Below are positions 1 through 64,000 of a stretch of 64,000 nt of DNA, in pieces. Made by a program: the position numbers and the translations under genes. The DNA is taken from contig NZ_JANHDI010000001.1 in NCBI RefSeq assembly GCF_024494595.1, positions 372,001-436,000 on the forward strand, read 5' to 3'. A model generated the notes under the pieces. The model was not told the origin of the DNA. It worked only from the letters and a program-made list of their open reading frames with translations, and searched no databases. The DNA is from Halobellus rarus (lineage in GTDB: Archaea; Halobacteriota; Halobacteria; Halobacteriales; Haloferacaceae). How positions within the stretch are numbered: position 1 is the first letter of the stretch; every line of letters begins with the position of its first letter.

Positions 1-1
1 C

Positions 2-2074
2 AACCTCCTCGCCGGGGCGGGGATGATCGCCGACGAGGGCGAGGCGACCCGGTTGATGATGGACACGGAGGAGGACGAGCAGGAACGCGGGATCACTATC
101 GACGCGGCGAACGTCTCGATGACCCACGAGTACCAGGAGGACAACCACCTGATCAACCTCATCGACACGCCCGGCCACGTCGACTTCGGTGGCGACGTCA
201 CGCGGGCGATGCGCGCGGTCGACGGGGCGCTCGTCGTCGTCGACGCCGTCGAGGGCGCGATGCCGCAGACCGAGACGGTCGTCCGGCAGGCGCTGCGCGA
301 GGGCGTCAAGCCCGCGCTGTTCATCAACAAGGTCGATCGCCTCATAAGCGAGCTCCAGGAGGGTCCCGAGGAGATGCAGGAGCGGCTGATGGACGTCATC
401 GGCGACGTCAACGAACTCATCCGCGGGATGACCGAGAACCGAGACGACATCGACGACTGGACCGTCTCCGTCGAGGGCGGCACCGTCGCGTTCGGATCGG
501 CGCTCTACAAGTGGGGCGTCTCCGCGCCGTCGATGGCCCGGACCGGGATCGGCTTCCCCGAGATCATCGAGATGGAGCGCGACGACAAGCGGCTCGAACT
601 GCACGAGCAGTCGCCGCTGTCGGACGTCGTGCTCGACATGGTCGCCGAGCACTTCCCCAACCCGCTCGACGCCCAGCCCCGTCGTATCCCGCGCGTCTGG
701 CGCGGCGACGACGAGTCCGAACTCGCACGGCAGATGCGCGAGGTCGACGACGACGGCGAGGTCGTCTTCATGGTGACGGACATCTCGATGGACCCCCACG
801 CCGGCGAGATCGCCACCGGACGGCTGTTCAGCGGGACGATCAAGCAGGGCCAGGAGCTGTACGTCTCCGGTACCGTGGGCAAGAACCGCGTCCAGTCGGT
901 CGGGATCTTCATGGGCGGCGAACGCGAGGAGCTCGACCGCGGCGTCCCGGCGGGGAACATCGCGGCCGTCACCGGCCTGCGGGACGCCATCGCCGGCTCT
1001 ACGGTGTCCTCCATCGAGATGACGCCGTTCGAGTCGATCGAGCACATCTCCGAGCCGGTCATCACGAAGTCCGTCGAGGCGAAGAGTATGGACGACCTGC
1101 CGAAGCTCATCGAGACGCTCCAGCAGGTCGCGAAGGAGGACCCGACCATCAGGGTGGAGATCAACGAGGACACGGGCGAGCACCTCATCAGCGGGCAGGG
1201 CGAGCTCCACCTCGAGGTCATCACCCAGCGCATTCAGAAGAACCAGGGAATTCCGGTTCAGACCGGTGAGCCGATCGTCGTCTTCCGGGAGGCTCCCCAG
1301 AAGGAATCCCGCGAGGTCGAGGGCGTCTCGCCGAACCGACACAACAAGTTCTACATCACCGTCGAACCCCTCTCGGAGGACGTCGTCGACGCGATCCAGC
1401 GCGGCGAGGTCTCGATGGACATGCCGGAACTGGAGCGCCGCGAGGCGCTGCAGGAGGCCGGAATGGGCAAGGACACGTCCCAGGAGGTCGAGCACATCCA
1501 CGGGACGAACATCCTCATCGACGACACGAAGGGTATCCAGCACCTCAACGAGACGATGGAACTCGTCATCGAGGGGCTCGACGAGGCCCTCGACGACGGT
1601 CCGCTGGCCAACGAGCCCGTCCAGGGGTCGCTCCTCCGCCTGCACGACGCGAAACTGCACGAGGACACGATCCACCGCGGCCCGGCGCAGGTCATCCCGG
1701 CCGTCCGCAACGCCGTCCACCGCGCGCTCATCGACGCCGACATCAAGCTGCTCGAACCGATCCAGAACGTCCGAATCGACGTTCCGTCCGAGCACATGGG
1801 ATCGGCCTCCGGCGAGATCCAGGGCCGCCGCGGCCGCGTCGACGACATGTACCAGGAGGGCGACCTGATGGTCATCGAGGGCATCGCGCCCGTCGAGGAG
1901 ATGATCGGGTTCTCCTCTGACATTCGGTCTGCGACCGAGGGCCGCGCCTCGTGGAACACCGAGAACGCCGGCTTCCGCGTGCTCTCCGATAACCTCCAGC
2001 GCGAGAAGATCATGGAGATCCGCGAGCGCAAGGGAATGAAGCTCGAACTGCCGCAGTCCGTCGATCAGTTCTAG
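2..2074 (+). CDS. fusA: Elongation factor 2, aEF-2 (5' partial)
   Basis: GTPase that drives translocation of tRNA and mRNA on the ribosome. The reading frame is open to the left window edge, so the start and the P-loop are missing. Visible are the switch II motif [10 protein letters not shown], the guanine-specificity motif NKVDR and the later EF-G/EF-2 domains. The C-terminal domain has the archaeal/eukaryotic loop IHRGPAQ, whose His (codon 1673-1675) aligns with the His converted to diphthamide in human eEF2. The protein ends normally with TAG. About 690 residues are visible of roughly 730 usual for the family. The gene after it is on the same strand but has its own promoter-like sequence. 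Confidence 0.98.
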
Positions 2075-2199
2075 GCCGCGCTCCGCATCGAGTTCTCGGG
2101 CGCGCCCCGAATCGACGGCTGCGACCGTCGGCCCGCCGACATCGCCGTTCCGCTGCCGCGTTCGGACGACGGTTCTCCGTATCGATACTCGGACCAGTA

Positions 2200-2230
2200 C
2201 TTTCAAACGATTCTCCCGCCTGAGCGCGGG
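2200..2230 (+). promoter_or_regulatory. Promoter region of the histidine kinase gene
   Basis: An A/T-rich stretch near 2200-2212 lies about 27 nt before the ATG at 2232, the spacing expected for a leaderless haloarchaeal transcript. A short GC hairpin (CCCGC / GCGGG) lies between it and the start codon. Promoter assignment is by position and composition only. Confidence 0.35.
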
Positions 2231-2231
2231 T

Positions 2232-3356
2232 ATGCGCACTCGGATCGTCTCTCTCCTCGACCGGGTTGGATTCGCATCACCGCCCGAGTCGATCACTCCG
2301 AGCGACCCGTCAACCCCCCGCGTCGCCGCCAGCGCGGTCGTCTCCCTGACCGGTCTCGCGCTGCTCGTTCCGAACCTCTTTCCGATACTCGACGGCGGAG
2401 GCCCGTTCGCGATCGCGCTCGGTCTCGTGGGCACGGTGGTTTCGATCGGCCTCGTCGCCGTGGGCGGGTTGCTGTACTACAGCGGGTTCAGCGACCGCAA
2501 CGCGGTCCGGATCGCCGTCTGGAACCTGCTCGGCGTCGTCGTCCTCGGGGGCGTGATGCTCGCTCACGCGTACGCGCAGAACCGCCTGTCGGGGGGCATC
2601 GCCCCGTCGATGTTCACCGTCGGGAACCTCCTCGCCGTCGGCGCGGCCGCACACGTCATCATCGGCGTTTACGACGCGCGTCGGGTCCGCGCCGAACAAC
2701 TCGCCCGGGAGCGACGACGGACGGCGGTCCTGAATCGGGTGCTCCGGCACAACCTCCGGAACGAGGCGCAGGTGCTCGCCGGTCACGCGGACATCGTCGC
2801 GACGGTCCCCGACGAGGATCGGATCCGGCAGTCGGCGGCCGTGCTGAAACGCAGCGCCGAGACCGTCGGCAGCCTCGCGGAGGGCGCGAAGACGATCTCC
2901 CGCGAGCGCGACAGAGGGCCCGAGGAGTACGAACCGACCGACCCGGCGGCGGTTCTGGAGGCGGCTGTCGAGCACGCGCGCGATCGGTTCCCCCAGGCGT
3001 CGTTCGAGGTCGACGCGCCCGACGCCCTCGACGGGACCGTCCGAGCCAGCGACGGCCTCCGGACGGCCCTGGACGAACTGCTGGAAAACGCGGCTGAACA
3101 CGGCGATCCGCCGATCGAGGTGTCTGTGCGAGTCCTCCCGGACATCGTGGAACTGTCTGTCACAGACCACGGCGACGGGATCCCAGACCACGAGCGAGCG
3201 GTCGTCGCCGGCGAGACCGACATCACTCAGTTGACGCACGGGAGCGGGCTCGGCCTGTGGGTCGCGAAGACGGTCGCGGGCACGCACCGGGGGTCGCTGT
3301 CGTTCTCGGAGAGCGACGATACGACGACGGTGACGTTGTCGGTCCCGAGAGCGTAG
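2232..3356 (+). CDS. Membrane-anchored sensor histidine kinase
   Basis: A 374-residue two-component sensor kinase. The N-terminal half has about four hydrophobic segments (roughly residues 30-52, 56-82, 90-114, 124-146), so the sensor is in or near the membrane. The phosphoacceptor box RHNLRN has its His at residue 173 and is the form typical of haloarchaeal kinases. The ATPase part shows the N box LLENAAEHG, a G1-like DHGDGIP and a G2-like GSGLGLW. No PAS or HAMP domain is evident and no response regulator is adjacent, so the partner and stimulus are unknown. A single-gene unit between EF-2 and the hom operon. Confidence 0.88.
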   Translation: MRTRIVSLLDRVGFASPPESITPSDPSTPRVAASAVVSLTGLALLVPNLFPILDGGGPFAIALGLVGTVVSIGLVAVGGLLYYSGFSDRNAVRIAVWNLLGVVVLGGVMLAHAYAQNRLSGGIAPSMFTVGNLLAVGAAAHVIIGVYDARRVRAEQLARERRRTAVLNRVLRHNLRNEAQVLAGHADIVATVPDEDRIRQSAAVLKRSAETVGSLAEGAKTISRERDRGPEEYEPTDPAAVLEAAVEHARDRFPQASFEVDAPDALDGTVRASDGLRTALDELLENAAEHGDPPIEVSVRVLPDIVELSVTDHGDGIPDHERAVVAGETDITQLTHGSGLGLWVAKTVAGTHRGSLSFSESDDTTTVTLSVPRA

Positions 3357-3419
3357 GCCGATGGCTCGGTGATCGCCCGACGGCCTTTCGCCGCCGGCAA
3401 TGCGTGCCATCGACGAAGG

Positions 3420-3427
3420 CTTATATC
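3420..3427 (+). promoter_or_regulatory. TATA box of the leader ORF-ACT-hom operon
   Basis: The sequence CTTATATC is centred about 27 nt before the ATG at 3451. That is the spacing for a haloarchaeal transcript starting at or next to the start codon. This places the operon's first codon at 3451 rather than at the ACT gene at 3597. Confidence 0.55.
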
Positions 3428-3450
3428 GGTCCGGGAGTTGACGTTGGGGT

Positions 3451-3600
3451 ATGTGTACGGAAACGATCTCTCGGCCCCGACCCGCCTTCGGCGGGGGTCC
3501 GGGAGCCGCTGTCTCTCGACGCGTATCGTCCCGAGATACCGTCGGAAACGCCAATCCGAACGACGAGGGCCCGAATGCCAAGGGAGTGACCCACCCGTGA
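3451..3600 (+). CDS. Small leader ORF, 49 aa, coupled to the ACT gene
   Basis: A short ORF beginning MCTETISRPRPAF and ending GVTHP. I do not recognise a family. Its ATG is about 27 nt downstream of a good TATA box, so it is probably the first codon of the transcript. Its TGA overlaps the GTG start of the ACT protein (GTGA), so ribosomes finishing it could reinitiate there. Thr and Ile codons occur at positions 3, 5 and 6, but there is no long run as in bacterial thr leader peptides. A GC hairpin lies inside its coding region. It may be a real small protein or a translated regulatory leader for threonine/methionine synthesis. Confidence 0.5.
   Translation: MCTETISRPRPAFGGGPGAAVSRRVSSRDTVGNANPNDEGPNAKGVTHP
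3475..3503 (+). promoter_or_regulatory. GC hairpin inside the leader ORF
   Basis: The arms CCCCGACCCGCC and GGCGGGGGTCCGGG pair around a TTC loop, with a small bulge. The hairpin sits about 25-50 nt into the predicted leaderless transcript. It could pause ribosomes or RNA polymerase, or attenuate expression; it lacks a following T-run, so it is not an ordinary terminator. Function is inferred only. Confidence 0.35.
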
Positions 3601-4217
3601 CGTCCGCGCTCGGATCCGACGCCGAATCGGACACGGAGTCCGACGACGCGGAGCGGGCGTCCCGGTCCCGCGGCGGGATCGACGATGCCGGCGACGGCGA
3701 CCGCGATCCCCAACCCCACACGATCCGCCTCGAACTCGCGGACGAACCGGGACAGTTGCTCGCCGCCCTCGAACCGATCTCGGAGAACGGCGGCAACCTC
3801 CTGTCGATCTTCCACGAGCGGGGCAACGTCACGCCGCGGGGTCGCATCCCCGTGGAAGTCGACGTCGAGGCCACGCCGGACCGCTTCGACGCGATCGTCG
3901 CGGCCCTCCGCGAGGAGGGCGTCAACGTCGTGCAGGCGGGCGCGGAACACTACGCCGAGGAGGTCGCCGTGCTGCTCGTGGGTCACCTCGTCGACACCGA
4001 TCTCTCCGACACGCTCCGCCGGATCGAGTCGAACCCGGCGACCTCGATCGCGGACTTCTCGCTGAACGCGCCGGAGGGGCGGAGCGACACGTCGAGCGCG
4101 CGCCTCCGGATGGCGACCCGGGCCGGCGAGACGGCGGCGGCGCTGGGTCTCGTCCGCGAGATCGCCGACGAGAAGGAACTCCACGTCGTCGAGCCGCTCG
4201 CGGGGGGTGCGGTATGA
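3597..4217 (+). CDS. ACT-domain regulatory protein
   Basis: A 206-residue protein with an acidic low-complexity N-terminus (about 40 residues), followed by an ACT domain beginning HTIRLELADEPGQLL and a second region that could be another ACT-like unit. ACT domains bind amino acids to control biosynthetic enzymes. The GTG start was chosen because the in-frame sequence further upstream overlaps the leader ORF and the homology begins downstream. Its stop overlaps the start of hom (ATGA). The likely role is threonine- or methionine-responsive control of homoserine dehydrogenase, which here lacks its own ACT domain. That role is inferred from operon position. Confidence 0.85.
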   Translation: MTSALGSDAESDTESDDAERASRSRGGIDDAGDGDRDPQPHTIRLELADEPGQLLAALEPISENGGNLLSIFHERGNVTPRGRIPVEVDVEATPDRFDAIVAALREEGVNVVQAGAEHYAEEVAVLLVGHLVDTDLSDTLRRIESNPATSIADFSLNAPEGRSDTSSARLRMATRAGETAAALGLVREIADEKELHVVEPLAGGAV

Positions 4218-5173
4218 GCGACGGGAAGCGACTCGCCGTCCTCGGTGCGGGCGCGGTCGGCAGTTCCGTCGTCGACCTCGCCGTCGAGTACGGCCACTCC
4301 GTCGTCGCGTTCGCGGACTCCTCCTCGGCGGTGACGGCCGCCGACGGCATCGACGCCGACTCGGCGCTGGACCGGAAGTCGAGCGACGGCGTCGTCGGCG
4401 ACGACGACCCCGACGCGGCGCTTTCAGCGGACTACGACGTCCTCGTCGAGGCGACGCCGACGACGCTCGGCGACGCCGAGCCCGGCTTCTCGCACCTCGA
4501 AACGGCTCTGGAGCGCGACCGCCACGTCGTCCTCGCGAACAAGGGGCCGGTCGCCGAACGGTACGCCGACGTCCGCGAACTGGAGCGCGAGAGCGCCGGC
4601 GAGGTCCGGTTCGAGGCGACGGTCGGCGGCGCGATTCCGATCATCTCGACGGTCGAGGACCTCTCTCCGTCTCACGTGACCGCCGCTCGCGGCGTTCTCA
4701 ACGGCACGGCGAACTTCATCCTCTCGCGGATGGCCGCCGAGGGAATCGACTACGAGCACGTCCTCGCGGAGGCGCAGGACCTCGGCGTCGCGGAGGCAGA
4801 CCCGACGTTCGACGTCGAGGGGACCGACGCCGCGCTGAAGTGCGTCATCCTCGCGAACGTGCTCTCGGAGGGCGAGCGGGAGTTCACGCTCTCGGACGCG
4901 GACGTCGAGGGAATCACGAACGTCCCCGGCAGCGCGCTCGAACTCGCCGCGGAGGACGGCCGAACGATCAGGCTCGTCGGCGAGGCGACGCGCGACGGTA
5001 TCCGCGTCGGTCCACGGCTGGTTCCGCAAAATGCCGCCCTCGCGGTGACGGGAACTCGGAACATCGTGCAACTGGAGACGACGCACGCGGGACAGCTGAA
5101 CCTCAGCGGACGGGGGGCTGGCGGGCCGGAGACGGCTTCTGCGGTCCTCGGTGACGTCGGCCGACTCGACTGA
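4214..5173 (+). CDS. hom: Homoserine dehydrogenase
   Basis: Reduces aspartate semialdehyde to homoserine with NAD(P)H, the branch point to threonine and methionine. The 319-residue protein has a Rossmann GAGAVGSSV near the N-terminus, the NKGPVAE segment, the catalytic-domain motif LNGTANFIL, and the substrate-site segment ADPTFDVEGTDAALK with the conserved Asp and Lys. Length matches the short archaeal form without a C-terminal ACT domain; the ACT domain is supplied by the overlapping upstream gene. Confidence 0.95.
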   Translation: MSDGKRLAVLGAGAVGSSVVDLAVEYGHSVVAFADSSSAVTAADGIDADSALDRKSSDGVVGDDDPDAALSADYDVLVEATPTTLGDAEPGFSHLETALERDRHVVLANKGPVAERYADVRELERESAGEVRFEATVGGAIPIISTVEDLSPSHVTAARGVLNGTANFILSRMAAEGIDYEHVLAEAQDLGVAEADPTFDVEGTDAALKCVILANVLSEGEREFTLSDADVEGITNVPGSALELAAEDGRTIRLVGEATRDGIRVGPRLVPQNAALAVTGTRNIVQLETTHAGQLNLSGRGAGGPETASAVLGDVGRLD

Positions 5174-5335
5174 TCGGCGGGCGTTGACCCCCCGTTTCAG
5201 ATCCCGGCTCGCCCGTGGTAGATGCTCCCACAAACCGCGATACGGCGGCGTTTCGGCCGTCTACGTATCGAAATGGTTTTAGGGCTTTCTGGCTAAAGAA
5301 GCCGGTACAGAGCGCCTTAGCGCGTGACCCACACT

Positions 5336-6601
5336 ATGAGTGACAAACCGCACCAGAACTTGGCCATCATCGGCCACGTCGACCACGGGAAGAGTACGCT
5401 GGTCGGACGACTCCTGTACGAGACAGGATCCGTCCCCGAGCACGTAATCGAGCAGCACCGAGAGGAAGCCGAAGAGAAGGGCAAGGGCGGATTCGAGTTC
5501 GCCTACGTCATGGACAACCTCGCCGAGGAGCGCGAGCGTGGTGTCACCATCGACATCGCCCACCAGGAGTTCGACACCGACGAGTACTACTTCACCATCG
5601 TCGACTGTCCGGGCCACCGTGACTTCGTGAAGAACATGATCACGGGTGCCTCGCAGGCCGACAACGCGGTGCTCGTCGTCGCGGCCGACGACGGCGTCGC
5701 GCCCCAGACCCGAGAGCACGTGTTCCTCGCCCGCACCCTGGGCATCAACGAGCTCATCATCGGCATCAACAAGATGGACCTCGTCGACTACAGCGAGGAC
5801 TCCTACAAGCAGGTCACCGAGGAGGTTCAGCAGCTCCTCAACCAGGTCCAGTTCAACTCCGAGGACGCGACGTTCATCCCGATCTCCGCGTTCGAGGGCG
5901 ACAACGTCGCCGAAGACTCCGACAACACGTCGTGGTACGACGGCCCGACCCTGCTCGAAGCGCTCAACTCACTGCCGGAACCGCAGCCGCCGACGGACGC
6001 GCCGCTGCGCCTGCCGATCCAGGACGTCTACACCATCTCCGGCATCGGGACGGTCCCGGTCGGCCGCATCGAGACGGGGACGATGAGCCCCGGCGACAAC
6101 GTCTCCTTCCAGCCGTCGGACGTCGGCGGCGAGGTCAAGACCGTCGAGATGCACCACGAGGAAGTGCCGCAGGCCGGCCCCGGTGACAACGTCGGGTTCA
6201 ACGTCCGCGGCATCGGCAAGGACGACATCCGCCGCGGTGACGTCTGTGGCCCCGCCGACGACCCGCCGTCGGTCGCCGAGACGTTCACGGCCCAGATCGT
6301 CGTGATGCAGCACCCCTCGGTCATCACCGCCGGCTACACGCCGGTCTTCCACGCCCACACGGCGCAGGTCGCCTGTACGATCGAATCGATCGATCAGAAG
6401 CTCGACCCCGCCTCGGGTGAGGTCGCCGAAGAGAACCCCGACTTCATCCAGTCCGGCGACGCTGCAGTCGTCACCGTGCGACCGCAGAAGCCGCTCAGCA
6501 TCGAGCCGTCGGGCGAGATTCCGGAACTCGGTTCCTTCGCAGTCCGCGACATGGGTCAGACCATCGCGGCCGGGAAGGTCCTCGAGGTCAACGAGCGATA
6601 G
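5336..6601 (+). CDS. tuf: Elongation factor 1-alpha, aEF-1A
   Basis: GTPase that delivers aminoacyl-tRNA to the ribosome. The ATG at 5336 is chosen (421 aa) over a GTG four codons upstream because family members begin MSDKPHQNL. Motifs are GHVDHGKST (P-loop), DCPGHRDF (switch II) and NKMD (guanine specificity), followed by the two beta-barrel domains. The stop codon is immediately followed by the ATG of S10, giving a two-gene operon. The leader contains GGCTTTCT/AAGAAGCC, which can form a small hairpin. Confidence 0.98.
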
Positions 6602-6910
6602 ATGCAGCAGGCACGCGTCCGTCTCGCCGGAACGAGCCCGGACGACCTCGACGACATCTGCGACGATGTCCGCGAGATCGCGAACAAGACGGGGGTCAAC
6701 CTCAGCGGACCGATTCCGCTGCCGACGAAGACGCTCGAAGTGCCCTCGCGGAAGTCCCCCGACGGCGAGGGGACGGCCACCTGGGAGCACTGGGAGATGC
6801 GCGTCCACAAGCGTCTCATCGACATCGACGCCGACGAACGCGCGCTCCGTCAGCTGATGCGGATTCAGGTGCCGAACGACGTCAGCATCGAGATCGTCCT
6901 CGAAGACTGA
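6602..6910 (+). CDS. rps10: Ribosomal protein S10 (uS10)
   Basis: Small-subunit head protein, 102 residues. It shows the uS10 pattern [20 protein letters not shown] in the loop and the [15 protein letters not shown] helix. The gene follows EF-1alpha with zero spacing, the conserved archaeal tuf-rps10 arrangement. Confidence 0.97.
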
Positions 6911-6996
6911 CCGGTCGGACCCACCGACGACACGACGCCCCCTTTCGACCCGACGTCGCGGTCTCGCGACGGCACAGGGTGTGGCGCTAAGGCGTC

Positions 6997-7015
6997 GACG
7001 TCACTTCGTGACGTC
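6997..7015 (+). terminator. Hairpin downstream of rps10
   Basis: A perfect stem GACGTCAC / GTGACGTC with a TTC loop lies about 87 nt after the rps10 stop and 80 nt before tRNA-Ala, followed by a short pyrimidine stretch (TCTTC). It may end the tuf-rps10 transcript, but archaeal terminators do not need hairpins. Confidence 0.3.
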
Positions 7016-7095
7016 TCTTCGCCGTGGTGTGATCAGTACCCACGCGAGAGACGAAACAGAAGGTACAAATGACGCGCCGCCTTCGAACGTAATGC

Positions 7096-7167
7096 GGGCT
7101 CGTAGATCAGCGGTAGATCGCTTCCTTCGCAAGGAAGAGGCCCTGGGTTCAAATCCCAGCGAGTCCA
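7096..7167 (+). tRNA. tRNA-Ala, anticodon CGC
   Basis: A 72-nt cloverleaf. The acceptor strands GGGCTCG / CGAGTCC pair with one G-T. The D arm is GATC/GATC, the anticodon stem is CTTCC/GGAAG around the loop TTCGCAA, and the T arm is CTGGG-TTCAAAT-CCCAG. Anticodon CGC reads GCG alanine codons. There is no intron and no encoded CCA. Its 3' end abuts an AT-richer islet, a typical place for integrated DNA. Confidence 0.95.
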
Positions 7168-7769
7168 TCTAACTTTTCCGTCATTTCGAGTTCGTAGGTA
7201 TTCCTGTCCCTTAGCCGCTGCACGCGGTATTTGCAGTAACGTATCATTTGCAAGTAACCTTGTTTCTAATCGAATTCCTAACGATCAGGAATCCATCCCA
7301 CCGCTGTCTCCTGATTTGATAGAAGGAAACCGGGGGTGGCTCCGGTGAGAGCCAAACACCTGGCTAATGGTCTCATTCGTTACAATTTCCGGAGCTGTCG
7401 GGACGGCTGCGTCAATCATCGCACAAAATCCTGTACTCGGTATCTAGAATGTGAGGACTGCCACTCGGCTCCTGTCCTTGATCGAGGTGAACCCATTGAT
7501 CGAGTTCATTTCGACCTCCTCTGGGCAATTCACGCGCTGCTTAGTGATCTCAATCTGTCACCGCACGCGGCAGAGCGCCCTCAACACACCGACACTCCGG
7601 AAGCCGTCTTCCACTAACGAGTGCAGGGGCCTCGATTTCGGGTGGATGTAACACATCCCCCCATCAGGGACTACCTTCTCGATGAACTCGAATCGGTAGC
7701 CGTTTGAAAGGAAATAACATAATAAATCATATGTTTACTATGCGGTTCGAGCGTTTTCCGCAAGACGCA
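7168..7769. other. AT-richer intergenic stretch, no supported gene
   Basis: About 600 bp between tRNA-Ala and the beta-helix gene with clearly lower GC than its surroundings. The only frames over 60 codons need non-ATG starts. One plus-strand frame (about 7336-7617) is rich in Cys and His, and minus-strand frames are broken by stops. It may be a decayed gene or insertion remnant. The last 30 bases (AATAACATAATAAATC) are a probable promoter for the downstream gene. Confidence 0.5.
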
Positions 7770-9023
7770 ATGTCGAAACAGCCACATCGCCGTCAGACGG
7801 GGCGCAGAACGATTCTCAAGGGTATCGGTGCGAGTGGCCTGAGTATCGTCGGGTTCGGGGGAACTGTGAGCGCACGACCCGGCCAGGGGAAATCAGAAGC
7901 GAAACGGTGTGACGTCGTCGTTCCGGACGACGAATCAACCATCCAGGATGGCGTCGACGCCGCCGATCCCGGCGATACGGTCTGTGTCGAGGGGTCAGAG
8001 AGCCCCTACACGGAGCAAGTGATCGTGAACAAGGATCTGAACCTGAAGGGGGTAAACGACCCGACGATTCAGGCCGTATCGCCGGAATCGTCGGCGACAT
8101 TCACCGTTCCGGAGAGTGGGCCGAACTGGGAGCCGATCGTCTTTGCCTTTGGCGGAACCGAATCGGGCGGTAACGTCTCCGGCTCTGGGGTCGTCGACGT
8201 CGACGTTTCCGGATTCACCATCGACGGAAATGGTTCACAACCCAGCGCCAGGCGAAAACCCGCTATCCTCTTCCGGAACGTCGACGGTTCCATCTCGGAC
8301 AACACGATGACGAACATAGGTGTCGGTGGAAAAGAGACGTTCGGCATTCTCGCCTACGGCGACTCCGACGTCAACGTTTCGAGCAACACCGTGCGTGAAT
8401 ACGAACGCGGTGGCATCGGTATCATCGGGGATGGTGGTGCCCATCCGTCCCCGACCGCCGATATTCGAGATAATATGGTGACGGGGTCCACCGGCATCGG
8501 TGAAGCGTGGGGTCCCAACGGGATTCAGATCGGATACGGCGCAACGGGGAATATTATCGGAAACGAAGTCAGCGACAACCGGTACGCTGAGGACGCGTTC
8601 ACCGCGTCCGGAATCATCGTCTTCGAGAGCGACGGTGTTCAGATACGCGGAAACACCGTTACGAACAGCGACGTCGGTATCGCGTGTGGATCTTGGGGAT
8701 GGTTCCGACCGACAGCAGAGAACACCCAAGTCGTGAAGAACGAAGTTCGAGAGGCAAATGCCGGCGTTCTGCTCCGTGCGGTCACGTACGATGGATACAC
8801 CAACTACGATTCTTCCGTGAGCAACACCAAGGTCATCAATAACACGATCAGCGACCCGGACCCCGACGACGGCACCGGTGTCGCCGTCGAAGCGCTCGAT
8901 CACGACCCTGATTACGACTCGACCGTCGACAACAACAAAGTCATCCGGAATTCGATCACGGGATTCGACAATCAGATCCTCGAAGGTGGAACCGGAACGA
9001 AAATTCAGGCCATCGAACCGTAG
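7770..9023 (+). CDS. Tat-exported parallel beta-helix protein
   Basis: A 417-residue secreted protein. The ATG at 7770 is chosen because it places the twin-arginine signal (GRRTILKG followed by a hydrophobic stretch and a VSARP cleavage region) at the N-terminus. The rest is a repetitive right-handed beta-helix of the pectin-lyase/NosD type, with recurring N-x-V/I and 'GNxV' strand patterns such as SDNTMTNIG, SSNTVREYE, RGNTVTNSD. No catalytic acid cluster is obvious, so it may be a polysaccharide-binding or lyase-like surface protein. Its base composition is less GC-rich than its neighbours and it lies just after a tRNA, which suggests acquisition by transfer. Confidence 0.75.
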   Translation: MSKQPHRRQTGRRTILKGIGASGLSIVGFGGTVSARPGQGKSEAKRCDVVVPDDESTIQDGVDAADPGDTVCVEGSESPYTEQVIVNKDLNLKGVNDPTIQAVSPESSATFTVPESGPNWEPIVFAFGGTESGGNVSGSGVVDVDVSGFTIDGNGSQPSARRKPAILFRNVDGSISDNTMTNIGVGGKETFGILAYGDSDVNVSSNTVREYERGGIGIIGDGGAHPSPTADIRDNMVTGSTGIGEAWGPNGIQIGYGATGNIIGNEVSDNRYAEDAFTASGIIVFESDGVQIRGNTVTNSDVGIACGSWGWFRPTAENTQVVKNEVREANAGVLLRAVTYDGYTNYDSSVSNTKVINNTISDPDPDDGTGVAVEALDHDPDYDSTVDNNKVIRNSITGFDNQILEGGTGTKIQAIEP

Positions 9024-9181
9024 CGACGCGCTCTACGCATCCAAACCGCTTTCTCAACACATATCGTCTTCTTTTCGGCTCGGTTTCGTCGACCGTAGAT
9101 TCGCTTTTGTGCCACTCCCGTTGACGGCCCGAAACGCTCTCCTCCAGTAGATTTTTCATACCGTTATCGAATCACGATACT

Positions 9182-9646
9182 ATGGCTGTCCTCGTGTTCG
9201 GGGTGTGGCTGCTCCTGTGGGGTTTCGTCGGCGCGTCGCTCGTGATCGCCACGACGACGCCGCCGCCGACGTCTGTAATCGACTTCCTGTTGCAGGGACC
9301 GGGACAGGTCTACCTGGAGGGGGTTCTCGCGCTCCGGCAGTTCGCCCTCCTGACGACGATTTCCGCCCGGTTGACCGACTTCGGCTACGCCGTCGTGGCG
9401 ATGGTGCCGTTGACCATCCACTTTTTGCTGGTCGGCCTCGCCGCCGACTGGGCGTCGGGGACGTCCTCCCGCGGTACCGGATTCGTCGAGATGATCTTCG
9501 TGATCGGGGTACCCCTCGCGATCCTCGCGTTGTTCGGCGCGGCCGCGCTCGAACTCGGCGCGCAGCTGCTCGTCGTCTCGATCATCGCTCTGGGCGTCGG
9601 ATTCCTCACGCAGTTCTTCGCACGGGGGATCGCGGTACTCGGGTGA
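9182..9646 (+). CDS. Hypothetical membrane protein, 154 aa
   Basis: Not recognised. Four hydrophobic segments are visible (about residues 3-23, 65-85, 97-115, 125-148) with short loops, so an integral membrane protein is likely. The normal high-GC codon use returns here after the preceding islet. It converges with the next gene, whose stop is 6 nt away. Confidence 0.65.
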   Translation: MAVLVFGVWLLLWGFVGASLVIATTTPPPTSVIDFLLQGPGQVYLEGVLALRQFALLTTISARLTDFGYAVVAMVPLTIHFLLVGLAADWASGTSSRGTGFVEMIFVIGVPLAILALFGAAALELGAQLLVVSIIALGVGFLTQFFARGIAVLG

Positions 9647-9651
9647 TCCGT

Positions 9652-10515
9652 TCACGGGCGGCCGACCCGGTGGTGTCGCTGCCAGAGGTAATAGCCGCCC
9701 GCGGGGACCGACACCAGCCACAGGAGCGGTAGCAGGACGTTGAGCACGTGAACGACGGCGACGGCCGTCCACACCCGACGGTCGGGATGCCAATCGACGT
9801 CGCTCTCGTCGACGGCGCGCGCGTCGAGGTACAGCGAGAGGCTGAACACCGGAATGAGGAGGACGCCGAGGACTAACGCGAGCACGAGGGCGAACGGGAG
9901 CAGCGCGGCCAGCGCCGGAACCGTCTCATAGAGGAACGCCGCGTTCTCTTGGACGCCGATCGACGCGCCGACGATCGGAGCCGACACGAGCACCACGGCG
10001 TAGGCCGCGATCGTGAGCGCGACGCCGTAGTACCACCGCGAGACGCGCCCGGGTCGCCGCGATCCCGTCTCGTGGGTGGCGTCTGCCTCGCGGGAGGTGT
10101 CCTCGCCGTCGGTATCGTACCACCCGTCACCGTCGTAGACGTCGCTCGCGACATCGCCGGACGTATCGGTGGAGCGCCACCGTCGCAACAGGTACGCCGA
10201 GCCGACGAGGAGGAGCAGCGGCGAATCGACGAGGGCGAGTTCCGCGATGGGGACCACGACACCGACGGCGCCCCAGAGCCGATAGTTCGGCGACCACGAC
10301 TCCGCGCTCCGGGCGACAGCGCGGGCGTCGAAAAACAGCGACGCCGCGAACACGGGGAGCAACAGCATACTCACCAGGACGAACACCGCGGGGACGAAAT
10401 CGAACGCCGTCGGCGATCCGCCCGATTCCGGGAACAGCAGCTCGAGACCGAGCCAGCCGAGAACTTCGAGCAGCGGGGGGAGGGCGACGCCGACCCACCA
10501 GTCCGAGTCGACCAT
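9652..10515 (-). CDS. Membrane protein with internal duplication, 287 aa
   Basis: Not recognised as a known family. The two halves are clearly related. Each has a W-x-x-GVAL start, then a hydrophobic run ending LPVFAASLFFDARAV or IPVFSLSLYLDARAV, then a W-x-P-(N/D)-x-R-x-W motif and two more hydrophobic segments. The halves are joined by an acidic, charged linker of about 45 residues. This looks like a gene duplication and fusion of an approximately four-helix unit. It stands alone, convergent with 9182-9646 and followed upstream by SUI1 on the same strand. Confidence 0.7.
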   Translation of the reverse strand: MVDSDWWVGVALPPLLEVLGWLGLELLFPESGGSPTAFDFVPAVFVLVSMLLLPVFAASLFFDARAVARSAESWSPNYRLWGAVGVVVPIAELALVDSPLLLLVGSAYLLRRWRSTDTSGDVASDVYDGDGWYDTDGEDTSREADATHETGSRRPGRVSRWYYGVALTIAAYAVVLVSAPIVGASIGVQENAAFLYETVPALAALLPFALVLALVLGVLLIPVFSLSLYLDARAVDESDVDWHPDRRVWTAVAVVHVLNVLLPLLWLVSVPAGGYYLWQRHHRVGRP

Positions 10516-10662
10516 ACGAGTGACGCGGACGCGATCGGCAGAACGCTTTCGGTCTCGCTTTTCGCCGGCCGTTCAGTCGTCGGAGACGGAACTGCCGCTC
10601 GTCAGATGAGAGGTGTGAGAAATCGCCCGACGCGCGGAGCGCAGGTAGCGGTCAGGTACCGA

Positions 10663-10968
<306 letters not shown>

Positions 10969-11097
10969 CTACAAGATGGGGATATTAAACAGTATCGGGA
11001 CCCCGCGGCGGTCACGCGTCACCGCTGCGCTCGCTGCTCGGCCACGTGACGCCCTTCGCCGGCGGGACGGACGCCGAAGCGAACCGGGGCGAACGAT

Positions 11098-13305
11098 TCA
11101 TCGAAGCCATCGAACGATCGGCGTCGACGCGCGAACCAGCCGGTCTACCGTCGAAACCGCCTCGTCGGCGTCGCTCTCTGTGACGCCGTCGCCGTATCGC
11201 GCTCGTTCGTACAGTTCGACGACCCGCCTGATCTCCGCTTCCGAACGCGACTCGCTCGGCGGCAACGATCCGACGTAGGCCCGCGGCGTCTCCCCCGGAC
11301 GACGCGCTCGGTATTCCCGTTCGAGGAGGACGCTCAGTCGGTCGTAGGCGCGACGAACGTCGGATTCGGGATCGCGGCGACGCTGGAACTGGACGGAGAG
11401 CAGCCCGATCGCCCGCTCCGCCACAGTGGTTCGGCGTGCCCCCGCAACGACGCCGACGAGTCCGATCAGCGCGACCACGAGCGTCCGCCGCGTTGGCATC
11501 GTCGAGAAGGGGCTCTCCCCGCGGTCCGATGGGCCCGCGGTCGGCACACCGGCAGAGGGCACGTCGGCGGGGGCCTGCGTCCCGTTCGTCGGGTTCGCGG
11601 TCGTGATCTCGCCCGGCGTCGCCGGGGTCTCTTCTCCGGTGCCGTTCGCGGTTTCGGCGTCGTCGACCGTCATCGGGGTCGTTCCGTTCGGCTCGCCGTA
11701 CTCGATGTTCTCGACGCCGCTCTGCTGTGCCTCGGCGATCCGGGCGTCCTCCGCGGTCTGTCGCGGCCCCGACGGCGTCGGGTCGAACCGGACCCACCCG
11801 GTGTCGGGGAAGTAGACCTCGACCCACGCGTGGGAGTCGAGGCCGCGGACGACGTGCGTGCCGTTGCCGACGTCCTCGCCCGGAGTGTACCCGGTCACGA
11901 AGCGCGCCGGCACGCCCTGCGAGCGGAGCATCACGACCATCGTCGTCGCGTAGTAGGTGCAGTAGCCGGCGTCCATCTCGAAGAGGAACGCGTCGGCGAC
12001 GTCACCGGTCGGCCGCGGGACGCTGAGCGAGTACTCCTTGTTCTCCTCCAGATACGACTCGATCGCGACGGCCTTGTCGTAGGGCGTTTCCTCCTCACCG
12101 GCGACCGTCTCGGCCCGCTCGCGGACGCGGTCGGTCGTGCTCTCGGGCAACTGGAGGTACGACGCGGTCACCCGGTCGGGGTAGTCGGTCCCCGCCGCTC
12201 GGAGCCGATCGGTCGTCGCGTTCGGCACGCGGCTGGTGACCGTGTAGTTCTCGCCGGGCAGCAGCGTCGTCTCCGGGCGGACCCCGCCCTGGGGAGTGAC
12301 GACCGCCTCGGACGCCACCGCGCCCTCGACCTCGACGGGTTTCCACGCCGCCGGTAGGATCGATATCGGTGCCTCCGCGGTGACGGTCTGCTCGAGTTCC
12401 CGGTCCGGTCCAGGTGGGCCCTGAAGCGGGCCCTCGTACGGTCGCACGTCGCCCGTCCGGATCCAACCGTCGCCCGTGTAGCGGTCGTACGCGGCCGTCT
12501 GCCAGTACTCGGACCGGGCGCTCTCGACGGTGAACCGCACGTCCGGGGAGAGCCGGATGCTCCCGACGATGTCGACGTCGTCCTCGGCGTCGACGATACT
12601 TCCCTCGACGGTCGGCGCGCCGCGGTCCGGCAGGAGCGGCGCCCCCGCCGCCCCCGGCACGACCGAGAACGTCGCCGAGACGACGATCATCGCCGCGAGA
12701 AGCGCCGTCAACACGTCCGCCTGCGCCAGGCCGCTGCCGTGGCGTTCGAACGTCGACGCCGCGACCGTCGCCGTCGCACCGAGCACCCCGACGACGGTCG
12801 TGAGGGCGTCGGCGTCGCCGGTCAACACGACGAGCGCGAGCGCGAGGCTCCCGGCGACCACCGCCGAGACGTACCGCCGCCTCACCGCGAGGTACCACGA
12901 GAGGAAGACCGGACCGGGGACGACGGCGATCGCCCACACCCCCGCACCGACGAGTCGGAGGACCGAAAGCCCCGTCAGCAGGGCCAGGGTATCGTTGAGC
13001 ACGCGCTCGGGCGTCAGCAACGCCACCTGGCTCTGCGGCAGCGTGACGAGGTACGCCAGAAGCCCCAGAAACAGGAGTCCCGAGGTGACACCCAGCGCGA
13101 CGCGGACGCCGACGTACCGCCCCACGAGCGTCGCGAGCGCCAGCGACGCGGCAACGACGGCGACGAACTCCGCGCTCCCGCCGACGACGTCCGTGACGCG
13201 CCACAGGACGCTCGCGTAGGCCCCGGTCAGCGCTGTCAGGCCGACGAACGCGAGGGCCCGTGCGCCGTCGACGTGTCGCAGCCGGCCGTCCGGAACCGAA
13301 CTCAT
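11098..13305 (-). CDS. Membrane transglutaminase-like protein
   Basis: A 735-residue protein. It has about six membrane segments in the first 220 residues, a large extracellular part, a transglutaminase-like core, one more membrane segment (near LVVALIGLVGVVAG) and a cytoplasmic DUF4129-like tail. The Cys-His-Asp triad is visible: GYCTYYATTMVVMLRSQGVPARFVTGY, then DSHAWVEVYFPDTGWVRFDPTP. The start overlaps the stop of the DUF58 gene (ATGA). MoxR-DUF58-transglutaminase operons are widespread and thought to act in envelope or complex maturation; the substrate is unknown. Confidence 0.88.
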   Translation of the reverse strand: MSSVPDGRLRHVDGARALAFVGLTALTGAYASVLWRVTDVVGGSAEFVAVVAASLALATLVGRYVGVRVALGVTSGLLFLGLLAYLVTLPQSQVALLTPERVLNDTLALLTGLSVLRLVGAGVWAIAVVPGPVFLSWYLAVRRRYVSAVVAGSLALALVVLTGDADALTTVVGVLGATATVAASTFERHGSGLAQADVLTALLAAMIVVSATFSVVPGAAGAPLLPDRGAPTVEGSIVDAEDDVDIVGSIRLSPDVRFTVESARSEYWQTAAYDRYTGDGWIRTGDVRPYEGPLQGPPGPDRELEQTVTAEAPISILPAAWKPVEVEGAVASEAVVTPQGGVRPETTLLPGENYTVTSRVPNATTDRLRAAGTDYPDRVTASYLQLPESTTDRVRERAETVAGEEETPYDKAVAIESYLEENKEYSLSVPRPTGDVADAFLFEMDAGYCTYYATTMVVMLRSQGVPARFVTGYTPGEDVGNGTHVVRGLDSHAWVEVYFPDTGWVRFDPTPSGPRQTAEDARIAEAQQSGVENIEYGEPNGTTPMTVDDAETANGTGEETPATPGEITTANPTNGTQAPADVPSAGVPTAGPSDRGESPFSTMPTRRTLVVALIGLVGVVAGARRTTVAERAIGLLSVQFQRRRDPESDVRRAYDRLSVLLEREYRARRPGETPRAYVGSLPPSESRSEAEIRRVVELYERARYGDGVTESDADEAVSTVDRLVRASTPIVRWLR

Positions 13306-14561
13306 CTGTACACCTCCCGGGAGCCGCGTTCATCTGCACGCCCTCGACCCCCGAAGGTGGACGTCGTTTCCTGACCTACGGCGGATCCAGTGGCTCTCTC
13401 TTCGGGCTCGGCAGATTCAGTGACTCCCTCGTCGGACTCGGCGGACCCGGAAGCCCGCTCCCCGGCGGCGTCGCCTCCGTCGACCAGCGTCTCGAAATCG
13501 TGTCTCCGGCCGTCGAACCGGACGGCCGTCGAATCGGTTCCGGCGACGATTTCGACGTCGGCAGGCCCCGCGGGAACTGCGCCGCCTTCGACGACGGCGA
13601 GGTGGTCGAGCAGTTCACGGTGTCGGCCGGCGGTCGCCTCCACCGTTCCGGACGGAGTCACCAATGTGACGCCCGCCCCGTCGCGAACGAGCGCGAGACA
13701 CACCGACGCGGCCGCCTCTGCCATCGCGTCGGCTGCGCCGTCGTTTTCCGTCCGCTCACCGCCGTTTTCCGTCCGCTCATCGTCGCCTCTCGCCCGATCC
13801 GTGACGGTTCCGGCGGCGACGGTGACGTGCTCGGGATCGGCGTCGGCGGTGAACTCCCTGACCACGAGGTCGTCGCGCTTCGCCGAGGACTTCCAGTGGA
13901 CGTCTCTGAGCGCGTCGCCCCGAACGTACTCACGCAGGCCGTCGAACTCGTCGCGCCCCGCCGCCGAGCGGGACCGAGACACCGCCCTGAGATCCGCCCG
14001 GACGGCGCCCGACAGCGACCGAACGCGCGGGAAGGCGACCAGCCCGTCACGCGTCTCGACCTCGTGGGTCCGCTCGACGAGTCCGAGGACGTCCGTCGCG
14101 ACGACCGACGCGGGACCGATCTCGTGTTCGCCGCGGCGCTTCGGAGTGACCCCGTAGGCGACGGCGTCGCCGCCGACAGTCGCTTCGATCACCGCCTCCC
14201 GACCGCCAGCGGTCGTCGTTTCGTCGCCGACCGTCGCCGTTTCGCCGTCGGCGTCTCTCGCTTCGTTCCGAACGCCGGTCGGGAGACGGTCTCTGACCGT
14301 AGCTGGGTAGGGATCCGGTGCGTCGAGGACCAATTCGACGACGCCAGTCGTTCCGACCTCGTCTGCGGGCGGGAGGCGTCTCTCGATCGACGGTTTCGGC
14401 GTTCGCCAGACCTGGACGACCGCCGCGACCAGCGCGACCGCGATCGGGAGTACGACGGCGTCGAGCGTCCGCGGCCCGAACGCTGCACCGGCGGCGAGCG
14501 CACCGGTCCCTACGGCGAGGATCGCGTACCCCCGTCGCGTCGGCCTGAGGTTCGGCGTCAT
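13302..14561 (-). CDS. DUF58 family protein
   Basis: A 419-residue DUF58 protein. Two hydrophobic segments lie at the N-terminus (about residues 12-50). The DUF58 signature is FDGLREYVRGDALRDVHWKSSAKRDDLVVREF, followed by a von Willebrand A-like region. The C-terminus is low-complexity and Ser/Glu-rich. It sits between moxR (52 nt upstream) and the transglutaminase gene (overlapping), so the three are one operon. By analogy with other MoxR systems it is probably a partner of the AAA ATPase. Confidence 0.88.
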   Translation of the reverse strand: MTPNLRPTRRGYAILAVGTGALAAGAAFGPRTLDAVVLPIAVALVAAVVQVWRTPKPSIERRLPPADEVGTTGVVELVLDAPDPYPATVRDRLPTGVRNEARDADGETATVGDETTTAGGREAVIEATVGGDAVAYGVTPKRRGEHEIGPASVVATDVLGLVERTHEVETRDGLVAFPRVRSLSGAVRADLRAVSRSRSAAGRDEFDGLREYVRGDALRDVHWKSSAKRDDLVVREFTADADPEHVTVAAGTVTDRARGDDERTENGGERTENDGAADAMAEAAASVCLALVRDGAGVTLVTPSGTVEATAGRHRELLDHLAVVEGGAVPAGPADVEIVAGTDSTAVRFDGRRHDFETLVDGGDAAGERASGSAESDEGVTESAEPEERATGSAVGQETTSTFGGRGRADERGSREVYR

Positions 14562-14612
14562 TTCGTTTCGCTCCGATTCGTTGGATTCCGATTCTCCACT
14601 CGCGCCTCTCGT

Positions 14613-15587
14613 TCACTCGACGGCGACGTCTTCGAGCGCTCGCTCGACGATCTCCCCGCCGTCGACCGCCGAGTCCGTCCGGATCCGGTGGCTCAACACC
14701 GTCGGTGCCTCCGTCTTGACGTCGTCGGGGAGGACGTAGCCGCGGCCCTCGAACATCGCACGGGCCTGCGACGCGCGGACGAGCGCGATCGCCCCGCGCG
14801 GACTCGCACCCAGACGGGCGTGTTCCCGGGTGTACCCCGCCAGCCGCGAGACGTACGCGCGGACCGGCTCGCGCACGGTGATACCGGCGACGGTCTCGCG
14901 GGCGCGGCGGACGTCCCCGACGGTGGCCACCGCACCGAGCGACTCGATGGGGTGCTCGCCGGCGACCCGCCCGAGCAACTCCGTCTCCTCGGCCTCGGTC
15001 GGATAGCCGAGGCGGATCTTCTTCGTGAAGCGATCGACCTCGGCGACCGGCAGTTCGTAGGTCCGGCCGGGCTCGACGTCGTTCTGCGTCGCGATGACGG
15101 TGAAGGGATCGGGCACGGGGTGAGTCTCGCCGTCGACGGTCACCTGCCCCTCGGCCATCACCTCCAGCAGCGCCGCCTGGGTCTTCGGCGGCGCGCGGTT
15201 GATCTCGTCCCCGAGGACGACGTTCGCGAACACCGGGCCGGGCTGGAACTCGAACTCGCGGGTCTTCTCGTTGAACACGCTCACGCCGGTCACGTCGGAG
15301 GGGAGGAGGTCGGGCGTGAACTGTACGCGGTTGAACGAGCAGTCCAGCGAGGTCGCCACCGACCGCGCGAGCATCGTCTTGCCGACGCCGGGGACGTCTT
15401 CGAGCAGGAGGTTGCCGCGGGCGAAGAGCGTGATCAGGATGTGTTCGATGGCGTCGCGGTGACCGACGATGACGCGCTCGACGTTGTCGACGATTCGGGT
15501 CGTCAGTGCGGTCGCTTCGTCGATGTCGAGCGGTGAGACCGAACTCGATCGCGGTTCGGAGTCTGGGACGGCGTCTGCGTCAGTCAT
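14613..15587 (-). CDS. moxR: MoxR-type AAA+ ATPase
   Basis: A 324-residue AAA+ ATPase, probably a chaperone for assembly or activation of the adjacent DUF58 and transglutaminase proteins. It has Walker A EDVPGVGKTMLA, Walker B GDEINRAPPKTQAALLEVM, sensor 1 ATQN and the C-terminal lid with SPRGAIALVRASQA. The ATG at 15587 is used. A much longer open frame upstream runs antisense through mutS and is not real. It is transcribed divergently from mutS. Confidence 0.95.
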   Translation of the reverse strand: MTDADAVPDSEPRSSSVSPLDIDEATALTTRIVDNVERVIVGHRDAIEHILITLFARGNLLLEDVPGVGKTMLARSVATSLDCSFNRVQFTPDLLPSDVTGVSVFNEKTREFEFQPGPVFANVVLGDEINRAPPKTQAALLEVMAEGQVTVDGETHPVPDPFTVIATQNDVEPGRTYELPVAEVDRFTKKIRLGYPTEAEETELLGRVAGEHPIESLGAVATVGDVRRARETVAGITVREPVRAYVSRLAGYTREHARLGASPRGAIALVRASQARAMFEGRGYVLPDDVKTEAPTVLSHRIRTDSAVDGGEIVERALEDVAVE

Positions 15588-15809
15588 GGATAGGGCCAAC
15601 GTGCGTGCGTCGGGGCCGCGCTCTCCGATCCGCCCCGTCACGCTGTCGTGGGTCCCTAACGTCCGCGTACAGGTAACTCTGCTGGGCGTCACGGACCGAT
15701 TCGACCGTCCCATCCGGGGGCCCGGTACCGCTCTCGTCGCGACCCCGCCGCCCACGTTTCGCGGTCGGCTTCCCGTCCGCTTTTGGTGTTCGACCGCCGT
15801 CCGATAGGT
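15588..15809. promoter_or_regulatory. Divergent promoter region of moxR and mutS
   Basis: A 222-bp spacer between divergent genes. On the plus strand, CTTTTGGT lies about 27 nt before the mutS ATG at 15810, a plausible TATA element for a leaderless start. No operator palindrome stands out. Confidence 0.35.
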
Positions 15810-18806
15810 ATGGAACGGGCGGAGTCCGGCACGGACTGCGAGACGGACGAGCACGTCGGCAGCGACGACGTCGATTCCGACGGAGCCACGGGACCTGACG
15901 GGACCGCTGGAGCCGACGGAGCCGGCGGGGCATCGGAGGCCGACGCGTCGGCGACGCCCGACGCGGACGAGGAGTCGCCCCGCCCCGAGGGACCGCCCGA
16001 GAAGATGCTCGCGCGGCGGGAGGAACTCACGCCGATGCTCTCGCAGTACCTCGATCTCTGTGTGGCCCACCCGGACGCGCTCGTGCTCTTTCAGGTGGGC
16101 GACTTCTACGAGGCGTTCTGCGAGGCCGCCGAGACGGTCGCCCGGGTCTGCGAAGTGACGCTCACCCAGCGGGAGGACTCGACGGGCACGTACCCGATGG
16201 CGGGGATCCCGATCGACAACGCGGCGTCGTACCTCCAGTCGCTGCTCGACGCGGACTTCCGCGTCGCGATCGCCGATCAGGTCGAGGACGCCGAGGAGGC
16301 CTCGGGGCTGGTCGACCGGGCGGTGACGAACGTCGTCACCCCCGGCACCGTCGTCGACGACGAACTGCTCGACCGCGCGAGCGCGACGTACCTCGGCGCG
16401 TTCGTCGGCGGCGAGAGCAGAGGCGAGGACGGGCCGGAAACGACCGACAGCGACGCGGCCGCACTCGCGACGCTCGACGTCTCGACCGGCGAGTGCCAGG
16501 TGACGAGCGCCTCCGACGACCGGATCCGTGACGAACTCGAACGCCTCGCGCCGGCGGAACTCCTCGTCTCCCCGACGACCGACGTCGATCCCGCGGCGCT
16601 CGGATTCGAGACGATGGTGACCGACCACGAGGCGGCGGCATTCGACCTCGATGGCGCGGACGAGACGCTCTCGGCGTACGTCGCGGAGCCGACGGCCGTG
16701 CTCGACTCGACGGCCGAACGCCGCGCCGTCGGCGCGCTCTTGGCGTACGCGGAGTACACCCAGGGCGGCGACGGCGCGCTCTCGTACGTCTCGCGGGTCC
16801 GGCGGTACGACCTGCGGCGGTCGCTCCGCCTCGACGCCAACGCGATGCGCAGCCTCGAACTGTTCGAGTCGCGCCACCCCGGTCGCGGCGAGACGCTGCT
16901 CGACACGCTCGATCGAACCGCGTGTGCGCCCGGCCGCCGGAAACTGGAGACGTGGCTCCGTCGGCCGCTGATCGACCGGGGAGAAATCGAGCGCCGACAC
17001 GACGCCGTCGGAGAACTGCTCGACCGACCGCTCGCGCGGGAGACGGTTCGCGACCACCTCGCGGGGGTGTACGACCTCGAACGCCTGGCCGCGCGGGTCT
17101 CTCGCGAGCGAGCGAACGCCCGCGACCTCCGCTCGCTGCAGGCGACGCTCGACGTCGTCCCGGAAATAAAGGCCGCGCTCGACGAGGCCGAGTCGGCGGC
17201 GCTCTGTGACCTCCGCGAGTCGCTCGACGAGCTTCGCGAGGTCCGCGACCTGATCGACCGGGCGATCGTCTCCGATCCGCCGCAGGAGATCACCGAGGGC
17301 GGGGTGATCCGCGAAGGATTCGACGACGAACTCGACGAGATCCGCGCGACCGAGCGCGACGGCCGCGACTGGGTCTCCGCGCTGGAGGAACGCGAGCGCG
17401 AGCGGACTGGGATCGACTCTCTCGAAGTCGGGTACAACCAGGTCCACGGCTACTACATCGAGGTGACGAACCCGAACCTGGACCGCGTCCCCGACGACTA
17501 CACCCGGCGGCAGACGCTGAAGAACGCCGAGCGGTTCTACACGCCCGAGTTAAAACGCCGCGAGGACGAGATCCTCTCGGCGGCCGAGCGCGCCGACGCC
17601 CTGGAGTACGAGGTGTTCTGCGAGGTGCGCGCCCGGGTCGCCGAGGCGACCGACAGACTCCAGTCGCTCGCGGAGGCGCTCGCTCGGCTCGACGTCCTGG
17701 CCGCTTTCGCCGCCGTCGCCGCGAGCGAGCACTACGCCCGCCCCGAGATGGGCGCGGAGACGCTGCGGATCGAGGAGGGTCGGCACCCGGTCGTCGAGCG
17801 GACGCAGGCGGAGTTCGTCCCCAACGGCGTCGACTTCTCCGCCGGCCACGTCGCCGTCGTCACGGGCCCGAACATGAGCGGGAAATCGACGTATATGCGT
17901 CAGGTCGCGCTCATCGCGCTGCTCGCGCAGGCCGGGTCGTTCGTCCCCGCGACGTCGGCGGAACTCCCCGTCCTCGATCGCATCTTCACCCGGGTCGGCG
18001 CGTCCGACGACATCGCCGGCGGCCAGTCGACGTTTATGCGCGAGATGTCGGAGCTGACCGACATCCTCCACGACGCCACCGAGGACTCGCTGGTCCTCCT
18101 CGACGAGGTCGGCCGCGGCACCTCGACGGCCGACGGCCTCGCCATCGCCCGCGCGACGACGGAGTTCGTCCACGACGAGGTGGGCGCGACGACCCTGTTC
18201 GCGACGCACTACCACGATCTGACCGGGCTGGCCGAGGAGTTGCCGAACGCGTTCAACCTCCACTTCACCGTGAGCAAGCGCGGTGAGGGGCGGGAGTCGG
18301 CGACGGCTGACGCGGGTCCCGATTCCGCGACCGACTCGGACGTCACCTTCCTCCACCGCGTCGCCGAGGGGCCGTCGTCGTCGTCGTACGGCGTCGAGGT
18401 CGCGAAGCTCGCCGGGGTTCCCGATCGAGTGGTCGAACGGGCCAGAGCGTACGTTCGGGAGTCGTCGCCGGGGAGCCAACCGGAGCCGCGGGAATCCGAG
18501 CCGCCGAGCGCGTTGCCGACGGAAGCGGAGTCGACGAGAGCAGAGTCGACGGAAGCAGAGTCGACGGAGGTGCACGCGACGGATACGGCGTCGAACGGCC
18601 GGGACGACACGCTCGCCGCCTACGTCGACGGGATCGACGAGTCCGGAGACGCCCGGCGACGCGATGGGACCGATTCCGAGCGCGCCGGACCCACCGACGC
18701 CGAGCGCGCCGTCCTCGAGGAACTCCGCGACGTCGACGTCGCCCGGACGACGCCGCTCGAAGCGCTCAACACGCTGGAGGACCTACGACGCAGACTGGAT
18801 GAGTGA
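15810..18806 (+). CDS. mutS: DNA mismatch repair protein MutS
   Basis: A 998-residue MutS1-type protein that recognises mismatches. It starts with an acidic haloarchaeal extension (about 65 residues). The mismatch-reading domain has GDFYEAF (the Phe-x-Glu motif), followed by connector, lever and clamp, and the ATPase with [25 protein letters not shown] and the FATHYHDL switch. A C-terminal insertion contains a short Ser/Thr-Glu-Ala repeat near 18530-18570. The end overlaps the mutL start by 8 nt, so the two are co-translated. Confidence 0.97.
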
Positions 18807-20511
18807 CGATTCGCCGGGGTCGGCGGCCGCCGATCGCCCCGTTCGACGCCTCGACGACGCCACGGTCGCGAGCGTCGCCGCCGGCGAGGTGATCACCCGG
18901 CCGGCCGACGTCGTCGTCGAACTGGTCGAGAACGCGCTGGACGCGGGCGCGACCCGGATCGACGTCGACGTCGCGGGCGACGGCACCGAGCGGATCCGCG
19001 TGAGCGACGACGGCCGCGGGATGAGCCGACGGGACGCCGAACTCGCGGTCGAGCGCCACACCACGAGCAAACTCGCCCCCGACGCCGCGGTCTCCGCGGT
19101 CGACACGCTCGGCTTCCGGGGCGAGGCGCTCGCGAGCGTCGCGACGGTCGCGCGCCTCGAACTCCGGACGAACGACGGCGGCCCGCGCGGGACCCGCGTC
19201 GTCGCCGAGTTCGCGCCCGACGCGGCGAAGACGGAGCCCGTCGGTCGAGGGCGGGGGACGACGGTCACCGTCAGAGATCTGTTCGCCGAGACGCCCGCCC
19301 GTCGGGAGTCGCTGGGAGCCTCGCGCACCGAGTTCGCGCGCGTGAGCGACGCCCTCTCCCGGTACGCCCTCGTCCGTCCGGACGTCGCGCTCTCGCTGAC
19401 TCACGACGGCTCGCCGGTGTTCTCGACACCCGGCACGGGCGAGTACGACGACGCGCTCCTCGGTGTCTACGACCGCGAGGTCGCCGGACGGGCGTCCGAG
19501 TTCGACGCCGCGCGGCGCGTCGATTCGGAAGTGGTCGACGCGGCCGAATGCGGCGAGATCAGACTCACCGGGTCGTTGGTGCCGCCGTCGATCACCCGCG
19601 CGCGCCGGGATCACGTCTACGTCGCCGTCGACGGCCGGCCCGTTCGCGACGAGCGACTGCAGCGCGCCGTCGCCGCGGGGTACGGGGACCTGCTACCGGA
19701 CGACCGCGCGCCGATCGCCGTCGTCTCGGTCTCGCTGCCGGAGTCGTGGGCGGATCACAACGTCCACCCTCGAAAGCGGCACGTCCGACTCCGCGATCCC
19801 GACGCGGTCGAGGACGCGGTCGAATCGGCCGTCCGCGACGCGCTCTCGACGGTCGACCGTCGGCGGAGCGAGGACCTCGCGATGGACCTCGGCGACTCGC
19901 TGGAACCGCTTTCGGACGCCGAGTCCGCCTTCGGGGACGTCTCCGTCATCGGGCGGTTCCGAGACCTCTACCTCCTCTGTGAGCGCGAGGACGACCTCCT
20001 CGTCGTCGACCAGCACGCGGCCCACGAACGGATCAACTACGAGCGGCTCCGCGCTGCCGTCGACGGCGAGACGCCGACCGCGACGGTCGATCCGCCGGCG
20101 CGCGTCGAACTGACGCCGGCGCAGTACGCGACGGTCCAGTCCTCGAACGCCGAACTGGCCGCGCTCGGCTACGACCTCGACCCGTTCGGCGAGACGACGG
20201 TGCGCGTCCGGTCGGTCCCCGCGCCGATGGGACGGGCGGCCGCCCCCGAGAGCGTCCGCGACGCCGCCGACGCGATCCGCGGGGGGACGACGCCGGACAC
20301 CGGCCGCGAGGAGCTGTTGAAGGATCTCGCGTGCCACCCGTCGCTGAAGGCCGGCGACGGACTCACCGACGAGCGGGCCGCGGCGCTCGTCGAGCGCCTC
20401 GGCGCGTGTGAGAACCCCTACGCCTGCCCGCACGGTCGCCCGACCGTGCTCGCCGTCGAGGAGGCGACGCTCGTGCGCGGGTTCGGGAGGCGGGGGACGC
20501 GGCTGGAGTGA
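18799..20511 (+). CDS. mutL: DNA mismatch repair protein MutL
   Basis: A 570-residue partner of MutS. The GHKL ATPase motifs are [14 protein letters not shown] and GFRGEALAS. The C-terminal domain has [12 protein letters not shown], which fits the DQHA(x)2E(x)4E endonuclease motif, and the later CHPSLKAGD and CPHGRP segments. It is therefore the nicking type of MutL rather than the E. coli type. The ATG at 18799 lies within the end of mutS and begins the conserved protein; open sequence upstream is shadow. Confidence 0.96.
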
Positions 20512-20547
20512 CCCAGGTCCGGGAACGCACTCAGAGCCCGACGCCCC

Positions 20548-20919
20548 TCACCACTCCTTGCAGTCCGCACAGACGCGCTTGTCGCCCTGTATCCACACGC
20601 GATCGACGGGTCGGCCGCAGTCGGGGCACTCGACGCCCTCGGGATCCCACTGGTACGTCGCCGTCGCGGGTTCGACCTCGGTGTCCCCGGTCGAAGCGGC
20701 CGATCTGTCGCCCCCGACGTCGGTCGATTTCTCGGCCGGATCCTGGGTCTCTTTGTCGGTCGGTTCCTGGGCCTGTTCGTCATCTGACCCGTCTGTTTTG
20801 TCCCCGCTGTCCCCTGAATTACCGTTCTCGTCCGCTGTCGACGCTTGGTCCGCCGCGTCACTTGCTGCGTCGCTCGCCGCGTCGACCGCGAACTCGTCCA
20901 GCGAGCGATCTCGCGCCAT
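20548..20919 (-). CDS. Small zinc-ribbon protein, 123 aa
   Basis: Not assigned to a function. The N-terminus is a short helix (MARDRSLDEFAVDAAS). Then comes a disordered, very acidic Ser/Asp/Thr-rich stretch (about residues 20-80) and a C-terminal zinc ribbon with CPDCGRP and CADC. The chosen ATG starts the conserved-looking part. A longer frame would extend over the promoter of the next gene. It converges with mutL. Confidence 0.7.
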   Translation of the reverse strand: MARDRSLDEFAVDAASDAASDAADQASTADENGNSGDSGDKTDGSDDEQAQEPTDKETQDPAEKSTDVGGDRSAASTGDTEVEPATATYQWDPEGVECPDCGRPVDRVWIQGDKRVCADCKEW

Positions 20920-21010
20920 ATCCGACCGAAGCGACGGCAGCGGCTTAGCGGTGGCGACTCCGCGAGGCGGCGTTCCGTACACACATATACGATGAGGTTC
21001 AATTCCGGAT

Positions 21011-21256
21011 ATGGTCACGGTCATCGACTTCGTCGTGCAGTTGCTCACGAGCGTCGTCAGCCTCGTCGAGATATTCCTCACCGACGTCCTCCTCGGCGTC
21101 GACCCGATCACCGCGCTCTCCTTCCTGATCGGGGCCGGCCTGACGACCGCCGCGGTCGTCTTTTTCGCGTATCTCGCGCTGGGCGCGCTGGTGAATCAGC
21201 TGACCGGTCTGGGGTCGAGTGCGCGCGAGTCGGCCCCCGAGCGCGCCGCGCGGTAA
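21011..21256 (+). CDS. Small membrane protein, 81 aa
   Basis: Not recognised. Two hydrophobic helices (about residues 5-27 and 34-62) with a short acidic loop and a charged C-terminus. It stands alone and converges with cofE. The ATG is preceded at about 25-30 nt by ATATACGATG, a likely promoter. Confidence 0.65.
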   Translation: MVTVIDFVVQLLTSVVSLVEIFLTDVLLGVDPITALSFLIGAGLTTAAVVFFAYLALGALVNQLTGLGSSARESAPERAAR

Positions 21257-21290
21257 CCGCGGTTCGCCTCGCGTCACCCCTTGGCTCCTC

Positions 21291-22043
21291 TCATTCGCTG
21301 GACCACGCGCGGATCGCCCGCCGGACCACGTCGGTCTCGACCTCGCGGAAGTGCGCGTCGTGCTCGCCGTGGTCTCCCCACTCGAAGTCGCGGACGACCA
21401 CCACGGGCGTTCCGCCGTCGCCCTCGCCGGCGAGGAGGTTCGCCGCCGCGGCGAGTTCGTCGACGACGTTCTCGACGGCGACTGAGAGTTCGCGGCCGCC
21501 GCGGTCGGTCTCGCCGCGCCAGTCGCGGCCGGGGGCGAGGCCGGCCCAGCCGATCCCCACGCCGCGCTGCCCCTCCCGGAACGGCCGCCCGCAGGTGTCG
21601 GTGACGATCACCCGATCGGCGGGGAGTCCCTCGCGGATCCGTGCGGCGCTCTCGGACGGTCGTTCCGGCAGCAACAGCAGATCGCCGTCCGACAGGTTCG
21701 AACGATCGATCCCGGCGTTGACGCCGATGTGTCCGAAGCGCGTCTCCGTCAGGAGGAACGGGGTTTCTAAGAGCACCTCGACGCTCTCCTCGAGGACGGC
21801 CTGTGCGAACCGGGGATCCGTCTTCTCGCCGGTGCGTTCTTCGAGATTCGCGGCGATCTCTCGCGCCCGCGGGCCGGCCGGAAACTCAGCGAGGTCGGCG
21901 CTCCGACCCTCGGACTTCGAGACCACCGTCGAGGCGACGCAGACGACGTCGTCAGGGCCGAGGTCGGCGCGCTCGCGGATCAGCGCCGCGAGGTCGTGCC
22001 CCGGGCGCACCTCGGGGAGGTCGGGGACGGCGAACAGTTCCAT
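21291..22043 (-). CDS. cofE: Coenzyme F420:L-glutamate ligase
   Basis: Adds glutamates to F420-0 using GTP, completing the deazaflavin cofactor F420. The 250-residue protein begins MELFAVPDLPEVRPGHDLA. It has the DVVCVASTVVSKSEGR segment, the metal/GTP region HIGVNAGIDRSN, and VTDTCGRPFREGQRGVGIG characteristic of CofE. Length matches the archaeal family. It is divergent from the metal-dependent hydrolase gene. Confidence 0.94.
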   Translation of the reverse strand: MELFAVPDLPEVRPGHDLAALIRERADLGPDDVVCVASTVVSKSEGRSADLAEFPAGPRAREIAANLEERTGEKTDPRFAQAVLEESVEVLLETPFLLTETRFGHIGVNAGIDRSNLSDGDLLLLPERPSESAARIREGLPADRVIVTDTCGRPFREGQRGVGIGWAGLAPGRDWRGETDRGGRELSVAVENVVDELAAAANLLAGEGDGGTPVVVVRDFEWGDHGEHDAHFREVETDVVRRAIRAWSSE

Positions 22044-22256
22044 ACGGCGAAGAGCGCGTCGGCCGACAAAAAGCGAACAGGTGCGGGCCAGCGTCGCCGG
22101 TATGTCACGCCGATTGCCGCGACGCTACCGTCTGCCCACAGTCGCGCGTTTGCCGACCGCTGGCAGTATCGATCCGCTGCACGCGGACCGCCGATTGGAT
22201 GGCCGGTCCGTCCGTGCGAAACTGTTTACCTCCTCTCGATCCGAGATGCGCCAGAT

Positions 22257-22763
22257 ATGTTCCCGTTAGAGCACTTCGTCGTCGCCGCTCTCCCCGTGCT
22301 GGCGTACGTGTTGCTACGGGACAGACGACTACCCACGCCCCGCGTCGTGGCACTGGTCTTCGTCGGCAGCCAGTTTCCGGACCTGATCGACAAGCCGCTG
22401 GCCCATCAGTTCGGTCTCATCCCCTCCGGACGGGTGTTTATGCACTCGCTGCCCGTCGCGATCCCGTTTCTCCTGGTCGTCGCTCTCTACGGGTGGAAAA
22501 CCGACCGAACCAGGCTGAGTTCGACGTTCGCGTTCGCACACCTGTCGCATCTACTTGCGGATAATTACAAACCAATGCTAGGCCCGAACCCGACGATCTC
22601 ACCCGATCTCCTGTGGCCGTTCAGCCAGCCGGTGACGCGCTCGGCGGTTCCCCACTGGGCGGGTGCGGGCGGCATCAACGTCCGCCTCTGGGCGCTCTTC
22701 TCGGTCGTCGTGCTCTCCATCCTGACGTACGTCGTGATCGCCGACGTCAGAGAACAGTTCTGA
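22257..22763 (+). CDS. Membrane metal-dependent hydrolase family protein
   Basis: A 168-residue protein of the DUF457/YdjM-like family. It has the N-terminal HFVVAALPVLAYVLL, an FPDLIDK motif, and His residues in FMHSLPVAIPF and HLSHLLAD, which are likely metal ligands in the membrane plane. About four hydrophobic segments. The ATG at 22257 begins the family; a longer in-frame extension upstream lacks similarity. The substrate is unknown. Confidence 0.78.
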   Translation: MFPLEHFVVAALPVLAYVLLRDRRLPTPRVVALVFVGSQFPDLIDKPLAHQFGLIPSGRVFMHSLPVAIPFLLVVALYGWKTDRTRLSSTFAFAHLSHLLADNYKPMLGPNPTISPDLLWPFSQPVTRSAVPHWAGAGGINVRLWALFSVVVLSILTYVVIADVREQF

Positions 22764-22855
22764 GCCCGCGATAGTTCCCCTCGAAACGGTGCCCCGATCG
22801 ATCTCTCCGACCACTCCGATTTGCTCTCCAGTGCGATGGAGCCGTGGAACGCCCG

Positions 22856-23371
22856 CTACTCGCCCTCGTCGCTGTGCAGCGTCACCGACACCGATGCGCC
22901 GTCGACCGTCGCGACGTACATCGTCGCCTCCGACCCGGGCGGTGCGCCCGTCGCGGTGCCGGGATTGAGCAGTCGAACCCCGTCGACGACCTCGTCGAGG
23001 GTCTCGTGGGTGTGTCCCGAGACCCCGAGCGCCTCCGGGCCCGCTTCCTCCCGAACCGTCCCGGCGACCCGAGATCGGTAGCCACGTCGAGGGCCCGCTC
23101 CGTGCGTGACGACGAACGTGGCGTCCTCCACGCGGAGCCTCTCGACGACCGGCAGGTCGAACGAGCCGGGGTCGATGTTGCCGACGACGGCCGTGAGCGA
23201 CTTCTCGCCGCCGGCCAGTTCGACGATCCGGTCGTACGCCTCCGCGCTGTCGAAGTCGCCGGCGTGGACGACGTGGTCTGCGGCGCGGATTCGGTCTTGG
23301 ACCCACGTCGGAATCGCGTCGGCGCGGGACGGCACGTGCGTGTCGCTGACGAGCGCGAGTTCGACGGCCAT
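22856..23371 (-). CDS. Metallophosphoesterase, MJ0936/YfcE type
   Basis: A 171-residue calcineurin-like phosphoesterase. The metal-binding motifs are SDTHV, HAGDFDS, VVGNID, THGAG and SGHTHE. The final beta strands carry LLNPGTATGAPPG as in the family. It probably hydrolyses phosphodiesters; the natural substrate is unknown. Its start is only 58 nt from the divergent NUDIX-eIF2B gene. Confidence 0.9.
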   Translation of the reverse strand: MAVELALVSDTHVPSRADAIPTWVQDRIRAADHVVHAGDFDSAEAYDRIVELAGGEKSLTAVVGNIDPGSFDLPVVERLRVEDATFVVTHGAGPRRGYRSRVAGTVREEAGPEALGVSGHTHETLDEVVDGVRLLNPGTATGAPPGSEATMYVATVDGASVSVTLHSDEGE

Positions 23372-23429
23372 ACCGGGTACAGGGAATCGACCGAAAAGAC
23401 GTTTCGGCCCGAGCGCCAACGGGGGGGAA

Positions 23430-24755
23430 ATGGCTCACGTGGTCACGTGCTTCGTCCGGGAGCGGGGGAAGGTGCTTCTCACCCGCCGGAGCGACGCAGT
23501 CGGCACGTATCGAGGTCGTTGGGCTGGCGTCTCGGGATACGTCGAAGCTGACCCCACCGAGGCCGAGGACGACGCCCGCCGCGAACTCCGCGAGGAGGTC
23601 GGCCTGACGGACGGCGACCTCGAACTCGTCCGGACGGGCGAGACAGTCGCCGTCGAAGACGAGGGGGGCTCCTTCGTCGTGCATCCGTTCCTCTTCGAGA
23701 GCGACACCCGCGAGGTGACGACGAACGAGGAACTCGCCGCGGTCGAGTGGGTCGATCCGACCGCGATGCTGGAGAGAGAGACGGTGCCGCGCCTCTGGGA
23801 AACGTGGCGGCGGGTCGCGCCGACCGTCGAGACAGTCCGGGAAGATCGAACCCACGGGTCCGCGTGGATCTCCGCCCGCGCGCTCGAAGCCCTCCGCGAC
23901 GCGGCCGCGGAGGCGGATGGGGCGGATTCGGACGGTGCACCCGCCCGAGTGGACGTCCTCGACACCGCGCGCGACCTCCGCGACGCTCGTCCGGAGATGG
24001 CAGCCGTCGCGAACCGCGTGAACCGCGTCGTCGCCGAGGGAGCCGGACAGGACGCCGGCCCCGACTGCCTCGTTCGACGAGCGATCGAGGCGATCGAGGC
24101 GGCGTTCGAGGCCGACGCCGAGGCCGCGAGGACAGCGGCGACGCGACTCCGAGAAGCGGAAGCGACGGCGGTCGCGACGCTCTCGCGTTCGGGGACGGTC
24201 CGACAGGCGATCGCGGGGCTGACCGCCGCCGACTCGGCCGTCTCCGAACTCCTCGTCGCCGAGTCGCGCCCCGAGTGCGAGGGCGTCGCCGTCGCGGAGT
24301 GGGCCGCCCGCGAGACGAACGCCGGCGTGACGCTGACGACCGAGGCCGCGCTCCCGACGGCACTTCTCGCCCCCGAGGTCGACGCAGTCCTCGTCGGTGC
24401 CGACTCGATCCTCCCGAACGGCGACGTGGTGAACAAGACCGGAACGCGCGTGCTCGCGCTCGTGGCCCGGGACCTCGGCGTTCCGGTGTACGCGGTCGCC
24501 TCGAAGGACAAGGTGCGGCCGGCGGGTGCGAGTGACGGTGAGAACGACGACGCGCAAGCGTCCGCTCCGGACGTCGAGTCGCCCCCAGAGCGGGTATACG
24601 ACGGCGACGCCGACGTCTCGGTCCACGCGCCCACCTTCGAGGTGACGCCCGCGGCGCTCGTCGATGGCGTCGCGACCGAGGCGGGCCTACTGGACGGCGA
24701 GGAGGTTCGATCGATCGCGGCTGAACACGCGGGGAACGCGACTTGGGAGGCGTGA
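23430..24755 (+). CDS. NUDIX-eIF2B-family fusion protein
   Basis: A 441-residue two-domain protein. Residues 1 to about 135 are a NUDIX domain with RRELREEVGL, but the first Glu of the usual G-x5-E part is not in place (GYVEADPT). Residues about 170-441 match the eIF2B-alpha/ribose-1,5-bisphosphate isomerase superfamily, with TLSRSGTV, ESRPECEG and GADSILPNGDVVNKTGT. A low-complexity acidic insert lies near the end. It may link nucleotide-sugar hydrolysis to ribose-1,5-bisphosphate metabolism (AMP pathway), or it could be a regulator. The exact reaction cannot be read from sequence. Confidence 0.88.
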   Translation: MAHVVTCFVRERGKVLLTRRSDAVGTYRGRWAGVSGYVEADPTEAEDDARRELREEVGLTDGDLELVRTGETVAVEDEGGSFVVHPFLFESDTREVTTNEELAAVEWVDPTAMLERETVPRLWETWRRVAPTVETVREDRTHGSAWISARALEALRDAAAEADGADSDGAPARVDVLDTARDLRDARPEMAAVANRVNRVVAEGAGQDAGPDCLVRRAIEAIEAAFEADAEAARTAATRLREAEATAVATLSRSGTVRQAIAGLTAADSAVSELLVAESRPECEGVAVAEWAARETNAGVTLTTEAALPTALLAPEVDAVLVGADSILPNGDVVNKTGTRVLALVARDLGVPVYAVASKDKVRPAGASDGENDDAQASAPDVESPPERVYDGDADVSVHAPTFEVTPAALVDGVATEAGLLDGEEVRSIAAEHAGNATWEA

Positions 24756-24934
24756 TTCGCGCGAGAGATATGGTCGGTGCCACCCGTGAAGGCCCGAAGC
24801 GAGGGATACTTCACTCGTGCGCACCGATTCGAACGCGGTGGCGATGACGAGGGTTACCCCCACTCAGCCCCTTGTGATGACACCTTCTCACCGAGCCACC
24901 GTTCATCGACCGACGACGCGGTGCGTCGCCCGGT

Positions 24935-25555
24935 TCAACTGACGAACTTCAACAGGTCGTCGCGCTTCTGCTCGTGAAACTGCGTCCGCAGCGCCTCGTT
25001 CAGCGCGCCGATGTCGCCGCGCTTCGCGCTGATCGGCGCGATGGTCTCGCGCCACTGCTTCCACGGCGGATGGAGGCCGAGGCGATCGCAGAGGGCGTCC
25101 AGCCGCTCGTCGCGGTCGTCGACCTTGTCCATCTTGTTGACGGCGACGATTGTCGGGACCTCCAGGTCCCACAGGAAGTGAAACAGTTCGACGTCGTGAG
25201 GGATCTCGTCGGGACCGGAGTGCCGATCGATGATGTCGATCACGCTCTTGCCGTCGACGACGAGGACGGCCGCGAGGATGTCGTCGGCGTTCGACTCGAT
25301 GTAGCGAACCAGGTCGGTCTTGATCTGCTCGCGGTGTTCCTCCTCGACGCCGGACATGAAGCCGAAGCCGGGGAGGTCGGTGAACATGAAGCTCTCCGAG
25401 GTCCAATCGAAGTGATTCGGCGACCGCGTCACCCCGGGCTTCTGGCCGGTCGTGAACTTCGAGTGGCCGGTCAGCTCCCGCATCAGCGTCGACTTCCCGA
25501 CGTTCGACCGGCCGAGGAGGACGACCTCCTCGCGGTCCGGGCGATCTTCGAACAT
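24935..25555 (-). CDS. engB: Ribosome-biogenesis-type GTPase EngB
   Basis: A 206-residue TrmE-Era-EngA-like GTPase, probably acting in ribosome assembly. Motifs are G1 [11 protein letters not shown]3 DLPGFGF, G4 NKMDKV and G5 ISAKRGD. EngB is common in archaea. It is the last of a minus-strand run with the NUDIX gene (72 nt upstream) and the DUF5809-like gene. 24756-24934 downstream holds no gene. Confidence 0.93.
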
Positions 25556-25627
25556 AGCGGATGGAGGCCGCGGTCGCGGTTAACGGTGACGTTCACTCGG
25601 ACGTCCGTACGGCTCCGCTCGACGACG

Positions 25628-26191
25628 CTACAACAGTCCCTCTTCGCGCGCCAACAGCACGCCTTCGAGCGTCGCGTCGTTCATCGACGACGAGCGCGCG
25701 ACGTCGAGCGCTTCCGAGACCGGGACCGAGTGCACCGAGAGGAACTCGTTCTCGTCGAGGTCGCGTTCGACGGGCTCGAGATCCGTCGCGAAGACGATCC
25801 CGCGGCGGTGTCTGAGCACGCCGGTCGAACACCAGAAGTCCTCCAGGAGCGCCGTACTTCCGGCCTCGAAACCGGTCTCTTCGCGGAGTTCCCGCGCCGC
25901 GGCCGTGGTGAACGACTCGCCCGCCTCGACGATTCCGGCCGGGAGCTCCAGTTGCGCCTCCCGGATCGTCGGTCGGTACTGCTCGACGAACACCAGCGAG
26001 TCGTCCTCGACGGCGACGACGACCACCGCGGTGGCGAGTTCGGCCCAGTAGTAGCGCTTCGTCGACCCGTTCGGCTGCTCGACGAGGTCGTAGCCGCCGG
26101 TGTACCAGCCCGTCTCGTACTCCGTCTCGGACTCGCGGACGGGCCACTTCGGCTCGGGCAACGGTTCGTGTCTGCGTCCGTCGTCGGTCAT
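25628..26191 (-). CDS. NUDIX hydrolase, ADP-ribose pyrophosphatase type
   Basis: A 187-residue NUDIX protein with an intact box GIVEAGESFTTAAARELREETGF (G-x5-E-x7-REUxEExGU). A preceding EQYRPTIREAQLELPAG segment is typical of ADP-ribose/nucleoside-diphosphate-sugar pyrophosphatases. It probably hydrolyses ADP-ribose to AMP and ribose 5-phosphate. Co-directional with engB and the upstream small gene. Confidence 0.88.
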   Translation of the reverse strand: MTDDGRRHEPLPEPKWPVRESETEYETGWYTGGYDLVEQPNGSTKRYYWAELATAVVVVAVEDDSLVFVEQYRPTIREAQLELPAGIVEAGESFTTAAARELREETGFEAGSTALLEDFWCSTGVLRHRRGIVFATDLEPVERDLDENEFLSVHSVPVSEALDVARSSSMNDATLEGVLLAREEGLL

Positions 26192-26227
26192 ACGCGTCCC
26201 TCCGGAGGGACGGGGCTTAAACCGTGG

Positions 26228-26752
26228 TTACTCTCCGGCTTCCGATCCAGCCGAATCCCCGTCCTCGCTCTTCGAGTTGTCGTTCTCGCGGTCCGACGTC
26301 CCGTCCTCGCTGTCCGTCTCGTCCCCGTCCACCTCCTCGAACCGCGGCCGGTAGACCCGGGCGAAGGCCTGCCGACGGAGCGTTCCGACGGCCGCCTCGC
26401 GTTCGTTCTGGTAGGTCGCGGCGACGACCGTCTCGGCGAACGGCGCTGCGTGCCAGACGACGCGGTCGACGTCCTCGCTGCCGAGTTCGATGACGTCGTA
26501 GTCGGGGTGGGAGTCCACCCACTCGTCGAACTCCTCGCGGGTCCCGACGGAGACGGCCAGACGATCCGCGAAGACGACGTTTCGCGCCCGCTCGACGACC
26601 TCGCTAGTCACGCGCTCGCGGTACTCCTCCCGGTCGAACTCCATCGCCTTCGCCGCCTCGCGGACGACCTGCTGTGCGGTCGGACCGGCGGCCTCGAAGG
26701 CCTCCGTCGCCGCCGCGACCGACTCCGGCGACAGCGTTCCCTCGGTTTCCAT
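26228..26752 (-). CDS. Haloarchaeal protein, DUF5809-like
   Basis: A 174-residue acidic protein without a known role. It begins METEGTLSPESVAAATEAFEAAGPTAQQVVREAAKAMEF-like and is alpha/beta in character. The tail after about residue 135 is disordered and rich in Asp, Ser and Glu. It resembles a haloarchaea-specific family that I recall as DUF5809; the name is tentative. It lies 36 nt before the NUDIX gene, so it is probably the same operon. Confidence 0.65.
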   Translation of the reverse strand: METEGTLSPESVAAATEAFEAAGPTAQQVVREAAKAMEFDREEYRERVTSEVVERARNVVFADRLAVSVGTREEFDEWVDSHPDYDVIELGSEDVDRVVWHAAPFAETVVAATYQNEREAAVGTLRRQAFARVYRPRFEEVDGDETDSEDGTSDRENDNSKSEDGDSAGSEAGE

Positions 26753-27013
26753 ACGCCCTCGTCGACGACTCGCACACAAACGCTTTCGGTCTCGCCTTTG
26801 CGCCTTCGACGCCCGGAGATCGACGGGTTCCCTCGGTCAGGATCCGTCGCGAGGGTTTATCTGCGATAACGGGACCACGCACCACGTGATCTGAAAGCGA
26901 TCCCGCGCCGCTCAGCGGTTGTTCGGCACGTCGGTGCGGGAACGGTTGGCCGAGCGCCAGCCACGGTGTGCCGACTGTTCGCCAGTATCCGTCGGAAAAC
27001 CCGTCCGCGGTCG
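26753..27013. other. Intergenic, no gene seen
   Basis: About 260 bp between two co-directional minus-strand genes. Nothing here codes convincingly. AAACGCTTTCGG, just upstream of the 26752 start on the minus strand, is a possible promoter element. Confidence 0.4.
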
Positions 27014-27493
27014 TCACTCGTTCGCGTCGCCGCCGTCGCTCGAACTCCCGTCGGCCTCGCCGCCGTCGTTCGCGCTTCCGTCGGTCTCGTCCCCGTCGGA
27101 GGCGAGCATCTCGGCGGTCATCGCCCGCGCCTCTTCGAGCACGGCCCTCGTCTCCTCGTCGAGTGCTCCCCCACCGGTCGCCGCCGCAGCCTCCGGATCG
27201 ATGCCGGCGGGCTGGCTTCCCTCGACTCCCGCCTGCCGGTGCCCGTGGTCGTGGCCGCCGTGACCGTGTGCGTGTGCGGTATCCTCGAACACCTGCTCGT
27301 AGTCCGCCTCGTCGGCGAACTCGGCGACCTTCGGGGCGAGTTCCTCCTCACCGTGGGACGACCAGTCGGGGACGTGCTCGTCGAGCCACGCCTCGTGTTC
27401 GTCGCCGTGGACCATCGCGGTGAACGCGATGTGGTTCGCGAGGTGCGTCGCGTCCTGCTGTGGAGTCTCACAGACGGGACAGGCGAAACCCAT
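27014..27493 (-). CDS. Zinc-finger protein, DUF5810-like
   Basis: A 159-residue protein. It starts MGFACPVCETPQ with a C2H2-like set (CPVC, then HLANHIAFTAMVHGDEHEAWL). A His/Gly-rich patch (AHAHGHGGHDHGHRQ, about residues 75-90) could bind metal. The C-terminus has an EEARAMTAEML helix and an acidic tail. The internal ATG at 27493 is chosen because the CxxC begins there; the frame is open back to 27562. It resembles a haloarchaeal family that I recall as DUF5810; the role is unknown. rimI ends 70 nt upstream. Confidence 0.7.
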   Translation of the reverse strand: MGFACPVCETPQQDATHLANHIAFTAMVHGDEHEAWLDEHVPDWSSHGEEELAPKVAEFADEADYEQVFEDTAHAHGHGGHDHGHRQAGVEGSQPAGIDPEAAAATGGGALDEETRAVLEEARAMTAEMLASDGDETDGSANDGGEADGSSSDGGDANE

Positions 27494-27563
27494 AGCCGCG
27501 GGTACGTCGCGGGCGTACAAGTGCGTGTGGTTCCCGGCTCGATCCGTCGACCGCGCGTCCATC

Positions 27564-28118
27564 TCACTCCGAGGCGCGCCACGCTTCGACGTCGACGACG
27601 AGTATCAGGGCGTCCTCGCCGTCGCCGTAGTACCTCGGCACGCGCCGCGTCGGCTCGAAGCCCTCCTCGCGGTACAGCGACCGCGCGGCGTCGTTGCCCT
27701 CGCGGACTTCGAGTTTCACCACCGCCGCCCCGGCGAGCGCGAGGCCGAAGAGCGCCTCGCGGAGGAGCCGACGACCGACTCCCTGTCCGCGAGCGTCCGG
27801 GCGGACGGCGAGGTCCTTGACGTGGCCGATGTCCCGGCCGTGGTTGGGCATCACGTCGCCGACGACGTAGCCCAGCAGGGTGTCGTCGCCGTCGACGCCC
27901 GGCCCGACGGCGACCAGGAACGCCGGCGCGTCGAGCACCGACTCGAACGCGGCGTACGGCCACGGGTCCGAGAAGGAGTTCCGCTCGATCCGGAGCACGT
28001 CGAGTAAGTCGGCGCGGTCGGCGGGTCGGACGGTGACGGCCGGGGTCGAACCGAGACGGGGTTCCGCGTCCCCAGAGGGGTCATCACTCACCTCCTCGTC
28101 GGCGGACGGTTCGCTCAC
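27564..28118 (-). CDS. rimI: Ribosomal protein alanine N-acetyltransferase
   Basis: A GNAT acetyltransferase (184 aa from the GTG at 28118; a TTG further upstream at 28145 is less likely). The core is VRPADRADLLDVLRIERNSFSDPWPY, with KDLAVRPDARGQGVGRRLL as the acetyl-CoA pyrophosphate loop and LEVREGNDAARSLYREEGF. RimI-like archaeal enzymes acetylate N-termini of many proteins. The acidic N-terminal extension of about 35 residues is haloarchaeal. Aconitase starts the next transcription unit upstream. Confidence 0.9.
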   Translation of the reverse strand: MSEPSADEEVSDDPSGDAEPRLGSTPAVTVRPADRADLLDVLRIERNSFSDPWPYAAFESVLDAPAFLVAVGPGVDGDDTLLGYVVGDVMPNHGRDIGHVKDLAVRPDARGQGVGRRLLREALFGLALAGAAVVKLEVREGNDAARSLYREEGFEPTRRVPRYYGDGEDALILVVDVEAWRASE

Positions 28119-28241
28119 GTCCCGGAGTAGGTGGCTGTGCGGCAAAAGTCCGCTGGCTTCCCGTCGCCGAGCGCGGCCGCTCGGAAGCGACGTCGAAAGA
28201 ATGGAGAATTCGTCGGGAGCGCCTGGTGCGGCGGAGTCCGC

Positions 28242-30221
28242 TCAGTCGTCGGCGGGCGTCGCGCCGCCGCGTCCCTCGTCGGCGTACTGCTCCTTCGTGA
28301 GGCGGAGCTTGCCGCCGGCTTCGAGGATGCCGCGCTCGCGCTCGGAGGCGTCGAGTTCGGCGGTGGCCTCCCAGTCGTCGTTCACGCGGATGGTGAACTC
28401 GGTCTCGCCGGAGGCGACTGCCTCGGCGACGTCGGTGACGATCTGGACGTCGTCGCCCTGGTCGATCCGCTCGTAGGTCTCCTCGTCGATCGCCAGCGGG
28501 ACGATTCCGAAGTTGAACAGGTTCGCCTTGTGGATGCGGGCGAACGACTGCGCGAGGACCGCCTCGATACCCAGGAACTGCGGGCACATCGCGGCGTGCT
28601 CGCGAGAGGAGCCCTGCCCGTAGTTCTCGCCGGCGACGAGGACGCCACCGGGGGAGTCGAGCGCGCGCTGTGCGAACGTGTCGTCGACGCGCGAGAGCGT
28701 GAACTCCGAGAGCTTCTCGATGTTCGAGCGGTACTTGAGGATGTCCGAGGTGGCCGGGATGATGTGGTCCGTCGTGATGTTGTCTCCCATCTTCAGGAGC
28801 ACTTCACCCTGGATGTCGGCCTCAAGCGGCTCGCCGATCGGCGCGGAGCCGATGTTCGGGCCCTTGACGAGTCCGTCGTCGACGGCTTCCTCGGGCTCGA
28901 TGATGTCGGTCTTCGAGCCGTCGTACTTCTCGGGGAGCTCGAATCCGGGAGCTTCGAGGTCGCCGAGTTCCTCGGCGAGATCTCGTGGGTCGACGAGTTC
29001 GCCTTTGATCGCCGCGGCGGCGGCGACCTCCGGCGAGGAGAGGAAGACGGAGTCGTCCTCGATGCCCGAGCGGCCCTCGAAGTTGCGGTTGAACGTCCGC
29101 ACGGAGACGGAGTCCGAAGAGGGGACGTGGCCGATGCCGATACAGGCACCGCAGGTCGCCTCCGAGAAGTTGACGCCGGCCGCCATCATCTCGGCGGTCC
29201 AGCCCTGACGGGCGAGGATCTCCGAGGCCTGCTTCGATCCGGGCGCGACGATCATCTCGGTCTTCATATCGATCTCGCGGCCCTTCAGCATCTTCGCGGC
29301 CGGGAGGATGTCCTCGTAGCCCCCGTTCGTACAGGAACCGACCATCACCTGCTCGACGGACTCGCCCGCGACTTCGCGGACGGGCACGACGTTGTCAGGC
29401 ATCGACGGCGTCGCGACGAGCGGCTCGATGTCGGAGAGGTCGATGACGATCTCGTCGGCGTACTCGGCGTCCTCGTCCGGCGAGAGTTCGACGTACTCGT
29501 CCTCGCGACCCTGTCGGGCGAGGTAGTCTTTCGTCTTCTCGTCGGTCGGGAAGATCGAGGAGGTCGCACCGAGCTCCGTCCCCATATTGGTGATCGTCGT
29601 CCGCTCCGGTACGGAGAGCGTCTCGACGCCGGGGCCGGTGTACTCGAAGACCTTGCCGACGCCGCCCTTCACGGAGAGGCGTCGGAGCATCTCGAGGATG
29701 ACGTCCTTCGCGGTGGACCACTCGGGGAGTTCGCCTTCCAGTCGAACGTTGACGACTTCCGGCATCTCGACGAAGTACGCGCCGCCGCCCATCGCGACGG
29801 AGATGTCGAGGCCGCCCGCGCCGATCGCGAGCTGGCCGAGGCCGCCGGGCGTCGGCGTGTGGGAGTCCGAGCCGAGCAGCGTCTTGCCGGGCGCGGCGAA
29901 GTTCTCCTTGTGGACGTTGTGGCAGATGCCGTTGCCCGGACGGGAGAAGTACGCGCCGTACGTACCGGCCGCAGACCGCAGGAAGCGGTGGTCGTCGGTG
30001 TTCTTGAAGTCGAACTGGTAGGTCTGGTGGTCGCAGTACTGCGCCGCCAGCTCCGTCTGGACTTCGTCGAGCTCCAGCGCCTCGAACTGCAGCCACACCA
30101 TCGTTCCGGTCGTGTCCTGTGCGAGAACCTGGTCGATCTCGATCCCGATCTCCTCTCCGGGTTCGAGGTCGCCCTCGACGAGGTGGTCGTCGAGGATTTG
30201 TTCCGTAAGCGTCTGTCCCAT
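28242..30221 (-). CDS. acn: Aconitate hydratase
   Basis: Isomerises citrate to isocitrate in the TCA cycle. The 659-residue protein begins MGQTLTEQILDDHLVEG. It has the three [4Fe-4S] cysteines in GSCTNGG and CGACIGIGHVP. The swivel domain carries GENYGQGSSREHAAM and the substrate-binding Arg/Ser residues. It has the compact aconitase/homoaconitase-type length. The ATG at 30221 is chosen; an upstream in-frame extension crosses the likely promoter. Single-gene unit. Confidence 0.95.
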   Translation of the reverse strand: MGQTLTEQILDDHLVEGDLEPGEEIGIEIDQVLAQDTTGTMVWLQFEALELDEVQTELAAQYCDHQTYQFDFKNTDDHRFLRSAAGTYGAYFSRPGNGICHNVHKENFAAPGKTLLGSDSHTPTPGGLGQLAIGAGGLDISVAMGGGAYFVEMPEVVNVRLEGELPEWSTAKDVILEMLRRLSVKGGVGKVFEYTGPGVETLSVPERTTITNMGTELGATSSIFPTDEKTKDYLARQGREDEYVELSPDEDAEYADEIVIDLSDIEPLVATPSMPDNVVPVREVAGESVEQVMVGSCTNGGYEDILPAAKMLKGREIDMKTEMIVAPGSKQASEILARQGWTAEMMAAGVNFSEATCGACIGIGHVPSSDSVSVRTFNRNFEGRSGIEDDSVFLSSPEVAAAAAIKGELVDPRDLAEELGDLEAPGFELPEKYDGSKTDIIEPEEAVDDGLVKGPNIGSAPIGEPLEADIQGEVLLKMGDNITTDHIIPATSDILKYRSNIEKLSEFTLSRVDDTFAQRALDSPGGVLVAGENYGQGSSREHAAMCPQFLGIEAVLAQSFARIHKANLFNFGIVPLAIDEETYERIDQGDDVQIVTDVAEAVASGETEFTIRVNDDWEATAELDASERERGILEAGGKLRLTKEQYADEGRGGATPADD

Positions 30222-30502
30222 AACACCCGAGAATCGACCGTCTACGATTATAAATCCCGCGTGTTTGAGGTCGGAGATATGTTCCTTATACACATAGTGG
30301 GTCCTAATTCGATACGAACAGACACCGTCGCCGTCGGTCGACTTTCCGCCCCTAGACACGGAAAGAGGGATCCTGGCGTGCAGGCTCGCCCTGCCTCGAT
30401 CTGCCGGGTGAATGCTGTCACCGTGAAATACTGTTCCGACTCCGACGGGAGCAATCGACGAGAGAGCGATACGGTTTTGCGCGCGGGATCCGCGCTTCCG
30501 CT

Positions 30503-30970
30503 ATGTTCCGCTCCGGTCAGTTCGTCGCCTCGCACATCGAATCGGTCACCGACGAGCAGGTACAGCCGAACGGCGTCGACCTCACCCTCGGCGACGTCCT
30601 CGAACAGGTCGAACCCGGCCGCGTCGGGGTCGACGGAAAGTCGGTTGGCGACCGCGAACCCGTGGACGTCGCCGGCGACGTCTTCGACCTCGATCCGGGC
30701 GGGTACATCCTTCAGTACGCGGAGACGATTTCGATCCCCGACGATCACGTCGGGTTCCTCTACCCCCGATCGACCCTGATGCGGAACTCCTGTATGCTCA
30801 ACACGGCCGTCTGGGACGCCGGTTACGAAGGCAAAGGCGAGGGGCTCCTGCAGGTCCACCACCCGATCAGGCTCGAACGGGGGGCACGCGTCGCCCAACT
30901 CGTGCTGGCTGAGGCCGCCCACGCCGACGTCTACGACGGGACGTATCAGGGCGAGCGGACCGACGAGTGA
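30503..30970 (+). CDS. dcd: dCTP deaminase/dUTPase family protein, probably dUTPase
   Basis: A 155-residue trimeric-fold protein that hydrolyses dUTP (or deaminates dCTP), protecting DNA from uracil. It shares QPNGVDLTLG and YPRSTLMRN, the R-S-x-x-(M)R set of dCTP deaminases. The segment where deaminases carry the catalytic Glu (LTLEF) reads GEGLLQV here, so deaminase activity is doubtful and dUTPase alone is more likely. The C-terminus GARVAQLVLAEAA is typical. The ATG follows a GATACGGTTTTG promoter-like stretch. Confidence 0.85.
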   Translation: MFRSGQFVASHIESVTDEQVQPNGVDLTLGDVLEQVEPGRVGVDGKSVGDREPVDVAGDVFDLDPGGYILQYAETISIPDDHVGFLYPRSTLMRNSCMLNTAVWDAGYEGKGEGLLQVHHPIRLERGARVAQLVLAEAAHADVYDGTYQGERTDE

Positions 30971-31081
30971 CGCGACCGTCGCAGATCGCGCTCGGGAGAT
31001 CGGCGGACGCGTCCCGACTCCCACAAGCGACCGGGGTTACCCAAAGGCACATTTACGACCGACCCCAAGAGCGAGCAACTG

Positions 31082-32311
31082 ATGTCTCGTAGCCCGTCCC
31101 TTCCAGATCGTCCGCGTCTGGATCTCGACCCGGAGATGTCGGACGCCGAACGCCTCGCGGCGATCCGCCAGCACTACGAACGACTCCTCACCGTCAACGA
31201 CGAACTCGACGAACGGCTCTCGACGGCGACCGACCGCCAGGAGGAACTGCGGGAGGAGGTCGAACAGCTTAAACGCCGCAACGAGACGCTGAAGACCTCC
31301 TCGCTCTACCTCGCGACGGTCGAAGAGCTGACCGACGACGGGATCGTCATCAAGCAGCACGGGAACAACCAGGAGGTGCTGACCGAGGCGTCGCCGCACC
31401 TCGACAGCGAACTCGAAGCGGGCGATCGGGTCGCGATCAACGACTCCTTCGCCATCCAGCAACTGCTGGACGACGAGACCGACTCCCGCGCGCAGGCGAT
31501 GGAGATCGACGCCTCGCCGACGGTCTCCTACGAGGACATCGGCGGTATCGACGAGCAGGTCCGGGAGGTTCGCGAGGCCGTCGAGGACCCGCTCACGAAC
31601 CCGGAGATGTTCGAGAAGGTCGGGATCCAGCCGCCGTCGGGCGTGCTGCTCTACGGACCGCCGGGAACGGGGAAGACGATGCTCGCGAAGGCCGTCGCCA
31701 ACGAGACCGACGCCACCTTCATCAAGATGGCCGGCTCCGAGCTCGTTCGGAAGTTCATCGGTGAGGGCTCCCGACTCGTTCGCGACCTCTTCGACCTCGC
31801 CGGGGAGCGCGAACCCGCGGTGATATTCATCGACGAGATCGACGCCGTCGCTGCCAAACGGACGGACTCGAAGACCTCCGGGGACGCCGAGGTCCAGCGG
31901 ACGATGATGCAACTGCTCTCGGAGATGGACGGCTTCGACGACCGCGGCGACGTCCGGATTATGGCCGCGACGAACCGCTTCGACATGCTCGACGAGGCGA
32001 TCCTCCGTCCCGGCCGCTTCGACCGCCTCATCGAGGTCCCCAAACCCGCCCCCGAGGGACGCGAAAAGATCCTGGAGATCCACACCCGCGACATGAACGT
32101 CGCCTCCGACGTCGACTTCGGCGACCTCGCGGAGCAGTTGGAGGACTACTCCGGGGCCGAGATCGCCGCACTGGCGACGGAAGCCGGGATGTTCGCGATC
32201 CGCGACGGCCGCACCGAGGTCCGCCGCCAGGACTTCGACGACGCCTACGAGAAAGTCGAGGACGCCGAGGAGCAGACGACGATCCCCGGGCCGACGACCT
32301 ACCAGTACTGA
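31082..32311 (+). CDS. pan: Proteasome-activating nucleotidase PAN
   Basis: A 409-residue AAA+ ring ATPase that unfolds proteins for the 20S proteasome. It has an N-terminal coiled coil (about residues 20-70, LTVNDELDERLSTATDRQEELREEVEQLKRR), an OB domain, and an ATPase with GPPGTGKTMLA, FIDEIDA and the SRH region TNRFDMLDEAILRPGRFDR. The last residues are TTYQY. The proteasome-docking HbYX motif needs Tyr as the second-to-last residue; here it is Gln with Tyr last. Confidence 0.96.
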   Translation: MSRSPSLPDRPRLDLDPEMSDAERLAAIRQHYERLLTVNDELDERLSTATDRQEELREEVEQLKRRNETLKTSSLYLATVEELTDDGIVIKQHGNNQEVLTEASPHLDSELEAGDRVAINDSFAIQQLLDDETDSRAQAMEIDASPTVSYEDIGGIDEQVREVREAVEDPLTNPEMFEKVGIQPPSGVLLYGPPGTGKTMLAKAVANETDATFIKMAGSELVRKFIGEGSRLVRDLFDLAGEREPAVIFIDEIDAVAAKRTDSKTSGDAEVQRTMMQLLSEMDGFDDRGDVRIMAATNRFDMLDEAILRPGRFDRLIEVPKPAPEGREKILEIHTRDMNVASDVDFGDLAEQLEDYSGAEIAALATEAGMFAIRDGRTEVRRQDFDDAYEKVEDAEEQTTIPGPTTYQY

Positions 32312-32390
32312 GACGCGCTGTCTGGGCTTTCTCTCGGTTCGCGTCGATCCGATCCGTAACCGCTTATTCGCCGCGGCGCCGTTGTCCGGT

Positions 32391-32861
32391 ATGAGCACCA
32401 TCCGGATCGTTCGCGGCGTCGGAGACGCGCCGACGAAGATGGCATCCTACGACGCGGCGCTCGCCGACGCGAACGTCCACAACTACAACCTGGTCCCCGT
32501 CTCCTCGGTGATCCCCGCCGACGCGACCGTCGAGGACGTCGGAACCGCCCCCGACCTCGGCCCGGCGGGGAACCGTCTCACGGTCGTCGAGGCGCGGGCG
32601 ACGACCGGCGGCGTCGGCACCGTCTCGGCCGGTCTCGGCTGGACGGTCGGGCCCGGGCCGGGGCTGTTCTACGAGGCCGCCGGCGAGGATCCCGGCGCAG
32701 TCCGGCGGAGCGTCGAGGTCGGCCTCGCCGCGGGTCGCGACCTCCGCGAGTGGACGTTCGACGACGAGCACGTCACGGTCACGACCGCGGAGGCGGACGG
32801 CGAGGGATACACGACGGCGGTCGCACTCGCCGTTTACGGTGAGAGCGAATCGATTTTCTGA
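32391..32861 (+). CDS. pdaD: Pyruvoyl-dependent arginine decarboxylase
   Basis: Makes agmatine from arginine. The 156-residue proenzyme has the self-cleavage site VPVSSVIP, with Ser38-Ser39; the second Ser becomes the pyruvoyl group. The GPGPGLFYEAAG segment and the C-terminal YTTAVALAVYGESESIF are family features. In archaea agmatine is needed for polyamines and for the TiaS-made agmatidine in tRNA-Ile2. tiaS is also in this window at 55766. CTTATTCG lies about 27 nt before the ATG, consistent with a leaderless start. Confidence 0.94.
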   Translation: MSTIRIVRGVGDAPTKMASYDAALADANVHNYNLVPVSSVIPADATVEDVGTAPDLGPAGNRLTVVEARATTGGVGTVSAGLGWTVGPGPGLFYEAAGEDPGAVRRSVEVGLAAGRDLREWTFDDEHVTVTTAEADGEGYTTAVALAVYGESESIF

Positions 32862-32964
32862 TCCCGTCAGGTCCGAGACGGCTCTCTTCGCCGTCTCAGA
32901 CGCAGTTTTGTCCCCGGCGACGCCTTTATGAGGCGTCTTCCCCTACTGGCAACGACACTCCCTA

Positions 32965-33345
32965 ATGAACGGAAACAACCCTTACGCGGGCGCTCCCGGC
33001 GTCGTGGACGCGGGCCGTCCCGAGGACGTCGACCTCTCGGTGGCACAGGTACGAGAACTCCGTACTGCTGTTGCCGGCATCGTCTCTCGGACGCAGGCGT
33101 ATCTCCCGGAGGGCTACGCCGTCGGCTCGGAACTCTCCTACGGGGCCAACGGCCCGCAGGCGACCGTCGCGGTCCGTCCGCCGGCCGGCCGCCCGGTCAG
33201 CGCCGGGTTCACGCCGGACGAAGAGGACCTCGAATCGGGGCTCACCGACGAGGACCGCGACGAGGTGGCCCGCGGTCTCGCCGCGAGCGCGGCGCTTCAG
33301 GTGATGAACACCGTCGGCGACGGCCTCACGCCGACCGCGCGGTAA
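32965..33345 (+). CDS. Haloarchaeal protein, DUF5811-like
   Basis: A 126-residue soluble protein beginning MNGNNPYAGAPGVVD, with a helix VAQVRELRTAVAGIVSRTQAYLP, beta strands around YGANGPQATVAVRPPAGRPVSAGF, and a C-terminal helix. It resembles a conserved haloarchaeal family that I recall as DUF5811; the function is not known. GCCTTTATG, about 35 nt upstream, is a possible promoter. Confidence 0.7.
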   Translation: MNGNNPYAGAPGVVDAGRPEDVDLSVAQVRELRTAVAGIVSRTQAYLPEGYAVGSELSYGANGPQATVAVRPPAGRPVSAGFTPDEEDLESGLTDEDRDEVARGLAASAALQVMNTVGDGLTPTAR

Positions 33346-33494
33346 CTCGTTCTCGGATCCGACCGCGGACGCGCTCGGTACGAAGGCGTCTTCGGCTCCC
33401 ATTTTCCTCACGCGGCATCCGAGGTCCCGGACGCACGTATCGCGAGCCGCCGACCCAACGACTATCACCGTCGCATACGACGGATCGGCACGGA

Positions 33495-34391
33495 ATGGAT
33501 CCACACGCCTCGCCGAACGCGCCGCTCCCCGACGTCCCCTCGGCCGAACGGACGTTCCGCGAGGCGGGCGACGTCAGCCTCCACGTCGTCGCCGCGGGCG
33601 ACCCCGCGGACCCGCTCGTCGTCCTCCTGCACGGCTTTCCGGAGTTCTGGTACGAATGGCGCGCGCACGTCGAACCGATCGTCGACGCCGGCTACCGCGT
33701 GCTCGTCCCCGACCAGCGCGGATACAACCGCAGCGATAAGCCGTCGGATCTCTCCGCCTACCGGATGGGCCGGCTCTCGGCCGACGTCGTCGACCTCGTC
33801 GAGAGCGAGGACCGCGAGGCCGCGCACGTTGTCGGCCACGACTGGGGCGCTGCGGTCGCGTGGGATACCGCGCTCCGGTACCCGGAGGTAGTCGACCAGC
33901 TGGGAATCGTTAACGTCCCACACCCGACGGTCTTCGAGCGGTTTCTCAAAACGAGGCCGAGGCAGGTGGTCAAAAGCTGGTATATGTTCTATTTCCAGTT
34001 GCCGAAGATCCCCGAGTGGAACGCGAGCCGCAACGGCTACGCGCTTATGACGGCCGCGATGCGTAAGGGGGCCCGTCCGGGGACGTTCTCGGCGACGGAC
34101 TTCGAGCGGTACCGCGCCGCGTGGGCCGAGGAGGGAGCGCTCACGGCGATGGTCGACTGGTACCGAGCCGTCTTTCGTCGGCGAGATCCCCCGCCGCGCG
34201 AGCGCGTCGCGGCCCCGACGCTGGTGCTGTGGGGCGAGGACGACCAGGCGCTCGTCCCCGAAATGGCCGCAGAGAGCGTCGCCTACTGCGATGACGGCCG
34301 ACTCGAACGGTTTCCCGACGCCACCCACTGGCTCCCGCACGAGGAACCCGAGCGCGTCGCGGACCTGCTGGTCGAGCATCTCGACGGGTGA
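33495..34391 (+). CDS. Alpha/beta hydrolase, epoxide-hydrolase-like
   Basis: A 298-residue alpha/beta hydrolase. It has the oxyanion region HGFPEFWYEWR and the nucleophile elbow GHDWGAA with Asp as nucleophile. PEFWYEWR and the Asp nucleophile are typical of soluble epoxide hydrolases. The acid is probably in LWGEDDQALVP and the base in ATHWLPHEEP. A cap-domain Tyr may come from SWYMFYFQLP. The ATG at 33495 starts the homologous region; the upstream frame is shadow. Substrate unknown. Confidence 0.87.
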   Translation: MDPHASPNAPLPDVPSAERTFREAGDVSLHVVAAGDPADPLVVLLHGFPEFWYEWRAHVEPIVDAGYRVLVPDQRGYNRSDKPSDLSAYRMGRLSADVVDLVESEDREAAHVVGHDWGAAVAWDTALRYPEVVDQLGIVNVPHPTVFERFLKTRPRQVVKSWYMFYFQLPKIPEWNASRNGYALMTAAMRKGARPGTFSATDFERYRAAWAEEGALTAMVDWYRAVFRRRDPPPRERVAAPTLVLWGEDDQALVPEMAAESVAYCDDGRLERFPDATHWLPHEEPERVADLLVEHLDG

Positions 34392-34431
34392 CTCGCTGAC
34401 GCGACGGCGGTTGGCGGCGGTTGTCGCGGCC

Positions 34432-36246
34432 CTACTTCCCCCAGAACGGATCTCGCTTTCTGTGCTTGTCGAGGTAGCTCGTCAGCGCCTCCAGTTCGTC
34501 GGCCGGGATGTCGTCGGAGAGCTCCTGCTCGAGGATCTTCGCGTGCTTCTCGGGCAGGTGGATCCACAGTTCGTCGCCCTCCTCGATCTGTCTTCCCACC
34601 GTGGGACCGTCGATGGCGACCGACACGCGCGTTCCCGCGCGCGCCTCCGAGACGTCCTCGCCCTGCTCTTGGATTCCCGAGAGCTGTCCGACGCGGGTCG
34701 TCTCGTTGCCCTCCCACTTCACGACGTTCTGGTTGTTCTTCAGCGTTCCAGACAGGACTTCGACGCCGACGACGGCGGGATCGGACTGCCGGAACACGTG
34801 GTCTTCGAGGATGCGGAAGCGACACGGCCGGACGATCTTGTCGAGCACGGTCTCCTGCTGTGCGCGCTCGATCTCGTCGACGTACTCCTCGTATCCCTCG
34901 ACGAGCTGATAGATGACGTCATCGTCGAACAGCCTGACCTCGCTCTCGTCGAGTTCGGTCTCGGCGTTCGATAGCACGTCCACGTTGAATCCGAGGATGA
35001 CGCGGTGTTTCTCCTCGTTGGCGGTCGAGGCCACCGCGACGTCCCGCGGAGCGACGTCGCCGACCTCCGCGCGGAGGATCGGCACCTCCGCCTCCCGCAG
35101 GGCGTTGGCCATCGCCTCGAGACTCCCCAGCGTGTCGGCCTTGACGACGACCCCCTCCTCCTCCGTGGAGACCTGGATCTCGGCGAGTTCGGACTCGACC
35201 TCCTCGATGACGTCGTCGAGGTCGCGGTCGCGGACGACGCGGATCGGCGCGCCGGCCATCGCGTCGTCGAGTTCGGGGGCGGCGATCTTGATCCCCGCGG
35301 CCGCCCGGACCTCGTCGACCTTGTCGAAGCGCTTCTCGACTCTGATCTCCGCGTTGGGACGCGGCTGCAGGAGCGCGCGCACCTCGGTCACGATCGGACC
35401 GTCGATCCCGCCGACGACGATCCGGTCGTCCGCGCGGACGCTCCCGTCGTAGAGGACGACGTCGACGGTCGCGCCGAACCCCCGCTCGTCCTTGACTTCG
35501 AGCACCGTCCCCGCCCCCGGACCGGTGACGTCGACGGCCATCTGTTCCTTCATGTAGCGCTGGGAGAGACCCATCAGGACGGCGAGGAGGTCGGGGACCC
35601 CCTCGTTCGTGATCGCCGAGAGGGGGACGACGCCGACGTTCTTGGTGAAGTTCTGGACGCGCCAGTACAGATCGGCAGAAAAGCCCTCGTCGGAGAGGTC
35701 GCCGATGATCTCATAGAGGTTCTCGTCGAGTCTGCTCTTGGCGTTTTGCGACTGTTTCTCGTAGGTCTCTTGGATCGGTCGCCCGTCGTTGGGGTTCCAC
35801 CCCGGCGTGGTGTCGATCTTGTTGGCGGCGACGACGAACGGCGTCCCCGTCCGCTGGAGGATCTCCAGCGCCTCGATGGTCTGCGGCTGGAAGCCGTCGT
35901 TGACGTCGACGACGACGACCGCGATGTCGGCTAACGCGCCGCCGCGAGAGCGGAGCGTCGTGAACGAGTGGTGGCCGGGCGTGTCGATGAACAGCAGCCC
36001 TGGCAGATCGAAGTCCGTCGGGTCGACGAGGTCGCCGGCCATCTCCGAGACCGTCTCTAAGGGGACCGCGGTCGCGCCGATGTGCTGGGTGATCGCGCCC
36101 GCCTCGCCCTCGCTCACCGCGGAGCCGCGGATCGTATCGAGCAGGGTCGTCTTGCCGTGGTCGACGTGGCCGAGAACGGCGACGATCGGTGTCCGTAGCG
36201 CGTTCGATTCGGCTGTCGAGGCGGCGTCGGCGTCGGTGTCAGACAT
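34432..36246 (-). CDS. infB: Translation initiation factor aIF5B/IF-2
   Basis: A 604-residue GTPase for ribosomal subunit joining. G1 [13 protein letters not shown]3 DTPGHHSF and G4 NKIDT are visible, then the beta-barrel domains and the C-terminal aIF5B domain without the long bacterial N-terminus. The short acidic N-terminal extension is [15 protein letters not shown]. It is transcribed leftwards, away from a 345-bp spacer before the PRC-barrel gene. Confidence 0.96.
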
Positions 36247-36591
36247 AGAGAATCACCCCGGAGAAATTCCTTACCGTAACTCACTGCTGGACTGTAGTTA
36301 AGTCCATCGTCATCCGTGGACGGCGGCGATCACGTCCGTTGCGGCTTCCGAGAAGCGCGTTCGGATCCACCGCGACTGTCTCTCGGGCCGGACCCGTTCG
36401 CTTCCCTCACGCCGTCGACGACTTCCCGCTCGCTTCGCCGCCGGTGCTACGTGCCGGTTTCCAGCGGGAAAGGCGATCGTGCCCGGGTCGTGAACGCCCC
36501 GTCGAGTCTGATAGACGGTCCAGGGTCTGTTGGACCGTCCGTTTCCGCGCCGCCCGTGGCGTTTATGTAACAGTACGAAGTAGCGTGAGGT
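36247..36591. other. Divergent spacer between infB and the PRC gene
   Basis: 345 bp without a convincing gene. It holds an AT-rich infB promoter candidate next to 36247-36300, a perfect 9-bp inverted repeat at 36514-36539, and GTTTATGTA about 27 nt before the PRC-barrel ATG. A minus-strand frame crossing into the PRC and nob1 genes is antisense shadow. Confidence 0.45.
36514..36539. promoter_or_regulatory. Inverted repeat upstream of the PRC-nob1 promoter
   Basis: GACGGTCCA and TGGACCGTC form a perfect 9-bp inverted repeat separated by 8 nt. It lies about 25 nt upstream of the TATA-like GTTTATGTA at 36561. This position suits an activator or operator site, or an RNA hairpin. The regulator is unknown. 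Confidence 0.35.
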
Positions 36592-36849
36592 ATGCCGGAC
36601 GAACTCGCGGAGGACCTCTCCGGGAAGGGCGTGATGGGGGCGGACGGAGCCCAACTCGGAGCGCTGTACAACGTCGAGATGAACGTCAAGACCGGGACGA
36701 TCGGTGACCTGCTCGTCTCGCCGTACGAGGACGTCAACCCGAGCGCACTCGGGTTCGAGACGGAGATCGACGAGGAGAACGAGACGATCGTTCGCGTCCC
36801 CGTCTCCCGCGTACAGGACGTCAAAGACTACATCGTCGTGCAACCATAA
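36592..36849 (+). CDS. PRC-barrel domain protein, 85 aa
   Basis: A small beta-barrel protein of the PRC type (LSGKGVMGADGAQLGALYNVEMNVKTGTIGDLLV). PRC-barrel proteins in archaea occur near RNA-processing and cell-division genes. It is 16 nt before nob1 on the same strand, so the two are one operon and a role in rRNA metabolism is possible. Leaderless start predicted. Confidence 0.85.
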   Translation: MPDELAEDLSGKGVMGADGAQLGALYNVEMNVKTGTIGDLLVSPYEDVNPSALGFETEIDEENETIVRVPVSRVQDVKDYIVVQP

Positions 36850-36865
36850 CTGAAGGCGACGTCCG

Positions 36866-37324
36866 ATGCAGGTTCTCGATTCTTCGGCGTTCATCCACGA
36901 GTACCACACCACAGACGACATCGCCTCGGTCCCGATGGTCCGCGAGGAACTCGAGGGCGAGGCGTCGTACCGCTACGACGCCGACGAGGGCTCCGGGATG
37001 CACGTCCACATCCCCGCCGCCGGAACCGTCGAGAAGATCCAGCGCGCGGCCCGAGAGACGGGGGATTCCGAGACGCTCTCGGAGACCGACGTCAGACTGC
37101 TGGCGGCGGCGTTCGAGCTCGACGCCGTCCTCGTCACCGACGACTACGCGATGCAGAACGTCGCCGACCACGTCGACGTCGAGGTGAAGATCATCGCCCG
37201 CGAGGGCATCTCCGAGACGCGCGAGTGGACGTTCCAGTGTCAGGGCTGCGGGCGGGAGTTCGACGAGCACCGCGATCGGTGTCCGATCTGCGGGACGGAG
37301 CTGGCGCGGAAGAACCCGGCCTGA
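36866..37324 (+). CDS. nob1: rRNA maturation endonuclease Nob1
   Basis: A PIN-domain nuclease that makes the 3' end of 16S rRNA. The 152-residue protein has PIN acidic residues in VLDSSAFIHEY, ETLSETDVRLLAAA and LVTDDYAMQNVA. The C-terminal zinc ribbon has CQGCGREFDEHRDRCPICG. Length and domain order are those of archaeal Nob1. Confidence 0.94.
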   Translation: MQVLDSSAFIHEYHTTDDIASVPMVREELEGEASYRYDADEGSGMHVHIPAAGTVEKIQRAARETGDSETLSETDVRLLAAAFELDAVLVTDDYAMQNVADHVDVEVKIIAREGISETREWTFQCQGCGREFDEHRDRCPICGTELARKNPA

Positions 37325-37363
37325 CGGGCATAAAAACGCCGACCCCGTTTCTTCGCCACTTCG

Positions 37364-38110
37364 TCAGCCGACCAGCCCCGTCGTCGTCGCGTAGACGGCG
37401 ACGAACTGAACCGTGTTGAAGAGGCCGTGGACGACGGCCGGAACGACGAGATTTTCGCTCTTCTCGTAGACGATTCCGAGGACGCCACCCAGGATGAGCA
37501 CGGTCCCGAGCGTCGCGAGCAGGCCGTCGCCGCTGTACGAAGACAGGTGCACCGCGGCGAAGACGGCGCTCGCGGCGGCGACGGCGACGGGGGTCCCGTA
37601 CGCCCGTCGGAACTGGCCCTGGACGATCCCACGGAAGATCAGTTCCTCCGTCGGCCCGACGAGCAGGATCGTCACCGGGATCAGATACAGGAAGTAGATC
37701 GGCTGGCCGCTCCCTTGGTCGACGATGGCGCTGTCGGCCCCCTGGATGCCCATCGCACTGAGAACCGCGGTCGCGCCGACGTACAGCGCCAGCAGGCCGG
37801 CGAACCCGCCGACGAGCCACTTCAGGTCGCGGCGGGTCGGGGAGCGGACCGGAACGAGATCCGTCTGATCGGTCACGACGAGGTAGCCGACGCCGGCGAC
37901 GCCGAAGCCGACGAACTGGAACGCGCTCCGCAGCGCCAGTCCGAGCGCGCTCTCGCGGCCGACCCCGGCGGCGTCGAGGAGGGGATAGCCCAGCGAGACC
38001 GCGATCGATGCCACCAGGACGACGAGCACGACGACGGCGAGCGCGCCGCCGATCGCGCGGAGGTGCGTTCGCGGGTCGTCGAGCGGGACCGAGCGGGCGT
38101 CCGAAGCCAT
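37364..38110 (-). CDS. CPBP-family intramembrane metalloprotease
   Basis: A 248-residue membrane protein with about seven helices. The CPBP/Abi motifs are GPTEELIFRGIVQGQF (the E-E-x-x-x-R set) and a later FAAVHLSSY (F-x-x-x-H). Such proteins cleave or process membrane peptides and some are CAAX prenyl proteases; the substrate here is unknown. It converges with nob1 and is divergent from 38236-38637. Confidence 0.87.
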   Translation of the reverse strand: MASDARSVPLDDPRTHLRAIGGALAVVVLVVLVASIAVSLGYPLLDAAGVGRESALGLALRSAFQFVGFGVAGVGYLVVTDQTDLVPVRSPTRRDLKWLVGGFAGLLALYVGATAVLSAMGIQGADSAIVDQGSGQPIYFLYLIPVTILLVGPTEELIFRGIVQGQFRRAYGTPVAVAAASAVFAAVHLSSYSGDGLLATLGTVLILGGVLGIVYEKSENLVVPAVVHGLFNTVQFVAVYATTTGLVG

Positions 38111-38235
38111 TGATCGCCTCGACGTACGGCGTCGTCGCGAATAGGGATACCGGTCCGCGCCGGGACAGTGACCCGAGAGTGAGAGTCCGCTGCCGCGTCG
38201 GGACGTCTTTCCCCGTCGTCGCTGTACTGGCTCTT

Positions 38236-38637
38236 ATGCCGACTCACTGTGAACACTGCGACCGCTCGCTCGTTCTCGTCGACGTCCCGTCGGATCTCCG
38301 CGAGTACGCTCCGGAGAATGCTGGGACCGTCGGGAGTTGCCCGCGTTGTCTCCGAACGTATCCGGTTTCGGACGGCGACGGTGCGGACTCGGGGAGAGCG
38401 GACGATCTCCCGGCGGCGATCCCGGACGGCGAGGGCGGCGTCGCGCTGCTGCTCGCGCTCGGTCTCCTCGATTCGCTGGCGACGAACCGCGCGGCGATTC
38501 AGTCGCTCATAGAGCACGCCGAGGCGGCGGGAGCGGACGTCTTCCTGACGCTGGATCGCCTCGCGGCCGACGAGTCGGTCGAGGCGCACGTCGACTTGGA
38601 GCGTCGCCGCCGACAACTGGAGTCGCTCCTGGAATGA
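38236..38637 (+). CDS. Haloarchaeal zinc-ribbon protein, DUF6276-like
   Basis: A 133-residue protein. The zinc ribbon is CEHCDRSLVLVDVP... and CPRCLRTYP. It is followed by an acidic linker and a helical part with LLALGLLDSLATNRAAIQSLIEHAEAAGADVFLTLDRLA. It resembles a haloarchaeal family that I recall as DUF6276; no function is known. The ATG at 38236 directly precedes the first Cys pair. It converges with prf1. Confidence 0.7.
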   Translation: MPTHCEHCDRSLVLVDVPSDLREYAPENAGTVGSCPRCLRTYPVSDGDGADSGRADDLPAAIPDGEGGVALLLALGLLDSLATNRAAIQSLIEHAEAAGADVFLTLDRLAADESVEAHVDLERRRRQLESLLE

Positions 38638-38665
38638 CAGCCGAACGCGCTCGCGACGAACCGCC

Positions 38666-39916
38666 CTATACGCCGGTCGAGTACCGCAGAATGCCGGCGA
38701 TGCCGCCGAAGGCGTCGTGGAGTTGCTCGCCCTTCTCGAAGTCGGTGGAGATGAACTTCGTCTCGGTGCCGCGCTGTTCGGCGATCGACATCAGGTGGTC
38801 GATCACGTCGTCGCGGTCGACCTTCTCTGCCTCCTCGCCGCACTCGCTGCAGACGTGGTCGGGGTCGCCGTGACGGCTGTCGACGACCTCGTACTCCTCG
38901 TGGCCGTTCGGACACTCGTAGATCACGACGTCCGAACGCAGGTCCTCCGAGAGGAGGAGCCGGTCGACCGAGCCCATCATCAGGTTCTTGCGGGTCGGCC
39001 CGAAGCCGTAGGTCGCCTCCTCGCCGGTGTGGAGGTTCTCGAAGAACTCCTCCATCTCGGCTTTGTCCTTCATCACCTCCTGGTCGGCGAGGACTTCTTG
39101 AGCGGAGTCGACGAGGTCGTGCAGACCGGACTCGTCGGTGTAGGAGACGTCGAACTTCCCGACGACGAGGTCCCCGAGTTCGTGGTGGAGGTAGTCGCCG
39201 TCGAGGAACTCGTCTTTCGTCGGCGAGGGCCCGCCGACGAGGATGCCGTCCATCTCGTGACGCTTCGGGACGAACAGGTCGTCGGCCATCCCGGCGATCT
39301 CCTGATAGAAGTTGTCGATCGCTTCGAGCCGCAGGCGGGCGAACCGCTGGGCCGACTGACCACCTTTCCGCTGCTTGCCGGGGACCAGCGACGACGCCGA
39401 CTTCACCGGTTCGACGCGCTTGCCCTTCAGCCAGCCGACGTTCGCCTCCCGGCGGTCGAGGACGATCAGGCCGAAGAGACCCTTGTCGGTCAGCATGTCC
39501 TCTAACGGCTGGGTGAGGAAGTTCGAGTCGCAGTGGTAGCGGAACGACTGGATCGGCTCCGGCGGGCTCTCTAGGGTCCGCGTCACCATGTCCGTCTGGC
39601 CGCCGCCGGCGTCGACCGCGCCCGAGAAGATGACGATCCCGTTATCCGGGGGAAACGTGTCGAAGTAGCGGAGCCGGTCCTTGATCGACGTCAGCGCGTC
39701 CTGAACGTTCGTCCGGGTCTGCTTGGACTTGATGTTGGACGCCTCCGAGTGCTCCTGGGTGACGTGGGCGACGACGTCGGATATCTGCTTGTCAGGGGGG
39801 ATGTAGATGGTGACGAGCTGCGTGCCGGAACCCTCGTACTCCTTGAGTTCCTCGATGACCTTCCGGAACTCGTACTTCCGGCGGTCCTCGCTCATCTCTT
39901 CGGCGTCGGTACTCAT
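38666..39916 (-). CDS. prf1: Peptide chain release factor aRF1
   Basis: A 416-residue class I release factor that reads all three stop codons. The stop-recognition motif NIKS (in ASNIKSKQTR) and the peptidyl-hydrolysis motif GGQ (in KGGQSAQRF) are present. The C-terminal domain holds a zinc-binding set (CPNGHEEYE, CSECG). It is divergent from the MinD-like gene with a 120-bp spacer. Confidence 0.97.
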   Translation of the reverse strand: MSTDAEEMSEDRRKYEFRKVIEELKEYEGSGTQLVTIYIPPDKQISDVVAHVTQEHSEASNIKSKQTRTNVQDALTSIKDRLRYFDTFPPDNGIVIFSGAVDAGGGQTDMVTRTLESPPEPIQSFRYHCDSNFLTQPLEDMLTDKGLFGLIVLDRREANVGWLKGKRVEPVKSASSLVPGKQRKGGQSAQRFARLRLEAIDNFYQEIAGMADDLFVPKRHEMDGILVGGPSPTKDEFLDGDYLHHELGDLVVGKFDVSYTDESGLHDLVDSAQEVLADQEVMKDKAEMEEFFENLHTGEEATYGFGPTRKNLMMGSVDRLLLSEDLRSDVVIYECPNGHEEYEVVDSRHGDPDHVCSECGEEAEKVDRDDVIDHLMSIAEQRGTETKFISTDFEKGEQLHDAFGGIAGILRYSTGV

Positions 39917-40000
39917 TGTGAGGTATTGGCCCTCCAGTGGGTAAGTAACCTACGACTGGACACCGTCGACCGTCGCCCTCTCCTCGATTTCCCGGACAGA

Positions 40001-40010
40001 TTTATAAGCT
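40001..40010 (+). promoter_or_regulatory. TATA box of the MinD-like gene
   Basis: TTTATAAGCT lies 27-36 nt before the ATG at 40037. It is one of the clearest TATA elements in the window and predicts a leader of only a few nucleotides. Confidence 0.55.
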
Positions 40011-40036
40011 CGACGCGGGAGTCACGGAACGAACCT

Positions 40037-41584
40037 ATGGGACGTGTGTACGCAGTCGTCAGTGCGAAGGGGGGTGTCGGCAAGACGACGACGGCGGCGA
40101 ACCTCGCCGCCACGTTGGCTGCCGCGGGGGAGCGCGTCGCCGTCGTCGACGGCGACCTGGGGATGGCGAACCTCGCGAGCGCGCTCGGCGTCTCCGTCGG
40201 GGACGTGACGCTTCACGACGTGCTCGCCGGCGACAGCGAGGCGGGGAGCGCCTCCGGCAGCCGGGCGGGATCCAGCGAAAGCGGCGTCGACAAGGCGATC
40301 CACGAGGGGCCGCACGGGATGGCCGTCATCCCCGGCTCGCCCGACCTCGACGCGTTCTCGCGCGCGGATCCGGAGCGGATCGAAGGCGTCCTCGACGAAC
40401 TCCGGGACGACTACGAGTACGTCATCCTCGATACGGGTGCCGGACTCAGTAACGACACCGTGGTCCCGCTCACCCACGTCGACGAGGCGCTCCTCGTCTC
40501 GACACCGGCGCGGGACGCGCTCGGCGACACCGACAAGACCCGACAGGTGGCCGATCGTCTCGGCGTGGCCGTGGCCGGTGCCGTGATCACGCGCGCCGAT
40601 CCGGACGAGGTAGACCACGAACGGATCAGCGACCTGCTCGACGCCGAGGTGCTAGAGATGATCCCCGACGCGGCCGTCATCGCCGAGGCGTCGGACGCGG
40701 GGGAATCGGTGACCACGTTCGCGCCGGGGAGCGCCGCTGCGACGGCGTACCGCGCGCTCGCCGAGGCCATCACGGGGCTGGACCTCGCCGAGGAGGGGAT
40801 CGGAGCCGACGCCGGCGGTTCGAACGCGGCCGGTGCGACCGAGGATTCGGACGAGGATGCGAGCGCTTCAGACGACGCTTCTGACATCGCAGAGAGCGGT
40901 GACGGTCCCGAGGCCGAAGAGCGGACGGAACCCGATGGTGACGTGCGCGCGGACTCCGATGCCGAGGCGAGCGACGCCGAACCATCGTCGGCCGCTGATC
41001 GGTCCGACGAGGACATCCTCGTCGCCGGCTCACACGAGGCTGACCGGCCGCCGGAGGGCGTCGAAGTCTCCGATGACAGCGACGCAGACGCCGACATCGC
41101 CCCGGGCGACGAACTCGCGCCCGATAGCGACCTCGACCCCGACGACGAGCTCGCGCCCTACGAACCCAGCGTCGAGACCGGTGATCAAGCGGTTGAAACA
41201 GCCGATTCGGTGGCTAAAAACACCGGTACCGCTTCCGAGGACGAGGAACCTCCGGAGGAAACTGAACCGCTCGTGGAACCGGCCACGCCCGAAGAGATCG
41301 ATGCCGCCGAACCGGACGCCGGATCCGATCCGGACGACGGCGTCTACACGACGTCGCTGGAGGAGGAAACCGCGGAGGAGGCCAGCGACGAGAGGAGCGA
41401 TACGGCACCGCTCGGCGTGGACTCGGCGTCTGCCGGGGACGCATCGGACGACGCCGAACGCGAGGCGGACGGTGACGCCGGCGACGACCGGACGGAGTCA
41501 CCGGACGCCGACGCTCCCAGCGGGGAAGAGGCCACGTCCGACGGCGACGAAAAAAAGGGCCTCTTCGGGCGGTTCTTCGGCTGA
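40037..41584 (+). CDS. MinD-like ATPase with long acidic tail
   Basis: A 515-residue ParA/MinD-family ATPase. Residues 1 to about 260 are the ATPase, with the deviant Walker A KGGVGKTTTA, the switch I region VDGDLGMANL and Walker B VILDTGAG. An insertion near residues 65-90 is Gly/Ser-rich. Residues about 265-500 are a disordered tail, mostly Asp, Glu, Ala and Ser. The very end is KKGLFGRFFG, similar to the membrane-targeting tip of bacterial MinD (KKGFLKRLFGG). Haloferax MinD4, which oscillates and positions archaella and chemoreceptors, is described with a long C-terminal extension; this gene is a candidate of that type. Confidence 0.88.
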   Translation: MGRVYAVVSAKGGVGKTTTAANLAATLAAAGERVAVVDGDLGMANLASALGVSVGDVTLHDVLAGDSEAGSASGSRAGSSESGVDKAIHEGPHGMAVIPGSPDLDAFSRADPERIEGVLDELRDDYEYVILDTGAGLSNDTVVPLTHVDEALLVSTPARDALGDTDKTRQVADRLGVAVAGAVITRADPDEVDHERISDLLDAEVLEMIPDAAVIAEASDAGESVTTFAPGSAAATAYRALAEAITGLDLAEEGIGADAGGSNAAGATEDSDEDASASDDASDIAESGDGPEAEERTEPDGDVRADSDAEASDAEPSSAADRSDEDILVAGSHEADRPPEGVEVSDDSDADADIAPGDELAPDSDLDPDDELAPYEPSVETGDQAVETADSVAKNTGTASEDEEPPEETEPLVEPATPEEIDAAEPDAGSDPDDGVYTTSLEEETAEEASDERSDTAPLGVDSASAGDASDDAEREADGDAGDDRTESPDADAPSGEEATSDGDEKKGLFGRFFG

Positions 41585-41637
41585 CCGTCCGCGCCGAAGC
41601 GGGAGCTTCTTTTATGCGGGTGTGGTGAGTCGTCGAT

Positions 41638-41781
41638 ATGGCAGAGAAAGATTCGCGCGTCCCCTTTTGGTGGGTCGTCGTGTTCCTACTGTTAGCTCTC
41701 GGAGCGGGCGTCGCGACGGTGTTCGCCGTCGGCGGCGAACTTATGGGGATGATCGCGCCGTTCGCGCTCCTCGCGCTGTAA
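41638..41781 (+). CDS. Small membrane protein, 47 aa
   Basis: A short ORF beginning MAEKDSRVPFWWVVVFLLL. It has two hydrophobic stretches (about residues 9-31 and 35-47) and a charged N-terminus, so it could be a hairpin in the membrane. CTTTTATG lies about 27 nt before the ATG, fitting a leaderless promoter. It ends with TAA 38 nt before the argS stop (convergent). No family is recognised, but promoter spacing and composition support a real gene next to the MinD-like ATPase. Confidence 0.6.
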   Translation: MAEKDSRVPFWWVVVFLLLALGAGVATVFAVGGELMGMIAPFALLAL

Positions 41782-41819
41782 TCAGTTCCAGCAAGCGCTA
41801 CGACGACCGATCCCGGCGC

Positions 41820-43574
41820 TCACATCGAATCCGGCGCTTCGATTCCGAGGACGTCGAGCGCGTTCGCGACGGTGTGTCTCGACGCCTCGACGAGTCCGAG
41901 TCGCGCGGCGGCGACGGCGTCCTCGTCGGCGTTGAGCACCGAACACTCCCGGTAGAAGGTGTTGAACGTCTCGGCGAACTCGCGGGCGAACGTCGCGACG
42001 ACGTGGGGTTCGAGGTCGGCCGCGGCTTCTTCGATGACGGCCGGGAAGCGCGCGATGTCGCGGAGCAGCGCGCGTTCGGCGTCGGTGTCGAGGACGGAGA
42101 CGTCGGTCGAGGCTTCGATCCCCGCGTCGGACGCCTCGGACTCGATGCCGCGGCAGCGCGCGTGGACGTACTGGACGTACGGGGCGGACTGCGCCTCGAA
42201 GTCCAGCGCGCGCTCCCACTCGAAGGTGATACCCTTCGTGGGCTGCTTCGAGACGATGTCGTAGCGGACGGCCCCGATCCCGACCTGCCGAGCGATCCGG
42301 TCGATATCCGCTTCGCTCAGTTCGTCGTTTCTGATCCGCGAACCGAGACGCTCCTCGACCTCCTCGCGAGCGCGCTGAATGGACTCGTCGAGTAAGTCGT
42401 CGAGGTCGACGCCGGTTCCCTCGCGGGTCGACATCCCGCCCTCCGGGAGGTTGACCCACGAGTAGAAGGTCTGTCGAAGTTGGTCGGTGTCGTTGCCCAG
42501 GATTTCGAGGGCGGCTTCGAGCTGTTCGGCCTGGAGTTTGTGGTCCTCGCCGAGGACGGTCACCGCCTCGTCGTAGTTCTCGAACTTCCACTCGTGATGG
42601 GCGAGGTCGCGCGTCGTGTACAGCGTGGTGTCGTCAGAGCGGAGAAAGACGAGGTTCTTCTCCAGATCGAACGCCGAGAGGTCCAGTTGCCAGGCGTCCT
42701 CCTCGTAGACGGCGTGCTCGGAGTCTTTCAGCCGTTCGACGACGTCGTCGGCGTCGCCGTTCCGGATGAACTGCGTCTCCTTCACGAAGCGGTCGAACTC
42801 CGCGGGGAGGCGTTCGAGCGACGCCCGCATCCCGCCGAGCACCTGATCGACGACGGCGGCGACGCGCTCGTAGGTCTCCCCGTCGCCCGCTTCGAGCCCC
42901 TGCATTATCTCGGCGATCTCGGCCTCGGCCTCCTCGACGACGTCCTCGTCCTCGTTCTCCAAGAACTCGTTTCCCTTCCGGTAGTAGCGGACGAGGCCGT
43001 AGTCCGCGCGGTCGCGTTCGGGTTCGGGGAGGTCCGACTCGTCGAACGTCTCGTAGGCCCACGTGAACACGGCGACCTGGCGGCCGGCGTCGTTGACGTA
43101 GTAGTGCCGCTCGACGTCGTTGCCCGCGTAATCGAGCACGCGGGCGACGGCGTCACCGAAGATCGGGTTACGCGCGCGCCCGACGTGGACGGGCCCCGTC
43201 GGGTTCGCGCTCGTGTGCTCGACGACGACCGACTTACCGGTCGCGGGGAGTTCGCCGTACCCCTCCTCGCGGCCGGCGGCGAGCGTGTCGGCGTAGTAGG
43301 CGTCGGCGACGTAGAAGTTCACGTACGGGCCCTGCGTATCGACCCGGGCGACGTACTCGCAGCCGTCGAGGTCGATCGCGTCGGCGACGTCCGCCGCGAC
43401 CGACGGCGGTGCGGCACCGACTACACCCGCGAGGCGGAAGGCGACGCTCGACGCGAGCGTCGCCGGCACGTCCTCCGGGGGTTCCTCGACTCCGAGGTCG
43501 TCGGTCGGGAGGTCGAGCGCCTCGAGGGCCGCCTCGACCGCGTCCTCGACCTCCGAACGGAAGGCTCTGAACAT
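41820..43574 (-). CDS. argS: Arginyl-tRNA synthetase
   Basis: A 584-residue class I synthetase. The HIGH-like motif is [14 protein letters not shown]. The catalytic domain has [10 protein letters not shown] and [14 protein letters not shown], and the C-terminal anticodon domain has [15 protein letters not shown]. No canonical KMSKS is seen, the usual case in ArgRS. The N-terminal Add-1 domain begins [20 protein letters not shown]. Divergent from rbkR. Confidence 0.96.
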
Positions 43575-43741
43575 ACTCGCCGTTCAGCAACCGCGGCTAA
43601 AGGCCTTTCCGAACGGCCTCGGCCGGTCGCCGCGCGTTGCTCGGGAACGCCGATTCGATACCGCTATCGACGCATTTAGGCACTGCCGTGACCAATCTTG
43701 GAACGTCACTCGGGAACGTGATTGTCGCCCCCGACCTACCG

Positions 43742-43785
43742 TTCCATTTCTGTTACACATCTCATAGCCGTTATCCTTAACACGG
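43742..43785 (+). promoter_or_regulatory. rbkR promoter with candidate operator
   Basis: TTATCCTTAACA is about 27 nt before the ATG at 43806. Just upstream are GTTACACA and GTTATCC, a pair of similar half-sites in direct orientation that overlap the TATA element. RbkR is known to bind DNA near its own and other riboflavin genes, so autoregulation is plausible; the site is a guess. Confidence 0.3.
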
Positions 43786-43805
43786 CGGCCTCCCAACTCG
43801 AAGTA

Positions 43806-44516
43806 ATGTCAGAATCGGTAGTCTCCGCCGTCGGGCACGACGAGTTGGCGGCGCTGAAGTTCGTCGCCCTCGCGGGTGCGCGGGCCGGTCCCGTGAAGAT
43901 CTCCTGTTCGGATCTCGCCGGTCGTCTCGACGCGTCCAACCAGACCGCGTCGAGGCGGCTCCAGCGTCTCGAAGAGGTGGGCCACGTCGACCGCGACGTC
44001 GTCGCCGACGGGCAGTGGGTGTCGCTGACCGAGTCGGGCGAGGCGGCACTGCACCGAGAGTACTCCCACTACCGGCGCATCTTCGAGGGAACGGATCCCT
44101 CGACGGTCGAACTCGACGGCGTCATCACGAGCGGGATGGGCGAGGGGCGACACTACATCTCCCTGTCCGGTTATATGGAGCAGTTCGAGGAGCGACTCGG
44201 TTACGAGCCGTTCCCCGGGACGCTCAATGTCGACCTCGACGAGGAGAGCGTCCGTTCGCGCTCCGCGGTCTCGTCGCTCTCGGGCATTCCCATCGACGGC
44301 TGGGAAGACGAGGAACGGACGTTTGGTCCGGCAACGTGTTACGCGGCGACCGTCGAGTACGGGGGCGACGCCGCGGAGACGGCGCACATCATCGTCCCCG
44401 AGCGGACCCATCACGACGAGACCCAACTGGAGGTCATCGCGCCGGTCCGCCTCCGCGACGCGCTCGGACTGGAGGACGGCGACGTCGTCACTGTCAGCGT
44501 GGAGGCGGTTCGATGA
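43806..44516 (+). CDS. rbkR: Riboflavin kinase and transcriptional regulator RbkR
   Basis: A 236-residue two-domain protein. Residues 1 to about 90 are a winged helix ([29 protein letters not shown]). The rest is the archaeal CTP-dependent riboflavin kinase fold with [15 protein letters not shown] and [12 protein letters not shown]. In archaea this family phosphorylates riboflavin to FMN and represses or activates riboflavin genes. Its stop overlaps the ribB start (ATGA), making a two-gene flavin operon. Confidence 0.95.
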
Positions 44517-45262
44517 CCCGGACGACGACGGACGTTGCGCCCGACAGCACCGGGGAGACCGAGGCCGAACCGGCGACCGAGGCCGAACCGGCGACCGAGA
44601 GCGCCGTCGACCGAGCGATCGCCGCGTTTCAGCGTGGCGAACCGGTTCTCGTTCACGACGCCGCCGACCGGGAGGGAGAGACGGACATCGTTTACCCGGC
44701 TGGCGCCGTCGACGCCGACGCCGTGGTCCGACTTCGGAGCGACGCCGGGGGACTGGTCTGTACGGCCGTCTCCGACGACGTCGCCGACGCGCTCGGCCTT
44801 CCCTTCCTCGAAGACGAACTCGATCACCCGGCGGCCGCGGATCACGATCTCGGGTACGACGACCGCTCGTCGTTCTCCCTGCCCGTGAACCACCGCGAGA
44901 CGTTCACCGGGATCACCGACGACGACCGCGCGCTCACGATTCGTCGCCTCTCGGCAGCCGCCGAGACGGCCCGACTCTCCGACGCCGACTACGACGCCTC
45001 GGACTTCGCGGCCGACTTCCGGACGCCGGGTCACGTCCACGTCCTCCGCGGTGCGCCGGAGCTACTCGCCGACCGCCGCGGCCACACCGAATTGGGTCTC
45101 GCGCTGGCCGAGGCGGCGGATCTCCCGCCCGCGGTCGTGGTCTGTGAGATGCTCGACGCGGAATCTGGGGGCGCTCGGACGCCGGCCGAGGCGCTCGAGT
45201 ACGCCCGACGGAACGACCTCGTCTACGTCGAAGGCGCGGACGTCATCGAGCGACTGGCATAG
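44513..45262 (+). CDS. ribB: 3,4-Dihydroxy-2-butanone-4-phosphate synthase
   Basis: Converts ribulose 5-phosphate to the four-carbon precursor of riboflavin. The 249-residue protein has the acidic loop [12 protein letters not shown], the RRGHTELG motif and the C-terminal helix. The haloarchaeal N-terminal extension holds two copies of EAEPAT encoded by an 18-bp tandem repeat (about 44560-44595), possibly length-variable. Overlaps rbkR. Its stop touches the convergent epimerase gene with no gap. Confidence 0.95.
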
Positions 45263-46153
45263 TCAGCCGTCCAGCTCCCGCCAGCTTCGCTCGGGCTCCC
45301 AGCCGACCAGTCGCTCGGCCTTCGTCGTCGAGATCAGCGACTCGTGGTCCTCGAACGACCGGTTCGCGTCCGCGTCCGGGTACACCGCCTCGACCAGTTC
45401 GGCCGTCGGCGTCGACGTGGTCGTGTCGGCTGCGGCGGCCCAGAAGCGCTCGTGGCCCGAAAACGACGCCTCGGCGCAGTCTCGGATCAGCGCCGCGGCG
45501 TCAGCGCGGTGTAAGTACGAAAACAGCGTGTTGCGCGCGACGTGGAAGTCGCCGCGATCGCGGATGGCCGACACCGTACGGTCGGGCTCGACGAACTCGG
45601 CCCGCATCTCCGACTCGCTGGGCATCCACGGGAACCGCAGCGAGGCGATCGTTTCCGGCGCGTCGGCGCGGCGGGCGAATCCGTCGGCAACGATTTCGAG
45701 CGTCTGCTTGCCGATGCCGTACGGGTTCGACGGCGTGAGCCGGTGGGACTCCTCAACCGGCAGGGTGTCGATCCGCGCCGGACCGGGCTCGAACCCGCCG
45801 CCGATCACCGAGAGGCTCGACGCGAGAACGACGGTGTCGATGCCGAGCGCCTCCGCGGCTTCGAGGACGACGTAGGTGCTCGCGGCGTTGCTCTCGAAGA
45901 CGACGTGGTCGGGATCGCCGCCGGGCTCCGACAGCATCCCGAGGTGGACGACGGCGTCGGCACGGGCGGTTGCGAGCGCGCCGTAGAGGTCGCCCGCGTC
46001 TGTCGCGTCCGCCCGGACGTTGCGGTCGGCGACCTCGGAACTGCCGCTCCGTGAGACGTTGACGACCTCGTATCCCGTTTCCTGGAGCGTTTCGACGGCG
46101 GTCGGCCCGATTCGCCCGGTCCCGCCCGTGACTGCGACAGTCGGATGGTCCAT
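45263..46153 (-). CDS. NAD-dependent epimerase/dehydratase (extended SDR)
   Basis: A 296-residue Rossmann protein. It has the nucleotide motif GGTGRIG, the catalytic pair in NPYGIGKQ (Tyr-x3-Lys), and LASSLSVIGGG around the catalytic Ser. It probably acts on a nucleotide sugar or a related substrate, but nothing in the context indicates which. It is divergent from ilvE with an 87-bp spacer. Confidence 0.88.
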   Translation of the reverse strand: MDHPTVAVTGGTGRIGPTAVETLQETGYEVVNVSRSGSSEVADRNVRADATDAGDLYGALATARADAVVHLGMLSEPGGDPDHVVFESNAASTYVVLEAAEALGIDTVVLASSLSVIGGGFEPGPARIDTLPVEESHRLTPSNPYGIGKQTLEIVADGFARRADAPETIASLRFPWMPSESEMRAEFVEPDRTVSAIRDRGDFHVARNTLFSYLHRADAAALIRDCAEASFSGHERFWAAAADTTTSTPTAELVEAVYPDADANRSFEDHESLISTTKAERLVGWEPERSWRELDG

Positions 46154-46208
46154 CCCGTTCGCCTACGCCCCCTCTCGCGTAAGAAGTTCGGGAATCCGGT
46201 TCGCCTAC

Positions 46209-46218
46209 TGTTTTATAC
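46209..46218 (+). promoter_or_regulatory. TATA box of ilvE
   Basis: TTTTATACCC is about 27 nt before the ilvE ATG at 46241, the spacing of a leaderless haloarchaeal promoter. Confidence 0.5.
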
Positions 46219-46240
46219 CCTAGGGTGCAACGCAGCACGT

Positions 46241-47170
46241 ATGGGATTCGACGAGATGGACGTCGGCACGATCTGGCAGGACGGCTCGTTCGTCGACTGG
46301 GACGACGCGACGGTTCACGTCCTCACGCACGGCCTCCACTACGGGACTGGCGTCTTCGAGGGCGTCCGCTGTTACGACACCGAGAACGGCCCGGCGATCT
46401 TCCGCTGGGAGGAACACCTCGATCGCTTCTACCAGTCGACGCAGCCGTACGATATGGAGTTGCCCTACACCCGCGAGGAACTCACCGAGGCGACGCTCGA
46501 ACTGCTCCGACGCGAGGGACTGGAGTCCTGTTACATCCGTCCGGTCGCCTTCTACGGCTACGGCTCGCTCGGCGTCGGTCCGAAGGACAACCCGGTCAAC
46601 GTCGCCATCGCGGCGTGGCCGTGGGGCGCGTACCTCGGCGAGGAGGCGCTCGAACAGGGCGTCGACGTGATGATCTCCTCGTGGCGCAAGTACGCCTCCA
46701 GTCAGATGCCGACGAACGCGAAGACGACCGGCCTGTACGTCAACTCGCTCCTCGCTGGAGAGGAGGCCCGCCGGAACGGGTACACCGAGGCGATCGTCCT
46801 CAACAAGGAGGGCAACGTCGCCGAGGGCCCCGGCGAGAACATCTTCCTCGTTCGCGACGGCGAGATCTACACGCCCGGCCTCGCCGAGGGCATCCTCGAC
46901 GGCATCACGCGCAACACCGTGATCGAACTCGCCCGCGAGCGCGGCTACACCGTCCACGACCAGGCGACCATCTCCCGCGGCGAACTCAACACCGCCGACG
47001 AGCTGTTCTTCTCCGGCACTGCGGCGGAGGTCACTCCGATCCGGAAGGTCGACAACGTCGTCATCGGCGACGGCTCCCGCGGCCCCGTGACCGAGGAACT
47101 CCAGCAGGCGTTCTTCGACCTCGTCGAGCGGCGCGACGACGCCCACGACGAGTGGTTCACGTACGTCTAA
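46241..47170 (+). CDS. ilvE: Branched-chain amino acid aminotransferase
   Basis: Last step of Leu, Ile and Val synthesis, PLP-dependent fold-type IV. The 309-residue protein has GTGVFEGVR, the catalytic Lys in NAKTTGLYVNSLLA, EGPGENIF and GTAAEVTPI (phosphate binding). The stop codon TAA is the first part of the outer arm of the large inverted repeat that fills the space to the next gene. Confidence 0.95.
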   Translation: MGFDEMDVGTIWQDGSFVDWDDATVHVLTHGLHYGTGVFEGVRCYDTENGPAIFRWEEHLDRFYQSTQPYDMELPYTREELTEATLELLRREGLESCYIRPVAFYGYGSLGVGPKDNPVNVAIAAWPWGAYLGEEALEQGVDVMISSWRKYASSQMPTNAKTTGLYVNSLLAGEEARRNGYTEAIVLNKEGNVAEGPGENIFLVRDGEIYTPGLAEGILDGITRNTVIELARERGYTVHDQATISRGELNTADELFFSGTAAEVTPIRKVDNVVIGDGSRGPVTEELQQAFFDLVERRDDAHDEWFTYV

Positions 47171-47184
47171 ACATCCACCTTTTT
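47170..47184 (+). terminator. T-run terminators after ilvE and DUF502
   Basis: CCACCTTTTTGCGC directly follows the ilvE stop. The DUF502 gene on the minus strand is followed by the same CCACCTTTTT (plus-strand 47637-47646). T-runs just after a stop codon are typical archaeal termination signals. A weaker copy, CCACCTTT, follows carS at 48912. Confidence 0.45.
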
Positions 47185-47291
47185 GCGCCTCGGGTGCGCC
47201 TACGGCGCACCACCCGGCGCAAAAACCTGGAGGGAAAAGGACCCGCTCGCTCGGCCTGCGGCTTCGCTCGCGGTACTACTGCTCGACAGCG

Positions 47292-47372
47292 ATAGTAGCG
47301 TTTGCAACGATTTCTCATCCGATCGCACGACAGCGTGCGATCGCGTGAGTGAAGACTTGCAAACGCTACTAT
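47292..47372. repeat. 81-bp palindromic insert, MITE-like
   Basis: ATAGTAGCGTTTGCAA and TTGCAAACGCTACTAT are perfect 16-nt terminal inverted repeats 49 nt apart. In between is a second perfect 9-bp stem GATCGCACG/CGTGCGATC with loop ACAG (47321-47342). It sits inside the loop of the large inverted repeat at 47168-47653. Perfect short TIRs with no coding capacity resemble a miniature inverted-repeat element. A target-site duplication is not obvious. Confidence 0.5.
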
Positions 47373-47650
47373 ACCTGCATATTCTTCATCGGCATCGAGG
47401 TCGTAGGGGCTGCCAGCGTCGACGACGAGGGGAGAGCCTCATCTCGATCGATTGATAGAGCAACTCTCAGTTGATGAGAGAGCAGACCTCTCTCGTCGCA
47501 GTGAGGTCGGTTACGCTCTCAAGCTCTCGTACCGCGAGCGAGGCCGCAGGCCGAGCGAGCGGGTCTTTTTCCCTCCAGGTTTTTGCGCGATGGGTTCCCG
47601 CAGCGGCGCGAAGCGCCGCGAGGAAACCCATCGTGGAAAAAGGTGGGTGT

Positions 47651-48238
47651 TTAGTCCTCCGTTCGCGCGTCGATGTCGATCGGTGCCGTCCGTTCCTCCT
47701 CGCCGAATCCGGCCGACAGCACGCGCGTCAGCGCCTCCTCGACGCTCTCGTCGACCTCGGAGATGTTCTCCGGTTCGACCTCCATCACGAATCCGGTCGT
47801 GATGTTCGGCGCGGTCGGCATGAACAGGACGACCCGACCGTCGGTCGTCGTCTTCCCGGTCTTGAACGCCGTCATCCGCATTCCCTGCCAGGGTTCCACC
47901 TTCACCGGCTTCTGGAGGTCGTCGGTGCCGGATACCGCGGTCTCGACCGCGAGCTTCGACGCGTTGTAGAGGACCCGAATGAGCGGGACGCGGTTCATCG
48001 CCCCGTCGAGGTACGTCTCGAACAGCCGGCCGACCGTCGTCCGCATCAGGTAGCCGATCGAGAGCACGAGCATCACGAAGACGACGACGGCGACGACGAA
48101 GCCGAGCGGTTCGTCCAGTCGCCTGATGACGGGGAGATCGACGATCCTGGAGTACAGGTAGTTGAGGACGAGCAGAATGACGAGGACCGGCGTCAGAACG
48201 ATCAATCCGCTTGCGAAGTCTCGCCTCCAAGAGGACAT
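47651..48238 (-). CDS. DUF502 family membrane protein
   Basis: A 195-residue membrane protein with two N-terminal helices (about residues 10-30 and 46-66). The rest contains the DUF502 segments IPLIRVLYNASK-like (VPLIRVLYNASKLAVE) and VVLFMPTAPNITTGFVMEVEPENI. Function is unknown; the family is found in bacteria, plants and archaea. Its stop codon lies in the outer arm of the inverted repeat. Divergent from carS. Confidence 0.87.
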   Translation of the reverse strand: MSSWRRDFASGLIVLTPVLVILLVLNYLYSRIVDLPVIRRLDEPLGFVVAVVVFVMLVLSIGYLMRTTVGRLFETYLDGAMNRVPLIRVLYNASKLAVETAVSGTDDLQKPVKVEPWQGMRMTAFKTGKTTTDGRVVLFMPTAPNITTGFVMEVEPENISEVDESVEEALTRVLSAGFGEEERTAPIDIDARTED

Positions 48239-48367
48239 CTGTCGGGAGGTACGTCTCACTGAAGGCTTAAAGTGACTGGTGTCGTCCCATTCTCCACCCG
48301 GCCGACCCTCCCGGTCCGATGCGACGAATCGGGGACACTTTTGTCCCCGCCGCCGGACTCGACACCT

Positions 48368-48907
48368 ATGCTCGACCTCGTCGCCGTCGCGTTCTGGGCG
48401 ATGCTCCCCGCGTACGTGCCGAACAACGCCGCCGTCCTCGCCGGCGGGGGCGCGCCGATCGACGGCGGCCGAACGCTGGGCGGCCGCCGGCTCCTCGGCG
48501 ACGGCAAGACCTGGCGCGGCACGGCGGTCGGAACGCTCGTCGGCGTCCTCCTCGCTCAGGCGCTGAACCTCCTCGCTCCGGCCGTCGCTCGGGCGGTCGG
48601 CGTCGACCTCCCGACGTTTCCGCTCGCCGCGGCCGTCGGCCTCGCGCTCGGCGCGATGCTCGGCGATATCGGCGCGTCCTTTCTCAAACGCCGAACGGGT
48701 CGCGAACGCGGTGCCGCCTTCCCCGTCGTCGACCAGCTCGACTTCGTCGCCGGCGCGCTCGTCTGCACCGCCGTCCTCGACTTCGCGTGGTTCACCGGTA
48801 CCTTCACGCTCCCGGTCGTCGGGGTCGTCGTCGTTCTCACGCCCGTGCTCCACGTCGCGACTAACGGCGTCGCGTACGTCCTCGGCCTGAAGGACGAGCC
48901 CTACTAA
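48368..48907 (+). CDS. carS: CDP-archaeol synthase CarS
   Basis: Adds CDP to digeranylgeranylglyceryl phosphate, making the precursor of polar ether lipids. The 179-residue membrane protein has about five helices, [14 protein letters not shown] in the first cytoplasmic loop, and [25 protein letters not shown], which matches the CDP-transferase active region. CACTTTTGT lies about 27 nt before the ATG. Confidence 0.93.
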
Positions 48908-49166
48908 CGAACCACCTTTCTGACGCGGTGGGTTTCCTCGCTCACTGCGTTCGCTGTGGGCCCCCCCAACCCCGTCTTGCTGAGCGAGCCTCGCGGTACG
49001 GACCAGTGAAACAAAACCCGCCCGTGTTCTTTGACCCGTTCAGTCCAGCCCGGAAATCGAGCACTTTGTGCGCCGGTCTACGACACTAACTCAGTTAATC
49101 AAAAATAGCGCGGTTGGTAAAATGCTGTCAGTTGAAACTGTCGGGGAACGTTAGTCAGGGTATCCT
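48908..49166. other. Intergenic with dispersed GC repeat
   Basis: About 260 bp without a gene. After carS it carries CCACCTTT, then GGTGGGTTTCC and the CTCGCTCACTGCGTTCGCTG repeat, so it resembles the 3' elements around 47168-47653. The second half is AT-richer (TTAATCAAAAATAG) and probably holds the promoter of the 101-aa gene. Confidence 0.45.
48937..48956 (+). repeat. Dispersed 20-nt repeat, copy 1
   Basis: CTCGCTCACTGCGTTCGCTG occurs here and, identically, at 59658-59677 and 59953-59972. All copies are intergenic: one after carS and two in the tRNA-Asp fragment array. It is a GC-rich repeat of the kind scattered in haloarchaeal spacers; origin unknown. Confidence 0.6.
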
Positions 49167-49472
49167 ATGAAAATAAGTAATCTGCTCGCGTCCCTCGAAG
49201 ACGAACTCACGTTTCCGATCGATCAGGATTCAGTCATCAAGCAGGTCGGCGCAGCCGAAATCCAGGCTCCCGACGCTCAGGAAACTGAAACGGTCTCTAC
49301 GATCATCGGCCCCCTCGGGCAGGAAACGTACGATTCGGCCGACGAGTTGTACACGACCATCATCGGTAACGTAAGCGAGGAGTACATCGGACGCAAATTC
49401 TACGACGACCGTGGTGGTAATCTCTCCGAAGCGACGGCAGGACCAACGGACGAAGTCAACGTTTCGTTCTGA
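49167..49472 (+). CDS. Small haloarchaeal protein, 101 aa
   Basis: A small acidic protein beginning MKISNLLASLEDELTFPIDQDSVIKQVG. It has ETVSTIIGPLGQETYDSADELYTTIIGNVSEEYIGRKFYDDRGG, a pattern shared by a haloarchaeal small-protein group related to DUF2795/DUF5789 (tentative recall). Its codons are less GC-rich than its neighbours and both flanks are AT-rich, so it may be a recent arrival. No function known. Confidence 0.6.
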   Translation: MKISNLLASLEDELTFPIDQDSVIKQVGAAEIQAPDAQETETVSTIIGPLGQETYDSADELYTTIIGNVSEEYIGRKFYDDRGGNLSEATAGPTDEVNVSF

Positions 49473-49752
49473 GGAGTGCGTCGTCGCTGGCACGGTGGGT
49501 ACCCGTTGCCGACCGCGTCGGGTCGTACCCTCCTCTTATTGACGCTTCTGTGAGAACTATACATCAATATATTGAATAATATCAATAAGTCCGCCGCTCG
49601 ATTCGCAACCCAGATCTCACAGGTAATTCGATTTCACAGGCGTGAAAAATCATTTTGAATGATTCTATGATACTCCTCCTGCTTTCTTTCTCTCCCGTCG
49701 CCTCCGCTCGGAATCGTCCCGTTTAAGCGACTCCCCCGCGGTTTCACACGCA
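49473..49752. other. AT-rich spacer with palindromes before pyrE
   Basis: 280 bp without a gene. It includes the perfect 12-bp palindrome TCAATATATTGA (49564-49575), then AATAATATCAATAAG, and a TTTCAC-AGGC-GTGAAA inverted repeat (49632-49647). CGTTTAAGC lies about 27-30 nt before the pyrE ATG and is a likely promoter. Composition suggests a foreign or regulatory segment shared with the 101-aa gene. Confidence 0.45.
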
Positions 49753-50283
49753 ATGACGAACGACGAACTCATCGCGGCGCTGCGCGACGCCGACGCGGTC
49801 AAGTTCGGGGAGTTCGAGCTCTCCCACGGCGGCACCTCCGAGTACTACGTCGACAAGTACCTCTTCGAGACCGACCCCCACTGTCTCCGGTTGATCGCCG
49901 AGGCGTTCGCCGAGGAACTCTGCGGCGAGAAACTCGCGGGCGTCGCCCTCGGTGCGGTCCCGCTCGTCGCCGTCACGAGCGTCGAGACCGACACGCCGTA
50001 CGTCATCGCCCGAAAACAGGCCAAGGAGTACGGGACGGGCAACCGCATCGAGGGCCGCCTCGCCGAGGGCGAGGAGGTCGTCGTCCTCGAAGATATCGCG
50101 ACGACAGGGAAAAGCGCGCTCGACGCCGTCGAGGCCCTCCGCGACGCCGGTGCGGTAGTCGACCGCGTGCTCGTCGTCGTCGACCGCCAGGAGGGCGCGC
50201 GGGAGCGACTCGCGGAGGCCGACGTCGAACTCGACGCGCTCGTGACCGCGGACGACCTCCTCGACGACGAACACGCTTCCTGA
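49753..50283 (+). CDS. pyrE: Orotate phosphoribosyltransferase
   Basis: Makes OMP from orotate and PRPP in pyrimidine synthesis. The 176-residue protein has [41 protein letters not shown] (the catalytic loop) and the PRPP motif [15 protein letters not shown]. The next gene on the same strand is a regulator built on the same PRTase fold. Confidence 0.95.
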
Positions 50284-50405
50284 CGGCCCCCGCTCCGTCC
50301 GCTCCCACCCCTTTCACTTCCGCGCGTCACTGTCACGAGCGTCGAAGGCCCGTCCTCACCGAACCTAATCCACGTTTGTGGTCTTTTTCGAGAGAATTCG
50401 TATCG

Positions 50406-50420
50406 ATATATTCATACTTG
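50406..50420 (+). promoter_or_regulatory. Promoter of the GfcR-like gene
   Basis: GATATATTCATACTT lies about 22-36 nt before the ATG at 50442. It includes TATCGATA, a perfect palindrome that could be part of an operator. Confidence 0.4.
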
Positions 50421-50441
50421 CGAAACCTCGCAGGTCAGTAT

Positions 50442-51161
50442 ATGAACAGAGCGGAGAAAGCGGCCCTCCAGTTACAGTCGGTTGCGGTTCTGCGGATGCT
50501 CAAGGAGACCCGGACGTACGACGAACTCGCCGATCTCACGGGCCTGCCGGCGGGTGACCTCAACCGCTACGTCAACGGCCACGTCCTCCCCGGCGCGGAA
50601 CGGGCGCGGGAAGTCGTCGACGGCGTCGGCCGCGACGCGTTGGCGACGGAACTGCGCGCCCGCGTCGAGTTCGACGACGGCGGCTACGTCGACAACTCCG
50701 GGGTCGTCTTCGATCAGTCCTTCCTCGACCTCGTCGCCCCCGTCGCCGCCAACGCGCTCGGCTTCGAGCGGCCGGACGTCGTCCTGACGGCCGCCACCGA
50801 CGGCATCACGCTGGGCGCGGCGATGGCGAGTTACTTCGACGCCCGCGTCGCGTACGCGAAGAAGTCGAAGGAGACGGCCGTCGAGGAGTTCATCGAGTCG
50901 CGACAGCGACTCGCCTCCGGCATCGAACTCACCTACTACCTCCCCGAACGGGCGCTCTCCGGCGGGGAGAACGTCCTAATCGTCGACGACCTCATCCGCT
51001 CGGGCGAGACCCAGGAGCTCTTGCTCGACATCGCGACGCAGGCCGACGCCGACGTCACCGGCGTCTTCACGCTCATCGCGGTCGGCCAAGAGGGGATCGA
51101 CCGCGCCCGCGAACTCACCGACGCCCCGGTCGGCGCGCTCACGACGTTCGACGCCGAGTGA
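50442..51161 (+). CDS. gfcR: PRTase-like transcriptional regulator, GfcR type
   Basis: A 239-residue regulator. Residues 1 to about 60 are a helix-turn-helix (MLKETRTYDELADLTGLPAGDLNRYVNGHVLPG). The rest is a phosphoribosyltransferase fold with the PRPP-like motif VLIVDDLIRSGETQ. In Haloferax, GfcR of this architecture activates sugar-catabolism genes. Here it sits between pyrE and a purine permease, so it could instead, or also, respond to PRPP or nucleobases. Orthology to GfcR rests on architecture; the ligand cannot be read from the sequence. Confidence 0.85.
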   Translation: MNRAEKAALQLQSVAVLRMLKETRTYDELADLTGLPAGDLNRYVNGHVLPGAERAREVVDGVGRDALATELRARVEFDDGGYVDNSGVVFDQSFLDLVAPVAANALGFERPDVVLTAATDGITLGAAMASYFDARVAYAKKSKETAVEEFIESRQRLASGIELTYYLPERALSGGENVLIVDDLIRSGETQELLLDIATQADADVTGVFTLIAVGQEGIDRARELTDAPVGALTTFDAE

Positions 51162-51258
51162 GTCGGCGGCGGTCGCTCGACCGGTTGTAGGGAGGGGTTC
51201 TCGAATCGACGATGAAAACGCTTATCGAGTGGTTTCTGGTTATGCTCAGACGTGCATT

Positions 51259-52671
51259 ATGGGACTCGCTGAATCCGTCGCAGGCTACTTCGATGTACAA
51301 GAACACGGATCGTCCGTCCGGACCGAACTCCTCGCCGGGCTGACAACCTTCCTGACGATGTCGTACATTATCGTGGTCAATCCCGCGATAATGACCGACA
51401 ATCCGAACACGGAGCTGGTGGAAGGGATCGTCATCGAGGGCTTCTCGACGGGCGAAATCCAGTCGATGCTCGCTATTGTCACGATCCTCGCGGCGGCCAC
51501 GGCGACGTTCGTGATGGCCGTCTACGCGAATCGACCGTTCGCGCAGGCCCCGGGGCTCGGGCTCAACGCGTTCTTCGCGATCACTGTCGTCGGGATCCTC
51601 GGCGTCCCGTGGCAGACCGCACTCGCCGCCGTCGTCGTCGAGGGGATTATCTTCATCATTCTCACGGCGATCGGCGCGCGCGAGTACGTCATCAATCTGT
51701 TTCCGAAACCCGTGAAATTCGCGGTCGGGACCGGTATCGGACTGTTTCTCGCGCTGATCGGCCTGCAGGCGATGGGAATCGTCGTCGACGACCCGGGCAC
51801 GATGGTTGGCCTGGGATCGATCGCCTCCGACCCCGTGGCTATCGTCTCCGTGCTCGGGCTGTTCTTCACGCTCGCACTCTACGCTCGTGGGGTCCCCGGA
51901 TCGATCATCATCGGCATCGTGGTAACGACGATCGTCGGCTGGGCTGCGACCGCGTTCGGGCCGGTCGCGGCCGACGCCGGTCTCGTGGCCGGTTCGACGT
52001 CGGCCACGTACGACATCACGCCGCTCGCGGGCGCGTTCGTCTCCGGCTTCGGTAACGTCGAGGCGTTCTCCTTCGCACTCATCGTCTTCACCTTCTTCTT
52101 CGTCGACTTCTTCGACACCGCCGGCACGCTCGTCGGTGTCGGACAGGCGGGGGACTTCCTCGACGAGAACGGGGACCTCCCCGACATCGACAAGCCGCTG
52201 ATGGCCGACGCCGTCGGGACGACCGTCGGCGGGATGCTCGGCACCTCGACGGTAACGACGTTCATCGAATCCGCAACGGGCGTCGAGGAGGGCGGTCGAA
52301 CCGGCCTGACAGCGCTCACCGTCGCCGCGCTGTTCGTCGCCTCCTTGGCGATCGTCCCGCTTGCGACCTCCATCCCGCAGTACGCCTCACACATCGCGCT
52401 CGTCGTGATCGGCGTCGTGATGATCCAGAACGTCGTCGACATCGACTGGAGCGAGTTGACGAACGTGATCCCGGCCGGCCTGACGATCCTGGTGATGCCG
52501 TTCACCTACTCGATCGCGTACGGCATCGCCGCGGGCATCGCCTCGTATCCGATCGTCAAATTCGCTGCGGGCGAGAGCGAGGACGTCCGAGTCGGACACT
52601 GGGTGCTCGCCGCGGCGTTCGTCGTCTACTTCGTCGTCCGGACGGGTGGCGTCCTCGCCGCGCAGGTGTAA
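51259..52671 (+). CDS. Xanthine/uracil/purine permease, AzgA type (NCS2)
   Basis: A 470-residue transporter with about 12 membrane segments. The AzgA-like N-terminus is RTELLAGLTTFLTMSYIIVVNPAIM. Further features are FAQAPGLGLNAFFA and the substrate region FFFVDFFDTAGTLVGVG with LGTSTVTTFIESATGVEEGGRTGL. It probably imports guanine, hypoxanthine or related bases. The ATG at 51259 is chosen; the upstream GTG lies in the promoter region. Likely linked to the preceding PRTase regulator. Confidence 0.93.
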   Translation: MGLAESVAGYFDVQEHGSSVRTELLAGLTTFLTMSYIIVVNPAIMTDNPNTELVEGIVIEGFSTGEIQSMLAIVTILAAATATFVMAVYANRPFAQAPGLGLNAFFAITVVGILGVPWQTALAAVVVEGIIFIILTAIGAREYVINLFPKPVKFAVGTGIGLFLALIGLQAMGIVVDDPGTMVGLGSIASDPVAIVSVLGLFFTLALYARGVPGSIIIGIVVTTIVGWAATAFGPVAADAGLVAGSTSATYDITPLAGAFVSGFGNVEAFSFALIVFTFFFVDFFDTAGTLVGVGQAGDFLDENGDLPDIDKPLMADAVGTTVGGMLGTSTVTTFIESATGVEEGGRTGLTALTVAALFVASLAIVPLATSIPQYASHIALVVIGVVMIQNVVDIDWSELTNVIPAGLTILVMPFTYSIAYGIAAGIASYPIVKFAAGESEDVRVGHWVLAAAFVVYFVVRTGGVLAAQV

Positions 52672-52769
52672 CAGGCGAACGACCGGTGGGTCGGCGTGCC
52701 CCGCCGCTCTGCCGCTGCTCACCACTGTGGACCGCAAGAGATTCATCCTCCACCGCCGCACCCACATAT

Positions 52770-54185
52770 GTGAATCTGCCCTCGATTTCCCGAGCGAACG
52801 CCGCTCGACTCGTCGCCCTCCTCGTGGTCGTCTCCCTCCTCGCGCCGTCGGCCGTTTCGGCGCTGGCGTACGATCCCGCCGAGGAGACGGACCTAGAGCG
52901 CGGCAACATCACGAGTCCGGCGAACAACTCGACCGTCATCAGCGTTCAGGGATTCACCTTCCGGGGCAATACGAACGCGAAGAAGCCCGCCAGACTCGTC
53001 TCCGTCGACGAACGGGGGAACCTCGAGTGGACCCACGACGACAACGTCGGCGGCAACGCCTGGTTCTTCGACGTCGACCCGCTCCCGAACGGGAACCTGC
53101 TCGTCTCCTCGCCGCGCGCGGGCGATACGGTCCTCTTCGAGTTGGATCCCGACACCCGCGAGCGCGTCTGGCAGGAACGCTTCAATATGACGGACACCCA
53201 CGACGTCGCGTACCTCGGTGACGACCGCATCGCCATCGCGAACATGCGACAGTGGAACGAGTCCGCGGGCAGAAGCGACGACCGGGTCGTGGTCTACAAC
53301 CGCTCCTCCGGGGAGTTCACCTGGGAGTGGTACTTCCGGAACCACTACCCCGAGAGCACCGACGGCGGCTACAGCAGCGACTGGACGCACGTCAACGACG
53401 TCGACAAGGTCGGCGAGGACCGTCTGCTGCTCTCTCCGCGCAACTTCGATCAGGCGATCGTCGTCGATATGGAATCCAAGGAGATCGTCGAGCGCCTCGG
53501 CAGCGACGACGACTACTCAGTGATGCGCGAACAGCACAACCCCGACTGGCTGCTGAGCGAGGACGGGAACCCGACGATCCTCGTCGCCGACAGCGAGAAC
53601 AACCGCGTCGTCGAGTACGCGAAGGAAGACGGCGAGTGGGTCCGGACCTGGGAGGTCGGCTCGAACACGCTCACGTGGCCGCGGGACGCCGATCGGCTCC
53701 CCAACGGCAACACGCTCGTCACCGACACCCTCAACCACCGCGTGATGGAGATCACGCCCACCGGTGAGGTCGTCTGGGAGTACTACGCGACCTGGGGCCC
53801 CTACGACGCCGAACGGATGGGAACCGGCCCCGAGTCGTCCGGGCCGACGATCCGCGATATGAACGCCAGCGGCACGTACCCGATCACCGGGAGCGCGAAC
53901 CTCACCGCCGGCGGCAACGACAGCGTCGGCTTCGACGGTCGGATCCGGGCCACCTTCGCTGGCACGCCCATCGAGGGCCCGATGAACGAGTTCGCGACCC
54001 GCTGGGCGCACGTGACGCCGTGGCTCCGCCCCGTCTGGATGTCCGGGTGGGACTTCGTGTGGACGATTACCGCCGCCCTCGTCGGCGCCGTGTGGGTGAG
54101 CGGTGAACTGATCGCGGGGCGTCGAAAGATCGTCGCGGGCGCTCGTCGGCTCGCCGCAGCGGTACGGCAACTCGTCGATCGGTAA
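52770..54185 (+). CDS. Arylsulfotransferase-like propeller membrane protein
   Basis: A 471-residue exported protein. A GTG start at 52770 gives a signal/anchor helix (ANAARLVALLVVVSLLAPSAVSALA). The middle (about residues 60-370) is a six-bladed propeller of the Asst (arylsulfotransferase) type, with repeated D-x-x-P-N-G-N-x-L motifs (DPLPNGNLLV, RLPNGNTLVTD) and HDVAYLGDD, HVNDVDKVGED, LNHRVMEI. A C-terminal membrane helix (FVWTITAALVGAVWVSG) ends in an Arg-rich tail. The catalytic His of bacterial Asst cannot be pinned down. Alternative starts upstream lack a signal. Confidence 0.78.
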   Translation: MNLPSISRANAARLVALLVVVSLLAPSAVSALAYDPAEETDLERGNITSPANNSTVISVQGFTFRGNTNAKKPARLVSVDERGNLEWTHDDNVGGNAWFFDVDPLPNGNLLVSSPRAGDTVLFELDPDTRERVWQERFNMTDTHDVAYLGDDRIAIANMRQWNESAGRSDDRVVVYNRSSGEFTWEWYFRNHYPESTDGGYSSDWTHVNDVDKVGEDRLLLSPRNFDQAIVVDMESKEIVERLGSDDDYSVMREQHNPDWLLSEDGNPTILVADSENNRVVEYAKEDGEWVRTWEVGSNTLTWPRDADRLPNGNTLVTDTLNHRVMEITPTGEVVWEYYATWGPYDAERMGTGPESSGPTIRDMNASGTYPITGSANLTAGGNDSVGFDGRIRATFAGTPIEGPMNEFATRWAHVTPWLRPVWMSGWDFVWTITAALVGAVWVSGELIAGRRKIVAGARRLAAAVRQLVDR

Positions 54186-54277
54186 TCGCTTTTCCATCCA
54201 CCGGTCCGTCGACTATCGTGCGTTTCTCGCGCACTCGACCACGTGACTCTTTAGGACTCCTGCGCTAGCTGACGGTG

Positions 54278-54535
54278 ATGTCAGATCTCGTCCTGTACGA
54301 AACCGCGGGCTGCCCGTACTGCGCGAAGGTGACGGACAAACTGAACGAACTCGGTTTGGAGTACGAGTCGGTGATGGTCCCCTCCGCGCACAGCGAACGG
54401 ACCGAGGTAGAAGCGATCAGCGGCCAGACCGGCGTCCCGGTCCTCGTCGACGAGGCCAACGGCGTCGAGGGAATGTCCGAGAGCGACGACATCGTCGAGT
54501 ACCTCGAAGAGACGTACGGCGAGGCGGCGAACTGA
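54278..54535 (+). CDS. Glutaredoxin-like protein
   Basis: An 85-residue thioredoxin-fold protein with the redox site GCPYC (CPYC), the cis-Pro GVPVLVD and the GMSESDDIVEYLEE terminal helix. It may reduce disulfides or carry electrons using small thiols (gamma-glutamylcysteine in halophiles, by established knowledge). The ATG at 54278 starts directly before the first strand. CTCTTTAGGA lies about 27 nt upstream. Confidence 0.9.
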   Translation: MSDLVLYETAGCPYCAKVTDKLNELGLEYESVMVPSAHSERTEVEAISGQTGVPVLVDEANGVEGMSESDDIVEYLEETYGEAAN

Positions 54536-54662
54536 GAACGCGGCGACGACACGGCGGAACGCGTCCGAACGGATCGCAATCGATCGCCGATGGTGGGGTC
54601 GCTCTTCTATTCGACTACCGTTCACCGAGGGGACCGACTCGACAGCCGTTCTGAGGAATTCC

Positions 54663-55640
54663 CTACGCTTCGGACGGTTCCTGTGACCGATCGCGGATGA
54701 GGTCGCGGATCTCGTCGGGGTCGTTGATGTCGGCGAGTTCCTCACAACTGACGAGGGCGGTACCCTCGACGGACTCGCGCTTCGACTGGTCCTCGGTGAA
54801 GTAGACCGAGCGCGTCTGCGTGACCTCGCCGAGCGATGACATAATCCGCGCGCGCTTCTCCGCGCTGCGGGTGAACGCGGAGTGGCCGGTGAGCATCGGC
54901 GTGAAGTCCCGCCGGCGCTCGTCGTCCTCGCTGACCGCCTTGAAGGGCGCGCGGGCGGTCGGGTGGACGGTGAACCCCGCCCGCGTCAGGACGTGGACGA
55001 CGTGTTCGTCGTCGGATTCGGGATCGGGGTCGTCGGGCGTCGGCTCGGCGTCGCGGACGTCCTCGGCCCCGTCCATCACCTCGACGGGGCTCGAGAACGG
55101 CTGATCGAACATCTCCTCGAGTTGGATCGCCACCTCGATGCTCGCGTTCATTCCGTCCTCGTACTTCGAGACGGTCCGCCGCGAGACGCCGAGTTCCGTC
55201 GCTAACTGGCCGAGACTCCACCCGCGTTCGCGGCGCTCGTCCGACAGGAGATCACCGTCGATATTGACGTAGAGGCCGCCCGGCGCGGCGTAGATGAGCG
55301 GCGGCACACCTTCGATGAACAGGTCCATCGCCGTGTCGGGGTTGAACACCGGCACGCCGTGTCGGAAGTACACGACGCCCGGCTTCAGATCCTCGTCGCG
55401 CGTCCGCAGCCCGACGACCATCGGCGTCGCGTCGAGGTAGGTGCCCAGCCGTCGCATCTCCTCGCCGGTCGTCCCGTCGAACGCGTCGATGTTGCCGAGT
55501 ATCTTCAGGAGCACAAGGTCCTCGCCTCGCCTCGCGGCGATGTCGAAACTCTTCGGTCGGATCGCACAGCGCTCGCTGACGAGGAATCCGGCGTCCTCGA
55601 GCATCGCCGTGACGTTTCCGACTAGCGCGGACCGTGACAT
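54663..55640 (-). CDS. HTH transcriptional regulator, Cro/C1-type family
   Basis: A 325-residue regulator. The N-terminal domain (about 1-125) resembles a nuclease-fold or ligand module: [18 protein letters not shown]. The helix-turn-helix is [28 protein letters not shown] (about 133-160). The C-terminal part has [26 protein letters not shown]. It matches a broadly archaeal family of putative HTH-type regulators (as in MJ1164-like proteins; tentative). It is divergent from tiaS across 125 bp. Confidence 0.85.
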
Positions 55641-55765
55641 AAAGGGGTATAGGCGATTCAGCGCATATATGCGTTGTGCCGTCCATCCGCTACAGCGACG
55701 TCCAGTCGGGCGATTCTGACGCGCTCCCGAAAGTCGTTAGCCGTCGCGTCGACTACGTCCGATCG

Positions 55766-57043
55766 ATGACGATCATCGGCCTCGACGACACCGACTCCCG
55801 CGAGCGTGGGATGTGCACGACGTACCTCGCGACGCGGCTGGCCGAGGCCATCGACGAGGCGGGCGGTGCGGTCGACAGACGGCTCTTGATCCGGCTCAAC
55901 CCCGCGGTCGAACACAAGACCCGCGGCAACGCCGCGCTCGCGATCCACACCGACATCGACTCCGAGCGGGCGCTCGACCTCGCCGTCGCCGAACTGGAAC
56001 CCCTCGCCGAGGTCGACGACCCACGGACGAGTCCCGGCGTCGTCGTCGCCGACGACGAACCCGCGGCAGTTCCGGACGCCGTCGCCGAGTTCACCCGACG
56101 GGCGATCCGAGAGCTCCTCGATCCGACGGACGCGCTCGAACTCCTCGACGAAGCGGGCTACCGCCACCGCGGGTGGGCCGGCGGCCGCGGCCGGATCGGC
56201 GCGCTCGCCGCCGTCGGCTCGTGGGCCGCCCTCGACCAGTGGACCTACGAGCACATCGCCTACCGGGAGTTCGACCGCTGTGGAACGCCCCGAGACGTCG
56301 ACGAGGACTCCGTCTTCGAGGCCGCAGAGTGCGCCTATCCCGACGCGTGGGACACGGTCGACCGCGTCGAGGCGCAGGCCGTCTGCGTCCCGAACGCGCC
56401 GGGGCCGATCATCTACGGGATCCGCGGCGACGACGCCCGCGTCGTCTCGGATCTGGCCGGTCGGATCGAGAGCGAACCCGTCGAGCGAACGGCGACGTTC
56501 CTGACGAACCAGGGTACCGACGTGCACCTGCGAGACGGCGCGCTGGGTGACCTCCGCGACGGCCGCGCCTACCGAGTCGACGGCACCGTCGCGAGCGACC
56601 CGGAGACCCGTCGCGGCGGTCACGTCTTCTTCCAGCTCCGCGACCCGAACGCGGTCGACACCCACATCGACTGCGTCGCCTTCGAACCGACGAAGCGCTT
56701 CCGGGACCGCGTCCGAGCACTCCGTGTCGGCGACGACCTCACCGTCTGCGGCGAGGTGGGAAGCGGCACGCTCAAACTGGAGAAGTTCGCCGTTCGATCG
56801 CTGCGACGGACCGAGGAGACGAACCCGACCTGCCCGGAGTGCGGCCGCTCGATGGCGAGCGCCGGTCGGGATCAGGGCTACCGCTGCCGAGACTGCGGGA
56901 CGTCGCGGTCGAGTCCCGAAACCGTCGACCTCGACCGTGACCTCGAGACCGGCTGGTACGAGGTCCCGCCGTGTGCGCGCCGCCACATCGCGAAACCGCT
57001 GATCCGGGGCGGCTTCGACGCGCCGGTCCATCCCGAGCGGTGA
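55766..57043 (+). CDS. tiaS: tRNA(Ile2) 2-agmatinylcytidine synthetase TiaS
   Basis: Attaches agmatine to C34 of tRNA-Ile2 with ATP, so that the anticodon reads AUA only. The 425-residue protein begins MTIIGLDDTDSRERGMCTTYLA. It has GWAGGRGRIGALAAVGSW, an OB-like domain (YRVDGTVASDPETRRGGHVFF) and a C-terminal zinc ribbon (CPECGRSMASAGRDQGYRCRDCG). The ATG at 55766 is preferred because it starts the catalytic domain. The agmatine source pdaD is 23 kb away in this window. Confidence 0.95.
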   Translation: MTIIGLDDTDSRERGMCTTYLATRLAEAIDEAGGAVDRRLLIRLNPAVEHKTRGNAALAIHTDIDSERALDLAVAELEPLAEVDDPRTSPGVVVADDEPAAVPDAVAEFTRRAIRELLDPTDALELLDEAGYRHRGWAGGRGRIGALAAVGSWAALDQWTYEHIAYREFDRCGTPRDVDEDSVFEAAECAYPDAWDTVDRVEAQAVCVPNAPGPIIYGIRGDDARVVSDLAGRIESEPVERTATFLTNQGTDVHLRDGALGDLRDGRAYRVDGTVASDPETRRGGHVFFQLRDPNAVDTHIDCVAFEPTKRFRDRVRALRVGDDLTVCGEVGSGTLKLEKFAVRSLRRTEETNPTCPECGRSMASAGRDQGYRCRDCGTSRSSPETVDLDRDLETGWYEVPPCARRHIAKPLIRGGFDAPVHPER

Positions 57044-57126
57044 GTCACTCAGACTCCGATCTCCTGATCTCGGCGCGGTGAGTCGATGAGAGTTCCGATC
57101 TCCTGATCCCGGATCGGTGAGTCGAT
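57038..57126. repeat. 38-bp imperfect tandem repeat after tiaS
   Basis: CGGTGAGTC starts at 57038, 57076 and 57115, giving a 38-39-bp period of a bit over two copies. Each of the first two copies is followed by CCGATCTCCTGATC. The first copy includes the last codon and stop of tiaS (CGG TGA). It lies between convergent genes and is non-coding, so it probably arose by slippage or unequal exchange. Confidence 0.65.
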
Positions 57127-57151
57127 CAGTGGCGTGCGGGGTCCCGCAGTC

Positions 57152-57604
57152 TCACTCCTCGACCACCAGAATCTCCGTGTTCGCCCGGCGGTCGACGTAC
57201 TGGCTCCCGGACGGCGGCTTCACGTCGACGACGAGCGTTCCGGTCTCCTGATTCGCCCGGGTGTCGGGATCGACGGTGACGCTCGCGACCCCGTTCGCGT
57301 CCGATTTCGCGGTCACCACGCCGTCCATCTCGGCGCTGCCGTCCTTGACGACCACCGTCGCGCCCTCGACGCCGTCGCCGTCGTCGTCGACCACGACGAG
57401 TTCGAGTTCCTGCTCGCCGGGCTCCACCACGTCGGGTGTGGGACGAACGTCGAGCTCGGAGACGGCGAGTCCCTGCACCCCCGAGAGCATATTCAGCATC
57501 ACGCTCATCGTGGCGACGCCGACCACGAGGGCGATCACGAGTCTGATCGGCAGTCCTTCGATCGCGCGGTCGTCGCCGGCGAACCGTCGGAGTTCGTCGA
57601 ACAT
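57152..57604 (-). CDS. Membrane-anchored protein with Ig-like domain
   Basis: A 150-residue protein not assigned to a function. The N-terminus FDELRRFAGDDRAIEGLPIRLVIALVVGVATMSVMLNML is a charged leader and one hydrophobic helix, somewhat like a class III signal peptide or pilin. The rest looks like a carboxypeptidase-regulatory/Ig-like beta domain (VVVDDDGDGVEGATVVVKDGSA). It probably sits on the outer face of the membrane. Divergent from the HerA-like gene with 75 bp. Confidence 0.7.
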   Translation of the reverse strand: MFDELRRFAGDDRAIEGLPIRLVIALVVGVATMSVMLNMLSGVQGLAVSELDVRPTPDVVEPGEQELELVVVDDDGDGVEGATVVVKDGSAEMDGVVTAKSDANGVASVTVDPDTRANQETGTLVVDVKPPSGSQYVDRRANTEILVVEE

Positions 57605-57679
57605 ACCGGCCGTGGTCCCGTCCCCGCATATAAACGCTCGCCCGAGGGTTCAAGTCGGGGAACGGGACCACTCCTGCCG

Positions 57680-58828
57680 ATGCACACCGAAGTCCTCGGC
57701 CGATCCGACGACGGAACGAGCGCGGCCGCCGAAACGAGTGCCGACCGCGTCGCAGTCGGGGCCGACGCGGCGGCCTTCGCCGGCACGCTCGGCCACCACC
57801 GCGCCCGGGACGGGAGTCGCGGCGCCCCCGTGGCGATCGACTTCGACCGCCCGCACGCCGCGCTCGTGGTCGGCAAGCGCGGCTACGGGAAGTCCTACAC
57901 GCTCGGCGTCCTGGTCGAGGAGGCGACGCGGACGCCGGGCGTCGCGCCCGTCGTGATCGACCCGATGGGCGTCTTTCGGGGACTTGCGGCCGACGCCGCG
58001 GGCGATCTCGTCCCGGCGCGCGTGATCGACGATCCGACGATCCGCGCCGACGCCATCCCGCCGGCGCGGTGGCCCGCGCTCGTCGGGACCGATCCCGACC
58101 GTCCCGTCGGCGCGCTCGTCTGGCACGCCGCAGAGACGGCCCCGACGCTCGACGGGATGCGCGAGACCGTCGCCGACTCCGACGCCGGCGGCGACGTCCG
58201 GCGCGCGGCAGCCAACCGACTCCGCCGGGCTGCGGAATGGAACGTTTTCGACCCGGCGGGCCCCGACGCCCGCGCGCTGGCCGACGGCGCGGCGACCGTT
58301 CTCGACTGTTCCGGTCTCGACGACGCGCCGTCGAACGCCGTCGCTGCTGGCGTCGCGGCCGCGCTGTACGACGCTCGCCTCGGCCGACCCTCGACTGGGG
58401 AGACCGACACACCGGGCATCGACCGGCTGCCGTGGCTCTTTATCGACGAGGCGCACGTCTTCTTCCAGGGCGTCGCGAGCGCGTCGCTCCGGGCGATCCT
58501 CACCCGGGGCCGTGCGCCCGGCGTCTCGCTCGTCGCCGCGACGCAGCGTCCGAGCGCGCTTCCCGAGGTCGCCGTTTCGCAGTCGGATCTCCGCGTCGTC
58601 CACCGTTTGACCGCCGGCTCCGACGTCCGCGCGCTCGCCGCTGCCGACCCGTCGTACCTCGACGCCGACCTCGCCGAGTCGATGCCGACGGCCCCCGGCG
58701 AGGCGCTCGTCGTCGACGACACTGCGGAGGCGACCCGGACAGTCGCCGTTCGGACGCGAGACACGCCGCACGGCGGATCGAGCCCGCGTGCCTCTGCTGC
58801 GGCACGCGCGATCGAAACTGCTGAGTGA
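57680..58828 (+). CDS. HerA-like P-loop ATPase, 382 aa
   Basis: An FtsK/HerA-family ATPase. Walker A is VGKRGYGKSYTL; Walker B is LPWLFIDEAHVFF; the sensor ATQRPSALP and the arginine-finger region HRLTAGSDVRALAAADP follow. The N-terminus has a short HAS-barrel-like stretch but no NurA nuclease is adjacent, so it is not the classical end-resection pair. It could move DNA or act as an orphan ATPase. Its 3' end is 21 nt from the crcB pair. Confidence 0.8.
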   Translation: MHTEVLGRSDDGTSAAAETSADRVAVGADAAAFAGTLGHHRARDGSRGAPVAIDFDRPHAALVVGKRGYGKSYTLGVLVEEATRTPGVAPVVIDPMGVFRGLAADAAGDLVPARVIDDPTIRADAIPPARWPALVGTDPDRPVGALVWHAAETAPTLDGMRETVADSDAGGDVRRAAANRLRRAAEWNVFDPAGPDARALADGAATVLDCSGLDDAPSNAVAAGVAAALYDARLGRPSTGETDTPGIDRLPWLFIDEAHVFFQGVASASLRAILTRGRAPGVSLVAATQRPSALPEVAVSQSDLRVVHRLTAGSDVRALAAADPSYLDADLAESMPTAPGEALVVDDTAEATRTVAVRTRDTPHGGSSPRASAAARAIETAE

Positions 58829-58849
58829 ACGCCCGCGGGAGTGTCGGCG

Positions 58850-59191
58850 ATGGCAGACCGTCTGGTCCCGGTGCTCGTCGCGCTCGGCGGATTCCTGGGA
58901 GCGACGTCGCGGTATCTCCTCGGGACGGTCGTCGCCGGATCCGAGGGGACGCTCCTCGCCAACGTCCTCGGGAGTTTCGTGTTGGCACTCGCAATCGGTG
59001 TCGTTCGGTCGACTCGGCTCCGCTTCTTCCTGATGACCGGGCTCCTCTCCTCGTTCACGACCTACAGCACCTTCGCCGCCGAGACGGCTTCGCTCGGACC
59101 GGCACTCGGAGCCGCGAACGTCGCCGCCAACTACGCGCTCGGGTTCGCCGCCGCGTTCGTCGGACTGGTGGCCGGGAGGCGGTGGACGTGA
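58850..59191 (+). CDS. crcB: Fluoride channel subunit CrcB1
   Basis: A 113-residue four-helix membrane protein of the Fluc/CrcB family that exports fluoride. It has GGFLGATSRYLLG, ANVLGSFVLALAIG and the pore motif GLLSSFTTYSTFAAE. The ATG at 58850 was chosen; a GTG three codons earlier is possible. It overlaps the second crcB by 4 nt (GTGA), so it probably forms a hetero-dimer with it. Confidence 0.92.
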   Translation: MADRLVPVLVALGGFLGATSRYLLGTVVAGSEGTLLANVLGSFVLALAIGVVRSTRLRFFLMTGLLSSFTTYSTFAAETASLGPALGAANVAANYALGFAAAFVGLVAGRRWT

Positions 59192-59565
59192 CGGGGAGTT
59201 TCGCGGTCCTCGTCGGATCGCTTCCGCTTCCACTCCTTGTCGGTCTCGGCGGCGCGCTCGGCGCGCTCGGTCGCTACGCGGCCGACGCGGCGCTCGGCGG
59301 CGGTCGACGGAGCACCGTCGCCGTCAACGTCATCGGGAGCGTCGCGCTCGGCGCGCTCGTCGCCTCGTCGCCGTCTGACGCGACGCTCGCGCTCGCTGGA
59401 ACCGGCTTCTGTGGTGCGTTCACGACGTTCTCGTCGTTCGCCGTGAACGTCGTCCGGGCGGCCGACACGGGGGACTACCGACTCGCCGCCGCCGACGCCC
59501 TCGGCACGCTCGCGACGGCGCTCCTCGGCGTCGGGATCGGCTGGTGGCTCGCAGGGTTTTGGTAG
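59188..59565 (+). CDS. crcB: Fluoride channel subunit CrcB2
   Basis: The 125-residue partner of CrcB1, starting at a GTG that overlaps the upstream stop. It has GGALGALGRYAADA, VNVIGSVALG and the pore motif GFCGAFTTFSSFAVN. In archaea and many bacteria crcB genes come as such pairs with opposite membrane topology. Ends with a Trp-rich helix GVGIGWWLAGFW. Confidence 0.92.
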   Translation: MTGSFAVLVGSLPLPLLVGLGGALGALGRYAADAALGGGRRSTVAVNVIGSVALGALVASSPSDATLALAGTGFCGAFTTFSSFAVNVVRAADTGDYRLAAADALGTLATALLGVGIGWWLAGFW

Positions 59566-59618
59566 TTCGACGGGGTCGCTCGGCGACGAGACGCCTCGCT
59601 GGAGGTCGAAAATCAACG

Positions 59619-59780
59619 CGCCCGCGGCGGGATTTGAACCCCGTCCAGACGTTCCTGCTCGCTCACTGCGTTCGCTGTGCGGGCGTGCGACTGCTGGTGT
59701 TCAAATCCCGCGTTCGTCGCACACCGATATCACGAGTGAGTCGCGGAGATGAAACTCCGCGACGCGTGAAATCGAAGAAG
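59619..59780 (+). repeat. 162-bp repeat unit A
   Basis: The first copy of a 162-bp unit repeated at 59914-60075 with 10 differences (about 94% identity). It begins with a tRNA-Asp 3' fragment in minus orientation (acceptor strand plus T arm, GCGGGATTTGAACCCC). It contains the dispersed 20-nt repeat, an inverted copy of the T-arm sequence (GTTCAAATCCCGC), a 9-bp hairpin GTCGCGGAG/CTCCGCGAC, and ends GAAATCGAAGAAG directly before the next tRNA fragment. Non-coding. Confidence 0.75.
59658..59677 (+). repeat. Dispersed 20-nt repeat, copy 2
   Basis: CTCGCTCACTGCGTTCGCTG, identical to 48937-48956 and 59953-59972, here inside repeat unit A. Confidence 0.6.
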
Positions 59781-59913
59781 CGCCCGAGGCGGGATTTGAA
59801 CCCCGGTCGTCCCGCTTCGCTCCACTCCCTGGTTCAAATCCCTTGGAGTCGTTTTGCCGACGCTGGACTCACTCGTCGCTTCGCTCCTCGTTCGTATTCA
59901 CGTCGGCAAAAAG
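59781..59913 (+). repeat. 133-bp repeat unit B
   Basis: Starts with the same tRNA-Asp 3' fragment (CGCCCGAGGCGGGATTTGAACCCC) and carries GGTTCAAATCCC in opposite orientation further on, a 12-bp inverted repeat of the T arm. The middle is different from unit A (CGTCCCGCTTCGCTCCACTCCC, TTGCCGACGCTGGACTCACTCGTCG). Sits between the two A copies. Non-coding. Confidence 0.7.
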
Positions 59914-60075
59914 CGCCCGAGGCGGGATTTGAACCCTGCCCAGACGTTCCTGCTCGCTCACTGCGTTCGCTGCGCGGGCCTGCGACTGCTGGTGTTCAAA
60001 TCTCGCGTTCGTCGCACACCGATTTCACGAGTGGGTCGCGGAGATAAAACTCCGCGACGTGTGAAATCGAAGAAG
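59914..60075 (+). repeat. 162-bp repeat unit A'
   Basis: The second copy of unit A, ending exactly where the intact tRNA-Asp gene begins (in plus coordinates its 3' end). It carries the tRNA 3' fragment, the dispersed repeat, the reversed T arm with one mismatch (GTTCAAATCTCGC) and the hairpin GTCGCGGAG/CTCCGCGAC. Confidence 0.75.
59953..59972 (+). repeat. Dispersed 20-nt repeat, copy 3
   Basis: CTCGCTCACTGCGTTCGCTG, identical to the copies at 48937 and 59658, inside unit A'. Confidence 0.6.
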
Positions 60076-60148
60076 CGCCCGAGGCGGGATTTGAACCCGC
60101 GTCACGACCGTGACAGGGTCGTATGATGGGCCACTACACCACCCGGGC
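60076..60148 (-). tRNA. tRNA-Asp, anticodon GTC (copy 2)
   Basis: A 73-nt cloverleaf. The acceptor GCCCGGG pairs with CTCGGGC (one G-T), discriminator G. The anticodon arm CGACC-CTGTCAC-GGTCG holds GTC in the loop. The T arm is GCGGG-TTCAAAT-CCCGC. No intron, no encoded CCA. It is identical to the upstream copy at 60169 and its 3' end faces the fragment array. Confidence 0.96.
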
Positions 60149-60168
60149 ACACATCGGAGCAAAACCAA

Positions 60169-60241
60169 CGCCCGAGGCGGGATTTGAACCCGCGTCACGA
60201 CCGTGACAGGGTCGTATGATGGGCCACTACACCACCCGGGC
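60169..60241 (-). tRNA. tRNA-Asp, anticodon GTC (copy 1)
   Basis: Identical to the copy at 60076-60148, 20 bp further upstream in the transcription direction. Both are probably made from one promoter; TCTTAATTAGAC on the minus strand (about 60268-60280) is a likely TATA element. Confidence 0.96.
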
Positions 60242-60478
60242 TTGCTCCACTTCCCCGTAACCCGGTAGTCTAATTAAGACTTATCATCTGACGGCGGCGT
60301 GGGAGCGATCACCGAAGACCGATCGCAACGTCCCGCGACGGTCGACGTAGGTATCACGGTACTCGGCCACGTCGACTGACCGTCCGGCAGTCGCGTCGGC
60401 GTCGTGTCGACGCGACAGAAAGATCGGCCGAAGAAGTCGTTTCGGAACCCGATGGCTGTCGAGAGTCGAGGACTCCGC
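60242..60478. other. Spacer between tRNA-Asp and atpD
   Basis: About 237 bp without a gene. It holds the tRNA promoter candidate near 60268-60280. The rest, near the 3' end of atpD, shows no ORF or repeat of note. Confidence 0.45.
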
Positions 60479-61162
60479 TCAGTCGTCCGCGGGAGCGGCG
60501 GCGGCCGCTTCCTCTGCCTCTCGCTCTTCTTTCTCCTCTTTCTCTTTCTTGTTCTTGATCTTCTTCAGGCGGAATATCTCCTCGCGCTCCTGCTCTTCGA
60601 GCTTCTGCTCGATGTACTCCTTGTTCTCGTTGAGTTCGGGGAGCAGTTTGAATTCGAGGGCGTTCACCCGACGCTTGGTCGTCTCGATCTCTTTGAGCAT
60701 CTTCTTCATCGCCGTCTCGACCTCCGCGGCGAGGATGATCGTTTCGAGGAGTTCCTCGTAGGCGTCGGCGGCTTCGTCGATCCGCGCCGAAGAGCCGAGC
60801 AGCCCGTACCCGCGCTGATCGAGGCTCTTTCTGACGCGCGAGGACTCGATCTGCGGGACGACGACGCCCATAATGTTCTTCGACTGGGTCGTGATCTCGG
60901 GGTGCTCTTTGAGCGCCGCGGCGGCCCCGCGGACGGCGACGTCGCCCTCCATCGCCCGCGCCATATTGATCTTCTTCTGGGCGGTCTCGTAGTTCCCGTC
61001 AAGCTCCGAGCGGACGTCCTGTGCCTGATCCAGGATGTCCATAAACTCCATAATGAGGCCGTCGCGCTTCTGTTCGAGCGTGTCGTGGCCCCGCTCGGAC
61101 AGTTCGATGCGATCCTCGATCGCCATCAGGTTCTTGCGGGTCGGTTTGACGTCTTTGGCCAT
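60479..61162 (-). CDS. atpD: A-type ATP synthase subunit D
   Basis: Central-stalk subunit of the archaeal ATP synthase, 227 residues. The family start is [39 protein letters not shown] long coiled coil follows, ending in a Lys/Glu-rich helix ([18 protein letters not shown]) and a haloarchaeal Ala/Asp tail. The other atp genes are outside the window. 36 nt upstream is the end of brp/blh on the same strand. Confidence 0.95.
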
Positions 61163-61198
61163 CTTGTAGGAGGCTAGTGAACCGAGCGTGTTAACCTT

Positions 61199-62371
61199 TT
61201 ACTGTTCGTCCACGAGACGGGCGAGACCGGCGTTCTCCGCCCAGTCCATCCACGTCACGATCGCGACGTGCGGGAGCGTCAGAACGGAAATAAAAACCAG
61301 ATAGAGCGCCGCGGCCGCCCGGAGATCCGTCTGCGTCCCGACCGCCACGTCGGCCGCGACGACGCCTCCCGGGAGTGCGACGTCGCCCGCAACTGCGATA
61401 GCCAGAAGCAGCAGGACGGCGACGGCCGTCAGCGGGAGCGCGTCGCGTCCCACCCGCATCAGTGCCGGGACGGGTCCTCTCTCGGCGAACGTCGTCCGGG
61501 CGGTCGGATCGACCGCGATCAGCCTGGCGATGTGACGGAGCGAGTGCCACACGCAGAAGTACACGCCGACGGCGAAGAGCGGCGGGACGAGGAGGAAGAA
61601 GCCCCACAGGAGGGCCGTCTCGCCCGCATCGAGGTACCAGACGCGGCCCCCGCTTCGCCGCCGCCCCGCGAGCAGCGTCGCGACGGTCAGCAGTGCGAAC
61701 CCGCCGCCCAGCGTTCCTCGAACCGTCGGCGACAGGAGCCACGCGGCGTCCAGTTCGGAACCGAACAGCGCGACCCACGCCCCGACGACGACCCGGTACT
61801 CCGCCGGGTGGGCCAGAAGCGGAACCAGCATCGGGAGTCCACCCCGCACGAGCAACGTTCCGACCCGGACGCCGCGGCCGTCGAGGTGGCTCGCGCCGAT
61901 CGCATCGAGCGCGTAGACGTCGCCCTGCCCCCAGTGGAACCACGTCAGTGCCACGAACAGCGCGGCCGACGCGACCGGGAGGGCCCACCACAGGAGTCCG
62001 TAGGCGCTCCCGAGAACGAGATACAGGACCCCGACCGCGAGGATCGACGCAGCCGTGGGTCGACGGCCGGCGGCCCGCGCCGGTGCCAGGTGGTCGACCG
62101 CGCCGTGCGGCAGGCCGAAGACCGCCAGGCTCACCGCCAGCGGGCCGTATCGGAGCCACCGCGGGAGCGTCTGCGATCCGGTGAACGCGGTCGCGATCGC
62201 CCAGACAAGCGTGATCCCCCCGATGACGACCCAGGCCGGCCGGACGCCGACGCGCCGCATCACTGACGCGGCGATCGAGCCGCGGCTCCCCGGGGTTTCG
62301 ACGGCGCGTGACGGCATCGACTCGCCGCGTCCGACCGACCCGTTCTCGCCGTGTCCGGTCGGCTCGTCCAT
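61199..62371 (-). CDS. blh: Beta-carotene 15,15'-dioxygenase, Brp/Blh family
   Basis: Cleaves beta-carotene to retinal, the opsin chromophore. The 390-residue membrane protein has about nine helices. Conserved His residues in FGLPHGAVDH, TWFHWGQGD, CVWHSLRH and LPHVAIVTWMD probably bind iron. The N-terminal 40 residues are polar. It follows the cyclase by only 4 nt, so both are one operon. A decayed opsin lies upstream of that operon. Confidence 0.93.
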   Translation of the reverse strand: MDEPTGHGENGSVGRGESMPSRAVETPGSRGSIAASVMRRVGVRPAWVVIGGITLVWAIATAFTGSQTLPRWLRYGPLAVSLAVFGLPHGAVDHLAPARAAGRRPTAASILAVGVLYLVLGSAYGLLWWALPVASAALFVALTWFHWGQGDVYALDAIGASHLDGRGVRVGTLLVRGGLPMLVPLLAHPAEYRVVVGAWVALFGSELDAAWLLSPTVRGTLGGGFALLTVATLLAGRRRSGGRVWYLDAGETALLWGFFLLVPPLFAVGVYFCVWHSLRHIARLIAVDPTARTTFAERGPVPALMRVGRDALPLTAVAVLLLLAIAVAGDVALPGGVVAADVAVGTQTDLRAAAALYLVFISVLTLPHVAIVTWMDWAENAGLARLVDEQ

Positions 62372-62375
62372 TTTC

Positions 62376-63194
62376 TCAGTCGCCGCGGTCGACTGTCGCT
62401 TCGGATCTGTTCGTCGATCGATGACTCGCCGTCGAATCGCCGTCGAGCCGGGTCACCACCAGTCGGTAGAGCACGAGCCCCTGCACGACGAAGAGGTTCG
62501 TCACGAGGAAGAACGTCGCCTCCTCGACCGGGAGGCCGGCGACGGTGATCCCGGTCGTGTACTGCCCCGAGAGCACCCAGATGCCGTACTCGATGGCGAT
62601 CCGGTCGACGACACACAGATACAGTGTCGGGAGCAGCGTCCCGAGGGCGACCGTCCGCCGTCGCGCCCACAACTGCGGCGCGCCGACGACCCACTGCAGC
62701 GCCAACACCGGCGCGGCCCACGCGAGTATCGCGCCGAGGTAGAACGTCCCGTCGGCACCGAGTGACTGCCACCCGACGAGGCCGAGCACCGCCGCGACCA
62801 CCAGCGCACCCCCTCGCCACGCGACGGGCCTCGAAGCCTTGGGCCACCCCGTCGGGAAGTCGAGGTGTGCGAGCCACAGCGCCGTGATCCACGGCTGTAC
62901 CAAGATGAACAGGTACTCCTCGATCGGGGCGTGTCCCAGCGTCAGGAGCGTCGTTCCGTCGCCGTACCACCACACGCCGCGGGCGATGAGGTAGTTGTCC
63001 CACGGCGTCGTGTACGCCAGCGCGACGACTGTGATGATTACTACTCCCGCCCAGTAATTCCGCCATCCCTCGCCGAGCGCCGCGCTGCTCTCCGCGACCC
63101 GCGTCCGACTCACGAAGCCCGTCGCACACAGAAACAGCACGGCGGGGAGCAGGAACGCGAGGTGGAACTGTAGGTACGTGAACTGGATAGTCAT
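62376..63194 (-). CDS. crtY: Lycopene beta-cyclase, fused CrtYc-CrtYd type
   Basis: Converts lycopene to beta-carotene. The 272-residue membrane protein has two related halves, as in the archaeal fused lycopene cyclase. The first half has TPWDNYLIARGVWWY and HAPIEEYLFILVQP; the second has VDRIAIEYGIWVLS and LPVEEATFFLVTNLFV. It feeds the Brp/Blh enzyme encoded just downstream. The 141-bp gap upstream to the opsin remnant has no strong TATA box, so the operon may once have been driven from the opsin promoter. Confidence 0.93.
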   Translation of the reverse strand: MTIQFTYLQFHLAFLLPAVLFLCATGFVSRTRVAESSAALGEGWRNYWAGVVIITVVALAYTTPWDNYLIARGVWWYGDGTTLLTLGHAPIEEYLFILVQPWITALWLAHLDFPTGWPKASRPVAWRGGALVVAAVLGLVGWQSLGADGTFYLGAILAWAAPVLALQWVVGAPQLWARRRTVALGTLLPTLYLCVVDRIAIEYGIWVLSGQYTTGITVAGLPVEEATFFLVTNLFVVQGLVLYRLVVTRLDGDSTASHRSTNRSEATVDRGD

Positions 63195-63335
63195 CGGTTG
63201 TCTCCGCGGAGTCGCCCGGTCCCGTGCTCCGGATACGATACCGGCAGTCTCCGTGCCGTTCGTCGAGCGCGGCTCGCGCCGTGCCGTTTCGGGTAGGTCC
63301 GAACGCTCCGATCAAAGAGGTTGCGGCCGCGACGA
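63195..63335. other. Spacer between opsin remnant and crtY
   Basis: 141 bp without a gene. GGTATCGTATCCGG (minus strand, near 63225-63240) is about 27-40 nt before the crtY ATG and is only a weak promoter candidate. Confidence 0.4.
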
Positions 63336-63486
63336 TCAGTCGGTCGGTTCCGGATCGGGACTCACCGAGCCGGCGGCGTCGAGCACTTCGCGGCTCGACA
63401 GCAGGATGATACCGAATCCGACCTTCGCGACCAGGTTCAGTATCTTAAACCCCGGCCGTCTCGACACACTGCAGGACGATCTGCCG
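63336..63486 (-). pseudogene. Remnant of a bacteriorhodopsin-like opsin, C-terminus only
   Basis: On the minus strand the 37 codons ending at a TGA at 63336-63338 read like an opsin helix G and tail. They contain NLVAKVGFGIILLSSRE, matching bacteriorhodopsin's VSAKVGFGLILLRSR, with the retinal-binding Lys at 63423-63425. They end in an acidic PDPEPTD tail. Just upstream, one frame over, is IVLQCVETAG, like the start of that helix (IVPLNIETL), joined by a one-base frameshift and an in-frame TAA. Helices A-F are absent because the next gene ends at 63510. Not translated as an opsin. Confidence 0.7.
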
Positions 63487-63509
63487 TCACAAAACGCGTG
63501 TGCCTCCTC

Positions 63510-64000
63510 TCACAACCGTCGCCACCCGGCGTAGCCGAGGAGAGCGACGAGCCCCGTCGCGAGCACCGACGCGAGCGGCGTGGGGAGCGACCCGCTCGTG
63601 GTCGCCCCGCCGACCGCCTCGCTCGGCGCGAGCGTGGCGGAGAACCCCGTCAGATCCGTGCCGACGCCCCACTCGGCGACGGCACCCTCCGTGCTGTCGG
63701 CCGGGATCGCCGTGTCGGCCAACGCGTAGCCGTCGGGCGCGACGAGCACGAACGGGCGATCGGGTCGGAAGCCGCTCGCGAACGGTTCCTCGACGACGAG
63801 GCGGTCGCCGTCGACAATCGCGAGGTTCGACCACGACGCCGACAGCGTGACGACGCCGACGCCGTCGGCCGTCGTGACCTCGGCGTCGGCGTCGGAGACG
63901 GACATCTCACGGCCGATCTCGCTCGCCGTTCGATTCGCGACCCGGGACAGCCGCTCGTCGAACCGCTCGGTCACGTTCCCCGTCTCCCCGCGGAGTCGGT
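63510..64000 (-). CDS. Hypothetical exported protein, C-terminal part (5' partial)
   Basis: The frame is open to the right window edge, so the start is missing; a GTG at 63974 is internal to it. About 163 residues are visible. They include VTERFDERLSRVANRTASEIGREM, a beta-rich domain (GVGVVTLSASWSNLAIVDGDRLVVEEPF), a Ser/Gly/Thr linker, and a final hydrophobic helix PLASVLATGLVALLGYAGWRRL. It is a membrane-anchored extracellular protein of a haloarchaeal type (DUF7345-like, tentative). The stop is 24 nt before the opsin remnant. Confidence 0.7.
   Translation of the reverse strand, partial: RLRGETGNVTERFDERLSRVANRTASEIGREMSVSDADAEVTTADGVGVVTLSASWSNLAIVDGDRLVVEEPFASGFRPDRPFVLVAPDGYALADTAIPADSTEGAVAEWGVGTDLTGFSATLAPSEAVGGATTSGSLPTPLASVLATGLVALLGYAGWRRL

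Follow-up and report, generated by a model that had tools for sequence, protein, structure and literature searches.

The tRNA-Asp array described here is one case of a general haloarchaeal feature. Behind tRNA genes stand discrete units, each of which ends in a copy of the 3' end of the tRNA that it follows. The units are precisely present or absent among congeners, differ at the end next to the tRNA, decay away from it, share their cores between tRNAs and carry a conserved hairpin. The reading that we favor, at a little below an even chance, takes the array as gene-less cassettes stacked one after another at the T-loop/3' end of the tRNA gene by a site-specific recombinase, whose existence we infer from the arrangement of the units.

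The array lies in a 64,000-nucleotide stretch of DNA, analyzed at its full length (the window). The tRNA 3' end from G53 to N73 (21 bases; here the tail, D) reads CGCCCGAGGCGGGATTTGAAC on the plus strand. Along the minus strand, downstream of the second of two identical tRNA-Asp(GTC) genes, the order is tRNA, A', B, A. Read in the sense direction of the tRNA, a unit consists of a hairpin with a T-rich start (h1), then a T-loop copy in inverted orientation together with part of the T-stem (I, present in every unit), a core, and a copy of the tail:

60169-60241, minus strand: intact tRNA-Asp(GTC) gene, first copy (ARAGORN and Rfam)
about 60075-60148, minus strand: intact tRNA-Asp(GTC) gene, second copy (ARAGORN and Rfam)
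60076-60096, minus strand: source tail D1, G53-N73 of the second tRNA-Asp
59935-60075, minus strand: unit 1 (A', 141 bp, tRNA-proximal), with h1 hairpin at 60007-60075, I at 59994-60006 and core at 59935-59993
59914-59934, minus strand: tail copy D2 (G53-N73), exact match to the tRNA
59802-59913, minus strand: unit 2 (B, 112 bp), with h1 at 59845-59913, I at 59832-59844 and core at 59802-59831
59781-59801, minus strand: tail copy D3, exact match to the tRNA
59640-59780, minus strand: unit 3 (A, 141 bp, near-copy of unit 1), with h1 at 59712-59780, I at 59699-59711 and core at 59640-59698
59619-59639, minus strand: tail copy D4, the most distal and the sole altered copy, with one mismatch to the tRNA
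about 59562-59618, minus strand: h1-like sequence past the last tail copy

All five tail copies reported in a first-pass annotation of this DNA were found, starting at 59619, 59781, 59914, 60076 and 60169, with the spacings of 162, 133 and 162 that it gave, followed by one of 93. The reversed T arm that it placed in each unit (I in the list above) and the two intact tRNA genes were likewise recovered; A and A' are similar as it had claimed, at 93% over 194 bp rather than 94%. Allowing one mismatch, GATTTGAACCC occurs 10 times in the window compared to 0.37 expected, and no shuffle attained 10. The h1 of unit 2 is similar to that of a lone unit behind tRNA-Asp in a congener (G010). The h1-like sequence past D4 probably marks where an older unit, now decayed, began, and an h1 like it comes first behind tRNA-Asp in two other congeners (G002 and G003; L017 and L015). 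We found no Rfam family other than tRNA above threshold for the units, and split or permuted tRNA genes were not supported, the tRNA genes being whole.

The same anatomy was found at other tRNAs and in other genomes. A second instance in the window's own genome (G000) lies behind tRNA-Ser(CGA), and its I and tail match that tRNA-Ser, not tRNA-Asp. A tRNA gene was close by in 28 of 29 related loci drawn from other haloarchaea (Asp, Ser, Gly, Arg, Met and Glu). In a census of nearly all tRNAs of two genomes, taken from fetched regions and chosen without reference to the pattern, 18 of 43 tRNAs in G000 and 12 of 41 in a genome from another family (G092) had I downstream at a distance of up to 450 bp; none had it upstream. 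A strict tail-I-tail pattern (GTTCRAATC N40-70 GATTYGAAC N25-55 GTTCRAATC) was present in 262 of 391 Halobacteria genomes and in 73 of 86 genera. This pattern misses arrays, G000 itself having zero matches at this spacing, and absence in a genome therefore means little. The reversed control pattern had no match in any listed genome. In a phylum-wide draw, all 58 positive genomes were Halobacteria, and none of the 312 genomes from other classes was positive.

Across 84,980 species genomes, a scan with slightly different spacing gave at least 120 stretches, and nearly all of those listed were from Halobacteria; among the matches listed outside this class were four Woesearchaeota loci and three bacterial loci. 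Tail-I-tail arrangements were observed behind tRNA-Gln, tRNA-Met and tRNA-Leu in Woesearchaeota (L049, L084, L122 and L134) and behind tRNA-Ser in an Oligoflexia genome (L080). Carriage by viruses was considered and rejected: 2.9 million IMG/VR viral contigs gave one pattern match (L161), in which the inverted and repeated tails fit poorly (3 and 4 mismatches). In the literature that we searched, with subscription journals mostly outside it and an earlier description therefore possible, we found no account of hairpins or repeats downstream of haloarchaeal tRNAs. The one similar layout known before was that of a peculiar repeat in E. coli.

We parsed 256 units from 332 tRNA genes, a set enriched by pattern searches and not a census, covering tRNAs for 17 amino acids. 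The units are 72-190 bp long (median 101). The tail copy matches the unit's own tRNA exactly in 170 of the 256 and with at most one mismatch in 214; in four genomes, for which nearly all tRNAs were covered, the own tRNA was the best fit for the tail copy in 59 of 62 units. The edges of the copied block are sharp. Immediately upstream of G53, identity to the tRNA drops almost to the chance level, with position 52 slightly higher; the sequences after D1 and after D2 have near-chance identity from position 74 onward. The stem part of I also follows the host, matching its own tRNA at 58% of positions compared to 39% when permuted (z = 14). Some tail copies have one extra base between positions 57 and 58 (gttcaCaatc, gttcaaCatc, gttcgCaatc); these were seen in Thr, Phe, Asp, Val, Leu, Ser and Gly units (L164, L170, L026, L230, L233, L246, L250 and L277).

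When almost every tRNA locus in the congeners G010 and G008 was compared with those of G000, filled and empty sites emerged. At tRNA-Val(TAC), G000 has the tRNA, 83 bp, the tail and CTCGGATTACGCACGG; G008 has the tRNA followed directly by CTCGGATTACGTACGG, and its sequence matches that of G000 on both sides. Precise presence or absence was also found at Arg(TCT), Arg(GCG), Leu(CAG), His and others. The differences between congeners sit at the tRNA-proximal end. At Leu(CAA), for example, the order of units away from the tRNA is [u0] in G000, [u2][u0] in G010 and [u0'][u2][u0] in G008. The first-pass annotation had called for such a comparison of close strains and had suggested, as one of two origins, a small element that uses tRNA ends. 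That suggestion agrees with units that are discrete, precisely present or absent among congeners, and terminated by a copy of the tRNA tail. It had also taken fixed, identical units of conserved structure in distant haloarchaea as a sign against an integration scar; across haloarchaea the structure is conserved and the sequences are not fixed.

Single comparisons between congeners cannot separate gain from loss, and some apparent insertions may be losses. The gradient of decay argues for gain at the proximal end. In 28 of 56 arrays that comprise at least two units, the distal tail had diverged more than the proximal one; the reverse was never seen, and the other 28 were ties (p = 7e-9). This pattern indicates that the newest unit adjoins the tRNA. 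Three parsed arrays start with two identical units.

Cores and h1 behave differently when units from different tRNAs are compared. Among 22,295 pairs of units from tRNAs for different amino acids, the two units shared the core (score ≥0.6) in 313 and h1 in 10, whereas among 1,164 pairs from the same tRNA the numbers were 49 and 45. These counts indicate that h1 and the tail stay with the type of tRNA and that the core, which lies between the inverted T-loop sequences, crosses between tRNAs. Near-identical cores of 49 nt were found behind tRNA-Arg(TCT) and tRNA-Gly(CCC), for example, each with the tail of its own tRNA, and three cores were inverted. We looked in one genus for transfer of whole units between unlike tRNAs; the related complete units found there were at tRNA-Asp and tRNA-Ser(GGA), two tRNAs with tails just two bases apart.

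We propose that a cassette consists of h1, I and a core, and that its insertion would keep the tRNA whole while the former tail (G53-N73) is displaced downstream as a copy. New cassettes would adjoin the tRNA, and older ones would decay farther off. I and the displaced T-loop would form a pair of inverted T-loop sites flanking the core, and recombination at this pair would swap cores between tRNA loci and now and then flip them. The agent would be a site-specific recombinase directed to the T-loop, and a tyrosine recombinase that acts in trans is the likeliest kind. The T-arm, with a 5-bp dyad around a 7-bp loop, has the same shape as the core (att) site of a tyrosine recombinase, and archaeal att sites favor tRNA 3' ends (PMC8371274). 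The extra base at 57/58, taken together with an E. coli tail copy that starts at A58 (see below), hints at the junction. The cassette would probably carry the tail along, and the confinement of h1 lineages to one type of tRNA would follow from this. We found no recombinase linked to the arrays; a general PF00589 search detected integrases in every genome tested, leaving no contrast to test. The rarity of inversions counts against the cassette reading. A cap motif, GARC...GYGA, is found in the tRNA sense and antisense orientations at 145:5 in cores and 178:6 in h1, a bias that exceeds what free inversion would leave.

Much of this could also come about with no dedicated enzyme. Slippage, template switching or microhomology repair between the T-loop and tail repeats would then duplicate, delete, exchange, invert and so reshuffle the modules, and the hairpins would merely stall the fork. 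The 21-bp direct tails could recombine in this way, and repeat-mediated deletion is documented in haloarchaea, including deletions at 22-bp and 43-bp tRNA duplications (PMC3119063). The boundaries of exchange fall on the 9-bp T-loop repeats, the arrays that open with two identical units fit simple duplication, and the rare sharing of h1 across amino acids leans toward tRNAs with more similar tails. By itself, however, such a process leaves unexplained the arrival of new, unrelated units at the tRNA-proximal end, the finding of the anatomy in Halobacteria and not in sister classes, and the strict sense orientation. We regard it as a serious possibility and, on balance, an unlikely one.

The hairpins bear on a different alternative. 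In 33 gap-free sequences with 49-nt cores, 89.7% of the cells in hairpin 2 were paired, and two-sided changes occurred in 107 cells compared to 43 in shuffled data (none of 500 shuffles was as high); this signal was lost when the partner was slid by one to three columns. The inner stem, in 124 cores, was Watson-Crick at 78% of positions compared to 47% when permuted (z = 19.8), with 1.8% G-U. Median folding z was -5.2 for hairpin 2 and -2.1 for h1, and the sense strand folded more stably than the antisense strand (163:58 for hairpin 2 and 175:46 for h1). Hairpin 2 covaries, then, both hairpins are stable and more so on the tRNA sense strand, and the cap motif is bound to that strand. All of this would be expected if h1 and hairpin 2 formed a selected, structured tRNA trailer (a terminator, a processing signal or a small RNA) subject to duplicative birth and death; the RtT repeat is transcribed, and RttR of E. 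coli carries a small-RNA annotation. On the other hand, the sense strand has no excess of G-U pairs (4.1% compared to 5.0%), which are few overall, and gene conversion from arm to arm in a palindrome could also give covariation with few G-U pairs, so that covariation does not by itself prove an RNA. Presence at the same tRNA differs between congeners, and function as an RNA would leave unexplained both the exact copy of the tail, including the acceptor strand, and the sharing of cores between tRNAs. It seems improbable that an RNA-level element of this kind accounts for the units.

The tail copy itself raises the question of target duplication. Casposons target tRNA 3' ends with target duplications, and a Cas1-like enzyme (casposase) or other integrase making staggered cuts at G53 and N73 would leave a 21-bp target site duplication and CRISPR-like growth. 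The fixed 21-bp block with sharp ends, growth at the proximal side with decay at the distal side, and a tail that is always that of the host tRNA are what such insertion would give; a tail carried by the cassette would look identical. An element free to enter any tRNA would not be expected to have an h1 nearly confined to one tRNA type, though, and no linked gene was seen at the arrays. We consider target-duplicating insertion very unlikely.

Scars of repeated integration of prophages or islands at tRNA-Asp, the other origin that the first-pass annotation had suggested, are scarcely credible here: the tail copies do resemble att sites, and integrase-bearing, prophage-like insertions exist at tRNA-Leu(TAG) and tRNA-Glu(CTC) of G000 (L172, 6630-17643; L301, 14563-19644), but what these duplicate is a longer stretch that starts in the anticodon arm, and not G53-N73, the same hairpin anatomy is uniform across many tRNAs and genera throughout Halobacteria, the 112-141 bp between copies hold no gene remnant, and no integrase gene adjoins the array or lies inside it. 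In five genomes with tRNA coordinates, all 17 exact matches to GATTYGAAC-N22-52-GTTCRAATC lay 36-292 bp downstream of a tRNA on the same strand, and none of the 17 was I-core-tail at the distant right end of a larger element. To the right of the right end of the tRNA-Leu(TAG) insertion are an h1-like sequence and a tail remnant, the insertion probably having landed between the tRNA and a unit already present.

Among known systems, the haloarchaeal units resemble the E. coli tyrT/RtT repeat (RF00391, RttR RNA) in layout. There too, units repeat in tandem after a tRNA gene, and each closes with a copied tRNA 3' end whose first base lies in the T-loop. The E. coli unit ends in AATCCTTCCCCCACCACCA, starting at A58, whereas the haloarchaeal copy starts at G53. 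Each E. coli unit contains an inverted partial copy of the tail (GGGGAAGGAT), as the haloarchaeal units do, and its core holds a hairpin cap (GAGCGCCAGCGAG) with a likeness to the haloarchaeal cores. Unlike the haloarchaeal units, the E. coli repeat is found at tRNA-Tyr only, as seen here, has units of about 178 bp and is annotated as an RNA plus a small ORF. By sequence the haloarchaeal units do not belong to RtT. The RtT covariance model had no match at E ≤ 5 in window positions 57000-62000 and none at E ≤ 1 in three further loci (L170, L163 and L021); it had four in E. coli. We know of no report of mobility or polarized growth for the tyrT/RtT repeat.

Tyrosine-integrase elements at tRNAs use a T-loop sublocation within tRNA genes. 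They are like the units in that the tRNA regains its tail and a copy of it marks the far end, with a direct repeat of the 3' part of the tRNA flanking the insert, but they are kilobases long and carry genes; the haloarchaeal inserts, at 72-190 bp, are too short for a gene and have an inverted T-loop inside. The archaeal families of these elements are reviewed in PMC8371274. The SMR-A and SMR-B elements of Haloquadratum are about 80-110 bp long and gene-free with inverted ends; SMR-A inserted into palindromes, and the mobilization of SMRs is unexplained (PMC3119063). SMRs are thus small, gene-free and inverted at their ends like the units described here, but they make no target duplication and enter mobile elements (PATEs/IS605 for SMR-A), compared to the 21-bp tail copy and tRNA site of the haloarchaeal units.

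In integrons, attC sites are hairpins of variable sequence and conserved fold, cassettes lie between recombination points, and stacks grow at one end. The units share variable-sequence hairpins of conserved fold (a candidate site here) and growth of the stack at one end; integron cassettes carry genes, whereas the haloarchaeal cassettes are gene-less and their sites would be tRNA T-loops. In CRISPR arrays the repeat is copied with each insertion, the newest unit is at the leader and the oldest is the most decayed. A repeat copied per insertion, the newest next to a leader-like tRNA and the oldest most decayed, is a likeness to CRISPR and casposons, but CRISPR spacers are random and foreign and the haloarchaeal inserts are structured, related families.

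A broader form of the cassette reading is possible, if doubtful: a resident enzyme might stack and shuffle hairpin cassettes of ~100 bp at T-loops throughout the class, with position reflecting age, and the E. coli tyrT repeat might be a bacterial outlier of the same system. If true, the tRNA genes of a whole archaeal class would be sites of continuing, ordered insertion in which the tRNA is never broken. Each tRNA would hold a natural ordered series of recombination events and offer a direct way to the enzyme. The decades-old E. coli tyrT/RtT repeat would gain its first functional frame, and hairpin-based recombination sites would have a new candidate beyond integrons.

Several smaller observations concern the surroundings of the array. 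Two adjacent CrcB/Fluc-type genes (PF02537; 58841-59562), which we take to encode fluoride channels, stop just short of the array, and atpD (PF01813; 60479-61162), on the minus strand, lies on its other side. The number of tandem identical tRNA-Asp genes per locus differs within the genus, with two in the window's genome, G006 and G008 and three in G010 (L012, L014 and L021). The cap motif GARCGNAGYGA is also found away from tRNAs, at 14257 and 48941 of the window (minus strand), and it may be a general haloarchaeal hairpin cap. Long ORFs cross the array at 59544-60126 (RRDLNPG..., AGFEP...); they are translated T-arm copies, and ORFs of this kind are probably a source of spurious haloarchaeal proteins.
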